A stretch of DNA of 64,000 bases from Garicola koreensis (lineage in GTDB: Bacteria; Actinomycetota; Actinomycetes; Actinomycetales; Micrococcaceae): contig NZ_JACIBT010000001.1 of NCBI RefSeq assembly GCF_014195445.1, positions 806,001 to 870,000 of the forward strand. The letters are read 5' to 3'. Made by a program: the position numbers and the translations under genes. The notes beneath the pieces are model-generated. The model made no database searches, had not been told where the DNA came from, and saw only the letters and a program-made list of their open reading frames with translations. This document shows, in pieces, positions 1 to 64,000 of the stretch. Within the stretch, counting starts at the first letter, position 1. The number at the start of each line of letters is the position of its first letter.

Positions 1-713
1 TCCGGAGAGATCTTCACCAGCAGCGGCACATGAGCCCCGGCTGCGGCGTCGGCCTCCTCCCCCACTGCGCGCAGCAGCGGCGCCAGCGTATCGATCTGCT
101 GCAGCTGGCGCAGCCCCGGGGTGTTGGGGCTGGAGACGTTGACCACCAGGTAGTCGGCCAGCGGGGCCAGTTCGCGGGCGGAGAGCAGGTAGTCCTCCAC
201 GGCGCCGTCCAGGGGAACGATCTTGGTCTTGCCGATGTTCACCCCGATCATCGGAGCATGGCGCCCGGCAGTCCGCAGCGCAGTCAGGAGCCGGCGGGTG
301 CGCTCCAATCTGGTGCGCACCGCTGCGGCGCCGTCGTTGTTGAAACCCATCCGGTTGATCAATGCCCGATCAGCCAGCAGCCGGAACAGTCGCGGGCGTT
401 CGTTGCCCGGCTGCGCCCGCGCGGTGACGGTGCCGATCTCGATATGGCCGAACCCCAGGCTCCCCAGCGGAAGCACTGCCACGGCTCCCTTGTCGAAGCC
501 GGCGGCGAGACCGAAGGGTGATGGCCACTGCTGCCCGAGGGCGTGTGTGCTCAGGCTGGGGTCGGGCCGGGTGAGGGCCTCCAGCAGCCGGCCCACACCC
601 CCGCGGTGGGCGATGCGCAGGCCGGCGACCACCAGTGAGTGCGCCCGCTCGGGATCCATCCGGGAGAACACAGTGCGGAATGCGGTGCTGTACAGCGGTG
701 CGGGGCGGGGCAT
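1..713 (-). CDS. pyrD: Dihydroorotate dehydrogenase (quinone), class 2, 3' end outside window
   Basis: Oxidises dihydroorotate to orotate in pyrimidine synthesis, passing electrons to membrane quinone. About 237 N-terminal residues are visible from the ATG at 713; the gene runs off the left edge. Seen in the translation: GLAAGFDK (FDK at residues 73-75), NRMGFNNDG near 119-127, and NVSSPNTPG near 192-200, where class 2 enzymes carry the catalytic serine. The N-terminal extension before residue 65 matches the membrane-associated helical part of class 2 enzymes. It is divergent from the hydrolase gene that starts at 768, with only 54 bases between them. Confidence 0.93.
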   Translation of the reverse strand, partial: MPRPAPLYSTAFRTVFSRMDPERAHSLVVAGLRIAHRGGVGRLLEALTRPDPSLSTHALGQQWPSPFGLAAGFDKGAVAVLPLGSLGFGHIEIGTVTARAQPGNERPRLFRLLADRALINRMGFNNDGAAAVRTRLERTRRLLTALRTAGRHAPMIGVNIGKTKIVPLDGAVEDYLLSARELAPLADYLVVNVSSPNTPGLRQLQQIDTLAPLLRAVGEEADAAAGAHVPLLVKISP

Positions 714-755
714 GCCCCGATCCTATCGGTCAGCGGCTGCGTCAGGGAGCATCCC

Positions 756-761
756 TACACT
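756..761 (+). promoter_or_regulatory. -10 hexamer TACACT of a predicted leaderless promoter
   Basis: TACACT matches the actinobacterial -10 pattern TAnnnT. Exactly six bases separate it from the ATG at 768, so transcription would start on the A of the start codon. No clear -35 was seen. Confidence 0.5.
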
Positions 762-767
762 GGAGCC

Positions 768-1883
768 ATGACGACGTCGCCATCTTTTCGTGCCCCGCAG
801 GGCGAGGAGGCGGAACCGGCGCCGCAGGGCACACGGCGGGAGCAGCCGTGGGGGGAGCGGCGGTGGTGGGAGCAGCTGAGCACCGAGCACATGAAGGACT
901 CTGCCCCCGGCCAATGGGTCCAGGACTATCTGCCGGGCTGCTCGCGCATGACGCTGCCGCTGGGAGAAGATTTCGAAGGCCCGGTCTCCGCCACTCTGGT
1001 GCGTTTGGACCAGCAGCCTTCCGCGCGGCCGGATGACCAGCCGGACCAGCAGCCGTCGGCGCCGGTGCTGCAGCTTCACGGGTGGTCGGACTATTTCTAC
1101 AATCTGCCCACCGCCCAACGGTGGGCCGCCGGCGGGCACCGGTTCTACGCGCTGGATCTTCGCAAATATGGGCGCAGCCTGCGCCAGCACCAGACGCCCG
1201 GCCATATTGAGAGCCTGCAGCAGTACGACACCGAGATCGCCGCGGCCCTGGCGATCATGGCGGAGGAGAATCCGCAGTCGCCTGCACCGATCATCAGCGC
1301 CCACTCCACCGGGGGGCTGGTGGCCGCACTGTGGGCCGAGCGCAACCCGCACCGCCTCAGTGCCCTGGTGCTGAACTCTCCGTGGCTGGAGCTTCCCGGC
1401 GACGCCCTGGCTCGGGCGGCGGCAGAGGGCATCGTGACCCCTTTGGGCGCAGTCAACCCCACCGCCACATTGCGGGTCCCCCGACTGGAGACCTATTGGG
1501 AGTCGCTCTCAGACGAAGCCCACGGCGAGTGGCGGCTGCACCCGCTGTGGCGGCCGCGAAAGTCGTTCCGCATGACGGTCGGCTGGCTGAAGGCCGTCTT
1601 CGCCGGCCACCGCAGGATCTACGAGGGCCTGGATATGGAGGTGCCGGTGCTGGTGCTGCTCTCCACCGCCACGGTCTACCGCGCCCAGTGGACTCCGGAG
1701 CACCAGGTGAAGGACAGTGTGCTCGACGTGGAGCTGCTGGCTCGCCGCGCAGTGCGCCTGGGTCGCCGGGTCACCGTGGTGCGGCTGCCCTCGGCGATGC
1801 ATGATGTCTTCGCCTCCGGCGAGCAGGTGCGGCGCACCGCCTACGCCGAAACTGCGCGCTGGCTGCGGGGCTACGCGCCCTAG
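768..1883 (+). CDS. Alpha/beta hydrolase, lysophospholipase / serine aminopeptidase S33 type
   Basis: A 371-residue soluble hydrolase; the substrate cannot be told from sequence. LHGWSDYF at 103-110 gives the oxyanion-hole strand and turn. IISAHSTGG carries the nucleophile at Ser180 in an AHSTG variant of GxSxG, as in lysophospholipase-like actinobacterial proteins. A late LPSAMHDVF supplies the probable catalytic His. The frame is open upstream to 639, but that would overlap pyrD on the other strand. The ATG at 768 is preferred because a -10 hexamer sits exactly six bases before it. The region near residues 82-98 is rich in Gln, Pro and Asp and is probably a linker. Confidence 0.8.
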   Translation: MTTSPSFRAPQGEEAEPAPQGTRREQPWGERRWWEQLSTEHMKDSAPGQWVQDYLPGCSRMTLPLGEDFEGPVSATLVRLDQQPSARPDDQPDQQPSAPVLQLHGWSDYFYNLPTAQRWAAGGHRFYALDLRKYGRSLRQHQTPGHIESLQQYDTEIAAALAIMAEENPQSPAPIISAHSTGGLVAALWAERNPHRLSALVLNSPWLELPGDALARAAAEGIVTPLGAVNPTATLRVPRLETYWESLSDEAHGEWRLHPLWRPRKSFRMTVGWLKAVFAGHRRIYEGLDMEVPVLVLLSTATVYRAQWTPEHQVKDSVLDVELLARRAVRLGRRVTVVRLPSAMHDVFASGEQVRRTAYAETARWLRGYAP

Positions 1884-1912
1884 CTTCTCCGCCTGCGGCG
1901 CTGGCTCCCCGC

Positions 1913-2758
1913 TCAGCCTTCGGGGCCGAATCGGTCCACGGCACCGCCGTATCGTCGGTCCCGCTTGGCGTAGATTTCGATGGCTTCCCAGAGGGTGGTG
2001 CGGTCCACGTCGGGCCAGAGGGTGTCCAGGAAGACCATCTCCGCGTAGGCGGACTGCCACAGCAGAAAGTTGCTGATCCGCTGCTCGCCGGAGGATCTCA
2101 GGAAGAGGTCGACGTCGGGCAGGTCCGGCTGCTGAAGGTGCGCCGCGAGGGTGGATTCGCGGATGCGTGACGGATCGATCTCTCCGCGGGCGGCCTTCTC
2201 GGCGATCACCCGCACCGCATCGGCGATCTCCGCTCGGCCGCCGTAGTTGACGCACATGGTCAGGGTGGCTCGGGTATTGCTGCGGGTCAGTTCCTCGGCG
2301 GACTGCAGCTCCTTGATGACCGAGCGCCAGAGTTTGGGGCGCCGGCCGTTCCACCGGATCCGCACACCCCAGGAGTGCAGGACGTCGCGCTGGCGGCGCA
2401 GCACCTCGCGTGAGTAGCTCATGATGAAGCGCACCTCGTCGGGGGAGCGCTTCCAGTTCTCAGTGCTGAAGCCGTAGACGCTGACATGCTTGACCCCGGA
2501 CTCGATCGCACCGGCCATGACTTCCATCAGGGAGTGCTCACCGGCGCGGTGGCCCTCAGTGCGCGGCAGTCCCCGCTGATTGGCCCACCGACCGTTGCCG
2601 TCCATGACCACGGCGATATGGGCGGGAATCAGCTCCGCAGGAAGGGCCGGCGGCACCGCTCCCTCCGGGTGGGGCCAAGGGTCCTGGTACGGCGCAGAAT
2701 TCTTCGACGTCGCAGACTTTCTGGATGTCGCAGGGTTTCTGGATGCGGGTGCGGGCAT
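1913..2758 (-). CDS. uppS: Isoprenyl transferase (polyprenyl diphosphate synthase)
   Basis: Condenses isopentenyl diphosphate units in cis to make the polyprenyl carrier used in cell wall synthesis. MDGNGRWAN at 52-60 contains the catalytic Asp53 that binds the pyrophosphate/Mg. It is followed by GHRAG, by [10 protein letters not shown], and by [14 protein letters not shown] plus SAYAEM near the C terminus, all signatures of this family. Residues 5-22 are a low-complexity stretch made by three 18-bp repeats and are probably disordered. The start lies 4 bases after the recO stop with no good ribosome-binding site, so translational coupling is likely. The 281-residue length is normal. Confidence 0.93.
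2692..2745 (-). repeat. 18-bp tandem repeat, 3 units, in the uppS N terminus
   Basis: Units at 2692-2709, 2710-2727 and 2728-2745. The last two differ at only two or three bases; the first is more diverged. Each encodes a six-residue unit of the type (A/T)SRxxA. The length is a multiple of three, so changes in copy number keep the frame. Confidence 0.8.
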
Positions 2759-2762
2759 GGGT

Positions 2763-3509
2763 TTATTGTGCCAGCCGCAGCGAGGTCAGGCGGCGCTCCA
2801 GGTGATGTTGGGCGTAGTCGGTGGCCACTGCCACCGCCTCGTGGCGCAGGTCCGCGGAGGACCTGGCGGCCTGATCCCACTGGCCGTGCTGCAGGGCGTG
2901 CAGCAGTTCTGCGGTGCCCGCGCTGATGGTTCGGGTGCCGGGCGGGCGGCAGTCGCCGCAGACTGGACCGCCGGAGCCGGGGTGGAACCCCAGGTGGGCC
3001 CCGCCGGCGCCGCAACAGACGCAGACGGACCAGGTCACCGCCCACCCGGCAGAGCCCATCGAGCGCAGCAGGTACGAGCTGAGCACCAGGTCCGGAGTGT
3101 GGACTCCGCGGGCTAGAGCCGAGAGTCCCCCGTGCAGCAGGTCGAACTGCCGAGTGTCGGAGCCGTCTTGGGTGTCAGTGAGTCGTTCGGCGGTCTCTGC
3201 CATGGCGGAGGCGGCGGTGTACTTCTCGTAGTCGGCGGCGATCATGGTGCCGTAGCTGCTGCGACCGACGGCCTGGGTGATGATGTCCAGGCTGCGTCCG
3301 TGGACGAACTGCACATCAGCGACCATGAAAGGCTCCAGTGTGGCCCCGAACTTGGACTGTGTGCGGCGGACCCCCTTGGCCACGGCACGCACCAGACCGT
3401 GGAAGGCAGTGAGCACGGTGATGATCCGATCGGCTTCACCCAGCTTCTGGGTGCGCAGCACGATGCCCAGATCACGGTAGCTGCGGGAGGCGAAGTTACT
3501 TGCCGCCAT
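2763..3509 (-). CDS. recO: DNA repair protein RecO
   Basis: Recombination mediator that loads RecA with RecF/RecR. The N-terminal OB-fold part reads [19 protein letters not shown] and is followed by [12 protein letters not shown] four-cysteine zinc motif is visible as CVCCG and, later, CGDC at about residues 163-192. The length (248) is typical. It sits directly before uppS, an order common in actinobacteria, and after leuA. A good ribosome-binding sequence (GGGAGG) precedes the ATG at 3509. Confidence 0.92.
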
Positions 3510-3589
3510 GCTGCTTCGCCTCCCTCACTGATTGACCGGCACGACGCCGGGGCCGGGCCGCTGCGCTGCCAGAATAGTCCGCCGGGAGG

Positions 3590-5530
<1,941 letters not shown>

Positions 5531-5532
5531 TC

Positions 5533-5561
5533 ACGCTAACACGGAGCGCCTCTGGTTTCAC
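5533..5561 (-). promoter_or_regulatory. Predicted promoter of the leuA leader (GTGAAA-17 bp-TAGCGT)
   Basis: -35 GTGAAA at 5561-5556, a 17-bp spacer, and -10 TAGCGT at 5538-5533. The expected +1 is 5526, the G of the leader-peptide GTG. Confidence 0.55.
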
Positions 5562-5589
5562 CTTCGGCTCCGGGACGCGTCGGCCCGGG

Positions 5590-6582
5590 TCAGAAGCCCA
5601 GCCGGTTGAGCTTCTTGGGGTCGCGCTGCCACTCTTTGGTGACTTTGACGTGCAGGTCCAGGTACACCGGGGTTCCGAGCAGCTTCTTGATGCCGGTCCG
5701 GGCGTGGCTGCCGATCTGCTTCAGCCGCGAGCCGCCGCGGCCGATGATGATGGCCTTCTGCGAGTTGCGCTCCACATGGATCGTGGCGTGGACATCCAGC
5801 AGCGGTTTCTCCTGCGGACGGTCCTCACGCGGAATCATCTCCTCCACGGTCACTGCGATGGAGTGCGGCAGCTCGTCGCGCACATCCTCCAGGGCGGCTT
5901 CGCGGATCAGCTCGGCGATCATCATCGTCTCCGGCTCGTCGCTGAGCTCCCCGGTCGGGTAGAGCGGCGGAGAGGGCGGCATCATCGCCGTCAGCTCCTC
6001 AGCGACCACATCCACCTGATCGCCCTCCACGGCGGAGACCGGGATGATCGCGCTGAATCCCTCGGCCTGCTTGCCTTCGCCGGCCAGGTGCTCACGACCG
6101 AGCTGATCCACCGCCACCAGGTGCTCGGGCAGCTGGTCCCTGGCCACCTTGTCCACCTTGGTCACCAGCGCCACCACCGGCTGGTGCGGCACCTTCCTCA
6201 GCTGGGCGGCGATGAACTTATCGCCGGGGCCGATCTTCTCGTCAGCCGGCAGGCAGAACCCGACGACGTCGACCTCGCTGAGTGTGTCAATCACCAGGTC
6301 GTTGAGCCGTGAGCCCAGCAGTGTGCGCGGCCGGTGCAGGCCGGGAGTGTCCACCAGCACCAGCTGAGCGTGGTCACGGTGGACGATCCCGCGGATGGTG
6401 TGCCGGGTGGTCTGCGGCTTTGAGGAGGTGATGGCCACCTTCTCGCCCACCAGGGCATTGGTCAGCGTCGACTTGCCTGCGTTGGGCCGGCCCACGAAGC
6501 TGGCGAACCCCGCCCGGTAGTTCTCGTCGTATTCGGGGAACTCCGGGAGGTCGCCGATCAGCATAGAGCGGTCGCTGCTCAT
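5590..6582 (-). CDS. era: GTPase Era
   Basis: Ribosome-assembly GTPase that binds the 3' end of 16S rRNA. G1 GRPNAGKS is at 31-38, G3 DTPG at 78-81, and TKVD takes the place of NKxD as G4. A C-terminal KH domain contains IIGRGGSRLKQIG. The 330-residue length has an N-terminal extension of about 20 residues. The ATG overlaps the stop of the CBS-domain gene by four bases, and this pair follows ybeY and phoH, a conserved order for ribosome maturation genes. Confidence 0.95.
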   Translation of the reverse strand: MSSDRSMLIGDLPEFPEYDENYRAGFASFVGRPNAGKSTLTNALVGEKVAITSSKPQTTRHTIRGIVHRDHAQLVLVDTPGLHRPRTLLGSRLNDLVIDTLSEVDVVGFCLPADEKIGPGDKFIAAQLRKVPHQPVVALVTKVDKVARDQLPEHLVAVDQLGREHLAGEGKQAEGFSAIIPVSAVEGDQVDVVAEELTAMMPPSPPLYPTGELSDEPETMMIAELIREAALEDVRDELPHSIAVTVEEMIPREDRPQEKPLLDVHATIHVERNSQKAIIIGRGGSRLKQIGSHARTGIKKLLGTPVYLDLHVKVTKEWQRDPKKLNRLGF

Positions 6583-8018
6583 TGTTTCACCTTCTGTAGG
6601 GGACCCGTTCGGGGATGCGCTGCCGTCGGGGCAGCTGTTCGGGCAGGGGTGTCGGCAGCCGCGGACTCGGCGTGCTCCAGACGCAGCACCTCGTCCTCGC
6701 TGTCGGTGCCCACTCCCCCGCGGGCCCCGCGGCGGTCCTCGGACTCCCAGCTCAGCACATGGGAGACCCGGTTGCGGCGGCCGGCGAGCCGGTCTGCGTG
6801 CAGCACCACACCGTCGATCTCCACTTCGGAGCCGGCGATGGGAACGCGTCCCAGGTGCTTGGCCAGCAGCCCGCCGACGGTGTTGACGTCCTCTTCGTCG
6901 TCGAGGTCCAGGTCGTAGACGTCGGCGAAGTCGTTCACGCTCATCCGGGCTGAGAGCCGGCGTCGTCCGTCCCCCAGATCCTCCACCTCTTCGACCTCTT
7001 GGTCGTATTCGTCAACGATGTCACCGACCAGCTCCTCGATGAGGTCCTCCATGGTCACCAGCCCTGCGGTGCCGCCGTACTCGTCGACGACGACGGCGAC
7101 GTGGGTCGATTCGCGCTGCAGCTCAGAGAGGAACTCGCCGACTGACTTGGACTCGGGCACATAGCGGACGTCGCGCTGCAGCTCGTCGACGCTGATGGAT
7201 GCGGCGTCGCGGTCGGCGAACGCGTCCGGGGCTCGGCCCAGCTGCAGCATGTGCTCCAGATTGGCGACGTCCTTGAGGTAGACCATGCCGGTGATGTCAT
7301 CGGCGGAGCCGCGGGTCACCGGCATACGGGAGTGTCCGGACCCCAGGAACAGGGTCATTGCCTCGTCCAGGTTCGCTTCGGCGTCAACAGTGACCATATC
7401 GGTGCGTGGAACCATCACGGCCCGCACCCGGGTGCTGGAGAGGTCGAGGACCGATTCGATCAGCTCTGCTTCGTTGTCTTCGATCACGTCTGATTCGTTG
7501 GCCCGGGTGATGTAGTTCAGCAGCTCGTCGTCGTCGAAGAACCCTTGGTCCCCGGCAGTTCCCGGGAGAATTCTGCGGCCCACCCCGGCCAGCCAGACCG
7601 GCAGCGGCCCCAGGGCCAGGCGCAGGCCGCGCACCATGCGGGCGGTGGCCGAGGCGATGGGAAGGTGGTAGGCGCGTCCGATCGTCCGCGGTGAGGCGAC
7701 GGCGCTGATGAGCCCGGCCGCGGCCAGGGCGATGCCGGCGGTGAGCGCGCCCAGCTCCAGGTCCCCGATGATCAGGATCGCCGTCAGGGTGATCAGCACC
7801 AGTGCCACAGTGGTCAGCGCCCAGCGCCACATCTGCAGGGCCAGGGTGTGCGGGTTCGGCTGGGCGAGGATCATCTCTACGGCACGAGAGCCGTGCTTCT
7901 CGGCGATCTCTTCGGCCTCTTTGCGGGTCAGGCGCAGAAAGGCCGCCTCCGCTGTGGCGAGCAGGAAGGCCAGCGCCGCAGCGGCCGCCGCAGCGCTGAT
8001 CAGCAGCGTGATGGTCAT
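6579..8018 (-). CDS. CBS-domain membrane protein, HlyC/CorC family (CNNM-like)
   Basis: A 479-residue protein with an N-terminal DUF21 transmembrane region (helices near 1-25, 65-110 and 130-150). Two CBS domains follow, including [12 protein letters not shown] and [20 protein letters not shown], then a CorC/HlyC C-terminal domain and a disordered tail of about 50 residues. The family is linked to magnesium/cobalt homeostasis; direct transport is not shown by the sequence. It overlaps ybeY and era by four bases on each side, so it is part of the phoH-ybeY-era transcript. Confidence 0.88.
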
Positions 8019-8578
8019 CGCTCACCCCGGGGCTGGGTCTGAGGAGGCTCGGTTTCCGTGAGCTCGGTTTCGGCAGCCTCGGTTTCAGTGAGCTCGGTTT
8101 CAGTCGGCACTGGGGCTTCGTGGCCGAGGAACTCTTCCAGCAGTCGCTTCTGCAGGGTGAACATTTCGGTGCGGGGTGCGGCCTCGTGATGGTCGTAGCC
8201 CAGCAGGTGCAGCACCCCGTGGGTGCTCAGCAGGCAGAGTTCATCGATCAGCGGGTGGCCGGCGGCCGTCGCCTGAGCCTGCGCCACTGCCGGGCACAGC
8301 ACGACGTCGCCCAACACCCCGGCCTCCACCGGGTCGTGGGGGCTGCCGGGGGTGAGCTCATCCATGGGGAAGCTCATCACGTCGGTGGCCCCGGGCAGAG
8401 CCATCCATTCCAGGTGCAGCTCTTCCATCTCGGCCTCGTCCACCAGGGTGATGGCCAGTTCCACCTCTGCACCAAGCCCAAGCTCGGCGTAGAGGAAGGC
8501 GGTCAGGTCGGTGAGCTCAGCCAGGTGCTCTACGGTGATGAGCCGACTGTCGCTGGAGTCGTCCAGGGAGAGCGTCAC
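8015..8578 (-). CDS. ybeY: Endoribonuclease YbeY (16S rRNA maturation)
   Basis: Metal-dependent RNase that matures the 3' end of 16S rRNA. The zinc-binding signature HGVLHLLGYDH is at about residues 120-130 and the conserved TDVMSFPM at about 65-72. The start is GTG, overlapping the phoH stop by four bases. The last 35 residues are an acidic extension of repeated TETEL-type units that the core enzyme does not need. These come from four tandem 15-bp DNA repeats. Confidence 0.94.
   Translation of the reverse strand: MTLSLDDSSDSRLITVEHLAELTDLTAFLYAELGLGAEVELAITLVDEAEMEELHLEWMALPGATDVMSFPMDELTPGSPHDPVEAGVLGDVVLCPAVAQAQATAAGHPLIDELCLLSTHGVLHLLGYDHHEAAPRTEMFTLQKRLLEEFLGHEAPVPTETELTETEAAETELTETEPPQTQPRGER
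8047..8106 (-). repeat. 15-bp tandem repeat, 4 units, in the ybeY 3' end
   Basis: Units at 8047-8061, 8062-8076, 8077-8091 and 8092-8106, all built on CTCGGTTTC on the plus strand. They encode five-residue units of the TETEx type. Copy-number change would keep frame and lengthen or shorten the acidic tail. Confidence 0.85.
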
Positions 8579-9702
8579 GACTCCTCCTGCTCGGAGGGTT
8601 CGGAGGTGGATCTCTGCGGGGAGGAGCTCCGCTGGGTGGCTGAGCGTTGGGACGGCGGTCGTTGGAAGCGGTCGCCGCGGCGCTGACCGCCCCGATGCGA
8701 GGACGCGCCGCGTTGGGCATTGTTGTGCCGCTCATAGGCGTCGACGATGCGTCCGACCAGTTCGTGGCGGACCACGTCCTCGGAGCCGAATCGGGAGATG
8801 GAGATGTCCTCGACGCCCTCGAGGATCTCCAACACGGTGCGCAGCCCGGAGTCGGTGCCGCGGGGCAGGTCGATCTGGGTGATGTCTCCGGTGACTACGA
8901 TCTTGGAGTTGAATCCCAGTCGGGTCAGGAACATCTTCATCTGCTCGGCAGTGGTGTTCTGCGCCTCATCCAGGATGATGAAGGAGTCGTTCAGGGTCCT
9001 GCCGCGCATATAGGCCAGCGGGGCCACTTCGATGGTGCCGGAGGCCATCAGCTGCGGGATCGACTCCGGCTCCAGCATGTCGTGCAGCGCGTCATAGAGC
9101 GGACGCAGGTAGGGGTCGATCTTTTCGTTCAGCGAGCCCGGCAGATAGCCCAGGTTCTCCCCGGCCTCCACGGCGGGGCGGGTGAGAATGATCCGGTTGA
9201 CCTCTTTGGCCTGCAGCGCCTGCACGGCCTTGGCCATGGCCAAGTAGGTTTTGCCGGTGCCGGCCGGGCCGATTCCGAAGAGCACAGTGGACTCGTCGAT
9301 GGCGTCCACATAGTCTTGCTGGTTGATGGTCTTGGGCCGGATGGCCCGCCCCCGGTGGGAGAGGATGTTGGTGGCCACCATGCGTGCGCTGCTGGGTGCC
9401 TCCTGGGCGCGGACCATCGTGGAGATCTGTTCGATGATCTCTTCGCTGGCGGTGGTGCCGGAGGCGGCCAGCGTCTTCAGCTGGGTGAGGATCTCCACGA
9501 TCTGGGCGGCGTCCTGGGCCGGTCCGGTGACGGTGATCTGCTGGTCGCGCAGTCCGATGTCGGCCTCCGGATACAGGCCCACCAGGATGCGCAGCGCCAG
9601 GTCCTGGATGCCCAGGGTCCGGAACATGGTCTCGGGGTCGGCGAAGTGAACCTCGCGCTCAGTGGGGGTCGTCGTGGCAGTCTCGGTAATCAGGTGCCTC
9701 AC
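8575..9702 (-). CDS. phoH: PhoH-like ATPase
   Basis: A 375-residue P-loop protein of the PhoH family, often coupled to YbeY and probably acting in RNA metabolism. Walker A GPAGTGKT is near 145-152, Walker [10 protein letters not shown] near 240, and LPRGTDSG follows. A short KH-like N-terminal segment precedes the ATPase domain. The C-terminal 45 residues are Arg/Ser/Gln-rich and probably disordered. The start is GTG at 9702; it overlaps ybeY. A 59-bp palindromic element lies between it and rsmE. Confidence 0.92.
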
Positions 9703-9778
9703 TTGGTCGGTCTACGGGTGCTTCCATTCTACGTCCAAGCCGCCATTGAGCCATCGGTGCCCGGCCTTCTCCACTTTC

Positions 9779-9837
9779 CGCAGTGCTTCTGCCGGATCGT
9801 CGACCTCCAGCTTCACGGTCAGGCAGAAGCGCCACGA
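9779..9837 (-). repeat. 59-bp palindromic element, copy 1 (between rsmE and phoH)
   Basis: Arms GCTTCTGCC (9785-9793) and GGCAGAAGC (9822-9830) are perfect inverted repeats around a 28-base loop. The element matches 41031-41089 at 48 of 59 positions without gaps and in the same orientation. It begins just after the rsmE stop on the transcribed strand. It may be a 3'-end or processing hairpin, or a dispersed REP-like element. Confidence 0.75.
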
Positions 9838-9838
9838 T

Positions 9839-10654
9839 TCACCAGTCCCACCGGCCCAGCAGCAGCTGGGTCGCGGCGATGGCGGCCGGTCCGGCGCTGG
9901 AGCTGCGCAGCACATGGTGCCCCAGCCGGGCGGTGCGGGCACAGGCGGCAGTCAGCAGCTGCAGCTCCCGGTCGCTGATCCCGCCCTCGGGGCCGATCAC
10001 CAGGTGCAGCTCATCCAGCGGCCGCTGCCCCTGCGGTGCGCCGAAGTCCTGCAGCACACCGAGCTCCTGCAGCACAGTCTGCAGCGAGATCTTTTCGGCC
10101 TCGTGCAGCACGACGACGCCGACCCGCTGCCCCTTCTCGCCCCGCCCCTTCTCGCCTTGCGCCTGCACGTACTGGGCGGTGCTGTGCAGCGGGCGGACCT
10201 CAGGGATCGCGGTGCGGCGGGTCTGTTTGGCCGCGGTGGTGACGGTGTTGACCCATTCGGCGTGCTTCTTCGCCTCGCGGCCGGGCTTCCACCGGGCCAC
10301 CGACCGTTCGGCCTGCCACGGAATCACTGCCTCGACCCCCAGTTCGGTGGCTGATTCCACCGCCTGCAGGTCGCGTCTGTCTTTGGCCAGGGCCTGAACC
10401 AGCACCAGGTGCGGCAGCGGCGGCTCCTCGGTGCTCACCGCAACGATCTGCACCTGCAGCTGGCCGGTCTCCACTGCGACGACGACGCCCTCGGCCCGTC
10501 TGCTGCGGGTGTCGGAGAGCTGGACCGCTTCGCCGGAGCCCAGCCGCATCACTGTGGCCGCATGGTGGCCCTCGGCCCCGTCCAGCATGATGGTCGAACC
10601 TGGCTCAGCGGCGTCGAGCCGTCCGGGCGCCAGGTGGAACAGCGGAGCAGTCAT
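9839..10654 (-). CDS. rsmE: 16S rRNA m3U1498 methyltransferase RsmE
   Basis: SPOUT-class enzyme that methylates U1498 of 16S rRNA. The knot motifs are LVIGPEGGISDREL near 222-235 and LRSSSAGPAAIAA near 249-261; the latter is usually LRTETA, so this is a divergent form. An N-terminal PUA-like domain is indicated by AEGHHAATVMRLGSG. An insertion rich in EKG repeats lies near residue 170. It follows dnaJ by 23 bases and ends two bases before the first copy of the 59-bp element. Confidence 0.92.
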   Translation of the reverse strand: MTAPLFHLAPGRLDAAEPGSTIMLDGAEGHHAATVMRLGSGEAVQLSDTRSRRAEGVVVAVETGQLQVQIVAVSTEEPPLPHLVLVQALAKDRRDLQAVESATELGVEAVIPWQAERSVARWKPGREAKKHAEWVNTVTTAAKQTRRTAIPEVRPLHSTAQYVQAQGEKGRGEKGQRVGVVVLHEAEKISLQTVLQELGVLQDFGAPQGQRPLDELHLVIGPEGGISDRELQLLTAACARTARLGHHVLRSSSAGPAAIAATQLLLGRWDW

Positions 10655-10677
10655 GGTGACCTAGGCGTCGGGGGGAT

Positions 10678-11799
10678 TCAGATCGACTCCCAGGCCTCAC
10701 GCAGCCTGCTGAACATTCCCTTGGACTCGGTGGTGGATTCTCCCGGCTCCTCCTCGCGCTCCTCAGCGAGCTGCCGCAGCAGATCCTTCTGCTTCTCGGA
10801 GAGCTGGCCGGGCGTCTCCACCTTCAGGTGAACCTTGAGGTCGCCGCGTCCGGTGCCGCGCAGGTGGGCGACGCCCTTGCCGCGCAGGGTGATCGTCTCC
10901 CCCGACTGGGTGCCGGATTTGACCTCGAGCTGCTCGTCGCCGTCAAAGGTGTCCATGCTGATGGTGGTGCCCAGTGCGGCCGCAGTCATCGGCACGGTCA
11001 CCGCGGCGTGCAGGTCGTCGCCGCGGCGGGTGAACACCTCGTGGGGCTTCACATCGACTTCGATGAACAGGTCCCCTGGGGGGCCTCCGCCGAGTCCGGC
11101 CTCACCCTCACCGGGCAGCCGGATCCGGTTGCCGCGGTCGATGCCGGCGTCGATCTTGAATTTGAGGTTCTTCTGTTCGCGCACCCGGCCCTGGCCGTCA
11201 CACTCCTGGCAGGGGTCTTCGATGATGTCGCCGAATCCAGAGCAGCGGGCGCAGGTCTGGGTCTGGATGACCGTTCCCAGGATGGAGCGCATGGGGCGCT
11301 GGATCTGGCCGTGGCCGTGGCAGTCGGGGCAGGTGCTCGAGGAGGTGCCGGGCCGTTTGCAGGAACCGTCGCACACTGAGCAGGTGACCGCGGTTTCGAT
11401 CTCCAGCTCCTTGGTGGTGCCGAAGACGGCGTCGCGCAGGTCGATGCGCACCCGCAGCAGCGAGTCCTGGCCCCGGCGGGTGCGTGAGGCGGGGCCGCCG
11501 CCGGCACCGCCGCCGCCGAAGAACGTCTCGAAGATGTCGCTGAACCCGCCGAATCCGGAGGCTCCGCCGAACCCGCCGGCAGCCCGGCCGTCGGGGTCTC
11601 CGGTGGCGTCGTAGTTCTGCCGCTTCTGCGGGTCAGAGAGCACCTCATAGGCTCGGCCCAGCGCCTTGAACTGCTCTTCGGCGTCCTCGGCCTCGTTGAC
11701 ATCGGGGTGGAGCTTGCGGGCCTTCTTGCGGTAGGCCTTCTTGATCTGCTCCGTCGATGCGCTGCGGTCTACACCCAGTGCCTCGTAGTGATCAGTCAA
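10678..11799 (-). CDS. dnaJ: Chaperone DnaJ (hrcA-linked, DnaJ2 type)
   Basis: Hsp40 co-chaperone stimulating DnaK. The J domain has HPD at 31-33, and a Gly/Phe-rich linker lies near 76-105. Four CxxCxGxG-type zinc repeats ([32 protein letters not shown]) span about 139-215, followed by the C-terminal substrate-binding domains. The first repeat ends in SC rather than GxG. It starts three bases after hrcA, the usual actinobacterial pair of repressor and second DnaJ. Confidence 0.95.
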
Positions 11800-11802
11800 T
11801 TC

Positions 11803-12831
11803 TTATCCTTCAGAAAGTATGCGGGACAAATACCGTGCCATGGCGCGGACCGCCGACATTGTAGAACCGTAGTCCATTCGGGTCGGACCCACCACGCCGA
11901 GCTTGGCCCCGTCCCCGCCGACTTCGCTCGGAGCGTATTCTGCGGCGACGACTGCGGTCTCTGCCAGCGAAGCGTGTGAGGTCTCCTGACCGATGCGGAT
12001 GGAGAGTCCGCGGCGGTCCTGCTGCATTTCGTGCAGCAGCCGCAGCAGCACCACCTGCTCCTCCAGTGCTTCGAGAATCGGCGCGATCGAGGGCCCCAGG
12101 TCACCACCTGACTTGGCGAGGTTAGCAGTACCGGCCATGATGATGCGATCCACGCGCCCAGACTCCAGGATCGTCTCCACGGCATGGGCGATCACTGCCA
12201 TGGCTGGCTGCAGGCTGGGCTCCACGGCCCCGATAAGGTCATCCAGCGGCAGCGGCAGGGCTGCGGCCGAGCGCTGGTGCAGGTGCTCGGAGAGTCGCTG
12301 GCCGATCAGGTGCAGGCCCTCCTCGTCCACCGGTTCGGCCAGGGTGGTCATGCGCTGCTCCACTCGTCCGGAGGAGAGGATCACGATGGTCAGCGCCTTC
12401 TGCGGGGTCATCTGGATCACGTCGATGTGGCGGATCTTGGCTGAGGAGTGCTGCGGATGCTGAATGACGGCGACCTGGTTGGTGAGCATCGCCAGCAGCC
12501 GCACGGTCTGCTCCATCATCGTGTCGTAGTCGTCTGCGGCCTCGGCGAGAATGTCCACGGCGCGCCGCTCGGCTGCTGAGAGCGGCCTGACCTCGGTGAT
12601 CCGGTCGACGAACAGCCGGTAGCCCTGGTCGGTGGGGATGCGCCCGGCGGAGGTGTGCGGAGCCACGATGAGCCCCTCGTCCTCCAGGTGGGCCATGTCG
12701 TTGCGGATGGTCGCCGGCGAGACCTGCAGGTGGTGCCGGTCCACCAGGGCTTTGGAGCCTACCGGTTCCCGGGTGTGGACGTAGTCCTCCACGATGGCGC
12801 GCAGCACGTGGAGCCGTCGGGTGTCTGACAT
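11803..12831 (-). CDS. hrcA: Heat-inducible transcription repressor HrcA
   Basis: Represses heat-shock genes by binding CIRCE. The N terminus has the winged helix SPATIRNDMAHLEDEG, followed by PHTSAGRIPTDQGYR, both highly conserved in HrcA. The ATG at 12831 (MSDTRRLHVL) is chosen because GGAGG lies eight bases upstream; an earlier ATG at 12855 lacks this. An imperfect CIRCE at 12878-12904 suggests autoregulation. Confidence 0.95.
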   Translation of the reverse strand: MSDTRRLHVLRAIVEDYVHTREPVGSKALVDRHHLQVSPATIRNDMAHLEDEGLIVAPHTSAGRIPTDQGYRLFVDRITEVRPLSAAERRAVDILAEAADDYDTMMEQTVRLLAMLTNQVAVIQHPQHSSAKIRHIDVIQMTPQKALTIVILSSGRVEQRMTTLAEPVDEEGLHLIGQRLSEHLHQRSAAALPLPLDDLIGAVEPSLQPAMAVIAHAVETILESGRVDRIIMAGTANLAKSGGDLGPSIAPILEALEEQVVLLRLLHEMQQDRRGLSIRIGQETSHASLAETAVVAAEYAPSEVGGDGAKLGVVGPTRMDYGSTMSAVRAMARYLSRILSEG

Positions 12832-12877
12832 GGTCTCGCCTCCTCTCATCCGCATTTCCTATAGATCTGCACACTGA

Positions 12878-12904
12878 TTAGCACTCGCAATGCGTGACTG
12901 CCAA
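12878..12904. promoter_or_regulatory. CIRCE operator (imperfect)
   Basis: TTAGCACTC, nine bases, then GACTGCCAA. The consensus is TTAGCACTC-N9-GAGTGCTAA, so the first arm is perfect and the second matches seven of nine. It lies 47 bases before the hrcA start. Confidence 0.8.
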
Positions 12905-12968
12905 TTATAGCTAAGCCAGTGTTTCCCGCGCGTATCTGGGCTGCGACCTTGCTAGGCTCCCATACTTG

Positions 12969-13841
12969 ATGAACTTCCCCACTGACTGGGACTCCTGGGG
13001 AGCCCAGAACCTCTCGGAACGACGACGCCGCAGCCTCAAGCAGGTGCCGCAGGCCGAGGCCGCTGTGGGCACGGTCGTCGAGGAGCGCGAATCCGGCTGG
13101 GTGGGTGCCGTCCTCGGCGTCGAGGCCGCCGCCGGGGTGAAGGTGGTCCGGCTGGAGGACCGCCGTGGGCGGGTGCGCAGCTTTCCGCTGGGCTTCGGCT
13201 TCCTCATCGAGGGTGAGTCGGTGGAGCTGACTGCTCCCACACGCACCAAGCGACCCAGCGGCCCGCAGCGCACCGCCTCGGGATCCTTCGCGGTCAGCGG
13301 AGCTGGGACCCGCACGGCCCGGGCCTCACGCATCTGGGTGGAGGGCACCCACGACGCCGAGCTGGTCGAGAAGGTCTGGGGCGAGGACCTGCGCCTGGAG
13401 GGCATCGTGGTGGAGCCGCTGCACGGTGCCGACGACCTGGCAGCCGCCGTCACCGACTTCAGCCCGGGACCACACCGTCGGCTCGGCGTCCTGCTGGATC
13501 ACCTGGTTCCCGGGTCCAAAGAGTCGCGAATTGCCGAGCAGGCCATGAGGCTGCCCGGCGCCCGGGGGAACCTGCTGATCCTGGGGCACCCCTATGTGGA
13601 TGTGTGGCAGGCCGTCCAGCCGCAGCGGGTGGGCCTGGACTCCTGGCCGCATATTCCGCGCGGGACCGACATCAAGGTCGGCACCCTGGCCGCCCTGGGC
13701 TGGCCGCACGCCGATCAGCGAGACATCGCCCACGGGTGGAAGCAGATCCTGTCCCGGGTGCGCAGCTACGCGGACCTGGAGCCCAGTCTGCTGGGCCGGG
13801 TCGAGGAGCTGATCGACTTTGTCACCGTCGGCGACTCGTGA
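12969..13841 (+). CDS. DUF3097 family protein
   Basis: A 290-residue protein of an actinobacteria-restricted family of unknown role. Residues from about 119 (RIWVEGTHDAELVEKVWG) to LGVLLDHLVPGSKE resemble a TOPRIM-like arrangement, with a conserved acidic Glu and a later Asp, but this is an inference. The N-terminal 60 residues look like a small beta domain (VGTVVEERESGWVGAV). The ATG at 12969 is used; a TTG directly precedes it. A possible -10 (TAGGCT, 12953-12958) would give a leader of about four bases or none. It is divergent from hrcA. Confidence 0.8.
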   Translation: MNFPTDWDSWGAQNLSERRRRSLKQVPQAEAAVGTVVEERESGWVGAVLGVEAAAGVKVVRLEDRRGRVRSFPLGFGFLIEGESVELTAPTRTKRPSGPQRTASGSFAVSGAGTRTARASRIWVEGTHDAELVEKVWGEDLRLEGIVVEPLHGADDLAAAVTDFSPGPHRRLGVLLDHLVPGSKESRIAEQAMRLPGARGNLLILGHPYVDVWQAVQPQRVGLDSWPHIPRGTDIKVGTLAALGWPHADQRDIAHGWKQILSRVRSYADLEPSLLGRVEELIDFVTVGDS

Positions 13842-13902
13842 TCTTTCGCACAGGCGCAGACACGCCTGAGCGCTGAGCCAGACTTCTTTAAGCCTCTGCC
13901 CG

Positions 13903-13908
13903 TAGAAT
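13903..13908 (+). promoter_or_regulatory. -10 hexamer TAGAAT before the DUF4870 gene
   Basis: TAGAAT is close to the TATAAT consensus. It predicts a start near 13915 and a 60-base leader. No convincing -35 was seen. Confidence 0.4.
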
Positions 13909-13974
13909 CTGCGCATACGAGGCACTACTCCCACCTCACAGTGCCCCGACGACCCCGAAAGGACAGCCCACCCT

Positions 13975-14403
13975 GTGAGCAACCGGCATGATCGGCAGCA
14001 TTCCGCACACCGTGGAACTCGCCCCAGCCCGTCCCAGCGGCTGCGGGGCTCAGAAGGACCTGCCCCCATGCTGACCCGCCAGGAGGACACCCGGTGGGCC
14101 ACGCTGTCGCACTTCGGGGCAGTGGCCGGCTGCCTGCCGGCCCTGGTGATCTACTTCGTCTATCGCGACCGCGGTCCCTTCACCACCCAGGAGTCCAAGG
14201 AGGCGCTGAACTTCACGCTTCCGCTGACCCTGATCGTGCTGGTGTTCTACGGGCTGGCTTTCATTCCCGCGATCGCACCCGTGGCTGGTCTGGGCGGCGT
14301 GTTCGTCTGGGCGTTCATGGCCATCTCCGGGCTGATCGGCGGCTCGGAGTGCAATAAGGGCCGTCCCTACCGCTACCGGCTCAATCTGCGCCTGCTCCAG
14401 TAG
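13975..14403 (+). CDS. DUF4870 family membrane protein
   Basis: A 142-residue protein with a 30-residue polar N terminus, then LSHFGAVAGCLPALVIYFVY and two more hydrophobic helices. TTQESKEALNF is typical of DUF4870 (Tic20-like small membrane proteins). The role is unknown. The start is GTG at 13975 with GAAAGGA about 12 bases upstream. It is convergent with hemW, 13 bases apart. Confidence 0.8.
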   Translation: MSNRHDRQHSAHRGTRPSPSQRLRGSEGPAPMLTRQEDTRWATLSHFGAVAGCLPALVIYFVYRDRGPFTTQESKEALNFTLPLTLIVLVFYGLAFIPAIAPVAGLGGVFVWAFMAISGLIGGSECNKGRPYRYRLNLRLLQ

Positions 14404-14416
14404 GCACCCGGAACAC

Positions 14417-15703
14417 TCACTCCACCAGGCTGCGGGTCACCGCGTCTGCCAAGAGTCTGCCCTTCACGGTCAGCACGGCCCTGCCCTGGGGCCAGGACGA
14501 CGACGCCGCGGCGGCATCGGCTTCGATCAGCCCCTCGGCGACCAGCGTCTCCAGCGTGGCTGCGGTGATCGGCTCACCACCGCCTCGCAGCAGCGCAGCA
14601 AGCCCGTTGAACTCTGCGATGTCCAGGCCCTCAGCAATGCGCAGCCGCAGCATCAGGTGCTCCAGGACGATGGCCTGGTCATCGAGCAGCTCCCGGCCCT
14701 GACCGGCCGAGACGCCCTGGTGCATCCGTTGGGCGTAGGCGGCCGGGTGCTTGGCGTTCCACCAGCGCAGCCCGGCCAGGTGCGAGTGCGCCCCGGGGCC
14801 GGCGCCCCACCAGTCGGAGTCCAACCAGTAGTTGAGGTTGTGCTGGGACCGGGTCGACTCCCCGGTGGAGTAGTTGGAGACTTCGTACCAGTGGTATCCG
14901 GCCTCGACCAGCAGCTCATCGGTGAGCAGGTACTTATCGGCCTGATCATCGGAGTCGATGTCGGCCAGCTGGCCGCGCCGGATCTTTGCCGCCATGGCGG
15001 TGCCCTCTTCGATGATCAGCGAGTACGCCGATATGTGGTCCGGGCGCAGCTCGATCGCGGCCTGCAGGCTGGTCCGCCAGTCTTGGAGGGACTCCCCCGG
15101 GGTGCCGTAGATCAGGTCCAGTGAGGTCTGCAGCCCGGCGTCCCGGGCCGCCTGGTGGGCTGCGGGGACGTTGTCCGGATTATGAGTGCGGTCCAGGACG
15201 CGCAGCACCTCGGGCACGGCGGACTGCATGCCCAGACTCACCCGGGTGAAGCCGGCCTCGGCCAGGGTCTGGGCGGATTCGTCGGTGACGGTGTCCGGGT
15301 TGGCCTCAGTGGTGATTTCGGCATTCTCCTCGACGCCGAACAGGTCCCGTGCCCGCTGCAGGATGCGTGCGAGGTCCTCGGCCGGCAGCAGGGTCGGGGT
15401 GCCGCCGCCGAAGAAGATGGTGCGCAGCTTCCGCTGCGGTGCTCCGGCGGCCTGCAGGGCGGAGGCGGCAAACTCCAGTTCGCGGATCAGCGTGTCCGGG
15501 TAGGAGTCCCGGGAGGCGCCGGGGCCCAGATCCTCTGCGGTGTAGGTGTTGAAGTCGCAGTAGCCGCACCGCACTGAGCAGAAGGGGATGTGGACGTAGA
15601 GGCCGAAGGGCTTCTCGGCCCGGGAGGCCAGGGCGTCCCGCACCGGCGGCGGGAAGGAGCCGTCGGCGGGGACGGGGTCACCGATGGGAAGCGGAGCGGG
15701 CAT
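14417..15703 (-). CDS. hemW: Radical SAM protein HemW (heme chaperone)
   Basis: Radical SAM protein related to HemN but thought to insert or chaperone heme. The 4Fe-4S motif CSVRCGYC has Cys at 42, 46 and 49, followed by the aromatic DFNTY. FFGGGTPTLL and the C-terminal HemN domain (WWGAGPGAHSHL) follow. The start MPAPLPIGDP at 15703 lies eight bases after lepA; the open frame beyond it overlaps lepA and is rejected. The 428-residue length is normal for HemW. Confidence 0.92.
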   Translation of the reverse strand: MPAPLPIGDPVPADGSFPPPVRDALASRAEKPFGLYVHIPFCSVRCGYCDFNTYTAEDLGPGASRDSYPDTLIRELEFAASALQAAGAPQRKLRTIFFGGGTPTLLPAEDLARILQRARDLFGVEENAEITTEANPDTVTDESAQTLAEAGFTRVSLGMQSAVPEVLRVLDRTHNPDNVPAAHQAARDAGLQTSLDLIYGTPGESLQDWRTSLQAAIELRPDHISAYSLIIEEGTAMAAKIRRGQLADIDSDDQADKYLLTDELLVEAGYHWYEVSNYSTGESTRSQHNLNYWLDSDWWGAGPGAHSHLAGLRWWNAKHPAAYAQRMHQGVSAGQGRELLDDQAIVLEHLMLRLRIAEGLDIAEFNGLAALLRGGGEPITAATLETLVAEGLIEADAAAASSSWPQGRAVLTVKGRLLADAVTRSLVE

Positions 15704-15711
15704 CGTCTGGG

Positions 15712-17568
15712 CTACTTCTTCGCCTTCTCTTTGGACCCGCTCTCGGAGCTCAGCGCAGTGATGAATGCTTCCTGGGGCACTTCGACGGTGCCGACCATCT
15801 TCATCCGCTTCTTGCCTTCCTTCTGCTTCTCCAACAGTTTGCGCTTGCGGCTGATATCGCCGCCGTAGCACTTGGAGAGGACGTCTTTGCGGATGGCGCG
15901 AATGTTCTCCCGGGCAATGATGCGGCTGCCGATGGCGGCTTGGACGGGCACCTCGAACTGCTGGCGCGGAATGAGGTCCTTCAGCTTCGAGGCCATCTTC
16001 ACCCCGTAGTCATAGGCCTGGTCGCGGTGGGTGATGGCGCTGAACGCGTCCACCTTGTCGCCCTGCAGCAGGATGTCGACCTTCACCAGGTCCGCGCTCT
16101 GCTCCCCGGTGCCCTGCCAGTTCAGGGAGGCGTAGCCCTTAGTGCGTGACTTCAGGTTGTCGAAGAAGTCGAACACGATCTCTGCCAGCGGCATGCTGTA
16201 GCGAATCTCCACCCGCTCCTCGGAGAGGTAGTCCATGCCCTGCATGGCGCCGCGACGGCTTTGGCACAGTTCCATCACCGGGCCGATGAACTCTGCCGGC
16301 ACAATGACGGTGGCATCGACGATCGGTTCACGGATGTCGGCGATCTTGCCCTCGGGGAACTCCGAGGGGTTGGTCACCTGGTGGGTTTCGCCGGACTCGT
16401 CGGTGACCTCGTAGACCACGTTGGGGGCGGTGGAGATCAGTTCCAGGTTGTACTCCTGCTCCAGCCGTTCACGGGTGATCTCCAGGTGCAGCAGCCCCAG
16501 AAACCCGACGCGGAAGCCGAAGCCCAGCGCGGTGGAGGTCTCCGGCTCAAAGTTCAGTGCGGCGTCGTTGAGCTGCAGCTTCTCCAGCGCCTCGCGCAGC
16601 ACCGGGAATTCGCTGCCGTCGATGGGGAACAGCCCGGAGAACACCATGGGGCGGGGCTCCTGGTAGCCGCGGATGAGCTCGTCAGCCGGCCGGGCCTGGG
16701 AGGTGACTGTGTCACCGACCTTGGACTGGCGCACATCCTTCACCCCGGTGATCAGGTACCCGACCTCGCCGATGCCCAAGCCCTGGGTGGGCTTCGGTTC
16801 GGGCTGGGAGACTCCGATCTCCAGCAGCTCGTGGGTCGCACCGGTGGACATCATTCTGATCTTCTCGCGGTGACCGAGGGACCCGTCGACGACGCGGACG
16901 AAGGTGACCACACCGCGGTAGGTGTCGTAGACGGAGTCGAAGATCATCGCTCGTGCCGGGGCCTCAGCGTCGCCCTCGGGGGCGGGGACCTCTTCGACGA
17001 TGCGGTCCAGCAGCTCTTCAACACCTTCTCCGGTCTTGCCGGAGACCCGCAGCACCTCTTCGGGCTCGCAGCCGATGAGCCCGGCGATCTCTGCGGCGTA
17101 CTTGTCCGGCATCGCCGCCGGCAGGTCGATCTTGTTGAGCACCGGAATGATCACCAGGTCGTGCTCCATGGCCAAATACAGGTTGGCCAGGGTCTGGGCT
17201 TCGATGCCCTGGGCTGCGTCGACCAGCAGCAGCGCACCTTCGCAGGCGTCCAGCGAGCGGGAGACTTCGTAGCTGAAGTCGACGTGGCCGGGAGTGTCGA
17301 TCATGTGGAAGGCGTAGGTGTCCTCCGCGTGCTCCCAGGGCATGCGCACCGCCTGGGATTTGATGGTGATGCCGCGCTCACGCTCGATGTCCATCCGGTC
17401 CAGGTACTGGGCCTTCATCTGCCTGGGCTGCACCACGCCGGTGAGCTGGAGCATGCGGTCAGCGAGGGTGGATTTGCCGTGGTCGATGTGCGCGATGATG
17501 CAGAAGTTGCGGATCATCTCAGGATCGGTCTTGGCGGGCACCAGCGGAGTGCTTGCCTGGGGACTCAC
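15712..17568 (-). CDS. lepA: Elongation factor 4 (LepA)
   Basis: Ribosome-dependent GTPase that acts on stalled or initiating ribosomes. G1 AHIDHGKST is at 25-33, then [22 protein letters not shown] and NKIDLPAA. The LepA-specific C-terminal domain includes [22 protein letters not shown]. The length of 618 is normal. hemW follows closely, and a strong hairpin separates lepA from rpsT upstream. Confidence 0.96.
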
Positions 17569-17611
17569 GTGTTCAATCCATCCTTCGCGTCGGGGTCAGT
17601 CCATCATATAG

Positions 17612-17652
17612 AGGGAAGGTCCCGCACGATCAGATCGTACGGGACCTTCCCT
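17612..17652. terminator. Strong hairpin terminator after rpsT
   Basis: A 13-bp perfect stem (AGGGAAGGTCCCG with its complement) continues after one mismatch into a 6-bp inner stem, making a 41-base near-perfect palindrome. It lies 44 bases past the rpsT stop. There is no U-tract, which is common in actinobacteria. Confidence 0.75.
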
Positions 17653-17695
17653 GAAGTTTACCTCCGGCCGCCTCAGCGGGCACCGGCAACTGACC

Positions 17696-17956
17696 TCAGA
17701 GCGCGTCGACCACCTTGGCGATGCCCGACTTGCGGTTGGCGGCCTGGTTGCGGTGGATGACTCCCTTGGAGGCAGCCTTGTCCAGCTTGCGGGCCGCGGA
17801 GCGCTGGGCCTTGACCGCAGCGTCCTTGTCACCGTTGGATGCCGCGGCGCGGACCTTCTTCACCGCAGTCTTCACGTCGGACTTCACCGCCTGGTTGCGC
17901 AGGCGACGCTTCTCGTTGGTGAGGTTGCGCTTCTTCTGGGACTTGATGTTTGCCAC
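17696..17956 (-). CDS. rpsT: 30S ribosomal protein S20
   Basis: An 86-residue primary 16S rRNA-binding protein. It begins [18 protein letters not shown] and ends with the usual Lys/Ala-rich helix. About 225 bases without a gene lie between it and holA. These bases must hold its promoter; TAAGAT and TAGGAT at the holA end are candidate -10 boxes. The leader is therefore long, which would allow autoregulation. Confidence 0.96.
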
Positions 17957-18184
17957 GTGTTATTCCTTACGTCTGCTCTGTGATGACCTGCACTGCCTGG
18001 TGTGCTCTTCACGGCACGACGACGACCGAAGTTTTCAGTGGTGTGGGGCACCATGGCGATCCGCCGTCTGCTCCTCAGGGAGAGGGCCCATGAGCAGGCG
18101 AGGCTGATTGTGCCGTCGTCAGGCAGTGCATGACCCGACTGCGCGGATCCTAGACACTAGCTTCCAATCTTAGCAGACCACACC

Positions 18185-19192
18185 TCATACTCCTGAGGCG
18201 ATGGTCGCAATGGCTTTCTCCACCGCGTACTCCGGTGTGCGGGAGACGCCTTTGACCTCGGCATCTGCCTGGGCGACTGCCTCCACGGCGTCGGCTGCCC
18301 GGGTGGGAGTCCAGCGCCGGGCGGTCTCGGCGGCCTGCTTCAGCTGCCAGGGCGGAAGCTGCAGGGCGGAGGCCAATTGGCCCTGGGAGCCGCGGTGGTC
18401 CACCAGTGCGGCGATCTGCCGGCCCAGCCGGGCCAGTGCGGCGGTGATCGCCACTGGGGAGACCCCGGTGGCCAGAGCGTGGCGGTAGAGCCTGGCTGCG
18501 GCCTCGGCACGGCCGTCGAATGCGGCCCCGGCCACCTTGAACGCGCTGGCCTCCACCCGGCCGCCGAAGTACTGGTCCACGTGGTCGGCGGTGATCTCGC
18601 CTTCGACATCTCGCATCAGCTGTTGGCCGGCCCCGCCCAGGTCGGAGAGGCTGCTGCCGGCCGCGGCGACCAGCGCCCGGGCCGCATCGGGGTGGATGGT
18701 GCGGTGGGCCGCGCGGAACTCCTGGCGCAGAAAGTCGAGCTTATCGGCGTCGGACTTCACCGGGGAGCAGTCGATGACCACTGCTCGTCTGCCCAGCGCG
18801 TCCAGCAGCTTTTTGCCGCGGTTGCCGCCGCTGTGGCGCAGGATGAGGGTCACGTCCTCGTCGTCGGGCTCTTCCAGGTAGCGCAGGGCATCGGCTAGGA
18901 AGGTGTCGTTCATCTGCGCGAGATCCTCGACCAGGATGAGCCGCGGCTCACCGAACAGTGACGGTGAGGTCAGTCTGGTCAGCTCTCCCGGCCCCGCCTC
19001 GGAGGCGTCCAGGCGGGTGTACTCGAGATCGGGGTGCTGGGCCTTCAGCGCAGTCTTGATCCGGTCCAGCGCTCGGGTGGCCAGATAGTGCTCGGAGCCT
19101 TTCAGCAGCATCAGCGAGGCTGGCTCCGCGGTGCGGAAGGTGCTCGCCGATGCTGAACCGGTGCTCTGAGTGCTTCTGCCGCGCGGTGCCAT
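18185..19192 (-). CDS. holA: DNA polymerase III subunit delta
   Basis: Clamp-loader subunit that opens the sliding clamp. The family features are FGEPRLILVEDLAQ, LRHSGGNRGKKLLDALG and, later, FGGRVEASAFKVAGAAFDGRAEAA. The ATG at 19192 is chosen because AGGA is seven bases upstream; a GTG two codons earlier is also open. In related genomes comEA/comEC precede holA, but here an MFS transporter does. The 335-residue length is normal. Confidence 0.9.
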   Translation of the reverse strand: MAPRGRSTQSTGSASASTFRTAEPASLMLLKGSEHYLATRALDRIKTALKAQHPDLEYTRLDASEAGPGELTRLTSPSLFGEPRLILVEDLAQMNDTFLADALRYLEEPDDEDVTLILRHSGGNRGKKLLDALGRRAVVIDCSPVKSDADKLDFLRQEFRAAHRTIHPDAARALVAAAGSSLSDLGGAGQQLMRDVEGEITADHVDQYFGGRVEASAFKVAGAAFDGRAEAAARLYRHALATGVSPVAITAALARLGRQIAALVDHRGSQGQLASALQLPPWQLKQAAETARRWTPTRAADAVEAVAQADAEVKGVSRTPEYAVEKAIATIASGV

Positions 19193-19201
19193 GATCACAT
19201 C

Positions 19202-20404
19202 CTAACGGTGCAGCTGGACGCTGCGCCCGGCGAAGAGACCGGCGACCAGCAGAGCGCCGCTGAGCCCGATGCAGACCCACAGCACCGGGGTCCAGGTGCC
19301 GGTGGCCTCGTACAGCGTTCCGGCCATGACCGGGCCCCCGGCCGCCAGCAGATACCCGAAGCCCTGCACCATGCCGGAGAGCTTGCCCACCTGGGTGGGG
19401 GTCGCGGCACGCAGGGAGATGAAGCTCAGCCCCAGCATCAGCAGTGCACCGGAGGCGATGCCGCTGGACAGCGCCCACACCGGCATCAGCTGCGGCAGCT
19501 GGATCATGCCCAGCAGTCCGATGATCATGAAGCTGGTGATCACGGTGGCAATCCCGCGCTGGTCTCGGGTGCGCTGCATGATGTGGCCGACGATCAGGCT
19601 GCTGAGGACTCCCACGGCCTGGAACACGGCCAGCCAGTAGCCGGCCTGGCTCTCCCCCACCCCCTGTGCTGTCTGCACGGCCGGGAACCAGGTCAGCAGC
19701 ACAAAGAACAGCGAGGACTGGAGCCCGAAGAATATGGTGACCTGCCACGCCAGGGGTTGGCCGATGATGGTTGCCGGCGCGGCACCGTGGCTCGGATCCG
19801 TCGTCGCCGTCGTCGTCGGTCGATGCGGGACCTTCCCCATGCGCAGGGTCCAGGCGGCTGCTCCCAGCAGCGCCATCACCGCAGGTGCGCCCAGAGCTGG
19901 GCCCCAGTCGAAGAGCTCGGCCAGCGGCACCGCCGCCGCCGAGAATCCGGCCGCGGCCCCCACCATGGTGGCGGTGTAGACCCCGGTCATCAGCGGCACC
20001 CGGTCCGGGAAGTCGCGTTTGACCACTGCCGGCACCAGCACGTTGCCCACCCCGATGGCGGCCGCCAGCACCACGGTCCCCAGAAAGAGCGCGGCTTCGG
20101 TGCTCAGCAGCGGGTTCTGCGGTGCCGCACGCAGCAGCGTGCCGGCCGCCAGCAGCAGCAGGGCGCCCAAGATAGTGGGCTCCAGGCCGAAGCGTCCACT
20201 GAGCAGGTGCACGCTCGGTGAGACCAGGGCGAAGGCGATCACCGGGATCGCGCCCAGCAGACCCAGCAGCGTGGGGCTCAGGGCGGTGTCGGCGCCGATG
20301 GTCTCGACCAGCGGACCGACCACAGTGATCGCCGGGCGCAGATTGATGGTGACCATCAGCACTGTGGCCAGCAGCAGAAGCTGACTCGGCGCGCGCGTCG
20401 GCAT
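19202..20404 (-). CDS. MFS transporter, CynX/NimT family
   Basis: About 400 residues with twelve predicted membrane helices. The first starts at LLLATVLMVTINLRPAITVVG, the conserved N-terminal motif of CynX/NimT-like carriers (cyanate, 2-nitroimidazole and related exporters). The substrate is unknown. The start is placed at the second ATG (20404) because TACAGT at 20417-20412 would give a transcript starting at 20405. An earlier start would overlap the Lrp gene, which lies upstream in the same direction and may control it. Confidence 0.82.
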   Translation of the reverse strand: MPTRAPSQLLLLATVLMVTINLRPAITVVGPLVETIGADTALSPTLLGLLGAIPVIAFALVSPSVHLLSGRFGLEPTILGALLLLAAGTLLRAAPQNPLLSTEAALFLGTVVLAAAIGVGNVLVPAVVKRDFPDRVPLMTGVYTATMVGAAAGFSAAAVPLAELFDWGPALGAPAVMALLGAAAWTLRMGKVPHRPTTTATTDPSHGAAPATIIGQPLAWQVTIFFGLQSSLFFVLLTWFPAVQTAQGVGESQAGYWLAVFQAVGVLSSLIVGHIMQRTRDQRGIATVITSFMIIGLLGMIQLPQLMPVWALSSGIASGALLMLGLSFISLRAATPTQVGKLSGMVQGFGYLLAAGGPVMAGTLYEATGTWTPVLWVCIGLSGALLVAGLFAGRSVQLHR

Positions 20405-20438
20405 CATGTCCACTGTATAGCGGCGCAGCGGCTGGGTC

Positions 20439-20909
20439 TCACGAATCGATGGCGTCAGTGTCCACACCGGCGCGCGGAGACTTGATGACCTTCATGGGGA
20501 AGGCAGAGTGGGTCACGGTGACTCCGGGAATGGTCAGCAGCCGAGTGGTGAGGAAGCGCTCATAGGCGGTCAGGTCGGCCACCGCTACTCGGGCGAAATA
20601 GTCGGGGGTGCCGAAGAGCCGGTACAGCTCCCGGACCTCGTCGAAGGCCTCTACGGTCTGCTCGAACTCCGGGACGCTGTTGTGGTCGAGCTGATTGAGC
20701 TCGATGGAGACACCGACTTCGAAGCTGCGGCCCATTGCTTCGGGGCTGATCTGGGCCGTGTAGCCGAGGATCACCCCGTCGGCCTCCAGTTTTTGGACTC
20801 GCCGCAGGCACGGCCCGGGGGTGAGCCCCACGTGCTTGGCCAACGCCGCGTTGGATATGCGCGCGTTGTGCGTCAGCGCCTCCAGGATGGCGCGGTCCAC
20901 AGAATCCAC
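20439..20909 (-). CDS. Lrp/AsnC family transcriptional regulator
   Basis: A 156-residue regulator. The N-terminal helix-turn-helix is MDSVDRAILEALTHNARISNAALAKHVGLTPGPCLRRV. The C-terminal RAM ligand domain includes RLFGTPDYFARVAVADLTAYERF, where amino acids usually bind. The start is GTG at 20909. The MFS gene follows on the same strand, so control of that exporter is the simplest hypothesis. Confidence 0.92.
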   Translation of the reverse strand: MDSVDRAILEALTHNARISNAALAKHVGLTPGPCLRRVQKLEADGVILGYTAQISPEAMGRSFEVGVSIELNQLDHNSVPEFEQTVEAFDEVRELYRLFGTPDYFARVAVADLTAYERFLTTRLLTIPGVTVTHSAFPMKVIKSPRAGVDTDAIDS

Positions 20910-21020
20910 ATGGCAGAGTCTTTCATCACCGAGGCGAAATGGTCAGTCGCACCGAGCCCGTCCCACATACTGAAACGTCCGGTACTTGCGCGGGCAGGCA
21001 GCCGCCACAGCGGGACATCC

Positions 21021-21611
21021 TCACAGCGTGCGCAGCAGCTGCAGGGTCTGATCCACGCTGCGCGCCTCGTTGTTCTGCGAGGCGATCTGATGCTGGACCC
21101 GCAGACCGCCGTCGAGCAGAAAGCTGACCCGCTGCGGTGCCCCGGTGTGCGGATTGAGCACCCCGTACTGCTGTGCCGCTGCGCCGTGGGGCCAGAAGTC
21201 ACTGAGCAGCTGCGGGCCCCCATCAGTCTGACTCACGCCAGTCTGATCCGACCCCCGCCCGGCGGCCTCGAGGCTGTTGACCAGCTCATCGGCATAGGCC
21301 CGCAGGGTGTGCACCGCGTCGCAGCTGATCGCCAGCACTGAGGCACCGGTGCGCTGGAACTCCGCCCAGCGCCGGTGCACCTCGCGCAGCTCGGATCCAC
21401 AGACCCGGCTGAAGGCGAAGGGGTAGAACATCAGCAGCACAGGTGCCCCGGCAGCGGCGGCCAGCTCCACACTCTCACCGTGCTGATTGCGCAGCGTGAA
21501 GCCTGGGGCCGCGGCACCGGTCCCAGGGGGCGCCGGCTGAGTGCTGCCCAGAGTTGGGCGGGCCGGGTCTGGGCTGACGGCTTCGGCCCCGCGCGCTGGG
21601 TACTCAGCCAC
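21021..21611 (-). CDS. Peroxiredoxin, AhpE-like (AhpC/TSA family)
   Basis: A 196-residue thiol peroxidase. The N-terminal 30 residues are an extra Pro/Ala-rich segment. APGFTLRNQHGESVEL and YPFAFSRVCGSELREV follow, the peroxidatic Cys being in the latter. LLSDFWPHGAAAQQYGV closely resembles mycobacterial AhpE. There is a second cysteine in AISCDAVH that 1-Cys AhpE lacks, so an intramolecular disulfide is possible. The start is GTG at 21611 behind GGGGGAGAG. Confidence 0.88.
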   Translation of the reverse strand: MAEYPARGAEAVSPDPARPTLGSTQPAPPGTGAAAPGFTLRNQHGESVELAAAAGAPVLLMFYPFAFSRVCGSELREVHRRWAEFQRTGASVLAISCDAVHTLRAYADELVNSLEAAGRGSDQTGVSQTDGGPQLLSDFWPHGAAAQQYGVLNPHTGAPQRVSFLLDGGLRVQHQIASQNNEARSVDQTLQLLRTL

Positions 21612-21630
21612 CGATTCTCTCCCCCGGTGC

Positions 21631-22062
21631 TCAGGCTTTGCGCTGGACCAGCCGGGTGGCGGCCCAGTTGGCGCTCACCCCAGCGGAGGAGGTCACGTGC
21701 ATCCCCGCGTTGGGGGCCGCATCCTGGATCTCCACCGGCGGCACGTATCCGTCACGGCCGGAGCGCGGTGTCATCAGCCACACCACTCCGCCCTCGTCGA
21801 GCGTGGTGAGGGCGTCCATCAGGGCGTCGGTGAGATCATCGTCGCCGTCGCGGAACCACAGCAGGGCAACGTCGACCACTTCCTGCTCGTCCTCATCGAT
21901 CAGCGGCTCATCAAGGTGCTCCTCCAGAACGTCGCGGAGGTCATCATCGACGTCGTCATCGAGTCCGATCTCCTGAATCAGGGTGTCGGGCTTGAGCCCG
22001 AGCTCGTCGAGAAGGCTGGTGTCGTCGACCACGTTGGTGGCGGCATCGTACTTCTGTTCCAC
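21631..22062 (-). CDS. DUF3052 family protein
   Basis: A small acidic protein of 143 residues, from an actinobacterial family usually next to aceE, as here. The role is unknown. LGLKPDTLIQEIGLDDDVDDDLRDVLEE and VDVALLWFRDGDDDLTDALMDALTTL are its characteristic blocks. The GTG at 22062 (VEQKYDAA) is chosen: TAACGT at 22075-22070 would start RNA within a base of it, and a longer frame would run into aceE on the other strand. Confidence 0.85.
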   Translation of the reverse strand: MEQKYDAATNVVDDTSLLDELGLKPDTLIQEIGLDDDVDDDLRDVLEEHLDEPLIDEDEQEVVDVALLWFRDGDDDLTDALMDALTTLDEGGVVWLMTPRSGRDGYVPPVEIQDAAPNAGMHVTSSAGVSANWAATRLVQRKA

Positions 22063-22069
22063 ATGGCCA

Positions 22070-22075
22070 ACGTTA
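22070..22075 (-). promoter_or_regulatory. -10 hexamer TAACGT of the DUF3052 gene
   Basis: Reading TAACGT on the minus strand, it predicts +1 at 22063, one base before the GTG at 22062: a leaderless or nearly leaderless mRNA. Confidence 0.45.
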
Positions 22076-22121
22076 CGCGGAATCGGGCCCAGGCGGTAAG
22101 TGCAACGCCACAGGCAGCAGG

Positions 22122-22127
22122 TAGAGT
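22122..22127 (+). promoter_or_regulatory. -10 hexamer TAGAGT of aceE
   Basis: TAGAGT with a weak AGTGCA about 17 bases upstream. It predicts +1 near 22134 and an aceE leader of about 107 bases, in contrast to the leaderless genes around it. Confidence 0.45.
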
Positions 22128-22240
22128 TGCGTTCTGTGACCCCGGTGGGCGGACATCCTGCCCGCTGTGAGCTCACCCAAGACCTCGAAGGCCCCACCAC
22201 CCCAGGGCCGCAGAACGACCGAGAGAAAAGGTGCCTACCC

Positions 22241-24964
<2,724 letters not shown>

Positions 24965-25022
24965 CCCACCACCAGAGCAGCCCGTTGGTTTGTAGGGTCT
25001 GCACAAAGTACGCTCGATCCCT

Positions 25023-26198
25023 ATGAGCGTCGACTCGGGCAAGCTGCCGCCTGCGGTGAAGGTCAGCGATGAGGCCCTGAAAGTGCTGCAGCGCAACTCC
25101 GGGGCGCTGACCACCACCGTGGGTCAGCACCTGGAGGAGCGACTCACCTGGTACAAGCAGCTGGGCACTGAGGAGCGGGCTTCGCTGCGGCTGATCTCGC
25201 AGCGCGGGATCCAGGGGCTGATCAACTGGCTGCAGGACCCCGCCTCGCGGAACCTGCCGCTGGTCAATGAGCTGCTGGGGCCCGCACCGACGGACCTGAT
25301 GCGCACCATTTCGCTGCAGCGGGCCCTGCAGCTGATCCGCACCATCGTGGAGGCGGTTGAGCAGCGGCTGCCCGGGCTGATGCCTGCTGATGACCGGCAG
25401 CTGATGCGCGAGGCCGTGCTGCGCTACTCCCGCGAGGTCGCCTTCGCGATTGCTGATGTCTACGCACGTGCCGCAGAGTCCCGCGGAGCGTGGGATTCGC
25501 GGCTGGAGGCGCTGCTGGTGGACGCAGTGCTGCGCGCAGAGCCCACCGAGCAGATTGCCTCCCGCGCCGCGGCTGTGGGCTGGCAGAGCCAGGACCGGAC
25601 CGTGGTGGTGATCGGAGGCGCCCCGGACCAGGCCGACTCGGTGTTCATGTCGCACCTGCGCCGCCAATGCATACGCTTCGCCACCGACGCCGTCGTCGGG
25701 GTGCAGGGCGATCGGCTGATTCTGCTGCTGGGCGGGGTCACCGACTTGGCCGAGGGCCTGGACCGGGTGATGCCGCACTTCGGCGCCGGGCAGCTGGTCT
25801 ACGGCAGCCACGATGGGCCCATCGCCCAGTCCTCGCGCTGCGCACAGTCAGTCTTCGCCGGGTTCTCCGCCGCTGATGCGTGGCCCCGGGCGCCCAGGCC
25901 GGTGGCCGCTGAGGATCTGCTGCCCGAACGTGCCCTGGCCGGTGATCAGCACGCGAAGCACTTTTTGGTCACCGGAATCTACGCGCTGCTTGAGCAGGCC
26001 GGGCACTCTCTGCTGGAGACCGTGGAGTCCTACGTCAACGCCGGGCATTCCTTGGAGGCCACAGCGCGGGAGCTCTTTGTGCACACCAACACCGTGCGCT
26101 ACCGGCTCAAGCGGGTCACTGAGGTCACCGGATGGGACCCGATGGAGCCCCGGGACGCCTACGTGCTGCAGACGGCGCTGGCACTGGGCAGACTGTAG
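25023..26198 (+). CDS. PucR/CdaR-family regulator, FasR-like activator of fatty acid synthesis
   Basis: A 391-residue protein with a C-terminal PucR helix-turn-helix: VESYVNAGHSLEATARELFVHTNTVRYRLKRV at about 335-366. A GGDEF-like middle part without catalytic motifs precedes it. The position directly before fabD matches FasR of Streptomyces coelicolor, an activator of fabD-fabH-acpP-fabF; that role is inferred from position and family. The ATG at 25023 has no ribosome-binding site, but TACGCT at 25009-25014 would start RNA two bases before it. Confidence 0.82.
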   Translation: MSVDSGKLPPAVKVSDEALKVLQRNSGALTTTVGQHLEERLTWYKQLGTEERASLRLISQRGIQGLINWLQDPASRNLPLVNELLGPAPTDLMRTISLQRALQLIRTIVEAVEQRLPGLMPADDRQLMREAVLRYSREVAFAIADVYARAAESRGAWDSRLEALLVDAVLRAEPTEQIASRAAAVGWQSQDRTVVVIGGAPDQADSVFMSHLRRQCIRFATDAVVGVQGDRLILLLGGVTDLAEGLDRVMPHFGAGQLVYGSHDGPIAQSSRCAQSVFAGFSAADAWPRAPRPVAAEDLLPERALAGDQHAKHFLVTGIYALLEQAGHSLLETVESYVNAGHSLEATARELFVHTNTVRYRLKRVTEVTGWDPMEPRDAYVLQTALALGRL

Positions 26199-26289
26199 AA
26201 GAGTTGTAGAAAAGCTACAACGCACCCGGGGCTGACGTGGTTGCCCCGGTCCAGGACGAAGCGGCCCCCAGGATGGGAAGGTGGAGACT

Positions 26290-27225
26290 GTGCTAGCAAT
26301 CGTATGTCCAGGACAAGGTTCCCAGACCCCGGGCCTCCTCGCCCCGTGGTTGGAGGACGCCAGTGCCCGTGATCTGCTGACCGGCTTCTCCGAGGCCTCC
26401 GGCACTGATCTGCTGCGCCACGGCACCGAATCTGATGAGGCCACCATCCGCGACACTGCAGTGGCCCAGCCGCTGATCGCTGCGGCCAGCCTGCTCAGCG
26501 CACACGCTCTGGGCCTGACCGCCCAGCAGCTGGCCTCCCTGGGTGACCGGGTCCTCGTCTCCGGACACTCCGTCGGTGAGATTCCGGCGGCGGCCCTGGC
26601 TGGGGCGCTCACCGATGAGCAGGCCCTGGAACTGATCGCAGTGCGCGCTCAGGCCATGGCTGAGGCCGCCCACGCAGCTCCGACTGGGATGTCGGCGGTG
26701 CTCGGCGGCAAGGCCGATGAGGTGATCACCGCCATCGAGGCGGCCGGGCTGAAGGCCGCCAACGTCAACGCACCCGGTCAGGTGGTGGCCGCCGGCTCCC
26801 AACAGGCGCTGGAGCAGCTGGCCGAGAACCCGCCGGCGCGCACCCGAGTCATTGCGCTGAAGGTCGCAGGAGCCTTCCACACCGACTACATGGCCCCGGC
26901 CGCGAAGAGTCTGGCCGAGGCCGCCGAAGCAGTCCAGCCCACCGATCCGCAGGTCACCCTGCTCTCAAACCGGGACGGGACCGCCGTCGACGCCGGCGCG
27001 GAGGTGCTGCGTCGCATCATCGCTCAGGTGACTTCTCCGGTGCGCTGGGACCAGTGCATGGAATCGATGTCCGCCATGGGCGTCACCGGCGTCCTGGAGC
27101 TGATGCCCGGCGGTACCCTGGTAGGACTGGCCAAACGAGGCCTCAAGGGCGTCGCCTCGTATGCGCTGACCTCTCCGGAGGACCTCGAGGGCGCCGCAGA
27201 ATTCATCACCGAGCACACCAGCTGA
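26290..27225 (+). CDS. fabD: Malonyl-CoA:ACP transacylase
   Basis: Loads malonate onto ACP for type II fatty acid synthesis. It begins VLAIVCPGQGSQTPG; GHSVGE at 92-97 has the nucleophile Ser94, and AGAFHTDYM provides the catalytic His near 200. The GTG at 26290 is chosen because AAGGTGGA lies just before it and the family N terminus fits; a GTG at 26281 is an alternative. fabH starts 29 bases downstream. Confidence 0.94.
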   Translation: MLAIVCPGQGSQTPGLLAPWLEDASARDLLTGFSEASGTDLLRHGTESDEATIRDTAVAQPLIAAASLLSAHALGLTAQQLASLGDRVLVSGHSVGEIPAAALAGALTDEQALELIAVRAQAMAEAAHAAPTGMSAVLGGKADEVITAIEAAGLKAANVNAPGQVVAAGSQQALEQLAENPPARTRVIALKVAGAFHTDYMAPAAKSLAEAAEAVQPTDPQVTLLSNRDGTAVDAGAEVLRRIIAQVTSPVRWDQCMESMSAMGVTGVLELMPGGTLVGLAKRGLKGVASYALTSPEDLEGAAEFITEHTS

Positions 27226-27254
27226 TCCTCAGCAGACCGAAAGGCCCTACCGAC

Positions 27255-28322
27255 GTGACCGCCGTCCACTCCGCCGCCCCCCTGACTCAGACTGTCCCCA
27301 CTGAGGCAACCACCGTCATCGGCCTGGGTGCCCACCGGCCCGATGTCGTGGTCGACAACGAACAGATCTGCCAATGGATCGACTCCTCCGATGAGTGGAT
27401 CAGAAAACGCACCGGCATCGTGACCCGCCATCGCGCACCAGCGGATGTCTCCGTGGTCGATATGGCCCTGGGCGCTTCCCAGGAGGCCCTCAGCGATGCC
27501 GGCATTGAGCCCGCTCAACTGGGCGGGGTGATCGTCTCCACGGTGACTCATCCCTACCAGACACCCTCGGCGGCCTCGGACCTGGCCCACCGGCTGGGTG
27601 CCACGCCGGCTGCCGCCTACGACATCTCGGCCGCCTGCGCCGGCTACTGCTACGGGATCGGCCAGGCCGACGCGCTGGTACGCTCCGGTGCGGCAGAGTA
27701 TGTGCTGGTCGTCGGGGTGGAGAAGCTCAGCGACGTCATCGACAACCATGAGCGTTCCATCTCCTTTCTGCTCGGCGACGGCGCAGGCGCCGCCGTCGTC
27801 GGCCCCTCCGACACCGCGGGCATCTCTCCTTCCGTGCTCGGCTCCAACGGGGAGCAGTGGAGTGCGGTCTCGATGGACAACTCCCTGCTGCGGCTGCGCG
27901 ACGCCCTCTTCGACGCGCAGACCTCAGGCGATGCCTCCCGGCTGCTGGATCCCGAGGAGCGGCTGTGGCCGACCCTGCGCCAGGACGGTCAGACCGTGTT
28001 CCGCTGGGCGGTGTGGGAGATGGCCAAAGTCGCCAAGCAGACCCTTGAGGCCTCCGGACTGCAGCCGGAGGACCTCACCGCTTTTGTGCCGCACCAGGCC
28101 AATATGCGTATCATCGACGAGCTCGCCAAGCAGCTGAAGCTGCCCGAGCACGTGCTGATCGGCCGCGACATCGCAGATGCCGGCAACACCTCTGCGGCCT
28201 CGATTCCGCTGGCACTGCACCGACTGCGCAGCGAGAACCCGGAGATCAGCGGCGGCTATGCGCTGCAGATCGGCTTCGGCGCTGGGCTGGTCTACGGCGC
28301 CCAAGTGATCCGCATCCCATAG
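27255..28322 (+). CDS. fabH: Beta-ketoacyl-ACP synthase III
   Basis: Starts chains by condensing acyl-CoA with malonyl-ACP; in actinobacteria it often prefers branched primers. The catalytic triad is visible as Cys128 (ISAACAGYC), His280 (VPHQANMRI) and Asn311 (DAGNTSAAS). The GTG at 27255 follows CGAAAGG and only the fabD intergenic space. The 355-residue length has an N-terminal extension of about 15 residues. Confidence 0.96.
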   Translation: MTAVHSAAPLTQTVPTEATTVIGLGAHRPDVVVDNEQICQWIDSSDEWIRKRTGIVTRHRAPADVSVVDMALGASQEALSDAGIEPAQLGGVIVSTVTHPYQTPSAASDLAHRLGATPAAAYDISAACAGYCYGIGQADALVRSGAAEYVLVVGVEKLSDVIDNHERSISFLLGDGAGAAVVGPSDTAGISPSVLGSNGEQWSAVSMDNSLLRLRDALFDAQTSGDASRLLDPEERLWPTLRQDGQTVFRWAVWEMAKVAKQTLEASGLQPEDLTAFVPHQANMRIIDELAKQLKLPEHVLIGRDIADAGNTSAASIPLALHRLRSENPEISGGYALQIGFGAGLVYGAQVIRIP

Positions 28323-28332
28323 AATCAGCTTC

Positions 28333-28351
28333 TCAGGAAGTATCCTCCTGA
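28333..28351 (+). other. Small hairpin between fabH and acpP
   Basis: TCAGGA, a seven-base loop and TCCTGA form a 6-bp stem 36 bases before the acpP ATG. It could act as an RNA processing or stability element giving acpP more protein than its neighbours. Confidence 0.4.
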
Positions 28352-28386
28352 AAGACCAAAACCGCACAACCGAAAGGAAACACCCA

Positions 28387-28632
28387 ATGGCTGACAAGAA
28401 CGCGATCCTCGCAGGCCTGGCTGAGATCGTCGAGGAGGAGACCGGCTTGGAGACCGAAGAGGTCAAGCTGGAGAAGTCCTTCACCGAGGACCTGGACATC
28501 GACTCCATCTCGATGATGACCATCGTGGTCAACGCCGAGGAGAAGTTCGACGTGAAGATCCCCGACGAAGAGGTGAAGAACCTCGCCACTGTCGGCGACG
28601 CCGTCAACTACATCGCTAACGCCCAGGGCTGA
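28387..28632 (+). CDS. acpP: Acyl carrier protein
   Basis: An 81-residue acidic carrier of fatty acyl intermediates. Ser40 in DLDIDSISM is the phosphopantetheine site; the motif is DSI rather than the usual DSL. CGAAAGGAAAC precedes the ATG at a good distance. It sits between fabH and fabF in the same direction. Confidence 0.97.
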   Translation: MADKNAILAGLAEIVEEETGLETEEVKLEKSFTEDLDIDSISMMTIVVNAEEKFDVKIPDEEVKNLATVGDAVNYIANAQG

Positions 28633-28656
28633 AAAGACCCTTCCGAAAGGAGCCCC

Positions 28657-29901
28657 ATGTCACGCCGCCTCGTTATTACCGGACTCGGTGCCACCACCCC
28701 AATCGGCGGTGACGTGCCCAGCCTGTGGGATAACGCGCTGACAGGGACTGCTGGTGCCAAGACCCTGGAGCACGAATGGGTGGAGGAGTACCAGCTGCCG
28801 GTCACATTCGCCGCCGAAGCCTCACATGAGCCAGCTGAGACGCTCAGCCGGCCCGAGACGCGGCGGATGGACCGCTCCACTCAGTTCGGCATGGTCGCCG
28901 CCCGCCAGGCGTGGGCCGACGCCGGACTGGACCAGGTGGAACTCGACCCGGAGCGGGTCGCGGTCAGCTTCGCCACCGGCATCGGTGGTGTCTGGACGCT
29001 GCTGGACTCCTGGGACACGCTGCGCAACAAGGGGCCGCGGCGGGTGCTGCCGATGACCGTGCCGATGCTCATGCCCAATGGTGCTGCCGCGGCGATCAGC
29101 CTGGATCTGGGTGCTCACGCTGGGGCGCGCACGGCCGTCTCAGCCTGCGCCTCCGGGGTAGAGTCGCTGATCATGGCCATGGACCTGCTGCACAACGGCG
29201 ACGCCGAGGTGGTGGTGGCCGGCGGCACCGAAGCAGCCATCCACCCGCTGCCCATGGCGGCCTTCGCCAATATGCAGGCGCTTTCGCGTCGCAATGACGA
29301 CCCGGGCGCGGCCTCACGGCCCTACGACGTCGACCGCGACGGTTTCGTCATGGGCGAGGGTGCCGGGTCGCTGGTCATCGAGACTGAGGAGCACGCCAAA
29401 GCCCGAGGCGCCACCATCTATGCGGAGTTGGCCGGCGGCGGGATCACATCCGACGCCTACCACATCACAGCACCTGACATTGAAGGCGCCGGCGCCACCA
29501 GAGCGCTGCGCAAGGCGATGGCCTCTGCGGATGCGGGCGTGGAGGAGATCAGCCATGTCAATGCGCATGCGACCTCCACCCCGGTCGGTGACATTCCCGA
29601 GTACACGGCGATGAAAGCTGCCTTCGGCTCCCACCTGGAGAACATCTGCGTCTCCGCCACCAAGTCTCAGACTGGACACCTGCTCGGTGCCGCCGGTGCG
29701 GTGGAGTCGGTGCTGACGGTGAAGGCTCTGGCCGACCGGAAAGCGCCGGTGACCATCAATCTGGAGAATCAGGATTCCGAGATTCCGCTGGACGTGGTCA
29801 GCGGCTCACCGCGAGATCTGGGCAGCAAGGATCAGGTGGGCATCTGCTCCAGCTTCGGCTTCGGCGGCCACAACGCCGTCGTCGCCTTCCGCACCGCCTG
29901 A
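28657..29901 (+). CDS. fabF: Beta-ketoacyl-ACP synthase II
   Basis: Elongating condensing enzyme. Cys164 in VSACASGVES, His in NAHATSTPVGD near 306, and His in TKSQTGHLLGAAGAVE near 341 make the C-H-H triad. CCGAAAGGAGC precedes the ATG. It ends the fab operon and converges on the MDR reductase with seven bases between. Confidence 0.97.
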   Translation: MSRRLVITGLGATTPIGGDVPSLWDNALTGTAGAKTLEHEWVEEYQLPVTFAAEASHEPAETLSRPETRRMDRSTQFGMVAARQAWADAGLDQVELDPERVAVSFATGIGGVWTLLDSWDTLRNKGPRRVLPMTVPMLMPNGAAAAISLDLGAHAGARTAVSACASGVESLIMAMDLLHNGDAEVVVAGGTEAAIHPLPMAAFANMQALSRRNDDPGAASRPYDVDRDGFVMGEGAGSLVIETEEHAKARGATIYAELAGGGITSDAYHITAPDIEGAGATRALRKAMASADAGVEEISHVNAHATSTPVGDIPEYTAMKAAFGSHLENICVSATKSQTGHLLGAAGAVESVLTVKALADRKAPVTINLENQDSEIPLDVVSGSPRDLGSKDQVGICSSFGFGGHNAVVAFRTA

Positions 29902-29908
29902 GGCGCCG

Positions 29909-30940
29909 TCACTCGGCCGGGGGCCCGCCCGCCGGTGGAGCAACCCTGATGAGCACGTTGCCGAGTTTGCGGCCGGTCTGAACATACTCAAACGCCTCTG
30001 CTGTGTCGCGCAGCGGATACTCGCGGTCCAGCAGCGGCTTGAACGCACCCGACTGCAGCCCGTGGCGGATCTCGGCCAACAGCTTCGGAGCCCTTGAGGG
30101 GATCGGGAAGATGATGCTGCGCTTGGTCACCATCCGTTGGATCGGGTTGATCATGCTCAGCCATAGATGCTGCGCCCCGGCACCGAGCTCGCTGGAGATG
30201 TAGGTCCCGCCGGGCTTGAGGACTCTGCGCGCAACAGCGAACGAGCTCTTACCCACAGCGTCGAAGAAGTAGTCATACTCCTGGGCCAGAGAATCCAGCG
30301 GCGTCGTCCGCCAGTCGATGAGCTGTGCCGGCCCAAACGCGGCGACCGTCTCCAGGTGCTCCGTGGGGCTTGTGGCTGTGACCTCAACGTCTCGGGCGAT
30401 CAGCAGTTGGACCATGGCCGAACCGATGGCTCCGGTGGCTCCGTGCACTAAGACCCGTTCCCCGGGGCCGATGGTGACTTTTTCGGCGATCGACAAGGCA
30501 TAGTGGGCGCCCTCGGTGCTGGCAGCAGCACGGGCGAATGAGACTCCGGCAGGAACAGTGGTGACCATTCCGGTGCTGCTGATGGTCTTGTATTCGGCGT
30601 GTCCGCCGAAGCCCCTGCCCCGGTCGTCGTAGCCGAAGACTCGCTCCCCCACCGCGAAATCACGGACGTCTGCGCCGACCTCTTCGACGACGCCGGAGAA
30701 CTCACAGCCCAGAACGGGACAGCCCGGCCGCCGCAGCCCCGAGAAGACACGAGTGAGCAGCGGCCGTCCGTAGAGGAATCCGAGGTCGGTCCGGTTGACG
30801 GTGGAATAGGCGATTTTGACCAGGATCTGGTCCGCTGCGGTCTTCGGTACCGGTCGATCAGCACACTCAAGGACCGAGGGTCCGCCATAGGACTTTCTTC
30901 TGGCTGTCCGCATCGACCTTCTCAGCACACCGAGCTCCAT
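29909..30940 (-). CDS. NAD(P)-dependent oxidoreductase, medium-chain reductase family
   Basis: A 343-residue zinc-independent MDR enzyme. GroES-like N domain: ILVKIAYSTVNRTDLG, then GCEFSGVVEEVGADV. The Rossmann motif is VLVHGATGAIGSAMVQLL near 150-167 (AxGxxG type). No structural-zinc cysteine cluster is present, so a quinone- or enoyl-reductase-like reaction is likelier than alcohol oxidation. The start is put at 30940 because TACACT would start RNA one base before that ATG. An internal ATG at 30913, behind GAGAAGG, is a serious alternative. Confidence 0.8.
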   Translation of the reverse strand: MELGVLRRSMRTARRKSYGGPSVLECADRPVPKTAADQILVKIAYSTVNRTDLGFLYGRPLLTRVFSGLRRPGCPVLGCEFSGVVEEVGADVRDFAVGERVFGYDDRGRGFGGHAEYKTISSTGMVTTVPAGVSFARAAASTEGAHYALSIAEKVTIGPGERVLVHGATGAIGSAMVQLLIARDVEVTATSPTEHLETVAAFGPAQLIDWRTTPLDSLAQEYDYFFDAVGKSSFAVARRVLKPGGTYISSELGAGAQHLWLSMINPIQRMVTKRSIIFPIPSRAPKLLAEIRHGLQSGAFKPLLDREYPLRDTAEAFEYVQTGRKLGNVLIRVAPPAGGPPAE

Positions 30941-30983
30941 AGACTGAAGTGTAGGGACCACCGTCCCGTGTGCCTAGGGCTGG

Positions 30984-31502
30984 TCAGCCGACCTGGGAGA
31001 GCCAGCGCACCGGGGCGCCTTCTGCAGCATGGCGGAAAGGCTCCAGTTCTTCGTCCCACGCTTCTCCCAGCGCCAGGGAAAGCTCTTGGTACATCACCGT
31101 TGGGTCGCCGGCGCCGAGTTCGTAGGCGTAGCGGATGCGATCCTCAGAAACCATGATGTTGCCGTGGACATCCATCATGGCGTGGAAGATGCCCAGCTCC
31201 GGGGTGTGGGACCAGCGGGATCCGTCGTGTCCTGGGGAGGCCTCTTCGGTGACTTCGAACCGCAGATGGGAGAGGCTGCGCAGTGTGGAGGCAAGCTTGC
31301 TGCCCAGTCCCGCCGGACCCTGCCACGTCAGCTCTGCCCGTTGGGTCGACGGCGCAGCGGGCTGGGCTGTCCAGGCAAAGTCGACGCGCGCGTCGACCGC
31401 CGAGGAGACTGCCCACTCGATATGAGGGCAGAGCGCAGCTGGGGCCGAGTGGATGTGCAGCACACCCTGTGCCCCGGTTCCCTGAGCGGTGTATTCAGAC
31501 AT
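30984..31502 (-). CDS. DUF3145 family protein
   Basis: A 172-residue protein of an actinobacterial family of unknown role, often close to fatty acid synthase genes, as here. The blocks GVLHIHSAPAALCPHIEWA and AYELGAGDPTVMYQELSLALGEAWDEELEPFRHAAEGAPVR are characteristic. Of two ATGs, the second (31502) is chosen because GGAGG lies six bases upstream of it and abuts the first. Confidence 0.85.
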   Translation of the reverse strand: MSEYTAQGTGAQGVLHIHSAPAALCPHIEWAVSSAVDARVDFAWTAQPAAPSTQRAELTWQGPAGLGSKLASTLRSLSHLRFEVTEEASPGHDGSRWSHTPELGIFHAMMDVHGNIMVSEDRIRYAYELGAGDPTVMYQELSLALGEAWDEELEPFRHAAEGAPVRWLSQVG

Positions 31503-31666
31503 GTCCATCCTCCACTGTGTGCATCTCGGTTCGTCTTCCCCAACGACCGAAGGGCACCTGCAGTGAATTCTGGACTCGCTCTCATGTTAACAGGTCAACG
31601 CCGTACTGGACACTCTTGCGCCGTGACTGCCGCCGCCGGAGAGTCACTGAGCCGCCGAATACCTGC

Positions 31667-31672
31667 CATGAT
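31667..31672 (+). promoter_or_regulatory. -10 hexamer CATGAT of the thioesterase gene
   Basis: Five of six match TATGAT. It predicts +1 at 31679, one base before the ATG at 31680. Confidence 0.35.
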
Positions 31673-31679
31673 AGAGACC

Positions 31680-32534
31680 ATGCCCGACATGAAGACAGCT
31701 GAGCTCCAAGCTCCTTTGGTCCATTCTCCGCGCCATCCTGCTGATGAACTCACCGGGTGCCGGCTGCACGCCACAGAGTCTGATGAGGCCAGTGTGCACC
31801 TGCCACTGCCGCACGACGTGGCCCCGTCCCTGTCCCACGTGGCTGTGGCCATCGACACCGCTGCGGGCGAGGCAGCCGCAGCCCACTTGCCGAACCGCGG
31901 AAGCGCCCTTCGGACACTGTCACTGAACGCGCAGCTCACCGCTTCCCTGACGGCTGGAAGCTGGCTGCAGGTCTACGGCCGGGTCCGTGCAGTGCGCGGG
32001 CGGTCCATCGTGGCCTCCACTGAGGCGTTCGATGCAGCCGGCGACCTGGTGGCCTTGGGCACGTGCCGGTTCGTGGTGATCGACCAGCCGCGCAGCACCA
32101 GCTCAGCAGGTTCAACGAGCGCACTGGACCGATCGGCGGTCCCAAGCTCCTGGGACGCTGCCCTGGGTTTGGGTGATGCTCTGCCGGGGTCGAGCGCAGA
32201 CTCTGGCAACCCAACCACCGTGCGCTCGGCAGCACCCCAGGCGTCGACCGACAACGCCGCCTCCATGGTCCACGGAGGGGTGCTGGTCCGTGCCCTGGAG
32301 CTGGGGATGCACAGCGCCTTGGGCCGCGCGGACGCAGACCCACAGGCTGTGCTCAGCGACGTCGCTGTGGTCTACCACCGACCGGTGCCGCTGGGCGCCG
32401 GAAACGGTGTGCAGGCCCCAAGCAGTCTGCGCCGAACGGGGCGGACAGTCTCGGTAGCCGCGGCAGCTTTGGTGGGGCCGGATCAGAAACTGCTCACCAC
32501 CGCTGAGGGCATCTTCGGCAGCTTCGACATGTAG
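31680..32534 (+). CDS. Acyl-CoA thioesterase-like protein, tandem hotdog domains
   Basis: A 284-residue protein with two PaaI-type hotdog halves. The first spans about 15-135. The second, about 175-280, contains SMVHGGVLVRALELGMHSALG, the HGG signature of PaaI thioesterases. A Ser/Ala-rich linker joins them. It probably hydrolyses acyl-CoA thioesters; the substrate is unknown. Other starts (31668, 31689) are possible; 31680 is favoured by the -10 hexamer. Its place beside the fab genes fits fatty acid turnover. Confidence 0.72.
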   Translation: MPDMKTAELQAPLVHSPRHPADELTGCRLHATESDEASVHLPLPHDVAPSLSHVAVAIDTAAGEAAAAHLPNRGSALRTLSLNAQLTASLTAGSWLQVYGRVRAVRGRSIVASTEAFDAAGDLVALGTCRFVVIDQPRSTSSAGSTSALDRSAVPSSWDAALGLGDALPGSSADSGNPTTVRSAAPQASTDNAASMVHGGVLVRALELGMHSALGRADADPQAVLSDVAVVYHRPVPLGAGNGVQAPSSLRRTGRTVSVAAAALVGPDQKLLTTAEGIFGSFDM

Positions 32535-32600
32535 CCGGGCCGGAACGCACCTGCACCGGAACACCGCTGGTCCAGAAAGCAGCTGGGCCGGCTGGGCAGC

Positions 32601-33533
32601 TCAGGCACGGGGGTGGGCTTGGCTGTAGGCGGCTGCGAGCTTCTCGGCTGAGACGTGAGTGTAGATCTGGGTGGTGGCCAGTGAGCTGTGGCCCAGCATC
32701 TCTTGGACTGTGCGCAGATCAGCCCCGCCGTCCAGCAGATGCGTGGCTGTGGTGTGGCGCAGCGCGTGGGGCCCCCGGGCCGCGGTCGTTCCCAGAGCGG
32801 CCAGGGCCTCGTCCACGGTTCTGCGCACGACCCGCACATTGATGCGACCGCCCTGACGCCCCAGGAACAGGGCGGCGCCGGACTTGTCGTTCTCCAGCAC
32901 GTCCCTGGCCTCGGCGGTCCAGCGGTCCAGGGCCTTCTGGGCGGGTACGCCGAAGGGCACCGCGCGCTCTCTGCGGCCTTTGCCCAGCACTCTCACCAGC
33001 CGGCGCTGGTGATCGACGGAACCCAGGTCCAGTCCGACCAGCTCCGAGACGCGGATACCAGTGGCGTAGAGCATCTCCACGGCTGCTTCGTCCCGCACGG
33101 CGAGCGCCCATGCGGTCACGTCGTCGTCCTTGTTCGCCTCGGCGGCTTCCCGCCGAGTGACCAGACCACTGGTGAGGTCAGTCATGTGTTGGGTCTGCAG
33201 CACATCAGGAAGCCGACCAGCAGCTGAGGCAGACTTCAGCCTGACCGCGGGGTCCTCGGAGAGGTGCCCGCTCCGATAGGCCCACGCGGTGAAGGCCCGG
33301 GCGGAGGCCGTCTTGCGATTCAGCGTGCTGCGGGTCAGCCCTAAGGCGTGCAGTTCGGCAAGCCAGGTGCGCAGGGCGAGCAGATTCAGTCCTCGCAGGC
33401 CCCCACTGTGGGAGCTGAGCTGCTGCAGGTCGCTGGTGTATCCGCGAACAGTGTGCTCGGAGAGCCGCCGATGGTCCCGCAGATGCGCGATGAACTCATC
33501 GATCAGCGGGTCCGCGAACTCAGCAGTGGCCAT
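32601..33533 (-). CDS. xerC: Tyrosine recombinase XerC
   Basis: A 310-residue site-specific recombinase that resolves chromosome dimers at dif with XerD. All catalytic residues are present: Arg161 (ATGIRVSEL), Lys185 (LGKGRRERAVP), His256 and Arg259 (HALRHTTATH), His282 (GHSSLATTQ), and nucleophile Tyr291. An N-terminal SAM-like DNA-binding domain spans 1-95. No phage genes or att-like repeats are nearby, and dprA lies close by as in related genomes, so a housekeeping role is likely. Confidence 0.9.
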   Translation of the reverse strand: MATAEFADPLIDEFIAHLRDHRRLSEHTVRGYTSDLQQLSSHSGGLRGLNLLALRTWLAELHALGLTRSTLNRKTASARAFTAWAYRSGHLSEDPAVRLKSASAAGRLPDVLQTQHMTDLTSGLVTRREAAEANKDDDVTAWALAVRDEAAVEMLYATGIRVSELVGLDLGSVDHQRRLVRVLGKGRRERAVPFGVPAQKALDRWTAEARDVLENDKSGAALFLGRQGGRINVRVVRRTVDEALAALGTTAARGPHALRHTTATHLLDGGADLRTVQEMLGHSSLATTQIYTHVSAEKLAAAYSQAHPRA

Positions 33534-33569
33534 ACCCAGGAGTCTAAGCCCGGGGCCACCTGAACTACG

Positions 33570-33977
33570 TCACTTTTTGCTGCGGTCGCTGATGAGAGCC
33601 CCGGCGATGGCCGCCAGGAAGATGTCCTTGGACAGGCCGGTACCCGGCTCTGAGGGACGGATGCCGTCACGCTGAGTCATATCATCGTTGCGGAAATAGA
33701 TGGACAGCACCGCAGCCGAGAAGGACGCCAGGCCCAGGCCGGCCAGGCGGTTGCTGATGAACGGTGTCAGCAGCACGGCACCCAGGCCCATCTCAGCGGT
33801 GGACAGCAGCTTGCCGAAGGTCTCGCCACGCATGTTCTTCACCTGGGGAACGCCGGTGGCGGCGAACTGCTGCGTTCCTTCGGCTGCTTCACGGGACATG
33901 TTGCGCTTGCCGTAGCCGGCCTGCAGCATGTACGCCCCGGTGACTCCGCGCAGAATTCCGTTGCTCAACCTGCTCAT
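33570..33977 (-). CDS. DoxX-like membrane protein
   Basis: A 135-residue protein with about four hydrophobic helices, beginning ILRGVTGAYMLQAGYGK; GRL-type loops and LLTPFISNRLAGLGLASFSAAVLS are typical of DoxX-like proteins. The function is unknown; relatives are linked to redox or sulfur metabolism. AAGGAGTGA is placed ideally before the ATG at 33977. It is probably transcribed alone. Confidence 0.72.
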   Translation of the reverse strand: MSRLSNGILRGVTGAYMLQAGYGKRNMSREAAEGTQQFAATGVPQVKNMRGETFGKLLSTAEMGLGAVLLTPFISNRLAGLGLASFSAAVLSIYFRNDDMTQRDGIRPSEPGTGLSKDIFLAAIAGALISDRSKK

Positions 33978-34123
33978 ACGTCTTCACTCCTTAAATGAGG
34001 TCCACTGTTTCTCGCTCGACCCGCGTGTCACCGCGGTGCCGAGCATTGTGTGCAGTGGGCAGTCTTGCACACTCTGCTCCAAGGTCACTGGGGTTTACGT
34101 CATGCTGAGCATAACGAACGGCG

Positions 34124-35407
34124 TCACCTCTCCCGTCGCCACCGGCCGTCGGCGACGCTCGCCAGCCCACGACGTTCCAGCCGGCTCATTCCAGCCAGCA
34201 CCTGGGGCATGGGCAGGCCGGCGACTCCGCAGAGTTTGCCTGCGGTGGTGGATCGTTGGGCTGGAAGTGCATCGTAGAGCCGCTGATCGAGGTCGTTGAG
34301 GTGGTCGGCGGCCCTGTCCGGCGTGGTCACCGGCTCGGTGCTGGGGATCTGCAGCGCCGGCTGTTCGGCCCCAGGCCCTGCGACGATCATCTCCAAGACC
34401 TCGGCCGCGTCGGTGACCAGCTCAGCCGGGGTATCACGCAGCAGCCTGTGGCAGCCGGAGGAGCTGGAGGAGTAGACGCTGCCGGGGAATGCGCCGACCG
34501 CCCGTCCCAGTCCCAGCCCGTGGTGGGCGGTAGAGAGCGCCCCGCTGCGCCAGCGGGCTTCGATGACCACCACAGCTGCGGCGAGCGCGGCAATGATCCG
34601 GTTGCGGTGCAGGAACCGGTGGCGGGTCGGGGTGGATCCTGGGGCCATCTCAGAGAGCAGCAGTCCGCGCTCCGTCACCGCCCGCAGAAGCCGTTCGTTT
34701 CCCGCCGGGTAGAACCGGTCGACACCCCCAGCCAGGACGGCGCAGGTCGGGCTTGCACCACGCTCATCGTGCTCTGCGTGCAGTGCTCCGCGATGGGCGG
34801 CAGCGTCGATTCCGTAGGCGCCTCCGGAGAGAATGCTCACCCCGTGACCGGCAAGCTGTTCGGCAAGCTCGAAGGCGGCCCGTCCCCCGTAGTCTGTCAT
34901 CTCCCGGGAGCCGACCACTGCGATGCTGCGCGGCGGCGCGGGCAGCCGCTGCAGGGCCAGCTGATAGTTCTGCTGCGGGTCCGCATCGGCGGTGACTGCG
35001 GGACCACGGAAGTACAGACCGAGTGGGGTGGCGGGGTACAGGTCGTTCAGCTGTGCGGGCCAGGCGTCGTCTTCGGGGACGATGAGTCCGCCGCCGAGCC
35101 GGTGCAGCACCCGGAGGTCACGCTCGCCGTTGGCCTGCTCAGCACGGGTGCGCCAGCGTTCCAGCCCCCCGGCCAGCGTGAGCCGGGACGTGTTGAGGCC
35201 AGCCTCCAGGGCCGCTGCTGCCACCGCCTGCTGCTCGTCGGAGGTCGGTCTGCGGCCGCTGAAGATCAGTTCGTGCGTCCTCGCGACTCCCAGGGCTGCC
35301 ACGGCAGTGGGTCCCAGCAGGTCTCCGGGTTCGATCAGCCGGGAGAGCTCGCAGCGCTGCTTCCGCAGCTGCGGCGGCGCCCAGTCCGCCTGAGGTGGGG
35401 TACTCAT
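34124..35407 (-). CDS. dprA: DNA processing protein DprA (Smf)
   Basis: Loads RecA on incoming single-stranded DNA during transformation. The Rossmann-like core has IAVVGSREMTDYGGRAAFE, LSGGAYGIDAAAHRGAL and ARWRSGALSTAHHGLGLGRAVGAFPGSVYS. A C-terminal winged-helix-like domain follows. The ATG at 35407 (MSTPPQAD) is chosen over the ATG at 35425 that overlaps comM, because AAGGAG lies eight bases upstream of it. comM precedes it. Confidence 0.93.
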   Translation of the reverse strand: MSTPPQADWAPPQLRKQRCELSRLIEPGDLLGPTAVAALGVARTHELIFSGRRPTSDEQQAVAAAALEAGLNTSRLTLAGGLERWRTRAEQANGERDLRVLHRLGGGLIVPEDDAWPAQLNDLYPATPLGLYFRGPAVTADADPQQNYQLALQRLPAPPRSIAVVGSREMTDYGGRAAFELAEQLAGHGVSILSGGAYGIDAAAHRGALHAEHDERGASPTCAVLAGGVDRFYPAGNERLLRAVTERGLLLSEMAPGSTPTRHRFLHRNRIIAALAAAVVVIEARWRSGALSTAHHGLGLGRAVGAFPGSVYSSSSSGCHRLLRDTPAELVTDAAEVLEMIVAGPGAEQPALQIPSTEPVTTPDRAADHLNDLDQRLYDALPAQRSTTAGKLCGVAGLPMPQVLAGMSRLERRGLASVADGRWRRER

Positions 35408-35421
35408 AGGGTCTGGCTCCT

Positions 35422-36975
35422 TCATGACCGGGTGAGTCGCAGCTGCATGGCTGCGTCGACGTCGTCCTGGTCGGGTGTGTCCTTGGCGCAGATGTCAGCC
35501 AGCGTCCACGCCAGCCGAAGCACCCGCAGATAGCCGCGCAGTGAGAGTGCAGCCCGGTCCAGGGCCTGGTTCAGCAGTCTCGTACTGGAAGCCGGTAGGC
35601 GAAGGTCACGGCTGAGCAGCGACATCGGCGCCTCACTGTTCAGCCGCAGCCCGTAGGGCAGCAGCCGCTCGCGCTGAATCTGGCGTGCGCGCACCACACG
35701 GCTGAGCACCTCGGCGGAGGATTCTGCCGGCTCTTGGAGCGCGATGGCCGCCGATCGGGGTCTTTCGACGTGGACCTGCAGGTCCATGCGGTCCAACAGG
35801 GGCCCGGAGAGCCGGGAGAGGTATCTGCGGCGTTCGGCCACCGAGCAGGTGCATGCAGTGCCGCGTCCCACGTTCATCCCGCAGGGGCAGGGGTTTGCCG
35901 CCAGCACGAGTTGGAACTGTGCCGGGTAGGTCACCTGCCCGGCTGCCCGCTGCAGACAGATGCTGCCGGTCTCCAGGGGCTGGCGCAGCGAGTCGAGGAC
36001 TCTGCGCGGAAACTCCGGGGCTTCGTCGAGGAACAGGACTCCGCGGTGGGCGCGCGTCACTGCGCCCGGGACGGGAATGCGTGATCCACCTCCGACGATG
36101 GCCGGCGCGGAGGCGCTGTGGTGCGGCGCTTGGTAGGGGGCGCGTCGCTGCAAGCGGGTGACGGTTTCGGCGTGGGAGCTGATGGATGCGATGGCAGTGA
36201 CCTCCATCGCCGCGTCGTCGTCCAAGGCGGGCAGCACACTGGGAAGGCGTTCGGCGAGCATCGTTTTGCCGGCTCCGGGGGCGCCGATGAACATCATGTG
36301 GTGTCCCCCGGCGGCTGCGACCTCCAGGGCGAACCGGGCCTCATGCTGGCCGCGCACATCTGCCAGGTCCTGATGGCCCACTGACTCCTCCTGGTCTTCG
36401 CAGCCACCTCCTGCTGATGTGACACGTTGGATCCCCTCACTGCCTGCTTCGGGCATAGCGGCGCTCTCGGCGGCGCTGAAGGCTGCGGCGACATCGCACA
36501 CGTGCTCGGCGGCGAGGATCTCCACACCTGGAACCAGTGCGGCCTCAGCGGCGTTGTCTGCGGAGACGACGACGGTCTCCACCCCGGCTGCGGCGGCGGC
36601 GGCCACTGCCGGCAGCACACCTTTGACGGGTCTGAGGCGTCCGTCCAGCCCCAGTTCGGCCAGGAAGACGGCGTCGTCTGTGCCGGTGAGGTGACCGTCG
36701 GCGGCCCATGCGCTGGCGAGGATGGCCAGGTCGAGGCCGGATCCTGATTTCGGCAGGGAGGCGGGGAACAGGTTGACGGTCAGGCGGCGCCGCGGCAGCT
36801 GCAGGCCGGCGTTCTTCGCCGCAGACCGGATGCGGTCCTGGCTCTCACGCAGTGCCGCATCGGGAAGGCCCAGCAGCACGAAGGCCGGCAGTGACTGGCC
36901 GATATCAGCCTCGACCTCAATCAGGTGCCCGTCCATGCCCACCAGCACCACAGACCGGGCGCGCCCCATACCCAT
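35422..36975 (-). CDS. comM: YifB/ComM-family Mg chelatase-like AAA+ ATPase
   Basis: A 517-residue AAA+ protein; ComM is a branch-migration helicase in natural transformation. It has an N-terminal Lon-like ChlI domain (VVLVGMDGHLIEVEADI and LPKSGSGLDLAILAS), Walker A GAPGAGKT near 234, HRGVLFLDEAPEF as Walker B, and a C-terminal Mg-chelatase domain with CPCG. It starts three bases after yraN and overlaps the first possible dprA codon. Confidence 0.93.
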   Translation of the reverse strand: MGMGRARSVVLVGMDGHLIEVEADIGQSLPAFVLLGLPDAALRESQDRIRSAAKNAGLQLPRRRLTVNLFPASLPKSGSGLDLAILASAWAADGHLTGTDDAVFLAELGLDGRLRPVKGVLPAVAAAAAAGVETVVVSADNAAEAALVPGVEILAAEHVCDVAAAFSAAESAAMPEAGSEGIQRVTSAGGGCEDQEESVGHQDLADVRGQHEARFALEVAAAGGHHMMFIGAPGAGKTMLAERLPSVLPALDDDAAMEVTAIASISSHAETVTRLQRRAPYQAPHHSASAPAIVGGGSRIPVPGAVTRAHRGVLFLDEAPEFPRRVLDSLRQPLETGSICLQRAAGQVTYPAQFQLVLAANPCPCGMNVGRGTACTCSVAERRRYLSRLSGPLLDRMDLQVHVERPRSAAIALQEPAESSAEVLSRVVRARQIQRERLLPYGLRLNSEAPMSLLSRDLRLPASSTRLLNQALDRAALSLRGYLRVLRLAWTLADICAKDTPDQDDVDAAMQLRLTRS

Positions 36976-36978
36976 GGC

Positions 36979-37344
36979 TCAGACGTCCTTCAGGTGCTCG
37001 ATGAATGCTTGCGGTCCAGTGCCCGGCTGGCGGAGAATCAGCACACTGACCACGTCGACTCGGCGCTTGGTGGGCCAGTGCGTCTGGCCAGAGGCGAATT
37101 CCGCCAACAGTTTGTGCAGCCGCCGCAGCTTCTGCGCAGTGACGGCTTCAAACGGGTGCCCGTACCCGGTGCCGCGACGGGTCTTGACCTCCACAGCCAC
37201 CAGCGCATCGCCGTCGCGGGTGACCAGATCCAGCTCACCGGTGCGGGATCGCCAGCGGCGGGCCAGCACACTGTGGCCGCGGCCGCTGAGAAACTCCGCG
37301 GCCCGCTCCTCCCCCACCAGCCCGGTGCGGTCCTTGGCTCGCAT
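36979..37344 (-). CDS. yraN: UPF0102 (YraN) nuclease-like protein
   Basis: A 121-residue protein with an endonuclease-like fold: GEERAAEFLSGRGHSVLARRWRSRTGELDLV and VAVEVKTRRGTGYG (the E-x-K of the nuclease core). The function is not established. The ATG at 37344 follows GAGAGGAGCAG; an earlier ATG lacks a site. About 175 bases without a gene separate it from rnhB, where many relatives have a DUF2469 gene that is missing here. Confidence 0.9.
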   Translation of the reverse strand: MRAKDRTGLVGEERAAEFLSGRGHSVLARRWRSRTGELDLVTRDGDALVAVEVKTRRGTGYGHPFEAVTAQKLRRLHKLLAEFASGQTHWPTKRRVDVVSVLILRQPGTGPQAFIEHLKDV

Positions 37345-37519
37345 TGCTGCTCCTCTCGTGGTCAGTGACCACAAGCCTGCCCAATGGCGGCATCAGGGTG
37401 GGCAGAGGCGCACAACTGTGGGAACTGCTCGGCGAGTCGTGAGCGTAGGAGCCAGCTGGGGAAAACCGACAACAATGCCTGGGCACGAGGGCGCCTGCCC
37501 GTCGGTTCGCCTGCGCGGG

Positions 37520-38200
37520 CTAGAGGCCGGGCAGGGCGTCGAGGCCCAGGTTCCAGGAGCGGCGGTGGTGCATGGTCGCACCACTTAGACGGATGGCCTG
37601 GCGGTGCACCGCTGAGCCGTACCCCTTATTGGAGTCCCACGCATAGTCGGGGTGTTCGGCCGCCAGCTGCGTCATCAGGCTATCGCGCTCGACTTTGGCC
37701 AGCACCGAGGCGCAGGCGACCGTGAGGCTCTTCTCATCGGCCTTGGCCATCGTCTGCACCCGCGACGACGCTCCGCCGGTCAGCCAGTCGTGGACGCCGT
37801 CAAGGATCACCAGATCCAACTCACGTCCCATCGCCGCCTCCACGGCTCGCAGCCCGGCACGGCCTGCGGCTCCCAAGGATGCGGTGATGCCTTCGGCATC
37901 GATCTGTTCCGGTGAGCGGTGCTGCACACTCCATTGGGTGGTGTGCTCGCAGATCTGGGGATGCCAGCGGGTACGCGCAGCGGGGCTGAGCAGCTTGGAG
38001 TCGCGCACCCCGTCCAGCACCGGCCATACGCCGTCGTGGAGGGTCTGCGCGGTCAGGACGTCCAGATCAATGACCGCCACACCGACGGTCACCGGCCCGG
38101 CCAGGGCTCCGCGGCCGACCTCGTCGACGCCGGCGATGAGCCGCGCCCCGCGGTTGCGGGCCAGCTGAAGCTCAGGCTGCAGGGTGGCGTTGGTGCTCAC
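37520..38200 (-). CDS. rnhB: Ribonuclease HII
   Basis: Cuts the RNA of RNA-DNA hybrids and single ribonucleotides in DNA. GVDEVGRGALAGPV near 24-37 holds the first acidic pair, VRDSKLLSP follows, and DLVILDG and KADEKSLTVACASVLAK give the remaining metal ligands. The GTG start overlaps the lepB stop by four bases. The 226-residue length is normal. Confidence 0.94.
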   Translation of the reverse strand: MSTNATLQPELQLARNRGARLIAGVDEVGRGALAGPVTVGVAVIDLDVLTAQTLHDGVWPVLDGVRDSKLLSPAARTRWHPQICEHTTQWSVQHRSPEQIDAEGITASLGAAGRAGLRAVEAAMGRELDLVILDGVHDWLTGGASSRVQTMAKADEKSLTVACASVLAKVERDSLMTQLAAEHPDYAWDSNKGYGSAVHRQAIRLSGATMHHRRSWNLGLDALPGL

Positions 38201-38928
38201 TGTGGTTCCGGGACGTCTTCGAAGGGTTCGTTGTTGGAGCCGCCGCCGCTGATCCGCTCCAGCGGCCAGACGGTCACCAGGGTCCGGCCGATCACATCAT
38301 CGACCGGCACCGCACCCTGGTCCGGTTCGTCGACGTGGGCGCGCGAGTCCGCCGAAGCCGAGCGGTGATCACCCAGCAGCCAGATGTGGTCCTCGGGGAC
38401 GGTCACCTCGAACTCGGGTTCGCTGGGCGCATTGCCGGGGTGGACGTAGGGCTCCTGGACCGGTTCGCCGTTGACCAGGATCTCGCCCTCCTCCGTGCAG
38501 CACTCCACGGTGTCGCCCTCCATCCCGACGACGCGCTTGACCACGTAGTGCGAGGAGGTGTCGGGCATCAGGCCGATGAACATCATCGCATCCTGGAAGG
38601 CGGTGGTCTCCGGGGTCTCACCGCTGCCCCACCAGTTGCGGGTGTCTTCGAAGACGACGACGTCGCCGCGGTCTATGTCCATCACATCGGGGGCGAGCAG
38701 GTTCACCACGATCCGGTCATCGACCTCCAGAGTCGGCTCCATGGATTCGGAAGGGATGTAGAAGGCACGCAGAAAGAAGGTCTTGACGACGAAGGAGATC
38801 ACCACGGCCAAGCCAACGATGATCACCAGTTCGATCAGAAACGAGACCGCAGGGTGGCGTTTGCGTGCTGACTTGTGGGAGCTCGGTGTCGGCTCCTCCG
38901 AGCCGTCCGGCTCTTCGGCGGTGTTCAG
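38197..38928 (-). CDS. lepB: Signal peptidase I (first of two)
   Basis: Membrane protease that removes signal peptides. One hydrophobic helix at about 29-52 is followed by IPSESMEPTL with the nucleophile Ser62 and VVKRVVG with the general base Lys131. LLGDHRSASADSR is the usual third box. There is no ATG or TTG near the N terminus. A CTG at 38928 overlaps the upstream stop as CTGA and has AGGAG seven bases before it; a GTG at 38964 without such a site is the alternative. A short 40-residue insertion between Ser and Lys boxes includes two cysteines (CC). Confidence 0.9.
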   Translation of the reverse strand: MNTAEEPDGSEEPTPSSHKSARKRHPAVSFLIELVIIVGLAVVISFVVKTFFLRAFYIPSESMEPTLEVDDRIVVNLLAPDVMDIDRGDVVVFEDTRNWWGSGETPETTAFQDAMMFIGLMPDTSSHYVVKRVVGMEGDTVECCTEEGEILVNGEPVQEPYVHPGNAPSEPEFEVTVPEDHIWLLGDHRSASADSRAHVDEPDQGAVPVDDVIGRTLVTVWPLERISGGGSNNEPFEDVPEPQ

Positions 38929-39638
38929 GGCCGGGCTCCTTCCAGGCTGCGGTTCTCCGACCACGGCCAGACCACGTCGGTGGCCCGCCCGATAATGCGG
39001 TCTTGGCTGATCATACCGCCGCCGGGAGCGCCGAGCAGATCTCGTGAGTCCTGCGAGTCCTGCCGGTTGTCCCCCATCACCCACATCCGACCAGCGGGGA
39101 CTTCGGCTTCGAACTCCAGATCCGAGGCGGGATTCTCGGCAGTGACCGGTTCGGGCAGGTAGTCCTCATCCATCGGTTCCCCGTTGAGGCTCAGCCGCCC
39201 GGCGTCGTCGCAGCAGACCACAGTGTCCCCTCCGGAGCCGATCACTCGCTTGACGAACACCTCGCTGCGGGCACCGATGCCGAACCAGTGGCCGATCTGC
39301 TCGAGGACCCGGTTCAGGCTCGTGCCGCCCCGGTAGGGGGTGAAGGAGCCCTCACCATCGAAGACGACGACGTCGCCAGCTTCCGCCCCGGCCGGACCGG
39401 GGTAGCGCTTGTCCACCAGCACCCGTTGGCCGTCGGCGATGGTGGGGTCCATCGAGTCCTGACTGATCGTGTAGAGGTCGGCGGCGAAGATCCGCACCCC
39501 GGTGCTGATCAGGATCGCCACCAGCACCACCGCACCGGTGACCAGGCCCCACCGGCGCAGTCGGGGTCGCCGGCTGCGGGCATGCGAAGAGCCCCGGGAC
39601 GTCGAGGCAGGCTCGGGGGTCTCGGGGCTCTTGTGCAC
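38925..39638 (-). CDS. lepB: Signal peptidase I (second of two)
   Basis: A 237-residue paralogue of the neighbouring gene. The membrane helix is at about 31-52, Ser62 in ISQDSMDPT and Lys130 in VKRVIGSGGD are the catalytic pair, and VMGDNRQDSQDSR is the conserved third box. It shares a CC pair with its neighbour. It begins 27 bases after rplS. Two signal peptidases in tandem suggest divided substrates or expression. Confidence 0.92.
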   Translation of the reverse strand: MHKSPETPEPASTSRGSSHARSRRPRLRRWGLVTGAVVLVAILISTGVRIFAADLYTISQDSMDPTIADGQRVLVDKRYPGPAGAEAGDVVVFDGEGSFTPYRGGTSLNRVLEQIGHWFGIGARSEVFVKRVIGSGGDTVVCCDDAGRLSLNGEPMDEDYLPEPVTAENPASDLEFEAEVPAGRMWVMGDNRQDSQDSRDLLGAPGGGMISQDRIIGRATDVVWPWSENRSLEGARP

Positions 39639-39665
39639 GAACAGTGTGGCGGCTGAAGGCCGGTG

Positions 39666-40061
39666 TCAGTCCTCGATGGTCTCTTCGACGTCGCGACCCT
39701 TGGCGCGGGCCACAGCGGATACGCGCTTCTCCGGAATGCGTGCGGCCTTTCCGTGCCGGTCGCGCATGTAGTACAGCTTGGCGCGGCGCACGTCACCGCG
39801 GGCCACCACTTCGACCTTGTCGATCACTGGGGAGTGCACCGGGAAGGTACGCTCTATGCCCACGCCGAAGGACAGCTTGCGCACGGTGAAGGTCTCACCG
39901 ACGCCGCGGCCCTGCCGGCCCAGCACGTAGCCCTTGAAGACCTGGACACGTGTGGTCTTGCCCTCAACAATGTTGACGTGGACATTGACGGTGTCCCCGG
40001 GGGCGAACTCCGGGATGTCGTCGCGCAGGCTGGCCTTGTCGAGGAAGTCGAGCTTCTGCAT
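39666..40061 (-). CDS. rplS: 50S ribosomal protein L19
   Basis: A 131-residue protein at the 30S-50S interface. Signatures: [30 protein letters not shown], and [17 protein letters not shown]. The ATG at 40061 is set by GAAGGAGAATG; an earlier open stretch is ignored. The leader is about 184 bases if TATAGG (40258-40253) is its -10, long enough for feedback control. Confidence 0.97.
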
Positions 40062-40252
40062 AGCATTCTCCTTCAGGACGTCTGCCACAGGTCAGGGTCC
40101 TGATGTCAGGGACCCGGGCCGCGTCAGCACGAAGGCCGCTGCGGCGCTGGTCATCAAAGTGTGATTCCGGCTGTGAGGCTCTTGCTCGCACCGGGCCTGT
40201 CTGTGTGGTGCAGGCTCCCCCATGGCAGAGTCTGCACCCAGCAGGCACAAAC

Positions 40253-40258
40253 CTATAT
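40253..40258 (-). promoter_or_regulatory. -10 hexamer TATAGG of rplS
   Basis: It sits just beyond the trmD stop on the minus strand. It predicts +1 near 40246 and a 184-base leader for rplS. Confidence 0.4.
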
Positions 40259-40259
40259 C

Positions 40260-40991
40260 CTACTCCTTGGCGCGCTGTTGCGCCACCACGTGCTTGGCCC
40301 AGAGGTCCGGGCGCAGCTTGCGGGTGCGCTGGACCTGCTGGTCGCGGCGCCACTGGGCGATGTTGGCGTGGTGGCCGGAGAGCAGCACCTCAGGCACCGT
40401 GTGTCCGCGCCAGTCAGCGGGTTTGGTGTAGACCGGGTACTCCAGCAGCCCCTCGGAGTGGGACTCCTCAGTCAGCGACTCGGCGTTTCCCACCACCCCG
40501 GGGATGAGCCGGGTGATGGCCTCAACCATCACCACCACTGCGGCTTCTCCCCCGTTGAGCACGTAGTCGCCGATGCTGATCCGGCGCACGTCAAAGTGCT
40601 CTTCGGCCCAGTCGGTGAGGCGCTCATCGATGCCTTCAAACCGTCCGGGGGCGAAGACCAGGTGCTGGTGGCCGGCCAACTGTTCCGCGGTGGACTGGGT
40701 GAAGACCTCCCCTGCGGGGGTGGGAATGATCAGTGTGGGCCGCTGCGCAGCCTGCTCTGCGCGCTGGTTCAGCACCTCCTCCAGCGCCAGCGCCCAGGGT
40801 TCGGGCTTCATGACCATCCCGGCACCGCCGCCCACCGGCGGGGAGTCGACGGTGCGGTGCTTGTCTTCGGTGTAGTCGCGCAGGTCGATCCGGCTGATGC
40901 TCAGCAGCCCCTGCTGCTGGGCTCTGCCGATCAGCGACAGATCCAGCACCTCGAAGAACTGCGGGAAGATGGAGACGGCATCAATGCGCAT
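40260..40991 (-). CDS. trmD: tRNA (guanine37-N1)-methyltransferase
   Basis: Methylates G37 next to the anticodon, preventing frameshifts. SPOUT knot motifs: [12 protein letters not shown] near 54-65, [12 protein letters not shown] near 116-127 and [14 protein letters not shown] near 141-154, with a C-terminal [14 protein letters not shown]. The length of 243 is normal. The upstream gap to rimM holds the second copy of the 59-bp element. Confidence 0.96.
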
Positions 40992-41030
40992 CGCTGATCA
41001 GCCCCCTGACCGTTCCGTGTGCCCACGTAT

Positions 41031-41089
41031 CGCGGCGCTTCTGCCCCGTCGTGGAGCTCCAGCTCCACGGTCCGGCAGAAGCGCTGCGA
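41031..41089 (-). repeat. 59-bp palindromic element, copy 2 (between rimM and trmD)
   Basis: The outer arms of 15 bases pair with one mismatch (41031-41045 with 41074-41088). Inside, GTGGAGCT and AGCTCCAC form a second perfect 8-bp stem. It is 48/59 identical to 9779-9837 and lies 15 bases past the rimM stop on the transcribed strand, the same relative place as copy 1. Confidence 0.75.
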
Positions 41090-41104
41090 TCCACGCCAGA
41101 CTGC

Positions 41105-41668
41105 TCACGGGAAGAGCCCCGCCGGCGGGTCCAGCCGGATGCTGCGGGCCTCGGGATCAATCTGGGGAACCAGTTCCTCCACGAAGGGCACCATGACCTG
41201 TTCACCGGCGGCGGTGTCGACCACCAGCAGGTCCTGGGCGGGGCCGGGCAGCAGTTCGGCGACGGTGCCCAGCGGCTGATCCTCGCCGCTCACGCAGCTG
41301 AACCCCTCCAGCTGGTGGCTGTACCACTGGTCGTCCTCGGGGGCCTCCTCGGCCACATCGATGAACAGCACGGAGCCGCGCAGCGCCTCGGCGGCGTTGC
41401 GGTCGGTAATCTCATCGAAGCCGAGCAGGCAGATCTTCTTGTTCCACCGCTGGGAGCCCACGGTCAGCGTGGTGCGGGTGGTGTCCTGGGTGTGCTCTCC
41501 GGGTTCGCGGATCAGCTGCGCGCCGGGGGCCAGACGGTCAGTCGGCTCGTCGGTGAAGAGCTGGACGGTGACTTCGCCCCGGATGCCGTGGGGCTTGCCG
41601 ATGCGAGCGACCCGCAGACGCTCCCCGGGGTGGGTGGGCATCTGCGGGTCATCCTCAGTGTGTGCCAT
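41105..41668 (-). CDS. rimM: Ribosome maturation factor RimM
   Basis: Binds S19 during 30S head assembly. The N-terminal domain starts LRVARIGKPHGIRGEVTVQLFTD. The PRC-barrel C domain has YSHQLEGFSCV and DLLVVDTAAGEQVMVPFVEELV. The length of 187 is normal. It sits between the KH gene and trmD in conserved order. Confidence 0.95.
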   Translation of the reverse strand: MAHTEDDPQMPTHPGERLRVARIGKPHGIRGEVTVQLFTDEPTDRLAPGAQLIREPGEHTQDTTRTTLTVGSQRWNKKICLLGFDEITDRNAAEALRGSVLFIDVAEEAPEDDQWYSHQLEGFSCVSGEDQPLGTVAELLPGPAQDLLVVDTAAGEQVMVPFVEELVPQIDPEARSIRLDPPAGLFP

Positions 41669-41736
41669 CGGAACACTGCCTCCGCGGTACGGACCTGAGC
41701 ACCGGTGTCAGATGGACGGACTTCACAAGGGCCCGT

Positions 41737-41991
41737 TCAGCGACGGCGGTCAGTGTCGACGACGTCGACGCGGACGTCGTCGCCGCCGGGCAGGGCTGAG
41801 ATCACTGTGCGCAGGGACTTGGCGGTGCGGCCGGCCCGGCCGATCACCCGGCCGAGGTCCTCGGGGTCCACCCGGACCTGGAGAGTGTCGTAGCGCCGAC
41901 CGCTGCGGCGCCGGACGTCGACATCATCAGGTGCGTCGACGATGCCGCGGACCATGTGCTCCAGCGCGTCGGTGATCACAGCGTCGCTCAT
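41737..41991 (-). CDS. khpA: KH-domain RNA-binding protein
   Basis: An 84-residue single KH domain. [18 protein letters not shown] is the GxxG loop and helix. It partners with a KhpB-type protein in other bacteria and binds many RNAs. It overlaps the rpsP stop by four bases, the usual rpsP-khpA-rimM order. Confidence 0.93.
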
Positions 41992-42422
41992 GCTTCGGTC
42001 TTCTCCTCAGCGTCAGCTTCCTCAGGCGCCGACTCGTCGGCAAGGACCTCGGTCTTGTCCTCGGAGGCTTTCTCCTCGGGCTTGTCGTTGATCACCGTTG
42101 CCGTGGCGGGGGCGACGAACGCTTCGGCCTCCGGCTTGGTCTTCAGGGTGCCTTCGGTTCCCTCCAGGCCCTTGAACTTCTGCCAGTCGCCGGTGATCTT
42201 CAGCAGGCTGCGCACCCGGTCGCTGGGCTGCGCGCCCACCGAAAGCCAGTACTGGGCTCGCTCTGAGTTGATCTTGATGAACGAAGGCTCTTCGATCGGG
42301 TGGTAGATGCCGATCTCTTCGATATTGGCGCCGTCGCGCTTGGCGCGGGAATCGGCGACGACGACACGATAGTGCGGGGTGCGGACTTTACCCATCCGCT
42401 TCAGACGAATTGTGGCTGCCAC
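41988..42422 (-). CDS. rpsP: 30S ribosomal protein S16
   Basis: The core begins [26 protein letters not shown] and continues through [12 protein letters not shown]. The start is GTG with AGGAG 11 bases upstream. The protein has 144 residues; the last 60, rich in Glu, Ala and Asp, are an acidic extension beyond the normal S16 length of about 80-90 and are probably disordered, as in other actinobacteria. Confidence 0.96.
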
Positions 42423-42529
42423 TTGTGTGGTTACTCCTGTTTCTCAGTCATGGTGCGCATTGGTCGTAAGAACCGCGTGGGGTGATGCAAACAGTCTCAA
42501 CCGGGCGCTGAACGTTTGTCAGCCGCGCA

Positions 42530-42535
42530 AGATTA
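42530..42535 (-). promoter_or_regulatory. -10 hexamer TAATCT of the rpsP operon
   Basis: TAATCT on the minus strand, predicting +1 near 42523 and a leader of about 100 bases before rpsP. This would drive rpsP-khpA-rimM-trmD. Confidence 0.4.
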
Positions 42536-42609
42536 GAGGGTGCTTGCGGCACGCTGAGCAAAGTACCTCACCATTCTGCCAGATCCTCAGGCTCTGCGCA
42601 CACCGGATA

Positions 42610-44211
42610 TCACTTCAGGTACTTCTCGAAGCCCTTGGGCAGGCTGAGGTCCTCCGGGCTGATGTCCCCTGCGCCGCCGCCGAAGCTGGAGCCGTCCATG
42701 CGCTTCTCCGCAGTCTGCTGACGCTTCTGCTCGGCCTCGCGGGCCTGCTGGGCGGCCTTGGCGGGGTTGCCGGACTTGGGCTTCTGCTTCTTGGACTTGC
42801 CCTTCTTGGCTCTGCTTCCGCCGCCTCCGGCGCCCATACCGGGCATCGAGGGCATTCCAGGCATGCCGCCGGGCATGTCCCCGCCGCCACCACCGCTGGC
42901 CATCTTCTTCATCATCTTCTGGGCCTGGGTGAAGCGCTCCAGCAGCGAGTTGATCTCCGAGACGTGCACACCGGCGCCCTTGGCGATGCGGGCCCGTCGG
43001 GAGCCGTTGATGATTTTAGGGGCGTTGCGCTCGTGGGGGGTCATCGAGTTGATGATCGCCTCCACCCGGTCCAGCTGGCTGTCGTCGAACTGCTCCAGCT
43101 GCTGGCGCATTCCGGCGGCACCGGGCATCATGCCCAGCAGCTTCTTCATCGAGCCCATCTTCTTCAGCTGCTGCATCTGGGCGCGGAAGTCCTCGAGGGT
43201 GAAGTCCTCCTGGTCGGTGAACTTCTGGGCCATCTTGGCGGCCTCGGCCTTGTCCCAGCTGGCTTCGGCCTGCTCAATGATGCTTAAGATGTCACCCATG
43301 TCCAGGATGCGCCGGGCCATGCGGTCAGGGTGGAAGACCTCGAAGTCCTTCAGCCCCTCACCGGTGGAGGCGTACATGACCGGTTTGCCGGTCACCTGGG
43401 CCACCGAGAGGGCAGCACCGCCGCGGGCGTCGCCGTCGAGCTTGGTGAGCACCACGCCGGTGAAGTTCACGCCTTCGTTGAAGGCCTGGGCGGTGTTGAC
43501 TGCGTCCTGGCCGATCATCGAGTCGATGACGAACAGGGTTTCGTGGGCGCCGACGGCGGATTTGATGTTCGCCGCCTGGGTCATCATTTCCTCATCCACA
43601 CCGAGCCGGCCGGCGGTGTCGATGATGACGACGTCGTGCAGCTTCTCGTTGGCATGGGTGATCGAATCCTCAGCCACCGCAACCGGATCACCGGTGGCCT
43701 CCTCGGTCTCTGAGCTGACCCCGGGGTGCGGCGCGTAGACGGGGACTCCGGCGCGCTCACCGCCGACCTGCAGCTGGCCCACCGCGTTGGGGCGCTGCAG
43801 GTCGCAGGCCACCAGCATCGGCTGGTGCCCCCTGTTCTTCAGGTGCGCGGCGAGCTTGCCGGCCAGGGTGGTCTTGCCGGCTCCCTGCAGTCCGGCGAGC
43901 ATGATGATGGTCGGCGGATGCTTGGCGAAGTGCAGCTCACGGGTCTCGCCGCCGAGGATGCCCACCAGTTCCTCGTTGACGATCTTGACGACCTGCTGGC
44001 CGGGGTTCAGCGACTGGGCGACCTCTGTGCCCAGGGCGCGGGCCTTGACGCGGGCGATGAACTCGCGCACTACGGGGACGGCGACGTCGGCGTCGAGCAG
44101 CGCGCGGCGGATCTCTCGGGCGGTGCCGTCAATGTCTGCCTCGGTCAGCTTGCCTTTGCCGCGCAGGTTCTTGAACGTTGCGGCCAGCCGATCGGAGAGC
44201 GAGTTGAACAC
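42610..44211 (-). CDS. ffh: Signal recognition particle protein Ffh
   Basis: The 533-residue GTPase of the SRP. The N domain starts VFNSLSDRLAATFKNLRGKGKL. G1 GLQGAGKTTLAGKLA is near 107, then DTAGRLGVDEEMM and TKLDGDARGGAALS. The M domain carries Met-rich helices and ends in a Gly/Met and Lys-rich tail (from about 460). The GTG at 44211 is set by AAGGAACCCC just upstream. Its receptor gene ftsY is at 54866. Confidence 0.96.
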   Translation of the reverse strand: MFNSLSDRLAATFKNLRGKGKLTEADIDGTAREIRRALLDADVAVPVVREFIARVKARALGTEVAQSLNPGQQVVKIVNEELVGILGGETRELHFAKHPPTIIMLAGLQGAGKTTLAGKLAAHLKNRGHQPMLVACDLQRPNAVGQLQVGGERAGVPVYAPHPGVSSETEEATGDPVAVAEDSITHANEKLHDVVIIDTAGRLGVDEEMMTQAANIKSAVGAHETLFVIDSMIGQDAVNTAQAFNEGVNFTGVVLTKLDGDARGGAALSVAQVTGKPVMYASTGEGLKDFEVFHPDRMARRILDMGDILSIIEQAEASWDKAEAAKMAQKFTDQEDFTLEDFRAQMQQLKKMGSMKKLLGMMPGAAGMRQQLEQFDDSQLDRVEAIINSMTPHERNAPKIINGSRRARIAKGAGVHVSEINSLLERFTQAQKMMKKMASGGGGGDMPGGMPGMPSMPGMGAGGGGSRAKKGKSKKQKPKSGNPAKAAQQAREAEQKRQQTAEKRMDGSSFGGGAGDISPEDLSLPKGFEKYLK

Positions 44212-44287
44212 GGTGGGGTTCCTTACAGAAGTCTTATGGAGCTGCAACGGTCTGGGGCATCACGCGACGCCGGTGACCGGGGGCCAG

Positions 44288-44310
44288 TGGTGCCAATGCT
44301 CTGGTGCCAA
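44288..44310. repeat. 9-bp direct repeat upstream of ffh
   Basis: TGGTGCCAA occurs at 44288-44296 and 44302-44310, 14 bases start to start, about 80 bases before ffh. It is possibly a regulator site; nothing else supports that. Confidence 0.4.
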
Positions 44311-44328
44311 AGCTCCAGGGTAACAAGT

Positions 44329-45246
44329 TCAGCCCAGGTCGTTCTCTTCCAGCCAGTCCTGCGCGATGGTGGCCGGCTCCTCCACCTCGTCGCCGGAGTT
44401 GCGGGCATTCATCTGCGTCAGCGCCTCAGTGGTCAGCGCCGCCGAGACCTCGTTGAGGATGCTGCGGGCCTGCTCGTCCATCGCCTCGGCACGGACCACC
44501 GGCACCACATGCTGGGCGGCGATCATATCCTCCGGATCCTCCAGTGTCACCAGGTCGTTCTCCTCGATGGAGGGCGTGGTGGTGTAGATATCGGCGACGT
44601 CGACCGTGCCGTCCAGCAGCGCCTGCAGCGTGGCTGGGCCCCCGCCGTCGCTGATGGGGGTGAAGTCAACGTCGGTGATCCCGTAGACCTCCTCCATCCC
44701 GGGGATGCCGTAGGCGCGTTCGGCGAACTCCGGGTTGGCCGCCAGGCTCAGCTGCTCCAGCTCGGCTAAGTCCCCGATGGACTCGAGGTCGTTCTGGGCT
44801 GCGAACTCTTCGGTGACGTTCAGCGAGTCCTTGTTCTGCGCTTCGGCGGTGTCCAGGACCTCCAGGCCCTCGGGCAGCGCCTGGGGGATCTCAGCTTCGA
44901 TGTCCTCGGCTGAGGTGGCGGTGGTCTCCGGGTCCAGGTAGCTGAGCAGGTTCCCGGTGTATTCGGGCATCAGGTCGATCTCCGCGTTCTCCAGGGCGGG
45001 CATGTAGACCTCGCGGGCTCCGATTTGGAAGTTCCGCTCCACCTGGAAGTCTTCGGCCTCCAGCGCATGGGCGTAGATTTCGGCGATGATCTGGCTCTCC
45101 GGGAAGTCTGCTGAGCCGATGCCGATGGTTCCGGCCGATTCCTGTGCGGCGTCGTCGCTCTCCTGCCCCGCGTCGTCGGGGTCGCTGCAGGCGCTCAGAA
45201 CCAGCAGGGCTGCGGCGCTGACGGTGGCCAGTCGTTTGATGCTCAT
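44329..45246 (-). CDS. Osmoprotectant ABC transporter, substrate-binding lipoprotein (OpuCC/ProX type)
   Basis: Captures glycine betaine, choline or related solutes outside the membrane. A signal sequence with lipobox LSAC places the lipid anchor at Cys20. GIGSADFPESQIIAEIYAHALE and MPEYTGNLLSYLD are typical of the OpuAC/QAT family; the aromatic residues of the ligand cage cannot be assigned with certainty. The ATG overlaps the upstream permease gene by four bases. The mature N terminus is Asp/Glu-rich. Confidence 0.9.
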   Translation of the reverse strand: MSIKRLATVSAAALLVLSACSDPDDAGQESDDAAQESAGTIGIGSADFPESQIIAEIYAHALEAEDFQVERNFQIGAREVYMPALENAEIDLMPEYTGNLLSYLDPETTATSAEDIEAEIPQALPEGLEVLDTAEAQNKDSLNVTEEFAAQNDLESIGDLAELEQLSLAANPEFAERAYGIPGMEEVYGITDVDFTPISDGGGPATLQALLDGTVDVADIYTTTPSIEENDLVTLEDPEDMIAAQHVVPVVRAEAMDEQARSILNEVSAALTTEALTQMNARNSGDEVEEPATIAQDWLEENDLG

Positions 45247-45929
45247 GCGTGTCGCTCCTTGGTCGGGGTTGCGGGGTCGGCGAAGTGTGCGCTGAGGCGT
45301 TGGGCTGCGGCGAAGAGCGCATCGATGACCAGGGCCAAGATCACCACGACGACGGCGCCGCCGAGCACACGGGCGGTGTCGCTGACCGCCAGTCCGTCGA
45401 TGATATAGCGGCCCAGTCCCCCCACGCCGATGAACGCGGCCACTGTGGCGGTGGCGATCACCTGCAGCACTGCCGAGCGCAGCCCGCCGATGATCAGCGG
45501 CATCGCCAGGGGAAGCTCCACCCGCAGGATCACGTGGGCCTCAGTCATGCCTTGGGCCCGTGCGGCGTCGACGGTGGCGGGGTCCACTGCTTCCAGCCCG
45601 GAGTAGATCCCGGCCAGAAGCGGCGGGACGCACAGCACCGCCAGCGCGATGATCGGTGCGGAAAGCCCGATGCCCAGCTGCAGGGCCAGCAGGGTCAGCA
45701 GCCCCAGGGTCGGCAGGGCGCGCAGGGCTCCGGTGCTGAGCACTGCCAGGTTGCGCCAGCGGCCGGTGTGTCCGATGTAGAGGCCCAGTGGGACGGCCAC
45801 CAGGGCTGCGGCGGCCACCGCCAGGGCCGTGTAGCCGATGTGCTGGGCCAGTCGCCATGGGATGCCGGTGGCGCCTGACCACTGAGCCGGTTCGCTGAAC
45901 CAGGCCACGGTCTCTTCCAGCAGGCTCAT
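45243..45929 (-). CDS. Osmoprotectant ABC transporter permease 2
   Basis: A 228-residue inner-membrane subunit with about six helices. The coupling motif AVDPATVDAARAQGMTEAHVILRVELPLAMPLIIGGLR is typical of OpuCB/OpuCD permeases. The ATG at 45929 overlaps permease 1 by four bases, so the two permeases are probably made together. Confidence 0.9.
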   Translation of the reverse strand: MSLLEETVAWFSEPAQWSGATGIPWRLAQHIGYTALAVAAAALVAVPLGLYIGHTGRWRNLAVLSTGALRALPTLGLLTLLALQLGIGLSAPIIALAVLCVPPLLAGIYSGLEAVDPATVDAARAQGMTEAHVILRVELPLAMPLIIGGLRSAVLQVIATATVAAFIGVGGLGRYIIDGLAVSDTARVLGGAVVVVILALVIDALFAAAQRLSAHFADPATPTKERHA

Positions 45930-46603
45930 GCGCTGCCTCCTGCCGAGACCACGGAGTTCCAGGGCATCAGCAGTCGCCCGGCTGCCACCAGCAGCAGGTC
46001 GAAGACCAGGGCCAGCGCTACGGTGAGCACCACCCCGGTGAGGATCTCGGTGGGAAAGTTGCGGTTGAACCCGTTGGTGAACAGCGAGCCGAGGTTGCTG
46101 ACACCCACCAGGGCGCCGATGCTCAGCAGGCTCACGGTGCTCACCGAGACCACGCGCAGTGCCGCAAGCATCACTGGGCCGGCCAGCGGCAGGGTGACGC
46201 TGATAGCGCGCTGGCCCCTGCTGAAGCCGCAGGCGGCCGCCGAGTCCAGCACGCTGGGCGGTACCGCGTTCAGGGCGTCGACCACACCGCGGACCATGAT
46301 GGCAAAGGCATAGATCACCAGGGCGATGAGCACATTGATCGGGTTCAGCCACCCCAGACCCAGAATGGTCGGCATGATCACGAACAGCGGAAGCGAAGGG
46401 ATGGTGTAGAGCACGCTGCTGAGGCTGACGGTGACGCCGCTGAGCTGGCGAACCGCGCCGTGGGGCGAGCTTTTCATGGCGTAGGCCGCCCAGCCCACCG
46501 GCAGTGCCAGGGCGAATCCGAGCGCGATGGCTGAGCCGCTGATCCAGGTGTGCTGCCACACCAGATCCAGCAGGCGCTCATAGTTGGTGAGCGCCCAGTT
46601 CAC
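45926..46603 (-). CDS. Osmoprotectant ABC transporter permease 1
   Basis: A 225-residue permease, about 35% like its neighbour by eye in the coupling loop (ALNAVPPSVLDSAAACGFSRGQRAISVTLPLAGPVM). The start is GTG at 46603, with CGGAG about ten bases upstream. That ribosome-binding segment lies in a 17-bp tandem duplication (46606-46638). Confidence 0.9.
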   Translation of the reverse strand: MNWALTNYERLLDLVWQHTWISGSAIALGFALALPVGWAAYAMKSSPHGAVRQLSGVTVSLSSVLYTIPSLPLFVIMPTILGLGWLNPINVLIALVIYAFAIMVRGVVDALNAVPPSVLDSAAACGFSRGQRAISVTLPLAGPVMLAALRVVSVSTVSLLSIGALVGVSNLGSLFTNGFNRNFPTEILTGVVLTVALALVFDLLLVAAGRLLMPWNSVVSAGGSA

Positions 46604-46605
46604 CC

Positions 46606-46638
46606 CAGGACTCCGTTCACTGCAGGACTCCGTTCACT
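46606..46638 (-). repeat. Tandem duplication carrying a ribosome-binding site
   Basis: A 16-base sequence at 46606-46621 recurs exactly at 46623-46638 with one base between (period 17). It spans the ATPase stop and the CGGAG site of permease 1. Confidence 0.85.
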
Positions 46639-47443
46639 CCAGAACCCCCGCCGGGCGGCCGTGCTCGTCCACCACGATGCGCCGTCCGTTCTCATCGCGG
46701 ACGCGCAGCTGGCGTCTGCCGTGCTCCAGGCCGATGAACCGGGCGACGAACTCGTCGGCGGGCCGAGCGAGGATCTCAGCCGGCGCGCCGACCTGGGCGA
46801 CCTTTCCGCCTTCGCGCAGGATCACCACCTGGTCCCCCAGGGCGAAGGCTTCCTCAATGTCGTGGGTGACGAAGACGATAGTCTTCTTCAGATCCTGCTG
46901 CAGCCGGCGCATCTCCTGCTGCAGTTCGGCCCGGACGATGGGGTCCACTGCGCCGAAGGGCTCATCCATCAGCAGGATGTTCGGGTCGTTGGCCAGCGCC
47001 CGGGCGACTCCTACGCGCTGCTGCTGGCCGCCGGAGAGCTGGCTGGGATATTTGCGGTGAACTGAAGCGTCCAGCCCGACCGTTTCCAGCACCTGGGCAG
47101 CGCGCTGCCTCGCTGCGGCCTTGGGGACACCGTTGAGCCGAAGCACGGTGGCCACGTTGTCGATGACCCTGCGGTGCGGCAGCAGACCGGCGTGCTGCAT
47201 CACATAGCCGATGCTGCGCCGCAGCTGCACCGGGTCGCGGGCAGCGATGTCGTCGTCGTCGATGAGAATCTTGCCCTCAGTGAGGTCCACCATGCGGTTG
47301 ACGCTGCGCAGCAGAGTGGTCTTGCCGCAGCCCGAGGAGCCCACCAGCACTGTGGTGGTGTGCGAGGGCACAGTGAGGGAGAAGTCGGAGACGGCGCGGG
47401 TCCCATCTGCGAACCGCTTGCCGACGGAGCGGAATTCGATCAT
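46634..47443 (-). CDS. Osmoprotectant ABC transporter ATP-binding protein (OpuCA type)
   Basis: A 270-residue ATPase that powers the transporter. Walker A GSSGCGKTTLL near 35-45, signature LSGGQQQRVGVARAL near 137, Walker B ILLMDEPFGAVDP near 160. The C-terminal CBS domains of some OpuCA proteins are absent. The ATG at 47443 follows CAGGAGAG. It is first in a four-gene operon: ATPase, permease, permease, binding protein. Salt adaptation is the likely role. Confidence 0.92.
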   Translation of the reverse strand: MIEFRSVGKRFADGTRAVSDFSLTVPSHTTTVLVGSSGCGKTTLLRSVNRMVDLTEGKILIDDDDIAARDPVQLRRSIGYVMQHAGLLPHRRVIDNVATVLRLNGVPKAAARQRAAQVLETVGLDASVHRKYPSQLSGGQQQRVGVARALANDPNILLMDEPFGAVDPIVRAELQQEMRRLQQDLKKTIVFVTHDIEEAFALGDQVVILREGGKVAQVGAPAEILARPADEFVARFIGLEHGRRQLRVRDENGRRIVVDEHGRPAGVLE

Positions 47444-47529
47444 GACTCTCCTGACCTGGTCTCTGGGTACTTTACACACCAGCTGGCGGCTGGCCTGCCT
47501 CAGACTCTCAGCAGATGACCGGTGGCCGA

Positions 47530-47535
47530 TAGGGT
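47530..47535 (+). promoter_or_regulatory. -10 hexamer TAGGGT, predicted leaderless promoter
   Basis: Exactly six bases before the GTG at 47542, so +1 falls on the start codon. Confidence 0.5.
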
Positions 47536-47541
47536 GGCCGG

Positions 47542-48000
47542 GTGAGCCAGAACGACGCCGATGAGGACCGCGAGCACAGCGATGAGCGTGTCATCCAAGC
47601 TGCGCTGACCGGCCACCTGCAGTATCTGTCCACCGCCGAGGACGCCCACCGCCGAGTGGCGGGCGCCCTGACGGGCCGTAAGGATGTGCTCAGCAGCCAG
47701 GAGAACCCGATTACCCTGGCGGCCGCCCACCGCGCCCGGTGCGCCTCCTTCGCCCAGCGCGGGGAGTTCCTGGAGCAGCTGGTGGCATTCCCCGCCGCCG
47801 GGCTGCGAGCGCTGACCGCCCAGGACATGCGCACCCTTCAGGTTCCGGCCCATATCGGAGCCGCAGCAGTCCCCGAGGAGCTGGGCCAACAGATCACCGA
47901 TCGGGAGACTCGCACCCGGTTGGCCGGCGCCCGGTCCGCTGCCGGGCGCGGCACCGATCAGGCTGGGCACGACACCGGGCAGAGTGGCTCCACCCAGTAG
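47542..48000 (+). CDS. Uncharacterised protein, 152 residues
   Basis: Not recognised. It is a soluble, mostly helical protein: residues 15-60 are rich in His, Ala and Arg (VIQAALTGHLQYLSTAEDAH), a middle segment reads RCASFAQRGEFLEQLVAF, and the tail after 125 is Gly/Thr-rich. Codon use is that of its neighbours. The GTG at 47542 lies exactly six bases after TAGGGT, which supports the start. The coiled-coil gene follows 10 bases later, so the two are probably co-transcribed. Confidence 0.65.
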   Translation: MSQNDADEDREHSDERVIQAALTGHLQYLSTAEDAHRRVAGALTGRKDVLSSQENPITLAAAHRARCASFAQRGEFLEQLVAFPAAGLRALTAQDMRTLQVPAHIGAAAVPEELGQQITDRETRTRLAGARSAAGRGTDQAGHDTGQSGSTQ

Positions 48001-48010
48001 GATCAGGGCT

Positions 48011-48604
48011 ATGACTGAGCACACCGACCCCATGGAGACGGCGGAGGACTCACCCCAGATCACAGCCTCAGACGATCTGGGCGAGAACGCCCACCAGGTG
48101 GTCACGGCACTGTTGGGCCACCAGCAGGATCTCATCGCCGAGCTGCACAGCGTCTATGAGCGCCTGGAGCAGGTGCGCGAGGTCGACTACGCCCGGCTGC
48201 AGGCTCGCGTGGAGGACGCGGAGCACGTGGTCTCCGGCGGTGAGGACATTGCCGCCCAGGTCGAGCGCCTTACCGAACGTGTCGATGAGCTCTTCGCAGT
48301 GGTGGCCGAACAGGCTGAGCGCCAGGTCCGGGCCGGCGAAGAGCTGGGTGAGGGCCAGGAGCGCAGCTCGACCCAGCTGGCTGAGCGTGATGCCCGCATT
48401 TCAGCGCAGAACGCGCGGATCGCAGAGCTGGAGACGGCGGTCACCGCTGCCTCGGATTCAGCGGAGAGCGCCCACCACAAACTGCAGGTGCTGGCCGAGG
48501 AGACCGAGTCCAGCCTGCTCCACCGAGTCTCTGAGCGGGTCAGCCCGGCTGCCCGCCACGCACGGACCGCGCTGAGCAGCATCACCCGGCGCCTTCGCCG
48601 CTGA
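48011..48604 (+). CDS. Predicted coiled-coil protein, 197 residues
   Basis: Not assigned to a family. Residues 45-165 are almost all heptad-like helix (LEQVREVDYARLQARVEDAEH, then AERDARISAQNARIAELETAV), suggesting a long coiled coil. The C terminus is basic (ITRRLRR). No membrane segment or signal. The ATG at 48011 is used; the frame is open a little upstream into the previous gene. A structural or scaffold role is only a guess. Confidence 0.65.
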   Translation: MTEHTDPMETAEDSPQITASDDLGENAHQVVTALLGHQQDLIAELHSVYERLEQVREVDYARLQARVEDAEHVVSGGEDIAAQVERLTERVDELFAVVAEQAERQVRAGEELGEGQERSSTQLAERDARISAQNARIAELETAVTAASDSAESAHHKLQVLAEETESSLLHRVSERVSPAARHARTALSSITRRLRR

Positions 48605-48659
48605 TTTCCGAGGCCTGTCAGTGAACAGCGGTTCCGCAGCCTGCCCGAGAAGGAGAAGC

Positions 48660-48691
48660 AGGTGCAGTGGCCGGGGTGCGCCACAGCACCT
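48660..48691. terminator. Bidirectional hairpin between convergent genes
   Basis: AGGTGC pairs with GCACCT and, past one mismatch, GTGGC with GCCAC, around an eight-base loop. It lies between the end of the coiled-coil gene and selO. Confidence 0.6.
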
Positions 48692-50157
48692 TAGGTCCCG
48701 CAGTAGGTCATATAGGGGCCGAAGCTCTGGGGCGCCGGTGATGCGTAGCGCTCGAGACCCTCGCGTTCGACGTAGGGATCGGTCACGACACTCACGAGCT
48801 GATGGAATGGGTCAAGGTCACCGTCCGTTGCGGCGTCGAGGGCCTCTTCCACCAGGTGGTTGCGCGGGATGTAGACCGGGTTGGTCTTATCCATCTGCTC
48901 CGGGCGCGGGTTCAGATCCAGCCAGCGGCGCAGCCACTGCTGGAGCCGCTCACCGTTGTGGACCTTCTGCCCCACCGGTTCGGCGTCACCGCGTGCCGCC
49001 TGGTTCAGGGACCGAAAGAACGAGGTGTAGTCCACAGATTCTTCGTGCAGCAGCGTGATCAGATCGTCGATCAGCGACGAGGCGCCCTCGTCGTCCAGGG
49101 TCTGGTCCAGCCCGAGCTTCGCTTTCATGCCCTGCAGCCAGGCGGCGCTGTACTCGCTGCGGAAGGCGGCCAGGGCTTCCTGGGCTGTGGCGACGGCCTG
49201 CTCTTCGTCGTCGTGGAACAGCGGCAGCAGCGTTTCGGCGAAACGAGCGAGGTTCCATTCGGCGATCACCGGCTGGTTGCGGTAGGCGTAGCGGCCGTTC
49301 TGGTCGATGGAGCTGTAGACGACGGCGGGGTCGAAGGAGTCCATGAACGCGCAGGGTCCGTAGTCGATCGACTCGCCGGAGATGGTCGTGTTGTCGGTGT
49401 TCATCACCCCGTGGACGAAGCCGACCAGCATCCATTGGGCCACCAGCTGGGCCTGGGCCGAGACCACCGAGGAGAACAGCGCGAGATAGGGGTTCTCCGC
49501 GTTGGCGGCCTCGGGATAGTGGCGCTCGATGGCGTGATCGGCCAAGCGGCGCACCAGTTCCCCCTCGCCTGCGGCGTGGGCGTACTGGAAGCTGCCCACG
49601 CGCAGGTGGCTGCTGGCCACCCGGGTCAGCACCGCGCCGGGCACGAGTTTCTCGCGCGGGATTTCACGGCCGGTGGTGACCACGGCCAAGGAGCGGGAGG
49701 TGGGGATGCCCAAGGCGTGGATGGCCTCGCTGATGAGGTATTCGCGCAGCATCGGGCCAAGCGCAGCCCGACCGTCGGCACCGCCGCGGGCGAAGGGGGT
49801 GCGCCCTGAGCCTTTGAGGTGAATGTCGCACTGCTTCCCCTCGGCGTCGGTCAGCTCCCCCAGTAGCAGTGCGCGCCCGTCCCCCAACCGCGGAGAGTAG
49901 GCCCCGAACTGATGGCCAGCGTAACCCTGGGCCACCGGCGTCGCAGCGTCAGGGACCTGGTTGCCGACCAAGAGCTCGACGCCGCCGGGGCTCTGCAAAA
50001 ACCTGGGGTCCAGGTCCAGCTGCTCGGCGAGCGCTTCATTGAGCACCACCAGCTGCGGGTCCTGGGCTTCTTCGGCTGACCAGGAGATCGACAGCTCAGG
50101 AAGCTGTTGCGCGAAACGGTTCTGCAGGTCAATTTCCGGCTGTACTGGGACACTCAT
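48691..50157 (-). CDS. selO: Protein adenylyltransferase SelO (YdiU family)
   Basis: A 488-residue pseudokinase-fold enzyme that transfers AMP to proteins. [19 protein letters not shown], then [19 protein letters not shown] and [10 protein letters not shown] (metal-binding Asn/Asp) are the SelO core. The C terminus YMTYCGT keeps the conserved Cys that is selenocysteine in animal SelO. It links to redox stress in other organisms. It converges on the coiled-coil gene. Confidence 0.93.
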
Positions 50158-50252
50158 GGCAGCGGCACCTCACTCAGCTGCAAACTCGGGGGGTTGCCCT
50201 CCCAGTGTAGTGCTCCTCGGGGGCTGCTCACGATGGTGCCTCAGAGGCCACA

Positions 50253-50735
50253 TCACGGTAGCCGACCGTGGTCAGCACGGGAATAGGTGCCACTTTTGGA
50301 GCGCTGGTGCTCACTCAAAGCTTTGGTTCGGACGCGGAAGACCACCAGTCGCAGCATGAGGAAGTTGCACGTCGATCCGAAAGCCTGAGACAGAGCCCAT
50401 GCCGCCGTGGTGGTCCACCACGTCACCGGCAACACGACCAGGGCCACCGCGTGCAGGGTGAGAACGACAAAGAACGTCGTGCCATACAGTGTGACGAATT
50501 GTGCCACGCGTCGTCGGCTGTGCGCGACGGAAAACGACCATCGTCGGTTGAGGACATAAGCCAGAGCGGTGCCCCCCGTGAAGCTGATGGCGCGCGCAGC
50601 ATGGTCCCACATCCCCAGCCCGAGCGCGAGGTGGTAGATCGTCAGGTCCACGACTGCCGCAAGCGCGGCAACGACGGTGAACCGCCGGACCTGACCACCT
50701 AATCTACGACGCACCACGCCGAGGGACTCTATCAC
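50253..50735 (-). CDS. GtrA-family membrane protein
   Basis: A 160-residue protein with four helices, typical of GtrA, which moves polyprenyl-linked sugars across membranes or assists glycosyltransferases. FTGGTALAYVLNRRWSF is the family signature near 53-69. The start is GTG at 50735, four bases after sqdX, so it belongs to that transcript. Confidence 0.85.
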   Translation of the reverse strand: MIESLGVVRRRLGGQVRRFTVVAALAAVVDLTIYHLALGLGMWDHAARAISFTGGTALAYVLNRRWSFSVAHSRRRVAQFVTLYGTTFFVVLTLHAVALVVLPVTWWTTTAAWALSQAFGSTCNFLMLRLVVFRVRTKALSEHQRSKSGTYSRADHGRLP

Positions 50736-50739
50736 CGCA

Positions 50740-51873
50740 CTACCGGTGGGCCTGAATCGCTTGGTTGTAGAACCTCACAAGCGCCTCGGTTGCCGCTCGC
50801 CAGGAGTGGCGTTCCGTCTCTTTCCGGGCTGCGACCCCCATCCGCTCCCGCAGGCACTGATCGGTGAGCAGCTGCTCCAGCCGGTCCACCCAACCCTCCG
50901 TATCGTGGGGGTCGACGAGGAAGCCGGTTTCGCCGTCGTCGATCACGAACGGGACCCCTCCCGCCCGGGCCCCGACCACGGGCACCTGTGAGGCCATAGA
51001 TTCCAGAGCCACCAGGCCCAGTGTCTCGGTGGTAGACGGAAAGGCGAAGACGTCAGCGCTGGCATAGGCCTGAGCCAGCTGTGTGCCAGACATGTACCCG
51101 GTGAACACGGTCCAGGCTGGGTCGAACTGATCCTTCAGCTCCTCCACCTGCGGTCCAGAGCCGACCATCGCCAGTCTTACACCGGGAACCCGTCGTCGCA
51201 GTCGGCGCATCGGTTCGATGAGCTGGTCCAGGTTCTTCTCTCGGCTCATGCGACCCACGTAGACCACCAGCGGAGCCTGGGGAACGCCGTCGGTGAGCCT
51301 CGCGCGCATCTGGGCGGAGGCGTGGCCCGGATGATAAGCGACCGTGTCCACGGCCTTGGGCCATAGTCCGACACGTCGGATGCCGACCTCACGGGCACGC
51401 TCAACCATCGGATCAGAAGTGCACAGATTCACTCCAGATCTGTTGTGCAAGTACCGCGTCCATGCTTCCACAGGGTGCCGAAGCCAACCGATCCGCAGTG
51501 ACTCGGTGTAGTTCGGCACGTCCGTGTGGAAACTCGCCAGTTGCGGCAGGTCGCGCCGCCCAGCGGAGAGCACCCCGTAGGCGGCCAGCCAGATCGGGTT
51601 AACCGCGTGCACCACGTGCGGCTGGAAGGCGTCCATAGCGCGTGCGATATTCGGGGTCGGGATCCCGACCTTCAGTTCCGGGTAGAGGAATTGCAGCGAG
51701 ACACCACGCACCCGAACCACCCGGTGCCCAGCGTAAGTGGCCGGCGGGTCTCCTGGAGCAAACAGCAGTACTTCGTGGCCCAGCTCCGCGAGATGCTCCA
51801 GAGTGCGGACCACCCGGGTCACCACCCCATCGATCTTCGGCAGGAAAACCTCGGTGAACATCGCGATGCGCAT
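50740..51873 (-). CDS. sqdX: Sulfoquinovosyltransferase SqdX-like (GT4 family)
   Basis: A 377-residue GT-B enzyme. The N terminus FTEVFLPKIDGVVTR and the blocks LKVGIPTPNIARAMDAFQPHVVHAVNP and NLCTSDPMVE resemble SqdX, which transfers sulfoquinovose from UDP to diacylglycerol to give SQDG. VVYVGRMSREKNL and the C-terminal STTETLGLVALES contain the donor-binding residues. Because related mannosyltransferases (PimB, MgtA) share this fold, the call depends on sqdB 12 bases upstream. Confidence 0.75.
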   Translation of the reverse strand: MRIAMFTEVFLPKIDGVVTRVVRTLEHLAELGHEVLLFAPGDPPATYAGHRVVRVRGVSLQFLYPELKVGIPTPNIARAMDAFQPHVVHAVNPIWLAAYGVLSAGRRDLPQLASFHTDVPNYTESLRIGWLRHPVEAWTRYLHNRSGVNLCTSDPMVERAREVGIRRVGLWPKAVDTVAYHPGHASAQMRARLTDGVPQAPLVVYVGRMSREKNLDQLIEPMRRLRRRVPGVRLAMVGSGPQVEELKDQFDPAWTVFTGYMSGTQLAQAYASADVFAFPSTTETLGLVALESMASQVPVVGARAGGVPFVIDDGETGFLVDPHDTEGWVDRLEQLLTDQCLRERMGVAARKETERHSWRAATEALVRFYNQAIQAHR

Positions 51874-51885
51874 GCAACTGCGGAC

Positions 51886-53172
51886 TCAGGTCTGGGTACG
51901 ACGAGCACGCTCGCCGCCGGCGTGGCGAGGTCCCGGACGGTCCGGCGCATTGGCCGGGACTCCGGCTTCATGCTTGGTGGTCCATAAGGAGGTAGCCGGG
52001 ATCTTGGTCAGATCGGCACGGTCTCGGTAGCGTGCGGCGATCTGCTCGACTTCCAACAGCAGGCCTTCGGAGAGGGTCGTAGGCTGCAGGCCCAGGTCCA
52101 GAAACGTGTCATTGGCCACGTGCAGATCATTCTCCGCAGACTCGTTGCGCGGATTCGGCACCATCTGGACTTCGGCGCCGGTGATTCGAGCGACTAGACG
52201 TGCCAGGTCCCGCACGCGGTGGGTCTCGGTCATCTGGTTGAAGATCTTGACTCGGTCCCCCGCCGCCGGCGGGTTCTCCAGGGCGATCTGCACACATCGG
52301 ACCATGTCCCGGATGTGGATGAAGGCACGGGTCTGGCCTCCAGTGCCGTGCACCGTCAGCGGGTAGCCCACGGCGGCCTGCATCAGGAAGCGATTCAGCA
52401 CGGTGCCGTAGTCGCCGTCGTAGTCGAAGCGGTTGATGAGACGCTCGTCCCGCTGGGTCTGGTCTGTGTGGGTCCCCCATATGATGCCCTGGTGAAGGTC
52501 AGTGATGCGCGCCGAGTCGTTCTTCGCGTAGTAGGCGAAGAGGTGCTGGTCCAGCACCTTGGTCATGTGGTAAATCGATCCCGGGTTAGTCGGGTAAAGG
52601 ATCTGCTGGGGGACGCGGTGCGTTTCGACCGGGTTGCCCTCGGCGTCCTGGTCGGCGGTGACCTCGATGTCCAGGTAGCCCTCCGGGATCTTCATACCCG
52701 CAGTGCCGTAGCCATACACGCCCGTGGTACCCAGATGGACCAGATGGATATCCAAACCGGAGTCGACTATGGCGGCCAGTACGTTGTGCGTGGCGTTGAC
52801 GTTGTTGCCTACTGTGTAGCGCTTGTGCCGCGCAGACTTCATCGAGTACGGAGCAGCGCGCTGTTCGGCGAAGTGAACGACGGCGTCCGGCTGCTCGGCG
52901 AGCAGAAACTGCAGCAGCCCCTCGTAATCTTGCGCCACGTCGAGCCGGTAGAATCCGATCTCCCGTCCGGAGACCTCCTGCCAGGCGGCGCGACGCTCGG
53001 AGATGGCCCGGATCGGCGTGAGGGACTGGGCGCCCAGCTCTTCATCGATCACCCGTCGGGACAAATTGTCCACGATGCTCACCTCGTGGCCTTCATCCGA
53101 TAAGTACAGGGACGCGGGCCAGCCGCAGAATCCGTCGCCGCCGAGGATCGCAATCTTCACAGGTATTCCCAT
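51886..53172 (-). CDS. sqdB: UDP-sulfoquinovose synthase SqdB
   Basis: Adds sulfite to UDP-glucose to form UDP-sulfoquinovose. GGDGFCGW at 11-18 is the NAD motif specific to SqdB; FAEQRAAPYSM at 101-111 is equally diagnostic; the catalytic Tyr201 and Lys205 lie in SIYHMTKVLDQ. The final 25 residues are a variable tail. The ATG at 53172 is used; a GTG four codons later is also open. A -35/-10 pair at 53306-53277 gives a 98-base leader. Confidence 0.93.
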   Translation of the reverse strand: MGIPVKIAILGGDGFCGWPASLYLSDEGHEVSIVDNLSRRVIDEELGAQSLTPIRAISERRAAWQEVSGREIGFYRLDVAQDYEGLLQFLLAEQPDAVVHFAEQRAAPYSMKSARHKRYTVGNNVNATHNVLAAIVDSGLDIHLVHLGTTGVYGYGTAGMKIPEGYLDIEVTADQDAEGNPVETHRVPQQILYPTNPGSIYHMTKVLDQHLFAYYAKNDSARITDLHQGIIWGTHTDQTQRDERLINRFDYDGDYGTVLNRFLMQAAVGYPLTVHGTGGQTRAFIHIRDMVRCVQIALENPPAAGDRVKIFNQMTETHRVRDLARLVARITGAEVQMVPNPRNESAENDLHVANDTFLDLGLQPTTLSEGLLLEVEQIAARYRDRADLTKIPATSLWTTKHEAGVPANAPDRPGPRHAGGERARRTQT

Positions 53173-53487
53173 TTCTCGTGGAGAAGACCGGCTGCTGCCT
53201 GCCGGACCCGATGGTGCACAGGTCGCCACCGGGGCACACGGGACAGACCGCAACGTGGGTCGTCGGGCTGGTTGCAAGCCTATCCAATGACCAGCGCGGG
53301 CGTCAGCCAACGCGCCTGAGTCCTGATCCACGTGCGCTGTGAGGCCCTCACCCAGGACACCCTCGATGCGGTTTTCGCTCGTCGTCCGCTCATCTTCGGC
53401 CCCTGCTCCCTCCATGTGACGCCACCAGCCTGCTGCCACGTGCCGCGGCTCTGCACTGAGCGCGGTGGGCGCTCATAGCTGCGGGGC
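53173..53487. other. 315-bp intergenic region before sqdB
   Basis: It separates sqdB from the end of the cardiolipin synthase gene. It holds the sqdB promoter and leader; no open frame with a credible start, repeat or RNA gene was seen. Confidence 0.7.
53277..53306 (-). promoter_or_regulatory. Predicted promoter of sqdB-sqdX-gtrA
   Basis: -35 CTGACG at 53306-53301, an 18-bp spacer, -10 TAGGCT at 53282-53277; +1 near 53270. Confidence 0.5.
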
Positions 53488-54747
53488 TCACAGCAGCGGG
53501 CGCAGGGGGACCAGAGCGGTTTCGGCTACGCGTGCCATGGGGTGCCTGTCGCGCCATTCTGGGGAAGTGAGGGCGTCGCAGTGTTGGGAGTCGGCGGCGA
53601 AGATGTTCTCCATCTCCGCAGCGAAGCCGCTGTCGATCACCTCAACGTTGGTTTCGTAGCTGAATGAGAGGGAGAGCCGGTCGATATTGGCAGTGCCAAC
53701 TGTGGACCACTGCCCATCGATAGTGGCGGTCTTGGCATGCAGCATCGAGCTGCTGAAGAGCAGCAGCGTGACCCCGGCCTCGAGCAGCTGACCGTAGAAC
53801 CCTCGTGACACCCAGTCTGCAACGATGTGGTTCGACTGGTTGGGGATCATCACCCGCACGTCGACCCCGCGGTGGGAGGCGGCTATGAGCGCGTGGAGGA
53901 TCTGCTGGTCCGGGATGAAATACGCAGTGGTGAGCCAGATGTGGTCCTGAGCCCGGTCGATCGCATTGAGGTACATCTGCCGGATCGGGTAGACCAGCTG
54001 CACTGGAAGGTTAGCTACCACGTTGATCGTGGAGCTCCAGCTGCGCGGGGGAATCCATGGAATGTGATCTTTCGGTGGGTGGGCGTCATTCCAGACCCGC
54101 GCCACGGCATGCTGCATCCCCCACACCTCGGGGCCGATCTCGCGCACATGGGTGTCGCGCCACTGATCCGCGTAGAGCGAGCCGATGTTGTACCCGCCGA
54201 CGAACCCCACATGATCATCCACGACCAAGATTTTTGAATGGTTGACTCCGGTGGAGCGCACCGGGCCCTTCCAGAACTGTCGGGCGATCATGGGCATCCG
54301 GAACACGCGGACCTGTTCGGAGATCTGTCGATAGAAAGCTCGCGGAACGAGCAGATTCGCAAACCCGTCATACAGCACAAAGACCGTGACCCCGCGCGAA
54401 GCAGCCCGGTTTATTGCATCGATAAACCGTTGGCCCACCTCGTCAGGCTTCCAGATGTAGGTCTGCAAAATGACTGTTCGCTCCGCTGAGTCAATAGCGG
54501 CGATCATGTCGCGATACAGCTCAACACCGGAGGTGTAGACCCTCAGCTCAGAATCCTCCACTTCAGCGTGGAAGGTTCCCGGATGCGGGGCCAGCTGTCT
54601 GCGCCGACTGCTTTGTTTGAGCCAGTCGAAAGCCACCAGAGAAGCTGCCGTCACCACCGGCACGGCGGCCGCTGCGCCAGCGGCGACTGCGACGGCCTTC
54701 CACGGGCCAACTCCACGTCGACGGCAAGGACCGGGAAACCGCACCAT
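53488..54747 (-). CDS. Cardiolipin synthase / phospholipase D family protein
   Basis: A 419-residue membrane-anchored enzyme. One helix at about 18-42, then two HKD motifs: NHSKILVVDD (His170, Lys172, Asp177) and LHAKTATIDG near 340. It probably makes cardiolipin from phosphatidylglycerol. TAGGGT lies exactly six bases before the ATG at 54747, so a leaderless mRNA is predicted. It is divergent from ftsY and near the sulfolipid genes, a small membrane-lipid cluster. Confidence 0.9.
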   Translation of the reverse strand: MVRFPGPCRRRGVGPWKAVAVAAGAAAAVPVVTAASLVAFDWLKQSSRRRQLAPHPGTFHAEVEDSELRVYTSGVELYRDMIAAIDSAERTVILQTYIWKPDEVGQRFIDAINRAASRGVTVFVLYDGFANLLVPRAFYRQISEQVRVFRMPMIARQFWKGPVRSTGVNHSKILVVDDHVGFVGGYNIGSLYADQWRDTHVREIGPEVWGMQHAVARVWNDAHPPKDHIPWIPPRSWSSTINVVANLPVQLVYPIRQMYLNAIDRAQDHIWLTTAYFIPDQQILHALIAASHRGVDVRVMIPNQSNHIVADWVSRGFYGQLLEAGVTLLLFSSSMLHAKTATIDGQWSTVGTANIDRLSLSFSYETNVEVIDSGFAAEMENIFAADSQHCDALTSPEWRDRHPMARVAETALVPLRPLL

Positions 54748-54753
54748 GAGCTC

Positions 54754-54759
54754 ACCCTA
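54754..54759 (-). promoter_or_regulatory. -10 hexamer TAGGGT, predicted leaderless promoter
   Basis: Read on the minus strand, six bases before the ATG at 54747; +1 coincides with the start codon. Confidence 0.5.
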
Positions 54760-54853
54760 TCCGTCATCACTGCCAAACCCTGCTGGCTGCTTGCTGCTTG
54801 GCATTCCAGTTCTGCGTGACCGTTAAGTTTCGAAGCCCCCGGTGGGGCACAGA

Positions 54854-54859
54854 TACACT
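54854..54859 (+). promoter_or_regulatory. -10 hexamer TACACT of ftsY, predicted leaderless promoter
   Basis: Six bases separate it from the GTG at 54866; +1 falls on the G of the start codon. Confidence 0.55.
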
Positions 54860-54865
54860 GACCGG

Positions 54866-56062
54866 GTGGAAACTTCAGTTCTGATCACATTCATTGTTCT
54901 CGCCGTCGTGCTGGTCGGCCTGGTCGGTACGCTGCTGGTCAGCGGCCGCAAGCTGACCCCGAAGAAGACCCGCAGGCTCTACCCGGAGACTCGCGACGCC
55001 GATGATCAGCCCCCCGGTGCCGCAGAGGGCGAGGACGGCGACACTCTGGTCGCCGACCGGCCCGCCGCTGAGGCCCCGGAGGCTGCTGTGGAGGCCCCAG
55101 AGGCCGAGGCTGAAGCGGCCCCCGCGGTGGAGACTCCCGAACCGGTGGCCAGCCGTCTGGCCCGGCTGCGCGCCCGGTTGGTGAAGTCCAATAACGTCTT
55201 CGGCAAGTCGCTGCTGGCGCTGCTGAGTCGTGATGAAATCGACGAGGACGTCTGGGAAGAGATTGAAGAGACGCTGCTGATGGCAGACCTGGGCACCGAT
55301 TCGACCATGGAGCTGGTCGACACTCTGCGTGAGCGGGTCACGGTCGAAGGTTCGAAGGACCCGCAGCGGGTGCGCGCCATGCTGCATGAGGAACTGGTCA
55401 AGCTCATTGATCCGGAGTTTGACCGTCGCCTGACGGTGACCGCTGATGGGCGGCCGGCCGTGGTGCTGGTGGTCGGGGTCAACGGGGTCGGCAAGACCAC
55501 CACAGTCGGCAAACTGGCCCGCGTGCTGGTGGCCGAGGATAAGGACGTCATCCTGGGCGCAGCCGACACCTTCCGTGCAGCTGCGGCGGAGCAGCTGACC
55601 ACCTGGGGCTCCCGTGTGGGGGTGCCCACGGTCTCCTCAGACGTGGAGGGCGCAGACCCTGCTTCGGTTGCCTATGATGCGGTGGACAAGGGCACTGAGC
55701 TGGAGACCGACGTCGTCCTGGTTGATACTGCCGGACGGCTGCAGAACAAGGCGAACCTGATGGATGAACTCGGCAAGGTCAAGCGGGTGGTGGAGAAGAA
55801 GTCCGAAGTGGACGAGGTGCTGCTGGTGCTGGACGCCACCACCGGTCAGAACGGACTGAACCAGGCCAAAGTGTTCTCCGAAGCGGTCAATGTCACCGGC
55901 ATTGTGCTCACCAAGCTCGACGGCACCGCCCGCGGCGGCATCGTCGTCGCCATCCAGAAGCAGCTGGGCGTGCCGGTGAAGCTTATCGGCCTCGGCGAAG
56001 GCCCCGACGACCTGGCCCCCTTCGACACGGAGTCCTTCGTAGACGCCCTGCTGGAGGACTGA
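54866..56062 (+). CDS. ftsY: Signal recognition particle receptor FtsY
   Basis: A 398-residue GTPase that docks SRP-bound ribosomes at the membrane. It has an N-terminal membrane helix (VLITFIVLAVVLVGLVGTLLVSG), typical of actinobacterial FtsY, then an acidic Ala/Glu-rich A domain to about 100, then the NG domain with GVNGVGKTTTVGKLA, DTAGRLQNK and TKLDGTARGG. The GTG at 54866 is set by the -10 hexamer six bases before it. smc and rnc, which often precede ftsY, are not here. Confidence 0.95.
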   Translation: METSVLITFIVLAVVLVGLVGTLLVSGRKLTPKKTRRLYPETRDADDQPPGAAEGEDGDTLVADRPAAEAPEAAVEAPEAEAEAAPAVETPEPVASRLARLRARLVKSNNVFGKSLLALLSRDEIDEDVWEEIEETLLMADLGTDSTMELVDTLRERVTVEGSKDPQRVRAMLHEELVKLIDPEFDRRLTVTADGRPAVVLVVGVNGVGKTTTVGKLARVLVAEDKDVILGAADTFRAAAAEQLTTWGSRVGVPTVSSDVEGADPASVAYDAVDKGTELETDVVLVDTAGRLQNKANLMDELGKVKRVVEKKSEVDEVLLVLDATTGQNGLNQAKVFSEAVNVTGIVLTKLDGTARGGIVVAIQKQLGVPVKLIGLGEGPDDLAPFDTESFVDALLED

Positions 56063-56137
56063 GCCTACGAGGTCCCCGTGGTCGAAATGAGCTGGTCGAT
56101 CTGAACACGGGCGCCACGCTCGTGCCGAGTGACGCGC

Positions 56138-56515
56138 TCAGGTCCAGCGGGTGTATCCGGAAAGATCGTTGGGCAATGCGTTGACGAAGTTGGCTCGTTC
56201 GCCCTCGCTGACAGCGTCAGTGACAGTGGAGAGCACTGCTCGGGCGGTGTGCTCGGCCTGCTCTGTGCTGACGTTCAGATTCTTCTGGATGCGGTCGATG
56301 AACTCTTCGGCACCGAAGTGCTCGCCTGGCTCACCTTCGCCGAGCAGCAGTTCACTCACGCCGTCGGGAAGCTGGGCTGCCAAGTCCTTGGCTTCGCCGC
56401 CCAGATCGCGAGAGCCCAGCACGTTGAGCACTTCGCTGATCGCGGTGCGCGTCTCATCGGCGGAGGCGAAACCTCCACGTTCTTGTACCAATGCGGTGAC
56501 TTCAGCAGTATCCAT
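56138..56515 (-). CDS. DUF2267 family protein (second of pair)
   Basis: A 125-residue helical protein. TAISEVLNVLGSRDLGGEAKDLAAQLPDGVSELL is the repeated half-domain of DUF2267, followed by FIDRIQKNLNVSTEQAEHTARAVLSTV. The function is unknown. A strong GGAGGAG precedes the ATG. It is a paralogue of the next gene 38 bases upstream; both end in a similar NALPNDL/AQLPAGF block. Confidence 0.85.
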   Translation of the reverse strand: MDTAEVTALVQERGGFASADETRTAISEVLNVLGSRDLGGEAKDLAAQLPDGVSELLLGEGEPGEHFGAEEFIDRIQKNLNVSTEQAEHTARAVLSTVTDAVSEGERANFVNALPNDLSGYTRWT

Positions 56516-56552
56516 AGTCTCCTCCAAGTTTCGTAGTTGGTGTCCGGTTGAA

Positions 56553-56933
56553 TTACTCGAACAGGGGGCCGAAGCCGGCCGGCAGTTGGGCACGAACGTT
56601 GTCGATCTCCCCGGCCGAGACGGCTTGGGCCAGTGTGGTGAAGACCGCGCGGACATACGTTCGGGCCTGGTCGGGGTCTACTCCCTCACCCAGGTGGTCA
56701 GCGACCCGGCGCAGAAAGTCATCTGTGTCGTCAACCACCGGATCGGCGGCCACATGTTCGATGACCGGCTCTTTGAGCTCCTCGGGCAGCTGGTCTGCCA
56801 GATTCTGGGCTTCATCGCCGGTGAGCCGCTGGCCCAGGTCCGCCAGGACGACCTGAGTCACCTGCGCGGCCATCTCGCGGTCGCTTGGACCGCCGCGCTC
56901 GATCACCGTGTTGACGAATTCTCCATAGTTCAT
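56553..56933 (-). CDS. DUF2267 family protein (first of pair)
   Basis: A 126-residue paralogue of the following gene, with VVLADLGQRLTGDEAQNLADQLPEELKEPV and FLRRVADHLGEGVDPDQARTYVRAVFTTL. AAGGAGG lies at a good distance from the ATG. It is divergent from the P-type ATPase, and the 278-base space between them holds an FNR-like box at 57097-57110. TAGCGT at 56982-56977 is a possible -10. Confidence 0.85.
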   Translation of the reverse strand: MNYGEFVNTVIERGGPSDREMAAQVTQVVLADLGQRLTGDEAQNLADQLPEELKEPVIEHVAADPVVDDTDDFLRRVADHLGEGVDPDQARTYVRAVFTTLAQAVSAGEIDNVRAQLPAGFGPLFE

Positions 56934-57096
56934 GGCTCTTGATCCTCCTTGAGTATTCGGAGTCAATTCATCGCTGACGCTACCCCGAATCCTTGAACAG
57001 GAAGTCGGCAGAACCATCACACCAACCACGCGGAAGGTGATGGCCACTTATGGCATGGCCAGAGACGCTGGTTGTCCTTCACTGTCATTCACTGAC

Positions 57097-57110
57097 TTGA
57101 CCTGGATCAT
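57097..57110. promoter_or_regulatory. Degenerate FNR-type box upstream of the P-type ATPase
   Basis: TTGAC-CTGG-ATCAT matches eight of ten fixed positions of TTGAT-N4-ATCAA. The nearest -10 (TAGCAT, 57141-57146) would put its centre at -49.5, which is not the standard -41.5, so this is weaker than the site at 60953. Confidence 0.4.
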
Positions 57111-57211
57111 GGACGAGCCTGCGACCCTGTGATGGACTCGTAGCATGTGTTGCGTGGCCGGCAGCGATGAATGCGAGCCGGGCGTTCCGAGATCAGGGAG
57201 GTCGGTGTCCT

Positions 57212-59152
57212 GTGGACAGAATCCAGTCAGTGCTGCATGGCCGGTGGGTGATTCCGGTGGTTTCGGGGCTGCTCATCCTGGCCTCATTCGCCGTCGCCCA
57301 GATTATTGAGGAGCCCTTCTGGGGCGATGTGCTCATGATCGCCGCCGCCGTCGTTGCCGGCACCCCGGTGGTGATCAAGGCGGTCAACTCCCTGATGATC
57401 AGGGTCATCGGCATCGACCTGCTGGTCTCGGTGGCCGCCATCGGCGCAGTGTTGGTGCAGAACTACTGGGAAGCCGCTGCGGTCACCTTCCTCTTCGCCG
57501 TCGGACACGCCCTGGAGTCGGCCACGCTGAACCGCACCCGCTCAGCCCTGGCAGAGCTCATCGCCGTCGCCCCTGATGTTGCCGTGGTGCTGCGTGACGG
57601 TGAGCAGCATGAGATACCGGCCGAAGAGGTCGCCCAGGGTGAGACAGTCCTGGTGAAGAACGGTGCCAAAGTGCCGGTGGACGGTGTGGTCACCGGCGGC
57701 AGCGGCGCACTGGATGAAGCCTCCATCACCGGCGAATCGATCCCGGTGGAGAAGACCACCGGCAACAAAGTCTTCGCCGGAACCATCTCCACCGGCGGGT
57801 TCCTACAGGTCCGGGCCACCGGCGTGGGTGCCGACACCACGCTGGTGCGCATCATCCAGCGGGTGGAGGAGGCCCAGGAGGCCAAGGCGAAGACCCAGGC
57901 CTTCATGGACCGCTTCTCCAAGTGGTACACCCCCGGGATCATGCTGATGGCGGTGGTCTTCGGACTGATCACCGGCGATATCGTCCTGGCCCTGACCCTG
58001 CTGGTGATCGGCTGCCCCGGGGCCCTGGTGATCTCCATCCCGGTGGCGATTGTGGCCGGCATCGGCCGCGGCGCCCGCGACGGGATCCTCATCAAGGGCG
58101 GGGAGTTCCTCGAGACTTCCGCGAAGATCGATGTGGTCGCCGTGGATAAGACCGGAACCCTCACCGAGGGCCGGCCGTACCTGACCGATGTGGTGGCCCT
58201 GCACCCGAAGTTTGACGAGGACGAGGTGCTGCGGATGACCGCCCGCGCCGAGGCCGGCTCCGAGCATCCGTTGGCGCGGCCGATCATCGAAGCCGCAGCG
58301 CAGCGGAATCTGCCGGTGCTGGGGCTGCCCCAGCACACCGAACCGGTCCCGGGCAAAGGCATCGTCGCCACCCTGGACGGGCACCGCCTGGCGGTGGGCA
58401 ACCTCCCCCTGCTGCAGGCAGAGGGGGTCAGTGACATCGCCGCCGCGGAACAGACGGTGCAGCAGCTCGCCGCCCAGGGCCGCACCCCCATGGCTGTTGC
58501 CTGCGACGGTGAGGTGATCGGGGTGATCGCGGTGGCCGACCGGATCCGCACCGACGCCCCGGAGATGGTCTCCAGGCTTCACAGCGTCGGGGTCGCCAAG
58601 GTCGTCATGCTCACTGGTGACAACCAATCAGTGGGTGAGGCAGTGGCCGCACAGGTCGGCATCGACGAGGTCCACGCCTCCCTGCTGCCGGAGGACAAGC
58701 TGCGGATCGTCGGCGAGCTGCAGGCCCAAGGACACACGGTGGCGATGGTGGGCGACGGCGTCAACGACGCCCCAGCCCTGGCGACCGCCCAGATCGGGGT
58801 GGCCATGGGTGCCGCCGGCACCGGGGTGGCGATCGAGACCGCAGACATTGCGCTGATGAAGGACGACCTGCTGAAGCTGCCCCAGGCGGTGGGCTTGGCC
58901 AAACGCACCGTGAACAACATGCGCCAGAACATCGTCATCGCCCTGACTACGGTGGCAGCACTGCTGGCCGGGGTGCTCTTCGGCGGCGTCACCATGGCCA
59001 TCGGCATGCTGGTCCACGAAATCTCAGTGCTGGTGGTGATCGCCAACGCCATGCGGCTGCTGCGCCACCACCGCGAGGACGCCGGCATGGACCGCTCCGC
59101 ATCCCGGCCGGCGCCCGCGGCGGCGCAGACTGAAGCAACCACAGCACAGTAG
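57212..59152 (+). CDS. Heavy-metal P1B-type ATPase with CPG motif
   Basis: A 646-residue metal pump. TGES at 173-176 (actuator), CPG at 268-270 in the ion-path helix, phosphorylated Asp312 in DKTGT, SEHPLA (the P1B HP motif) near 350, and GDGVNDAP near 530. There is no N-terminal HMA or His-rich metal-binding domain. The CPG third residue is not the CPC or CPH of copper pumps, so the metal cannot be assigned. The GTG at 57212 is chosen because AGGGAGG lies nine bases before it; an ATG at 57167 is an alternative. The cupin and reductase genes follow. Confidence 0.9.
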   Translation: MDRIQSVLHGRWVIPVVSGLLILASFAVAQIIEEPFWGDVLMIAAAVVAGTPVVIKAVNSLMIRVIGIDLLVSVAAIGAVLVQNYWEAAAVTFLFAVGHALESATLNRTRSALAELIAVAPDVAVVLRDGEQHEIPAEEVAQGETVLVKNGAKVPVDGVVTGGSGALDEASITGESIPVEKTTGNKVFAGTISTGGFLQVRATGVGADTTLVRIIQRVEEAQEAKAKTQAFMDRFSKWYTPGIMLMAVVFGLITGDIVLALTLLVIGCPGALVISIPVAIVAGIGRGARDGILIKGGEFLETSAKIDVVAVDKTGTLTEGRPYLTDVVALHPKFDEDEVLRMTARAEAGSEHPLARPIIEAAAQRNLPVLGLPQHTEPVPGKGIVATLDGHRLAVGNLPLLQAEGVSDIAAAEQTVQQLAAQGRTPMAVACDGEVIGVIAVADRIRTDAPEMVSRLHSVGVAKVVMLTGDNQSVGEAVAAQVGIDEVHASLLPEDKLRIVGELQAQGHTVAMVGDGVNDAPALATAQIGVAMGAAGTGVAIETADIALMKDDLLKLPQAVGLAKRTVNNMRQNIVIALTTVAALLAGVLFGGVTMAIGMLVHEISVLVVIANAMRLLRHHREDAGMDRSASRPAPAAAQTEATTAQ

Positions 59153-59206
59153 GCGCACTGGACACACATTCTCACCAGTCACATCAAGGACGAAAGGTTG
59201 AACACT

Positions 59207-59584
59207 ATGGATAAGCACTTCACGCTGGAAGGCAACATCGCCCACTTCACCATCGCCGACATCGCAGTCGAATCCAGCGACTATCGCCGGGTGCTGTGGA
59301 CCGGAGAGCACTCCCAGCTGGTGATCATGACCATCCCGGCCGGTGAGGAGATCGGCGAAGAAGTCCACGAACACGGCGACCAGATCCTCACCTTCATCTC
59401 CGGGACCGGCCACGCTGATCTGGCCGGGCACCAGCACCCGGTGGAGGCCGGCGACCAGTGCGTGGTGCCAGCCGGCACCCTGCACAACTTCCGCAACACC
59501 GGCGAGGAGCCGCTGGTGCTCTACACCGTCTACTCCCCGCCGGAGCACCCGGCAGACACCGTTGAGCCCACCAAGAACAGCTGA
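59207..59584 (+). CDS. Cupin-domain protein
   Basis: A 125-residue single cupin barrel. HEHGDQILTFISGTGHADL supplies HxH and later LHNF the third His, so metal binding is likely. The reaction is unknown. The ATG at 59207 lies 11 bases after GAAAGG. It follows the ATPase by 54 bases, probably in one transcript. A 16-bp tandem duplication starts at its stop. Confidence 0.85.
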   Translation: MDKHFTLEGNIAHFTIADIAVESSDYRRVLWTGEHSQLVIMTIPAGEEIGEEVHEHGDQILTFISGTGHADLAGHQHPVEAGDQCVVPAGTLHNFRNTGEEPLVLYTVYSPPEHPADTVEPTKNS

Positions 59585-59612
59585 GCCCACACAGAGCTGA
59601 GCCCACACAGAG
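59581..59612 (+). repeat. 16-bp tandem duplication after the cupin gene
   Basis: CTGAGCCCACACAGAG at 59581-59596 is repeated exactly at 59597-59612. The first copy contains the cupin stop; the second leads into the GAGAGG ribosome-binding site of the next gene. Confidence 0.9.
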
Positions 59613-59624
59613 AGGACGCCGCAG

Positions 59625-60530
59625 GTGTCAAAGGTTTATGTATTCACCGAATATGGTGGCCCGCAGCACGAGCAGCTGATCGACCGGGAACCTCCGCAGC
59701 CGGGGCCGGGCCAGATAGCGGTGCAGGTCCGGGCCGCAGGGGTCAACCCGGTGGACTGGAAGATCCGCGAAGGCCTGCTGGGCCGCAGTGCTGAGTTGCC
59801 GGCACCCATGGGGCGGGAGGCCGCCGGGGTGGTTACTGCAGTCGGTGAGGGCGTATCCGACTTTTCCGCCGGCGATGAGGTGCTGGGCCACCCGGCGCCA
59901 GGTTTGGGCGCATTCGCCGAGCACACGCTGTTCGACGCTGATACCGCCCACCTGAAGCCCGAAGAGGTCAGCTTCACCGATGCCGCCACCATTCCGGTGG
60001 CCGGCACTACCGCCTACGACACCACCCACGTGGGCGATCTTGACGCCGGAGCGACGGTGCTGATCCTGGGTGCCGGCGGCGGTGTGGGGTATATGGCCAC
60101 CCAGATCTGCGCTGTGCACCAGTTCCGGGTGCTGGCAGTGGCCTCTGAGGCTAAACGGGAGCTGCTGGAGGCCAAGGGAGCCACCTTCATCGCCTCAGAC
60201 TCTGCGGTGGCCGAGGCTGTGGCGGAGCTGGCACCGGACGGAGTGGACCTGATCGTCGATCTGGTGGGCGGGGACGCGCTGCGCAGCGTTGCCCCGGCCG
60301 CGGTCTCTGCGGACCGGGTGGTCTCTGCGGCGGACCCGGCCACCGCGGAAGAGCTGGGCGGCCAGGGCCGGCCCACCGATCCGGAAACCTTGGAGAAGAT
60401 CACCGACGTGATCTCCTACGAGCTGGTGGATCCACACGTCACCGCCCAGTATCCGCTCAGCCAGGCACGCGAGGCCCTGGCTGCGGTGGAGTCGGGCCAT
60501 ACTGAAGGCAAGGTCGTCGTCGTTCCCTGA
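59625..60530 (+). CDS. NADP-dependent oxidoreductase, quinone reductase-like MDR
   Basis: A 301-residue zinc-free MDR enzyme. GROES-like N domain: AAGVNPVDWKIREGLLG and GREAAGVVTAVGEGV. Rossmann motif VLILGAGGGVGYMATQIC near 144-161. It is like zeta-crystallin reductases that handle quinones or enones. The start is GTG at 59625 behind GAGAGG. It is the last gene of the ATPase-cupin transcript and converges on the HMA gene. Confidence 0.88.
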   Translation: MSKVYVFTEYGGPQHEQLIDREPPQPGPGQIAVQVRAAGVNPVDWKIREGLLGRSAELPAPMGREAAGVVTAVGEGVSDFSAGDEVLGHPAPGLGAFAEHTLFDADTAHLKPEEVSFTDAATIPVAGTTAYDTTHVGDLDAGATVLILGAGGGVGYMATQICAVHQFRVLAVASEAKRELLEAKGATFIASDSAVAEAVAELAPDGVDLIVDLVGGDALRSVAPAAVSADRVVSAADPATAEELGGQGRPTDPETLEKITDVISYELVDPHVTAQYPLSQAREALAAVESGHTEGKVVVVP

Positions 60531-60631
60531 CCTGCAGTTCCAGGTCTGACCGGGGGTGCCGGCCTGGGACAACGACGACGACCACTGCTCATGGGGCCAA
60601 GCGGCTGCCGCCCGGCCTAGAGGCATTCCCC

Positions 60632-60871
60632 CTAGAAGGCTGACTTGCGGGCGGTGTAGCCGGCCTTCTTCACTGCGGCGATCACCTCGTCGACGCTGGT
60701 GACCTCCGGGTCGTGGTCAACTTCGATCTTGGCTGTGGCGAAGTGGACCTTGACTGATTCGACGCCTTTGAGTCGGCCGACGCGCTTTTCGATCTTGGCC
60801 ACACACGAGGGGCAGGAGAACCCCTCAGCGCGCAGCAGCGTGCGGGTGATGTTGGACGTTTCTGTGGTCAT
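60632..60871 (-). CDS. HMA-domain metal-binding protein (CopZ-like)
   Basis: A 79-residue single HMA domain. GFSCPSC has the metal ligands Cys20 and Cys23, in a CPSC rather than MxCxxC context; the ferredoxin-like fold is evident in VESVKVHFATAKIEVDHDP. It may deliver metal to the nearby pump, which lacks its own HMA. GGGAGG precedes the ATG at 60871. The promoter carries an FNR-type box at -41.5. Confidence 0.88.
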   Translation of the reverse strand: MTTETSNITRTLLRAEGFSCPSCVAKIEKRVGRLKGVESVKVHFATAKIEVDHDPEVTSVDEVIAAVKKAGYTARKSAF

Positions 60872-60924
60872 TGGTGGACCCTCCCCTTCGATGCAGTTCA
60901 GGTGCCCCCTTGCGGGGCGTCTCC

Positions 60925-60966
60925 ATGCTATCGGCCCGCCAGCGGCAGTACCATGACATTGATCAA
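60925..60966 (-). promoter_or_regulatory. FNR-type box and -10 of the HMA gene
   Basis: TTGAT-CAAT-GTCAT at 60966-60953 matches TTGAT-N4-ATCAA at eight of ten fixed bases, with a perfect first half. -10 TAGCAT at 60930-60925 puts +1 at 60918, so the box centre is exactly at -41.5, the class II activator position. The box overlaps the stop codon of the Crp/Fnr gene. Confidence 0.6.
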
Positions 60967-61703
60967 GCAGCGAGCTCTTCCAGCCTGCGGGCGTCCAATA
61001 CCTCAGTGTGGCCTCTGCCGGTGGCGACGATGCCTTGGCTGCGCAGCCGGCCCAGGGTGCGGCTGATCGACTCAGGCGTAGTCCCGACCATAGAGGCCAG
61101 ATCCTGCTGGGTGACAGAAATGACTACCCCATCGCCTTTGCGCTCTCCGAGCTTGTCCATCAGGTCGATCAGTGCGGCGGCGATGCGGGCTTCCACACTG
61201 TCGGCGGAGAGCCGGCTGATCAGCTGCCGGGACTGTTCATAGCGCCGGGTCAACTGATCCAGTGTGGTCATGCTCAGCTGCGGGTAGCGTTCCATGAGCC
61301 CGCGGATCAGGGTCATCGACACTGTGAGGGCGCAGGTTGGCCGCATGGCGACCGCGCTGTCGGGGTAGGTCGCGAGGTCCGCCAGGGCACCGAAGGCTTC
61401 CCCCGGCCCGAGCACCTCGGTGACGATGGACTGTCCCGACACTGCGGTGCGCATCAGTTTCACCGTCCCGGTGGCGACCACGAAGAGGTGCTCGGCACGC
61501 TGGCCGGCGTGATAGATGGTTTCCTCAGCGCGGTACCCCGGCGCCCGCGTTTGCGCGTGGAGGTCAGTGACCTCAGACTGCGGCAGGTCTTTGAGCAGCG
61601 GAAGGTTGGAAAGCACTTCGTGGCGGGTGTGCGCGGAGCAGGCATGCGGTGCAGCTGAGTGCTCAGACAGTTCACCGAATTGGGCTTCACTACGCATCTT
61701 CAT
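60963..61703 (-). CDS. Crp/Fnr family transcriptional regulator
   Basis: About 246 residues. Cyclic-nucleotide-like domain at about 30-140 (VEHLF-type strand HLFVVATGTVKLM, LGPGEAFGALADLATYP), dimer helix to 175, and a helix-turn-helix VTQQDLASMVGTTPESISRTLGRL. Glu211, Ser214 and Arg215 reproduce the E-x-x-S-R pattern with which FNR reads TTGAT. Only Cys22 and Cys124 are present, so the four-cysteine FNR cluster is absent. The start is uncertain: ATG at 61703 or 61697, or GTG at 61736 behind AAGG. Confidence 0.88.
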   Translation of the reverse strand: MKMRSEAQFGELSEHSAAPHACSAHTRHEVLSNLPLLKDLPQSEVTDLHAQTRAPGYRAEETIYHAGQRAEHLFVVATGTVKLMRTAVSGQSIVTEVLGPGEAFGALADLATYPDSAVAMRPTCALTVSMTLIRGLMERYPQLSMTTLDQLTRRYEQSRQLISRLSADSVEARIAAALIDLMDKLGERKGDGVVISVTQQDLASMVGTTPESISRTLGRLRSQGIVATGRGHTEVLDARRLEELAA

Positions 61704-61779
61704 CCATACATTCAACACCCTTCTGCGTCCAACCACTTAGCCTTGATCCGAGGTGTGTCAGAGATAATGCACCAGTGAG

Positions 61780-61808
61780 CGGGTTTAATACCCAACCAGC
61801 GGGTGGGT
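61780..61808 (+). repeat. Left terminal inverted repeat of the IS
   Basis: 29 bases, 25 of them matching the complement of 63263-63291. It ends one base before the transposase stop codon. Confidence 0.85.
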
Positions 61809-61809
61809 C

Positions 61810-62889
61810 TCATGATTGATCTTTCCGGGTTTTTCGTCGTGTGGCAATTCGAGTAGCCCGAGCATTTGCCAGACCGGCTCTTCTGGCAGCGCGGATAGCT
61901 CCACCTCGGCCGTAGTGTTCATCTTCGGGAGTGACATAGCCGACGCCCTCGTGCAATCTGATCGTGTTGTAGTGGACCTGCAGCCGGTCCAGTTCGGACT
62001 CCAGGGCCCCGGGGTCGGTGATCTTCTCCAGGTGCGGGTTCTCAGCTTTGAGGTGTCCGAAGAAGGACTCCACCCACGCCTGGTCGTTCGGTGTACCGGG
62101 GCGGCCGAAGTGCTGAGCGATCCGCGCCCCTGCCATGAACGAAGCAGTGGCCTTCGAGGTCATCTGCGGGCCATTATCGGAGATCGCCAGCAGCACTGGG
62201 ATCCGCTCATCATTATCGGGCACAGTCCCGGTGGCCAGCTCCTGAAGCAGCTCGGCATCGAGCAGGTGCTCTTTGCCGTCAGTGACCAGTGCCCGGGTGA
62301 AGGCGACCTCGACCTGGGTGGAGGACTCCTCAGCAGAGACCACCGTGGAGAGCCAGTATTTGGAGATCACGTCGATGACCGCGACCACGCACCGGCCAGC
62401 TCGGGGGAAATGGGTGAAGTCGTAAATCATGATCACCCCAGGTACCAGCTCAGCCCACTCGGGCCATGTCCGAGGGTCCAACGGTTCCCGGGCTGCGGGT
62501 CCAGGAAGCCGCAGCCCAGCCTCTCGCAGCACCCGCAGGACCGTGGATTCGGAGGCATAGAAGGCCTCCAACCTGAATCCGCGGTGGGCCAGCTTCCGAT
62601 GGGACCGGTCAATCTCAGCCCAGCCTTCTGCGATGTCCAGGGTTGCTTCCCGCTCAGCGGTCAGCAGCGCGTGGGCCGCCTCATCCGGTCCGGGCGGGGC
62701 ATCATCGAGCTGGCCAGTCTGTGCCCGGTGCTGCCAGCGGATCACCCGCACATGATCTAACCCCAGGACCGCTGCGGCCCGGCGGAGCGACCAGTTGCCC
62801 TCACGGCCAGCGTGGTTCACCAGTTCCAACAGTCCGGCCTTGACGGTAGCGTCTACTCGCGGCGGGACCAGGCCGGCGTTTAGCCCCAA
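61810..62889 (-). CDS. IS transposase, catalytic frame (orfB)
   Basis: A 359-residue integrase-core protein. Asp157 (MIYDFTHF), Asp238 (AISDNGPQ) and Glu274 (AWVESFFGHLKAE) form the triad, with exactly 35 residues between the second Asp and Glu. HFGRPGTPNDQAWVESFFG is typical of IS3-family enzymes. The only nearby start is TTG at 62889, without a ribosome-binding site. It is therefore likely made mainly as a fusion by -1 frameshifting from orfA. Its stop abuts the left inverted repeat. Confidence 0.9.
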   Translation of the reverse strand: MGLNAGLVPPRVDATVKAGLLELVNHAGREGNWSLRRAAAVLGLDHVRVIRWQHRAQTGQLDDAPPGPDEAAHALLTAEREATLDIAEGWAEIDRSHRKLAHRGFRLEAFYASESTVLRVLREAGLRLPGPAAREPLDPRTWPEWAELVPGVIMIYDFTHFPRAGRCVVAVIDVISKYWLSTVVSAEESSTQVEVAFTRALVTDGKEHLLDAELLQELATGTVPDNDERIPVLLAISDNGPQMTSKATASFMAGARIAQHFGRPGTPNDQAWVESFFGHLKAENPHLEKITDPGALESELDRLQVHYNTIRLHEGVGYVTPEDEHYGRGGAIRAARRAGLANARATRIATRRKTRKDQS

Positions 62890-63239
62890 CGCGATTTTCC
62901 CTGATGCAGATACAGCTCCACCGCCTGTTCAGTGACGGTGGCCCGCAGTCGTTCGATCTCAGTCTGGGCCTCTTCCAGCTGACGCTGCTCAGCGCTCTTC
63001 GTCGTGGCCCGGCGTCCTGGCACCGAGGCCGCCAGAGCATCCAGAGCGCCCTGCTTAGCGACCCGGCAGGCGTGGACCACCACCGAACGATCGACCTGGA
63101 ACCGCTCAGCAGCCTCACGCTGAGTGGCCTGACCAGAGAGCATGTTGACGTAGATCTCATACTTCTCCGAAGGCCCCAGCCGGGTACGCTTACCTCCAGT
63201 CGAGGCGGATGATTTCTGCTGTTCTGACACGGGATCCAA
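62880..63239 (-). CDS. IS transposase, helix-turn-helix frame (orfA)
   Basis: A 119-residue DNA-binding protein. A helix-turn-helix is at about 29-60 (YVNMLSGQATQREAAERFQVDRSVVV), followed by a leucine-rich coiled coil at about 85-110 (EEAQTEIERLRATVTEQAVELYL), the oligomerisation part of IS3 OrfA proteins. It ends with TAA at 62882-62880, ten bases into orfB. Confidence 0.88.
   Translation of the reverse strand: MDPVSEQQKSSASTGGKRTRLGPSEKYEIYVNMLSGQATQREAAERFQVDRSVVVHACRVAKQGALDALAASVPGRRATTKSAEQRQLEEAQTEIERLRATVTEQAVELYLHQGKSRWG
62895..62901 (-). promoter_or_regulatory. Slippery heptamer G GGA AAA for -1 frameshifting
   Basis: In the orfA frame the codons read CAG GGA AAA, a perfect X-XXY-YYZ site. 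A -1 slip leads into orfB six codons before its TTG, giving an OrfAB fusion. The downstream stimulating structure was not worked out. Confidence 0.7.
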
Positions 63240-63262
63240 CCTTTCAAACGAGCAGTGAATCT

Positions 63263-63291
63263 ACCCGCCCGCTGGTTGGGTGAAAAACCCG
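63263..63291 (-). repeat. Right terminal inverted repeat of the IS
   Basis: 29 bases, 25/29 complementary to 61780-61808, 24 bases upstream of the orfA start. Confidence 0.85.
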
Positions 63292-63386
63292 AGACTGGTT
63301 CATTAACTCTGACGCGCAACGTTGTCGGCGCCGTCGCCTGGGCCGTTATCGCGGGCCTATAAAAGGGTCAGCGTTGACCCGGCGGT

Positions 63387-63593
63387 GTCGCACCAGGAAC
63401 GGTGGAGACGCCGTTCTCAAAGACCGCCGGCTACACGTAGGAGCAACTGGATCAGGCAACGACCCTGACTTTCGGGCGAGTTGCCCAACCTGAAGTGATC
63501 GCCGAGACGGTTGCGTTCCTGCTCAGTGACGCAGCGAGCTACGTCAACGGAACAACCCTCCACGCCGATGGAGGAACGACCGCTGAGGTCTAA
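63387..63593 (+). pseudogene. Short-chain dehydrogenase, C-terminal remnant
   Basis: The frame reads VAPGTVETPFSKTAGYT, then TAG (63438-63440), then [19 protein letters not shown], and ends [20 protein letters not shown] with TAA. VAPG-x-V-x-T, the FGRxxxPxEVA-like block and the VNGxxLxADGG ending are the last third of classical SDR enzymes. The N-terminal two thirds, including the cofactor and catalytic motifs, are missing. The 95 bases between it and the IS show no SDR sequence. A gene decayed by truncation and a stop. Confidence 0.8.
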
Positions 63594-63656
63594 TTCCCTG
63601 TACCTCCTTCGGAGGTTCGCTTCTCGAGCCACACCGGGATCGCGCCTAAGGCGGCG

Positions 63657-64000
63657 TTACTGAATGATGTGGCGGCAGAACTCATCGAAATCTCCCGCCA
63701 TGACGTGATCATCTTGAGAGTATCGCGGAGTTAGGGACATACCTTCGACAAGTACTGGGTCGGGTCGGCCATCGAGCAGTCGGCGACGGCGAAGGATCAG
63801 GTCGACAGCGACCCAGCGCAGCTCGGGAACCGCGCGTACTGCGCGGACGGCGACCCGACTGGCTTCCTCAACCTCGGTTGCGCTGAGGGTTCGGCGGGGT
63901 GCCTCTTCGGTGATGACCCAGGCTTTGTCGGGTGTGGCCAGTACTCTCAGGTGGCGACCCGAGGGTCGGGCCTGGACCCAGGTGGGTTGGAAAGGCAGAG
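63657..64000 (-). CDS. C-terminal part of a possible ATP-grasp protein, 5' end outside window
   Basis: About 113 residues are visible up to TAA at 63659-63657; the start lies beyond the right edge. The order of elements resembles the end of ATP-grasp ligases: RHLRVLATPDKAWVI strands, an A-rich helix (ASRVAVRAVRAV), WVAVDLILRR (compare GxDl in the family) and VLVEGMSLTPRYS where ExN usually occurs. The EGM in place of E-x-N is unusual, so the assignment is tentative. It may belong to a peptide-modification or ligase gene. Confidence 0.4.
   Translation of the reverse strand, partial: LPFQPTWVQARPSGRHLRVLATPDKAWVITEEAPRRTLSATEVEEASRVAVRAVRAVPELRWVAVDLILRRRRLLDGRPDPVLVEGMSLTPRYSQDDHVMAGDFDEFCRHIIQ

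Follow-up and report, generated by a model that had tools for sequence, protein, structure and literature searches.

REP-like palindromes in Garicola koreensis as probable solo copies of the ends of an AbiEi-DUF559 nuclease unit

Two palindromes in a 64,000-nucleotide stretch of the Garicola koreensis genome (hereafter the window; C1:806001-870000) are probably REP-like solo copies of the palindromes that end a unit built around an AbiEi-DUF559 nuclease gene. This unit would measure ~1.3-1.5 kb and consist of a palindrome, a gene with an AbiEi-like, winged-helix-type N-terminus and a DUF559/Vsr-like nuclease C-terminus, and a second palindrome. Palindromes and genes of this type co-occur in the genus, the two flanks of a gene match each other with clear specificity, solo copies are found, and sites are shared between species. 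We further infer that the element is mobile and that its nuclease cleaves DNA.

Palindromes in the window and elsewhere in the genome

The two copies in the window, at 9779-9837 and 41031-41089, are identical at 48 of 59 bases in a gap-free alignment, and both keep an exact 9-base arm (GCTTCTGCC-N28-GGCAGAAGC), just as the sequence-only reading of this DNA had described. Exact arms with a gap of 20-40 bases occur only at these two places in the window, and they were found in none of 100 shuffles. In the alignment frame of the covariance model, copy 1 covers 68 nt at 9774-9841 (72.8 bits; no strand assigned), overlapping the rsmE stop codon, and copy 2 covers 41026-41093 (84.1 bits; no strand assigned), with its paired arms at 41029-41090. 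The reported spacing was also correct: copy 1 lies one base behind the frame of rsmE (16S rRNA (uracil1498-N3)-methyltransferase; 9839-10654, minus strand; NF008693, above cut-off) and ahead of a phoH-like gene (8575-9702, minus strand; NF007827, E 1.3e-65, below the equivalog cut-off), and copy 2 lies 15 bases behind rimM (ribosome maturation factor; 41105-41668, minus strand; TIGR02273, above cut-off) and ahead of trmD (tRNA (guanosine37-N1)-methyltransferase; 40260-40991, minus strand; TIGR00088, above cut-off). All four gene identities were taken from NCBIfam models.

Folding of copy 2 clearly exceeded that of shuffles (z -9.9 on the plus and -6.1 on the minus strand), and the signal of copy 1 was weaker (z -4.7 and -2.3, respectively). 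No Rfam family reached its gathering score in the window. A 20-bp hairpin at 17612-17652, 95% complementary and with a 1-nt loop, lies outside the palindrome family.

The sequence-only reading had also called for a count of copies over the whole genome. We carried out this count in the 2.25-Mb assembly (27 contigs, ~80% complete) and found more than the two copies of the window. The exact-arm pattern is present at four places, namely the two window copies, one place between scpB and an rluB-like gene (L017) and one between polA and an Eis-like gene (L018). A covariance model built from these four detected eight places at E <1e-3, four of them strong and four weaker (C1:782714, C1:781356, C4:93982 and C4:7690). 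On the basis of these four and eight places, and of the absence of the exact-arm pattern from shuffles, a chance repeat was rejected. The suggestion that each copy stands right behind an rRNA or ribosome maturation gene suits only two of the four strong copies, the others following scpB and polA. The idea of a signal for this class of operon is likewise not supported, as two of the four fit the gene class; nor is the hairpin of any of the four followed by a T-run when read in the direction of the gene, so that they are not typical terminators. Covariation across the four exact-arm copies was not above that of shuffles; they are too conserved, and therefore provide no argument for RNA structure.

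Nuclease genes between matching palindromes

Two of the eight model places flank a broken nuclease-like gene of ~1.1 kb (C1:781585-782647), 23 kb before the window. A protein model aligns to this gene as two segments, C1:781585-781797 and 781790-782647, that do not share a frame, and the gene's type combines an AbiEi-like N-terminus with a DUF559/Vsr-like nuclease C-terminus. When the palindrome behind the broken gene (L132) was used as blastn query against 211 kb of DNA from the same genome, it matched both window copies, the scpB|rluB copy, the polA|eis copy, one contig-4 copy and the two flanks of the gene itself; reversed queries, used as control, gave no matches in the same 211 kb. Palindromes 1.3-1.45 kb apart flank the same gene type in G. 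koreensis (L132) and in three relatives, G010 (L136), G021 (L140) and G015 (L143). Because the nuclease gene is broken in G. koreensis, its own palindrome family is probably no longer spreading.

PADLOC models of AbiEi match six of seven members of the protein family, with E values down to 1.5e-9. The Pfam model AbiEi_4 matches 14 of 24 members weakly (best E 1.7e-4, and below the cut-off for the member shown), and Pfam DUF559 matches the C-terminus of 8 of 24, also weakly (best E 2.3e-3). The C-terminal domain has the invariant residues E, D, E-x-D-G and K. No PDB sequence matched the protein at E ≤1, and this coding partner of the palindromes matched none of the known transposase classes.

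A profile made from seven such proteins matched 28 of 30 genus genomes, and the resulting census comprised 80 genes from these 28 genomes, with four short fragment matches left out. An early de novo palindrome detector missed too much and, once relaxed, reported mostly background, and a detector based on folding gave noisy output; the results given here were obtained with the self-match filter of the fold-based detector and with a gapped palindrome score. With minimum values of 14 for this score and 48 for the span, palindromes were present on both sides of 26 of the 80 nuclease genes vs 1 of 300 control genes (Fisher p 1e-18), and on either side of 52 vs 34 genes (Fisher p 3e-21), the controls coming from a pool of 578 genes of three genomes only. 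Neither side reached the threshold in 28 of the 80 nuclease genes. Palindrome pairs around aldo-keto reductase-like, lipoprotein-like and SDR genes were also considered; they look coincidental.

We then compared the upstream and downstream palindromes of the 28 genes that have two of them at a score of at least 13. Their median similarity was 36.5 within a gene vs 8 between genes; 25 of the 28 genes lay above the 95th percentile and 22 above the 99th, and in the remaining three the flank match was not beyond the 95th. The palindrome was common to all 27 gene pairs with at least 60% protein identity, to 6 of 11 pairs with 50-60% and to ~2% of pairs below 50%, so close nuclease relatives share their palindrome and distant ones do not. 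Over all pairs the correlation between palindrome and protein similarity was weak (Mantel Spearman 0.10, with 5 of 500 permutations as high), because most gene pairs are distant.

The proposed mechanism starts from the N-terminal domain. AbiEi proteins bind inverted repeats; for AbiEi and for Rv2827c, these repeats are paired and lie in the promoter of the protein's own gene (PMC7319586). By analogy with these two proteins, the AbiEi-like domain may bind the repeated unit of its own palindrome, of which there are two direct and two inverted copies. The DUF559-like nuclease would then cut at its own palindrome or at target gaps, repair or copying would spread or replace palindromes, and decay or loss of the gene would leave solo palindromes in place.

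Palindrome families and shared gaps in the genus

A blastn search with the element in 37 relatives returned nothing at E ≤0.001. Matches to the covariance model at E ≤0.1 were found in 17 of 30 genus genomes, that of G. koreensis included, and on these grounds an element unique to one species was rejected; this search scored no more than 150 first-look candidates in each genome. The consensus of the relatives is clearer, reading AAAATCGTAGAGCT, spacer, TCGTAGAGCTATAGCTCTACGA, spacer, AGCTCTACGATTTT, in which one unit is used twice directly and twice inverted. The copies of G. koreensis follow the identical plan in different letters. Many of the relatives' copies have A-run/T-run ends, and such copies could act as terminators. 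An Rfam search of 11 loci found only two SAM-IV riboswitches, beside and not at the elements; they adjoin palindromes of the TCGTAG family (L137:3272-3401 in G010 and L139:2159-2288 in G042).

The TCGTAG family has 26 members in the examined parts of G015 and G042, two of which are the flanks of a nuclease gene. According to simple gene calls, these members occupy 14 convergent, 9 tandem and 3 divergent gaps. G042 has ten palindromes of this family, which is that of G010 and G015, in the 220 kb examined (L428, L431, L433, L435, L436 and L442), and its two full nuclease genes carry other flanks; perhaps this is an orphan family there, as in G. koreensis. In G015, three palindromes of a GTCGCAT..CTATGCCATGTCCCA family lie within 6.5 kb near polA (L331:14700, L331:18408 and behind a gene ending near L331:12000), and a second nuclease gene precedes one of the three.

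These gap types bear on two other explanations. One is that the palindromes are operators: an AbiEi-like regulator would control its own gene through the upstream palindrome, and the solo copies would be regulon or titration sites rather than products of movement. The promoter binding by AbiEi and Rv2827c mentioned above (PMC7319586) is in keeping with this, as are the presence of the unit four times per palindrome and an upstream palindrome with a score of at least 14 in 45 of the 80 genes. However, 26 of those 45 genes also carry a palindrome behind the stop, the TCGTAG family is mostly situated off promoters, and the proteins have kept their nuclease-like domain, in which acidic and lysine residues are invariant. 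We thus regard operators as unlikely. The other explanation, to which we give still less credit, is that the palindromes serve the genes they follow, as bidirectional terminators or as RNA processing/stability signals, and are kept for that function. It would account for strong hairpins directly after stops, for the A-run and T-run ends in relatives and for the enrichment of the TCGTAG family in convergent gaps (14/26 vs 69/312 overall, Fisher p 0.0013). On the other hand, T-runs are missing from the strong copies in G. koreensis; in 18 of 29 genomes, rimM and trmD either overlap or have no more than 19 bp between them, and a full terminator at that place would split the operon; hairpins unrelated to the palindrome family exist in the same genomes; and the match of the palindromes to nuclease flanks would be left unexplained.

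To follow the sites of the four strong copies over the genus, we compared the orthologous gaps rimM|trmD, rsmE|phoH, polA|eis and scpB|rluB. By inspection, six genomes of one clade (G000, which is G. koreensis, G040, G038, G014, G004 and G001) carry palindromes at two to four of these gaps, and these differ in sequence from genome to genome, so that a given gap is occupied by different palindrome families in different species; no gap palindromes were seen by inspection in G013, G023, G005, G006 and G009 of the same clade. The clade was taken from a tree in which some branches are poorly supported. Further gap palindromes were observed in G011 and G015 at polA and in G039 at scpB|rluB. An automatic palindrome score agreed with inspection only in part: G038 and G004 were left out at rimM|trmD, G014 at rimM|trmD and G001 at scpB|rluB were missed, G038, G014 and G040 scored 12 at scpB|rluB, a value also reached by G002 and G022, and G018 scored 16 at polA.

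Sequence comparison provides a better test than this score, and for it we ran 20 gap palindromes from nine genomes against 96 palindromes from nuclease flanks. The best match was a nuclease flank of the same genome in 12 of the 20 (permuted labels: mean 0.96, maximum 8 of 20). For all 20, the best match lay above the best of 20 shuffles, narrowly so for scpB of G039. The eight that do not match their own genome best comprise two in G001 and one in G011 that match other genomes only, together with G040 rsmE, G038 rimM and G038 scpB, and narrowly G040 polA, for which another genome matches better. The eighth, in the scpB|rluB gap of G039 (L268), is a near-perfect palindrome of 75 nt with a score of 30 and no good nuclease-flank match (19 vs 17 in shuffles). 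Taken over the four gaps, the observations are consistent with palindromes that repeatedly reach, or are replaced in, a set of preferred gaps.

The scpB|rluB gap also bears on how solo copies arise. In G014, a whole nuclease unit, including the palindrome at each of its ends, lies between scpB and rluB, and G. koreensis has a solo palindrome at this place. Such a pair of sites could be read as the two states of a scar: a full unit would be inserted and its gene lost by recombination between the flanking palindromes, as in solo LTRs, with no separate mobilisation of the short copies. The ten TCGTAG-family palindromes of G042, whose listed nuclease genes are flanked otherwise, also agree with this. 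However, the G014 and G. koreensis sites hold different palindrome families, and 580 kb of G015 contain 16 members, two of them being the gene's own flanks, vs one gene of that family; scars would therefore require many complete insertions and losses. We consider scars a possible but less likely account, which is a variant of our preferred reading and overlaps with it. Several observations count against that preferred reading of REP-like solo copies of unit ends: the 28 nuclease genes below the palindrome threshold on both sides, the three two-sided genes whose flanks do not match, the weak domain matches and the eight gap palindromes that match their own genome less well. In addition, all comparable elements between G015, G042, G010 and G021 are at orthologous sites, which suggests slow turnover there; these four close species gave no clean empty/filled pair, and neither target duplications nor movement were observed.

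Known systems and occurrence outside the genus

The description of the element as a dispersed REP-like hairpin was right about its form, an intergenic palindrome in several copies, and does not extend to classical REP sequences, given the missing Y1 domain and the AbiEi/DUF559-type genes that are flanked. Like REP/REPIN-RAYT systems (REPtrons), the palindromes are short, dispersed and intergenic, often lie behind genes, form several families per genome and enclose a dedicated DNA enzyme gene between copies of the same palindrome. The flanked gene is AbiEi/DUF559-like here, whereas theirs encodes a Y1 HUH transposase, and REPs measure 20-40 bp according to an excerpt of PMC3733652, compared with ~60-90 bp and two direct plus two inverted units here. 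The Y1 domain (PF01797) is absent from 29 of 30 genus genomes, including G010, G015, G021 and G042, which are rich in elements and model matches. The only one in the 30 genomes is a lone Y1_Tnp domain (IS200/RAYT-type; L212) in a 106-aa open frame of G. koreensis (G000:C1:570565-570867). A RAYT partner was rejected because of this absence. Spread of a classical REP/REPIN by a RAYT is thus very improbable: the palindromic, intergenic and dispersed form and the one domain in G. koreensis would agree with it, but the domain is missing elsewhere and the palindrome-flanked gene is of another kind. The palindrome/nuclease unit works like a REP/RAYT system but, given the near-complete lack of Y1 domains in the genus, does not belong to that group.

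Other known systems share single features with this unit. MITEs and solo IS ends are also short, non-autonomous inverted repeats, and a coding element with related ends accompanies them in the genome; here, in contrast, each end is a complete palindrome, and neither a transposase of a known class nor a target duplication was found. The AbiE type IV toxin-antitoxin system has in common with it the AbiEi-like N-terminal domain (PADLOC, as above) and inverted-repeat binding by AbiEi (PMC7319586), and differs in that a DUF559/Vsr-like nuclease C-terminus and dispersed palindrome copies are present here. The weak Pfam match and the invariant residues of the C-terminus recall DUF559/Vsr-like domains of the restriction endonuclease fold. 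Among the matches listed, open-access papers naming DUF559 had no link to palindromes in their titles or abstract openings, and no description of DUF559/AbiEi genes paired with dispersed palindromes was found in the open-access literature represented there.

The gene-plus-palindrome pairs may represent a type of selfish repeat system that has not been described before. A bolder claim, which we put forward only tentatively and hold to be somewhat less probable than its opposite, is that Actinomycetota harbour selfish DNA of a categorically new class, in which an AbiEi-DUF559 nuclease would recognise its own palindrome of four units and copy or replace it. Each genus would have many such specificities, and families would compete for preferred gaps behind housekeeping genes, hence the different families per site across species. 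A nuclease element of the proposed kind would be a second, independent answer, next to RAYTs and REPs, to the question of how a dedicated enzyme keeps and spreads short palindromes, and it would suggest a function that can be tested for actinobacterial genes whose only name is DUF559 or 'AbiEi family antitoxin'. Nature provides several dozen pairs of protein and palindrome (one or more scored palindromes in 58 genes), from which a DNA recognition code could be derived. A further caution is that a hairpin behind a gene in these genomes can be the remnant of an element and not a terminator.

Outside the genus, a Collinsella aerofaciens gene annotated as 'hypothetical protein' (WP_148332043.1) has palindromes on both sides, with scores of 13 and 19 vs shuffle maxima of 12 and 8, and its flanks are alike (67 vs 21). 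No protein relative was found in phages at E ≤0.01; in viral contigs, 28 stretches fit the peptide pattern and none was confirmed as a protein relative. Searches of plasmid records with the protein gave no match with one query and three each with the others. In Tsukamurella tyrosinosolvens, the two flanks resemble each other in two of three genes (61 and 84, compared with 37 and 38 in shuffles), one of these genes being annotated as 'type IV toxin-antitoxin system AbiEi family antitoxin'; the palindrome scores of these two were not above shuffles, and the third gene shows neither feature. The flanks with the value of 84 vs a shuffle maximum of 38 belong to an AbiEi/DUF559-type gene (L424) and form no clear palindrome.

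The exact-arm pattern occurs in 74 stretches in contigs of 84,980 species and in 6 in viral contigs; all 80 were scored and the 22 best inspected. Apart from one repeat, most of them were taken for chance occurrences. This repeat comprises dispersed palindromes in Olsenella sp. An285 (L045, L050, L063 and L086) and in an Atopobiaceae MAG (L024, L051 and L059), with identical GCTTCTGCC/GGCAGAAGC arms, a gap of 30 and different surroundings, and may represent a further such family in Coriobacteriia.
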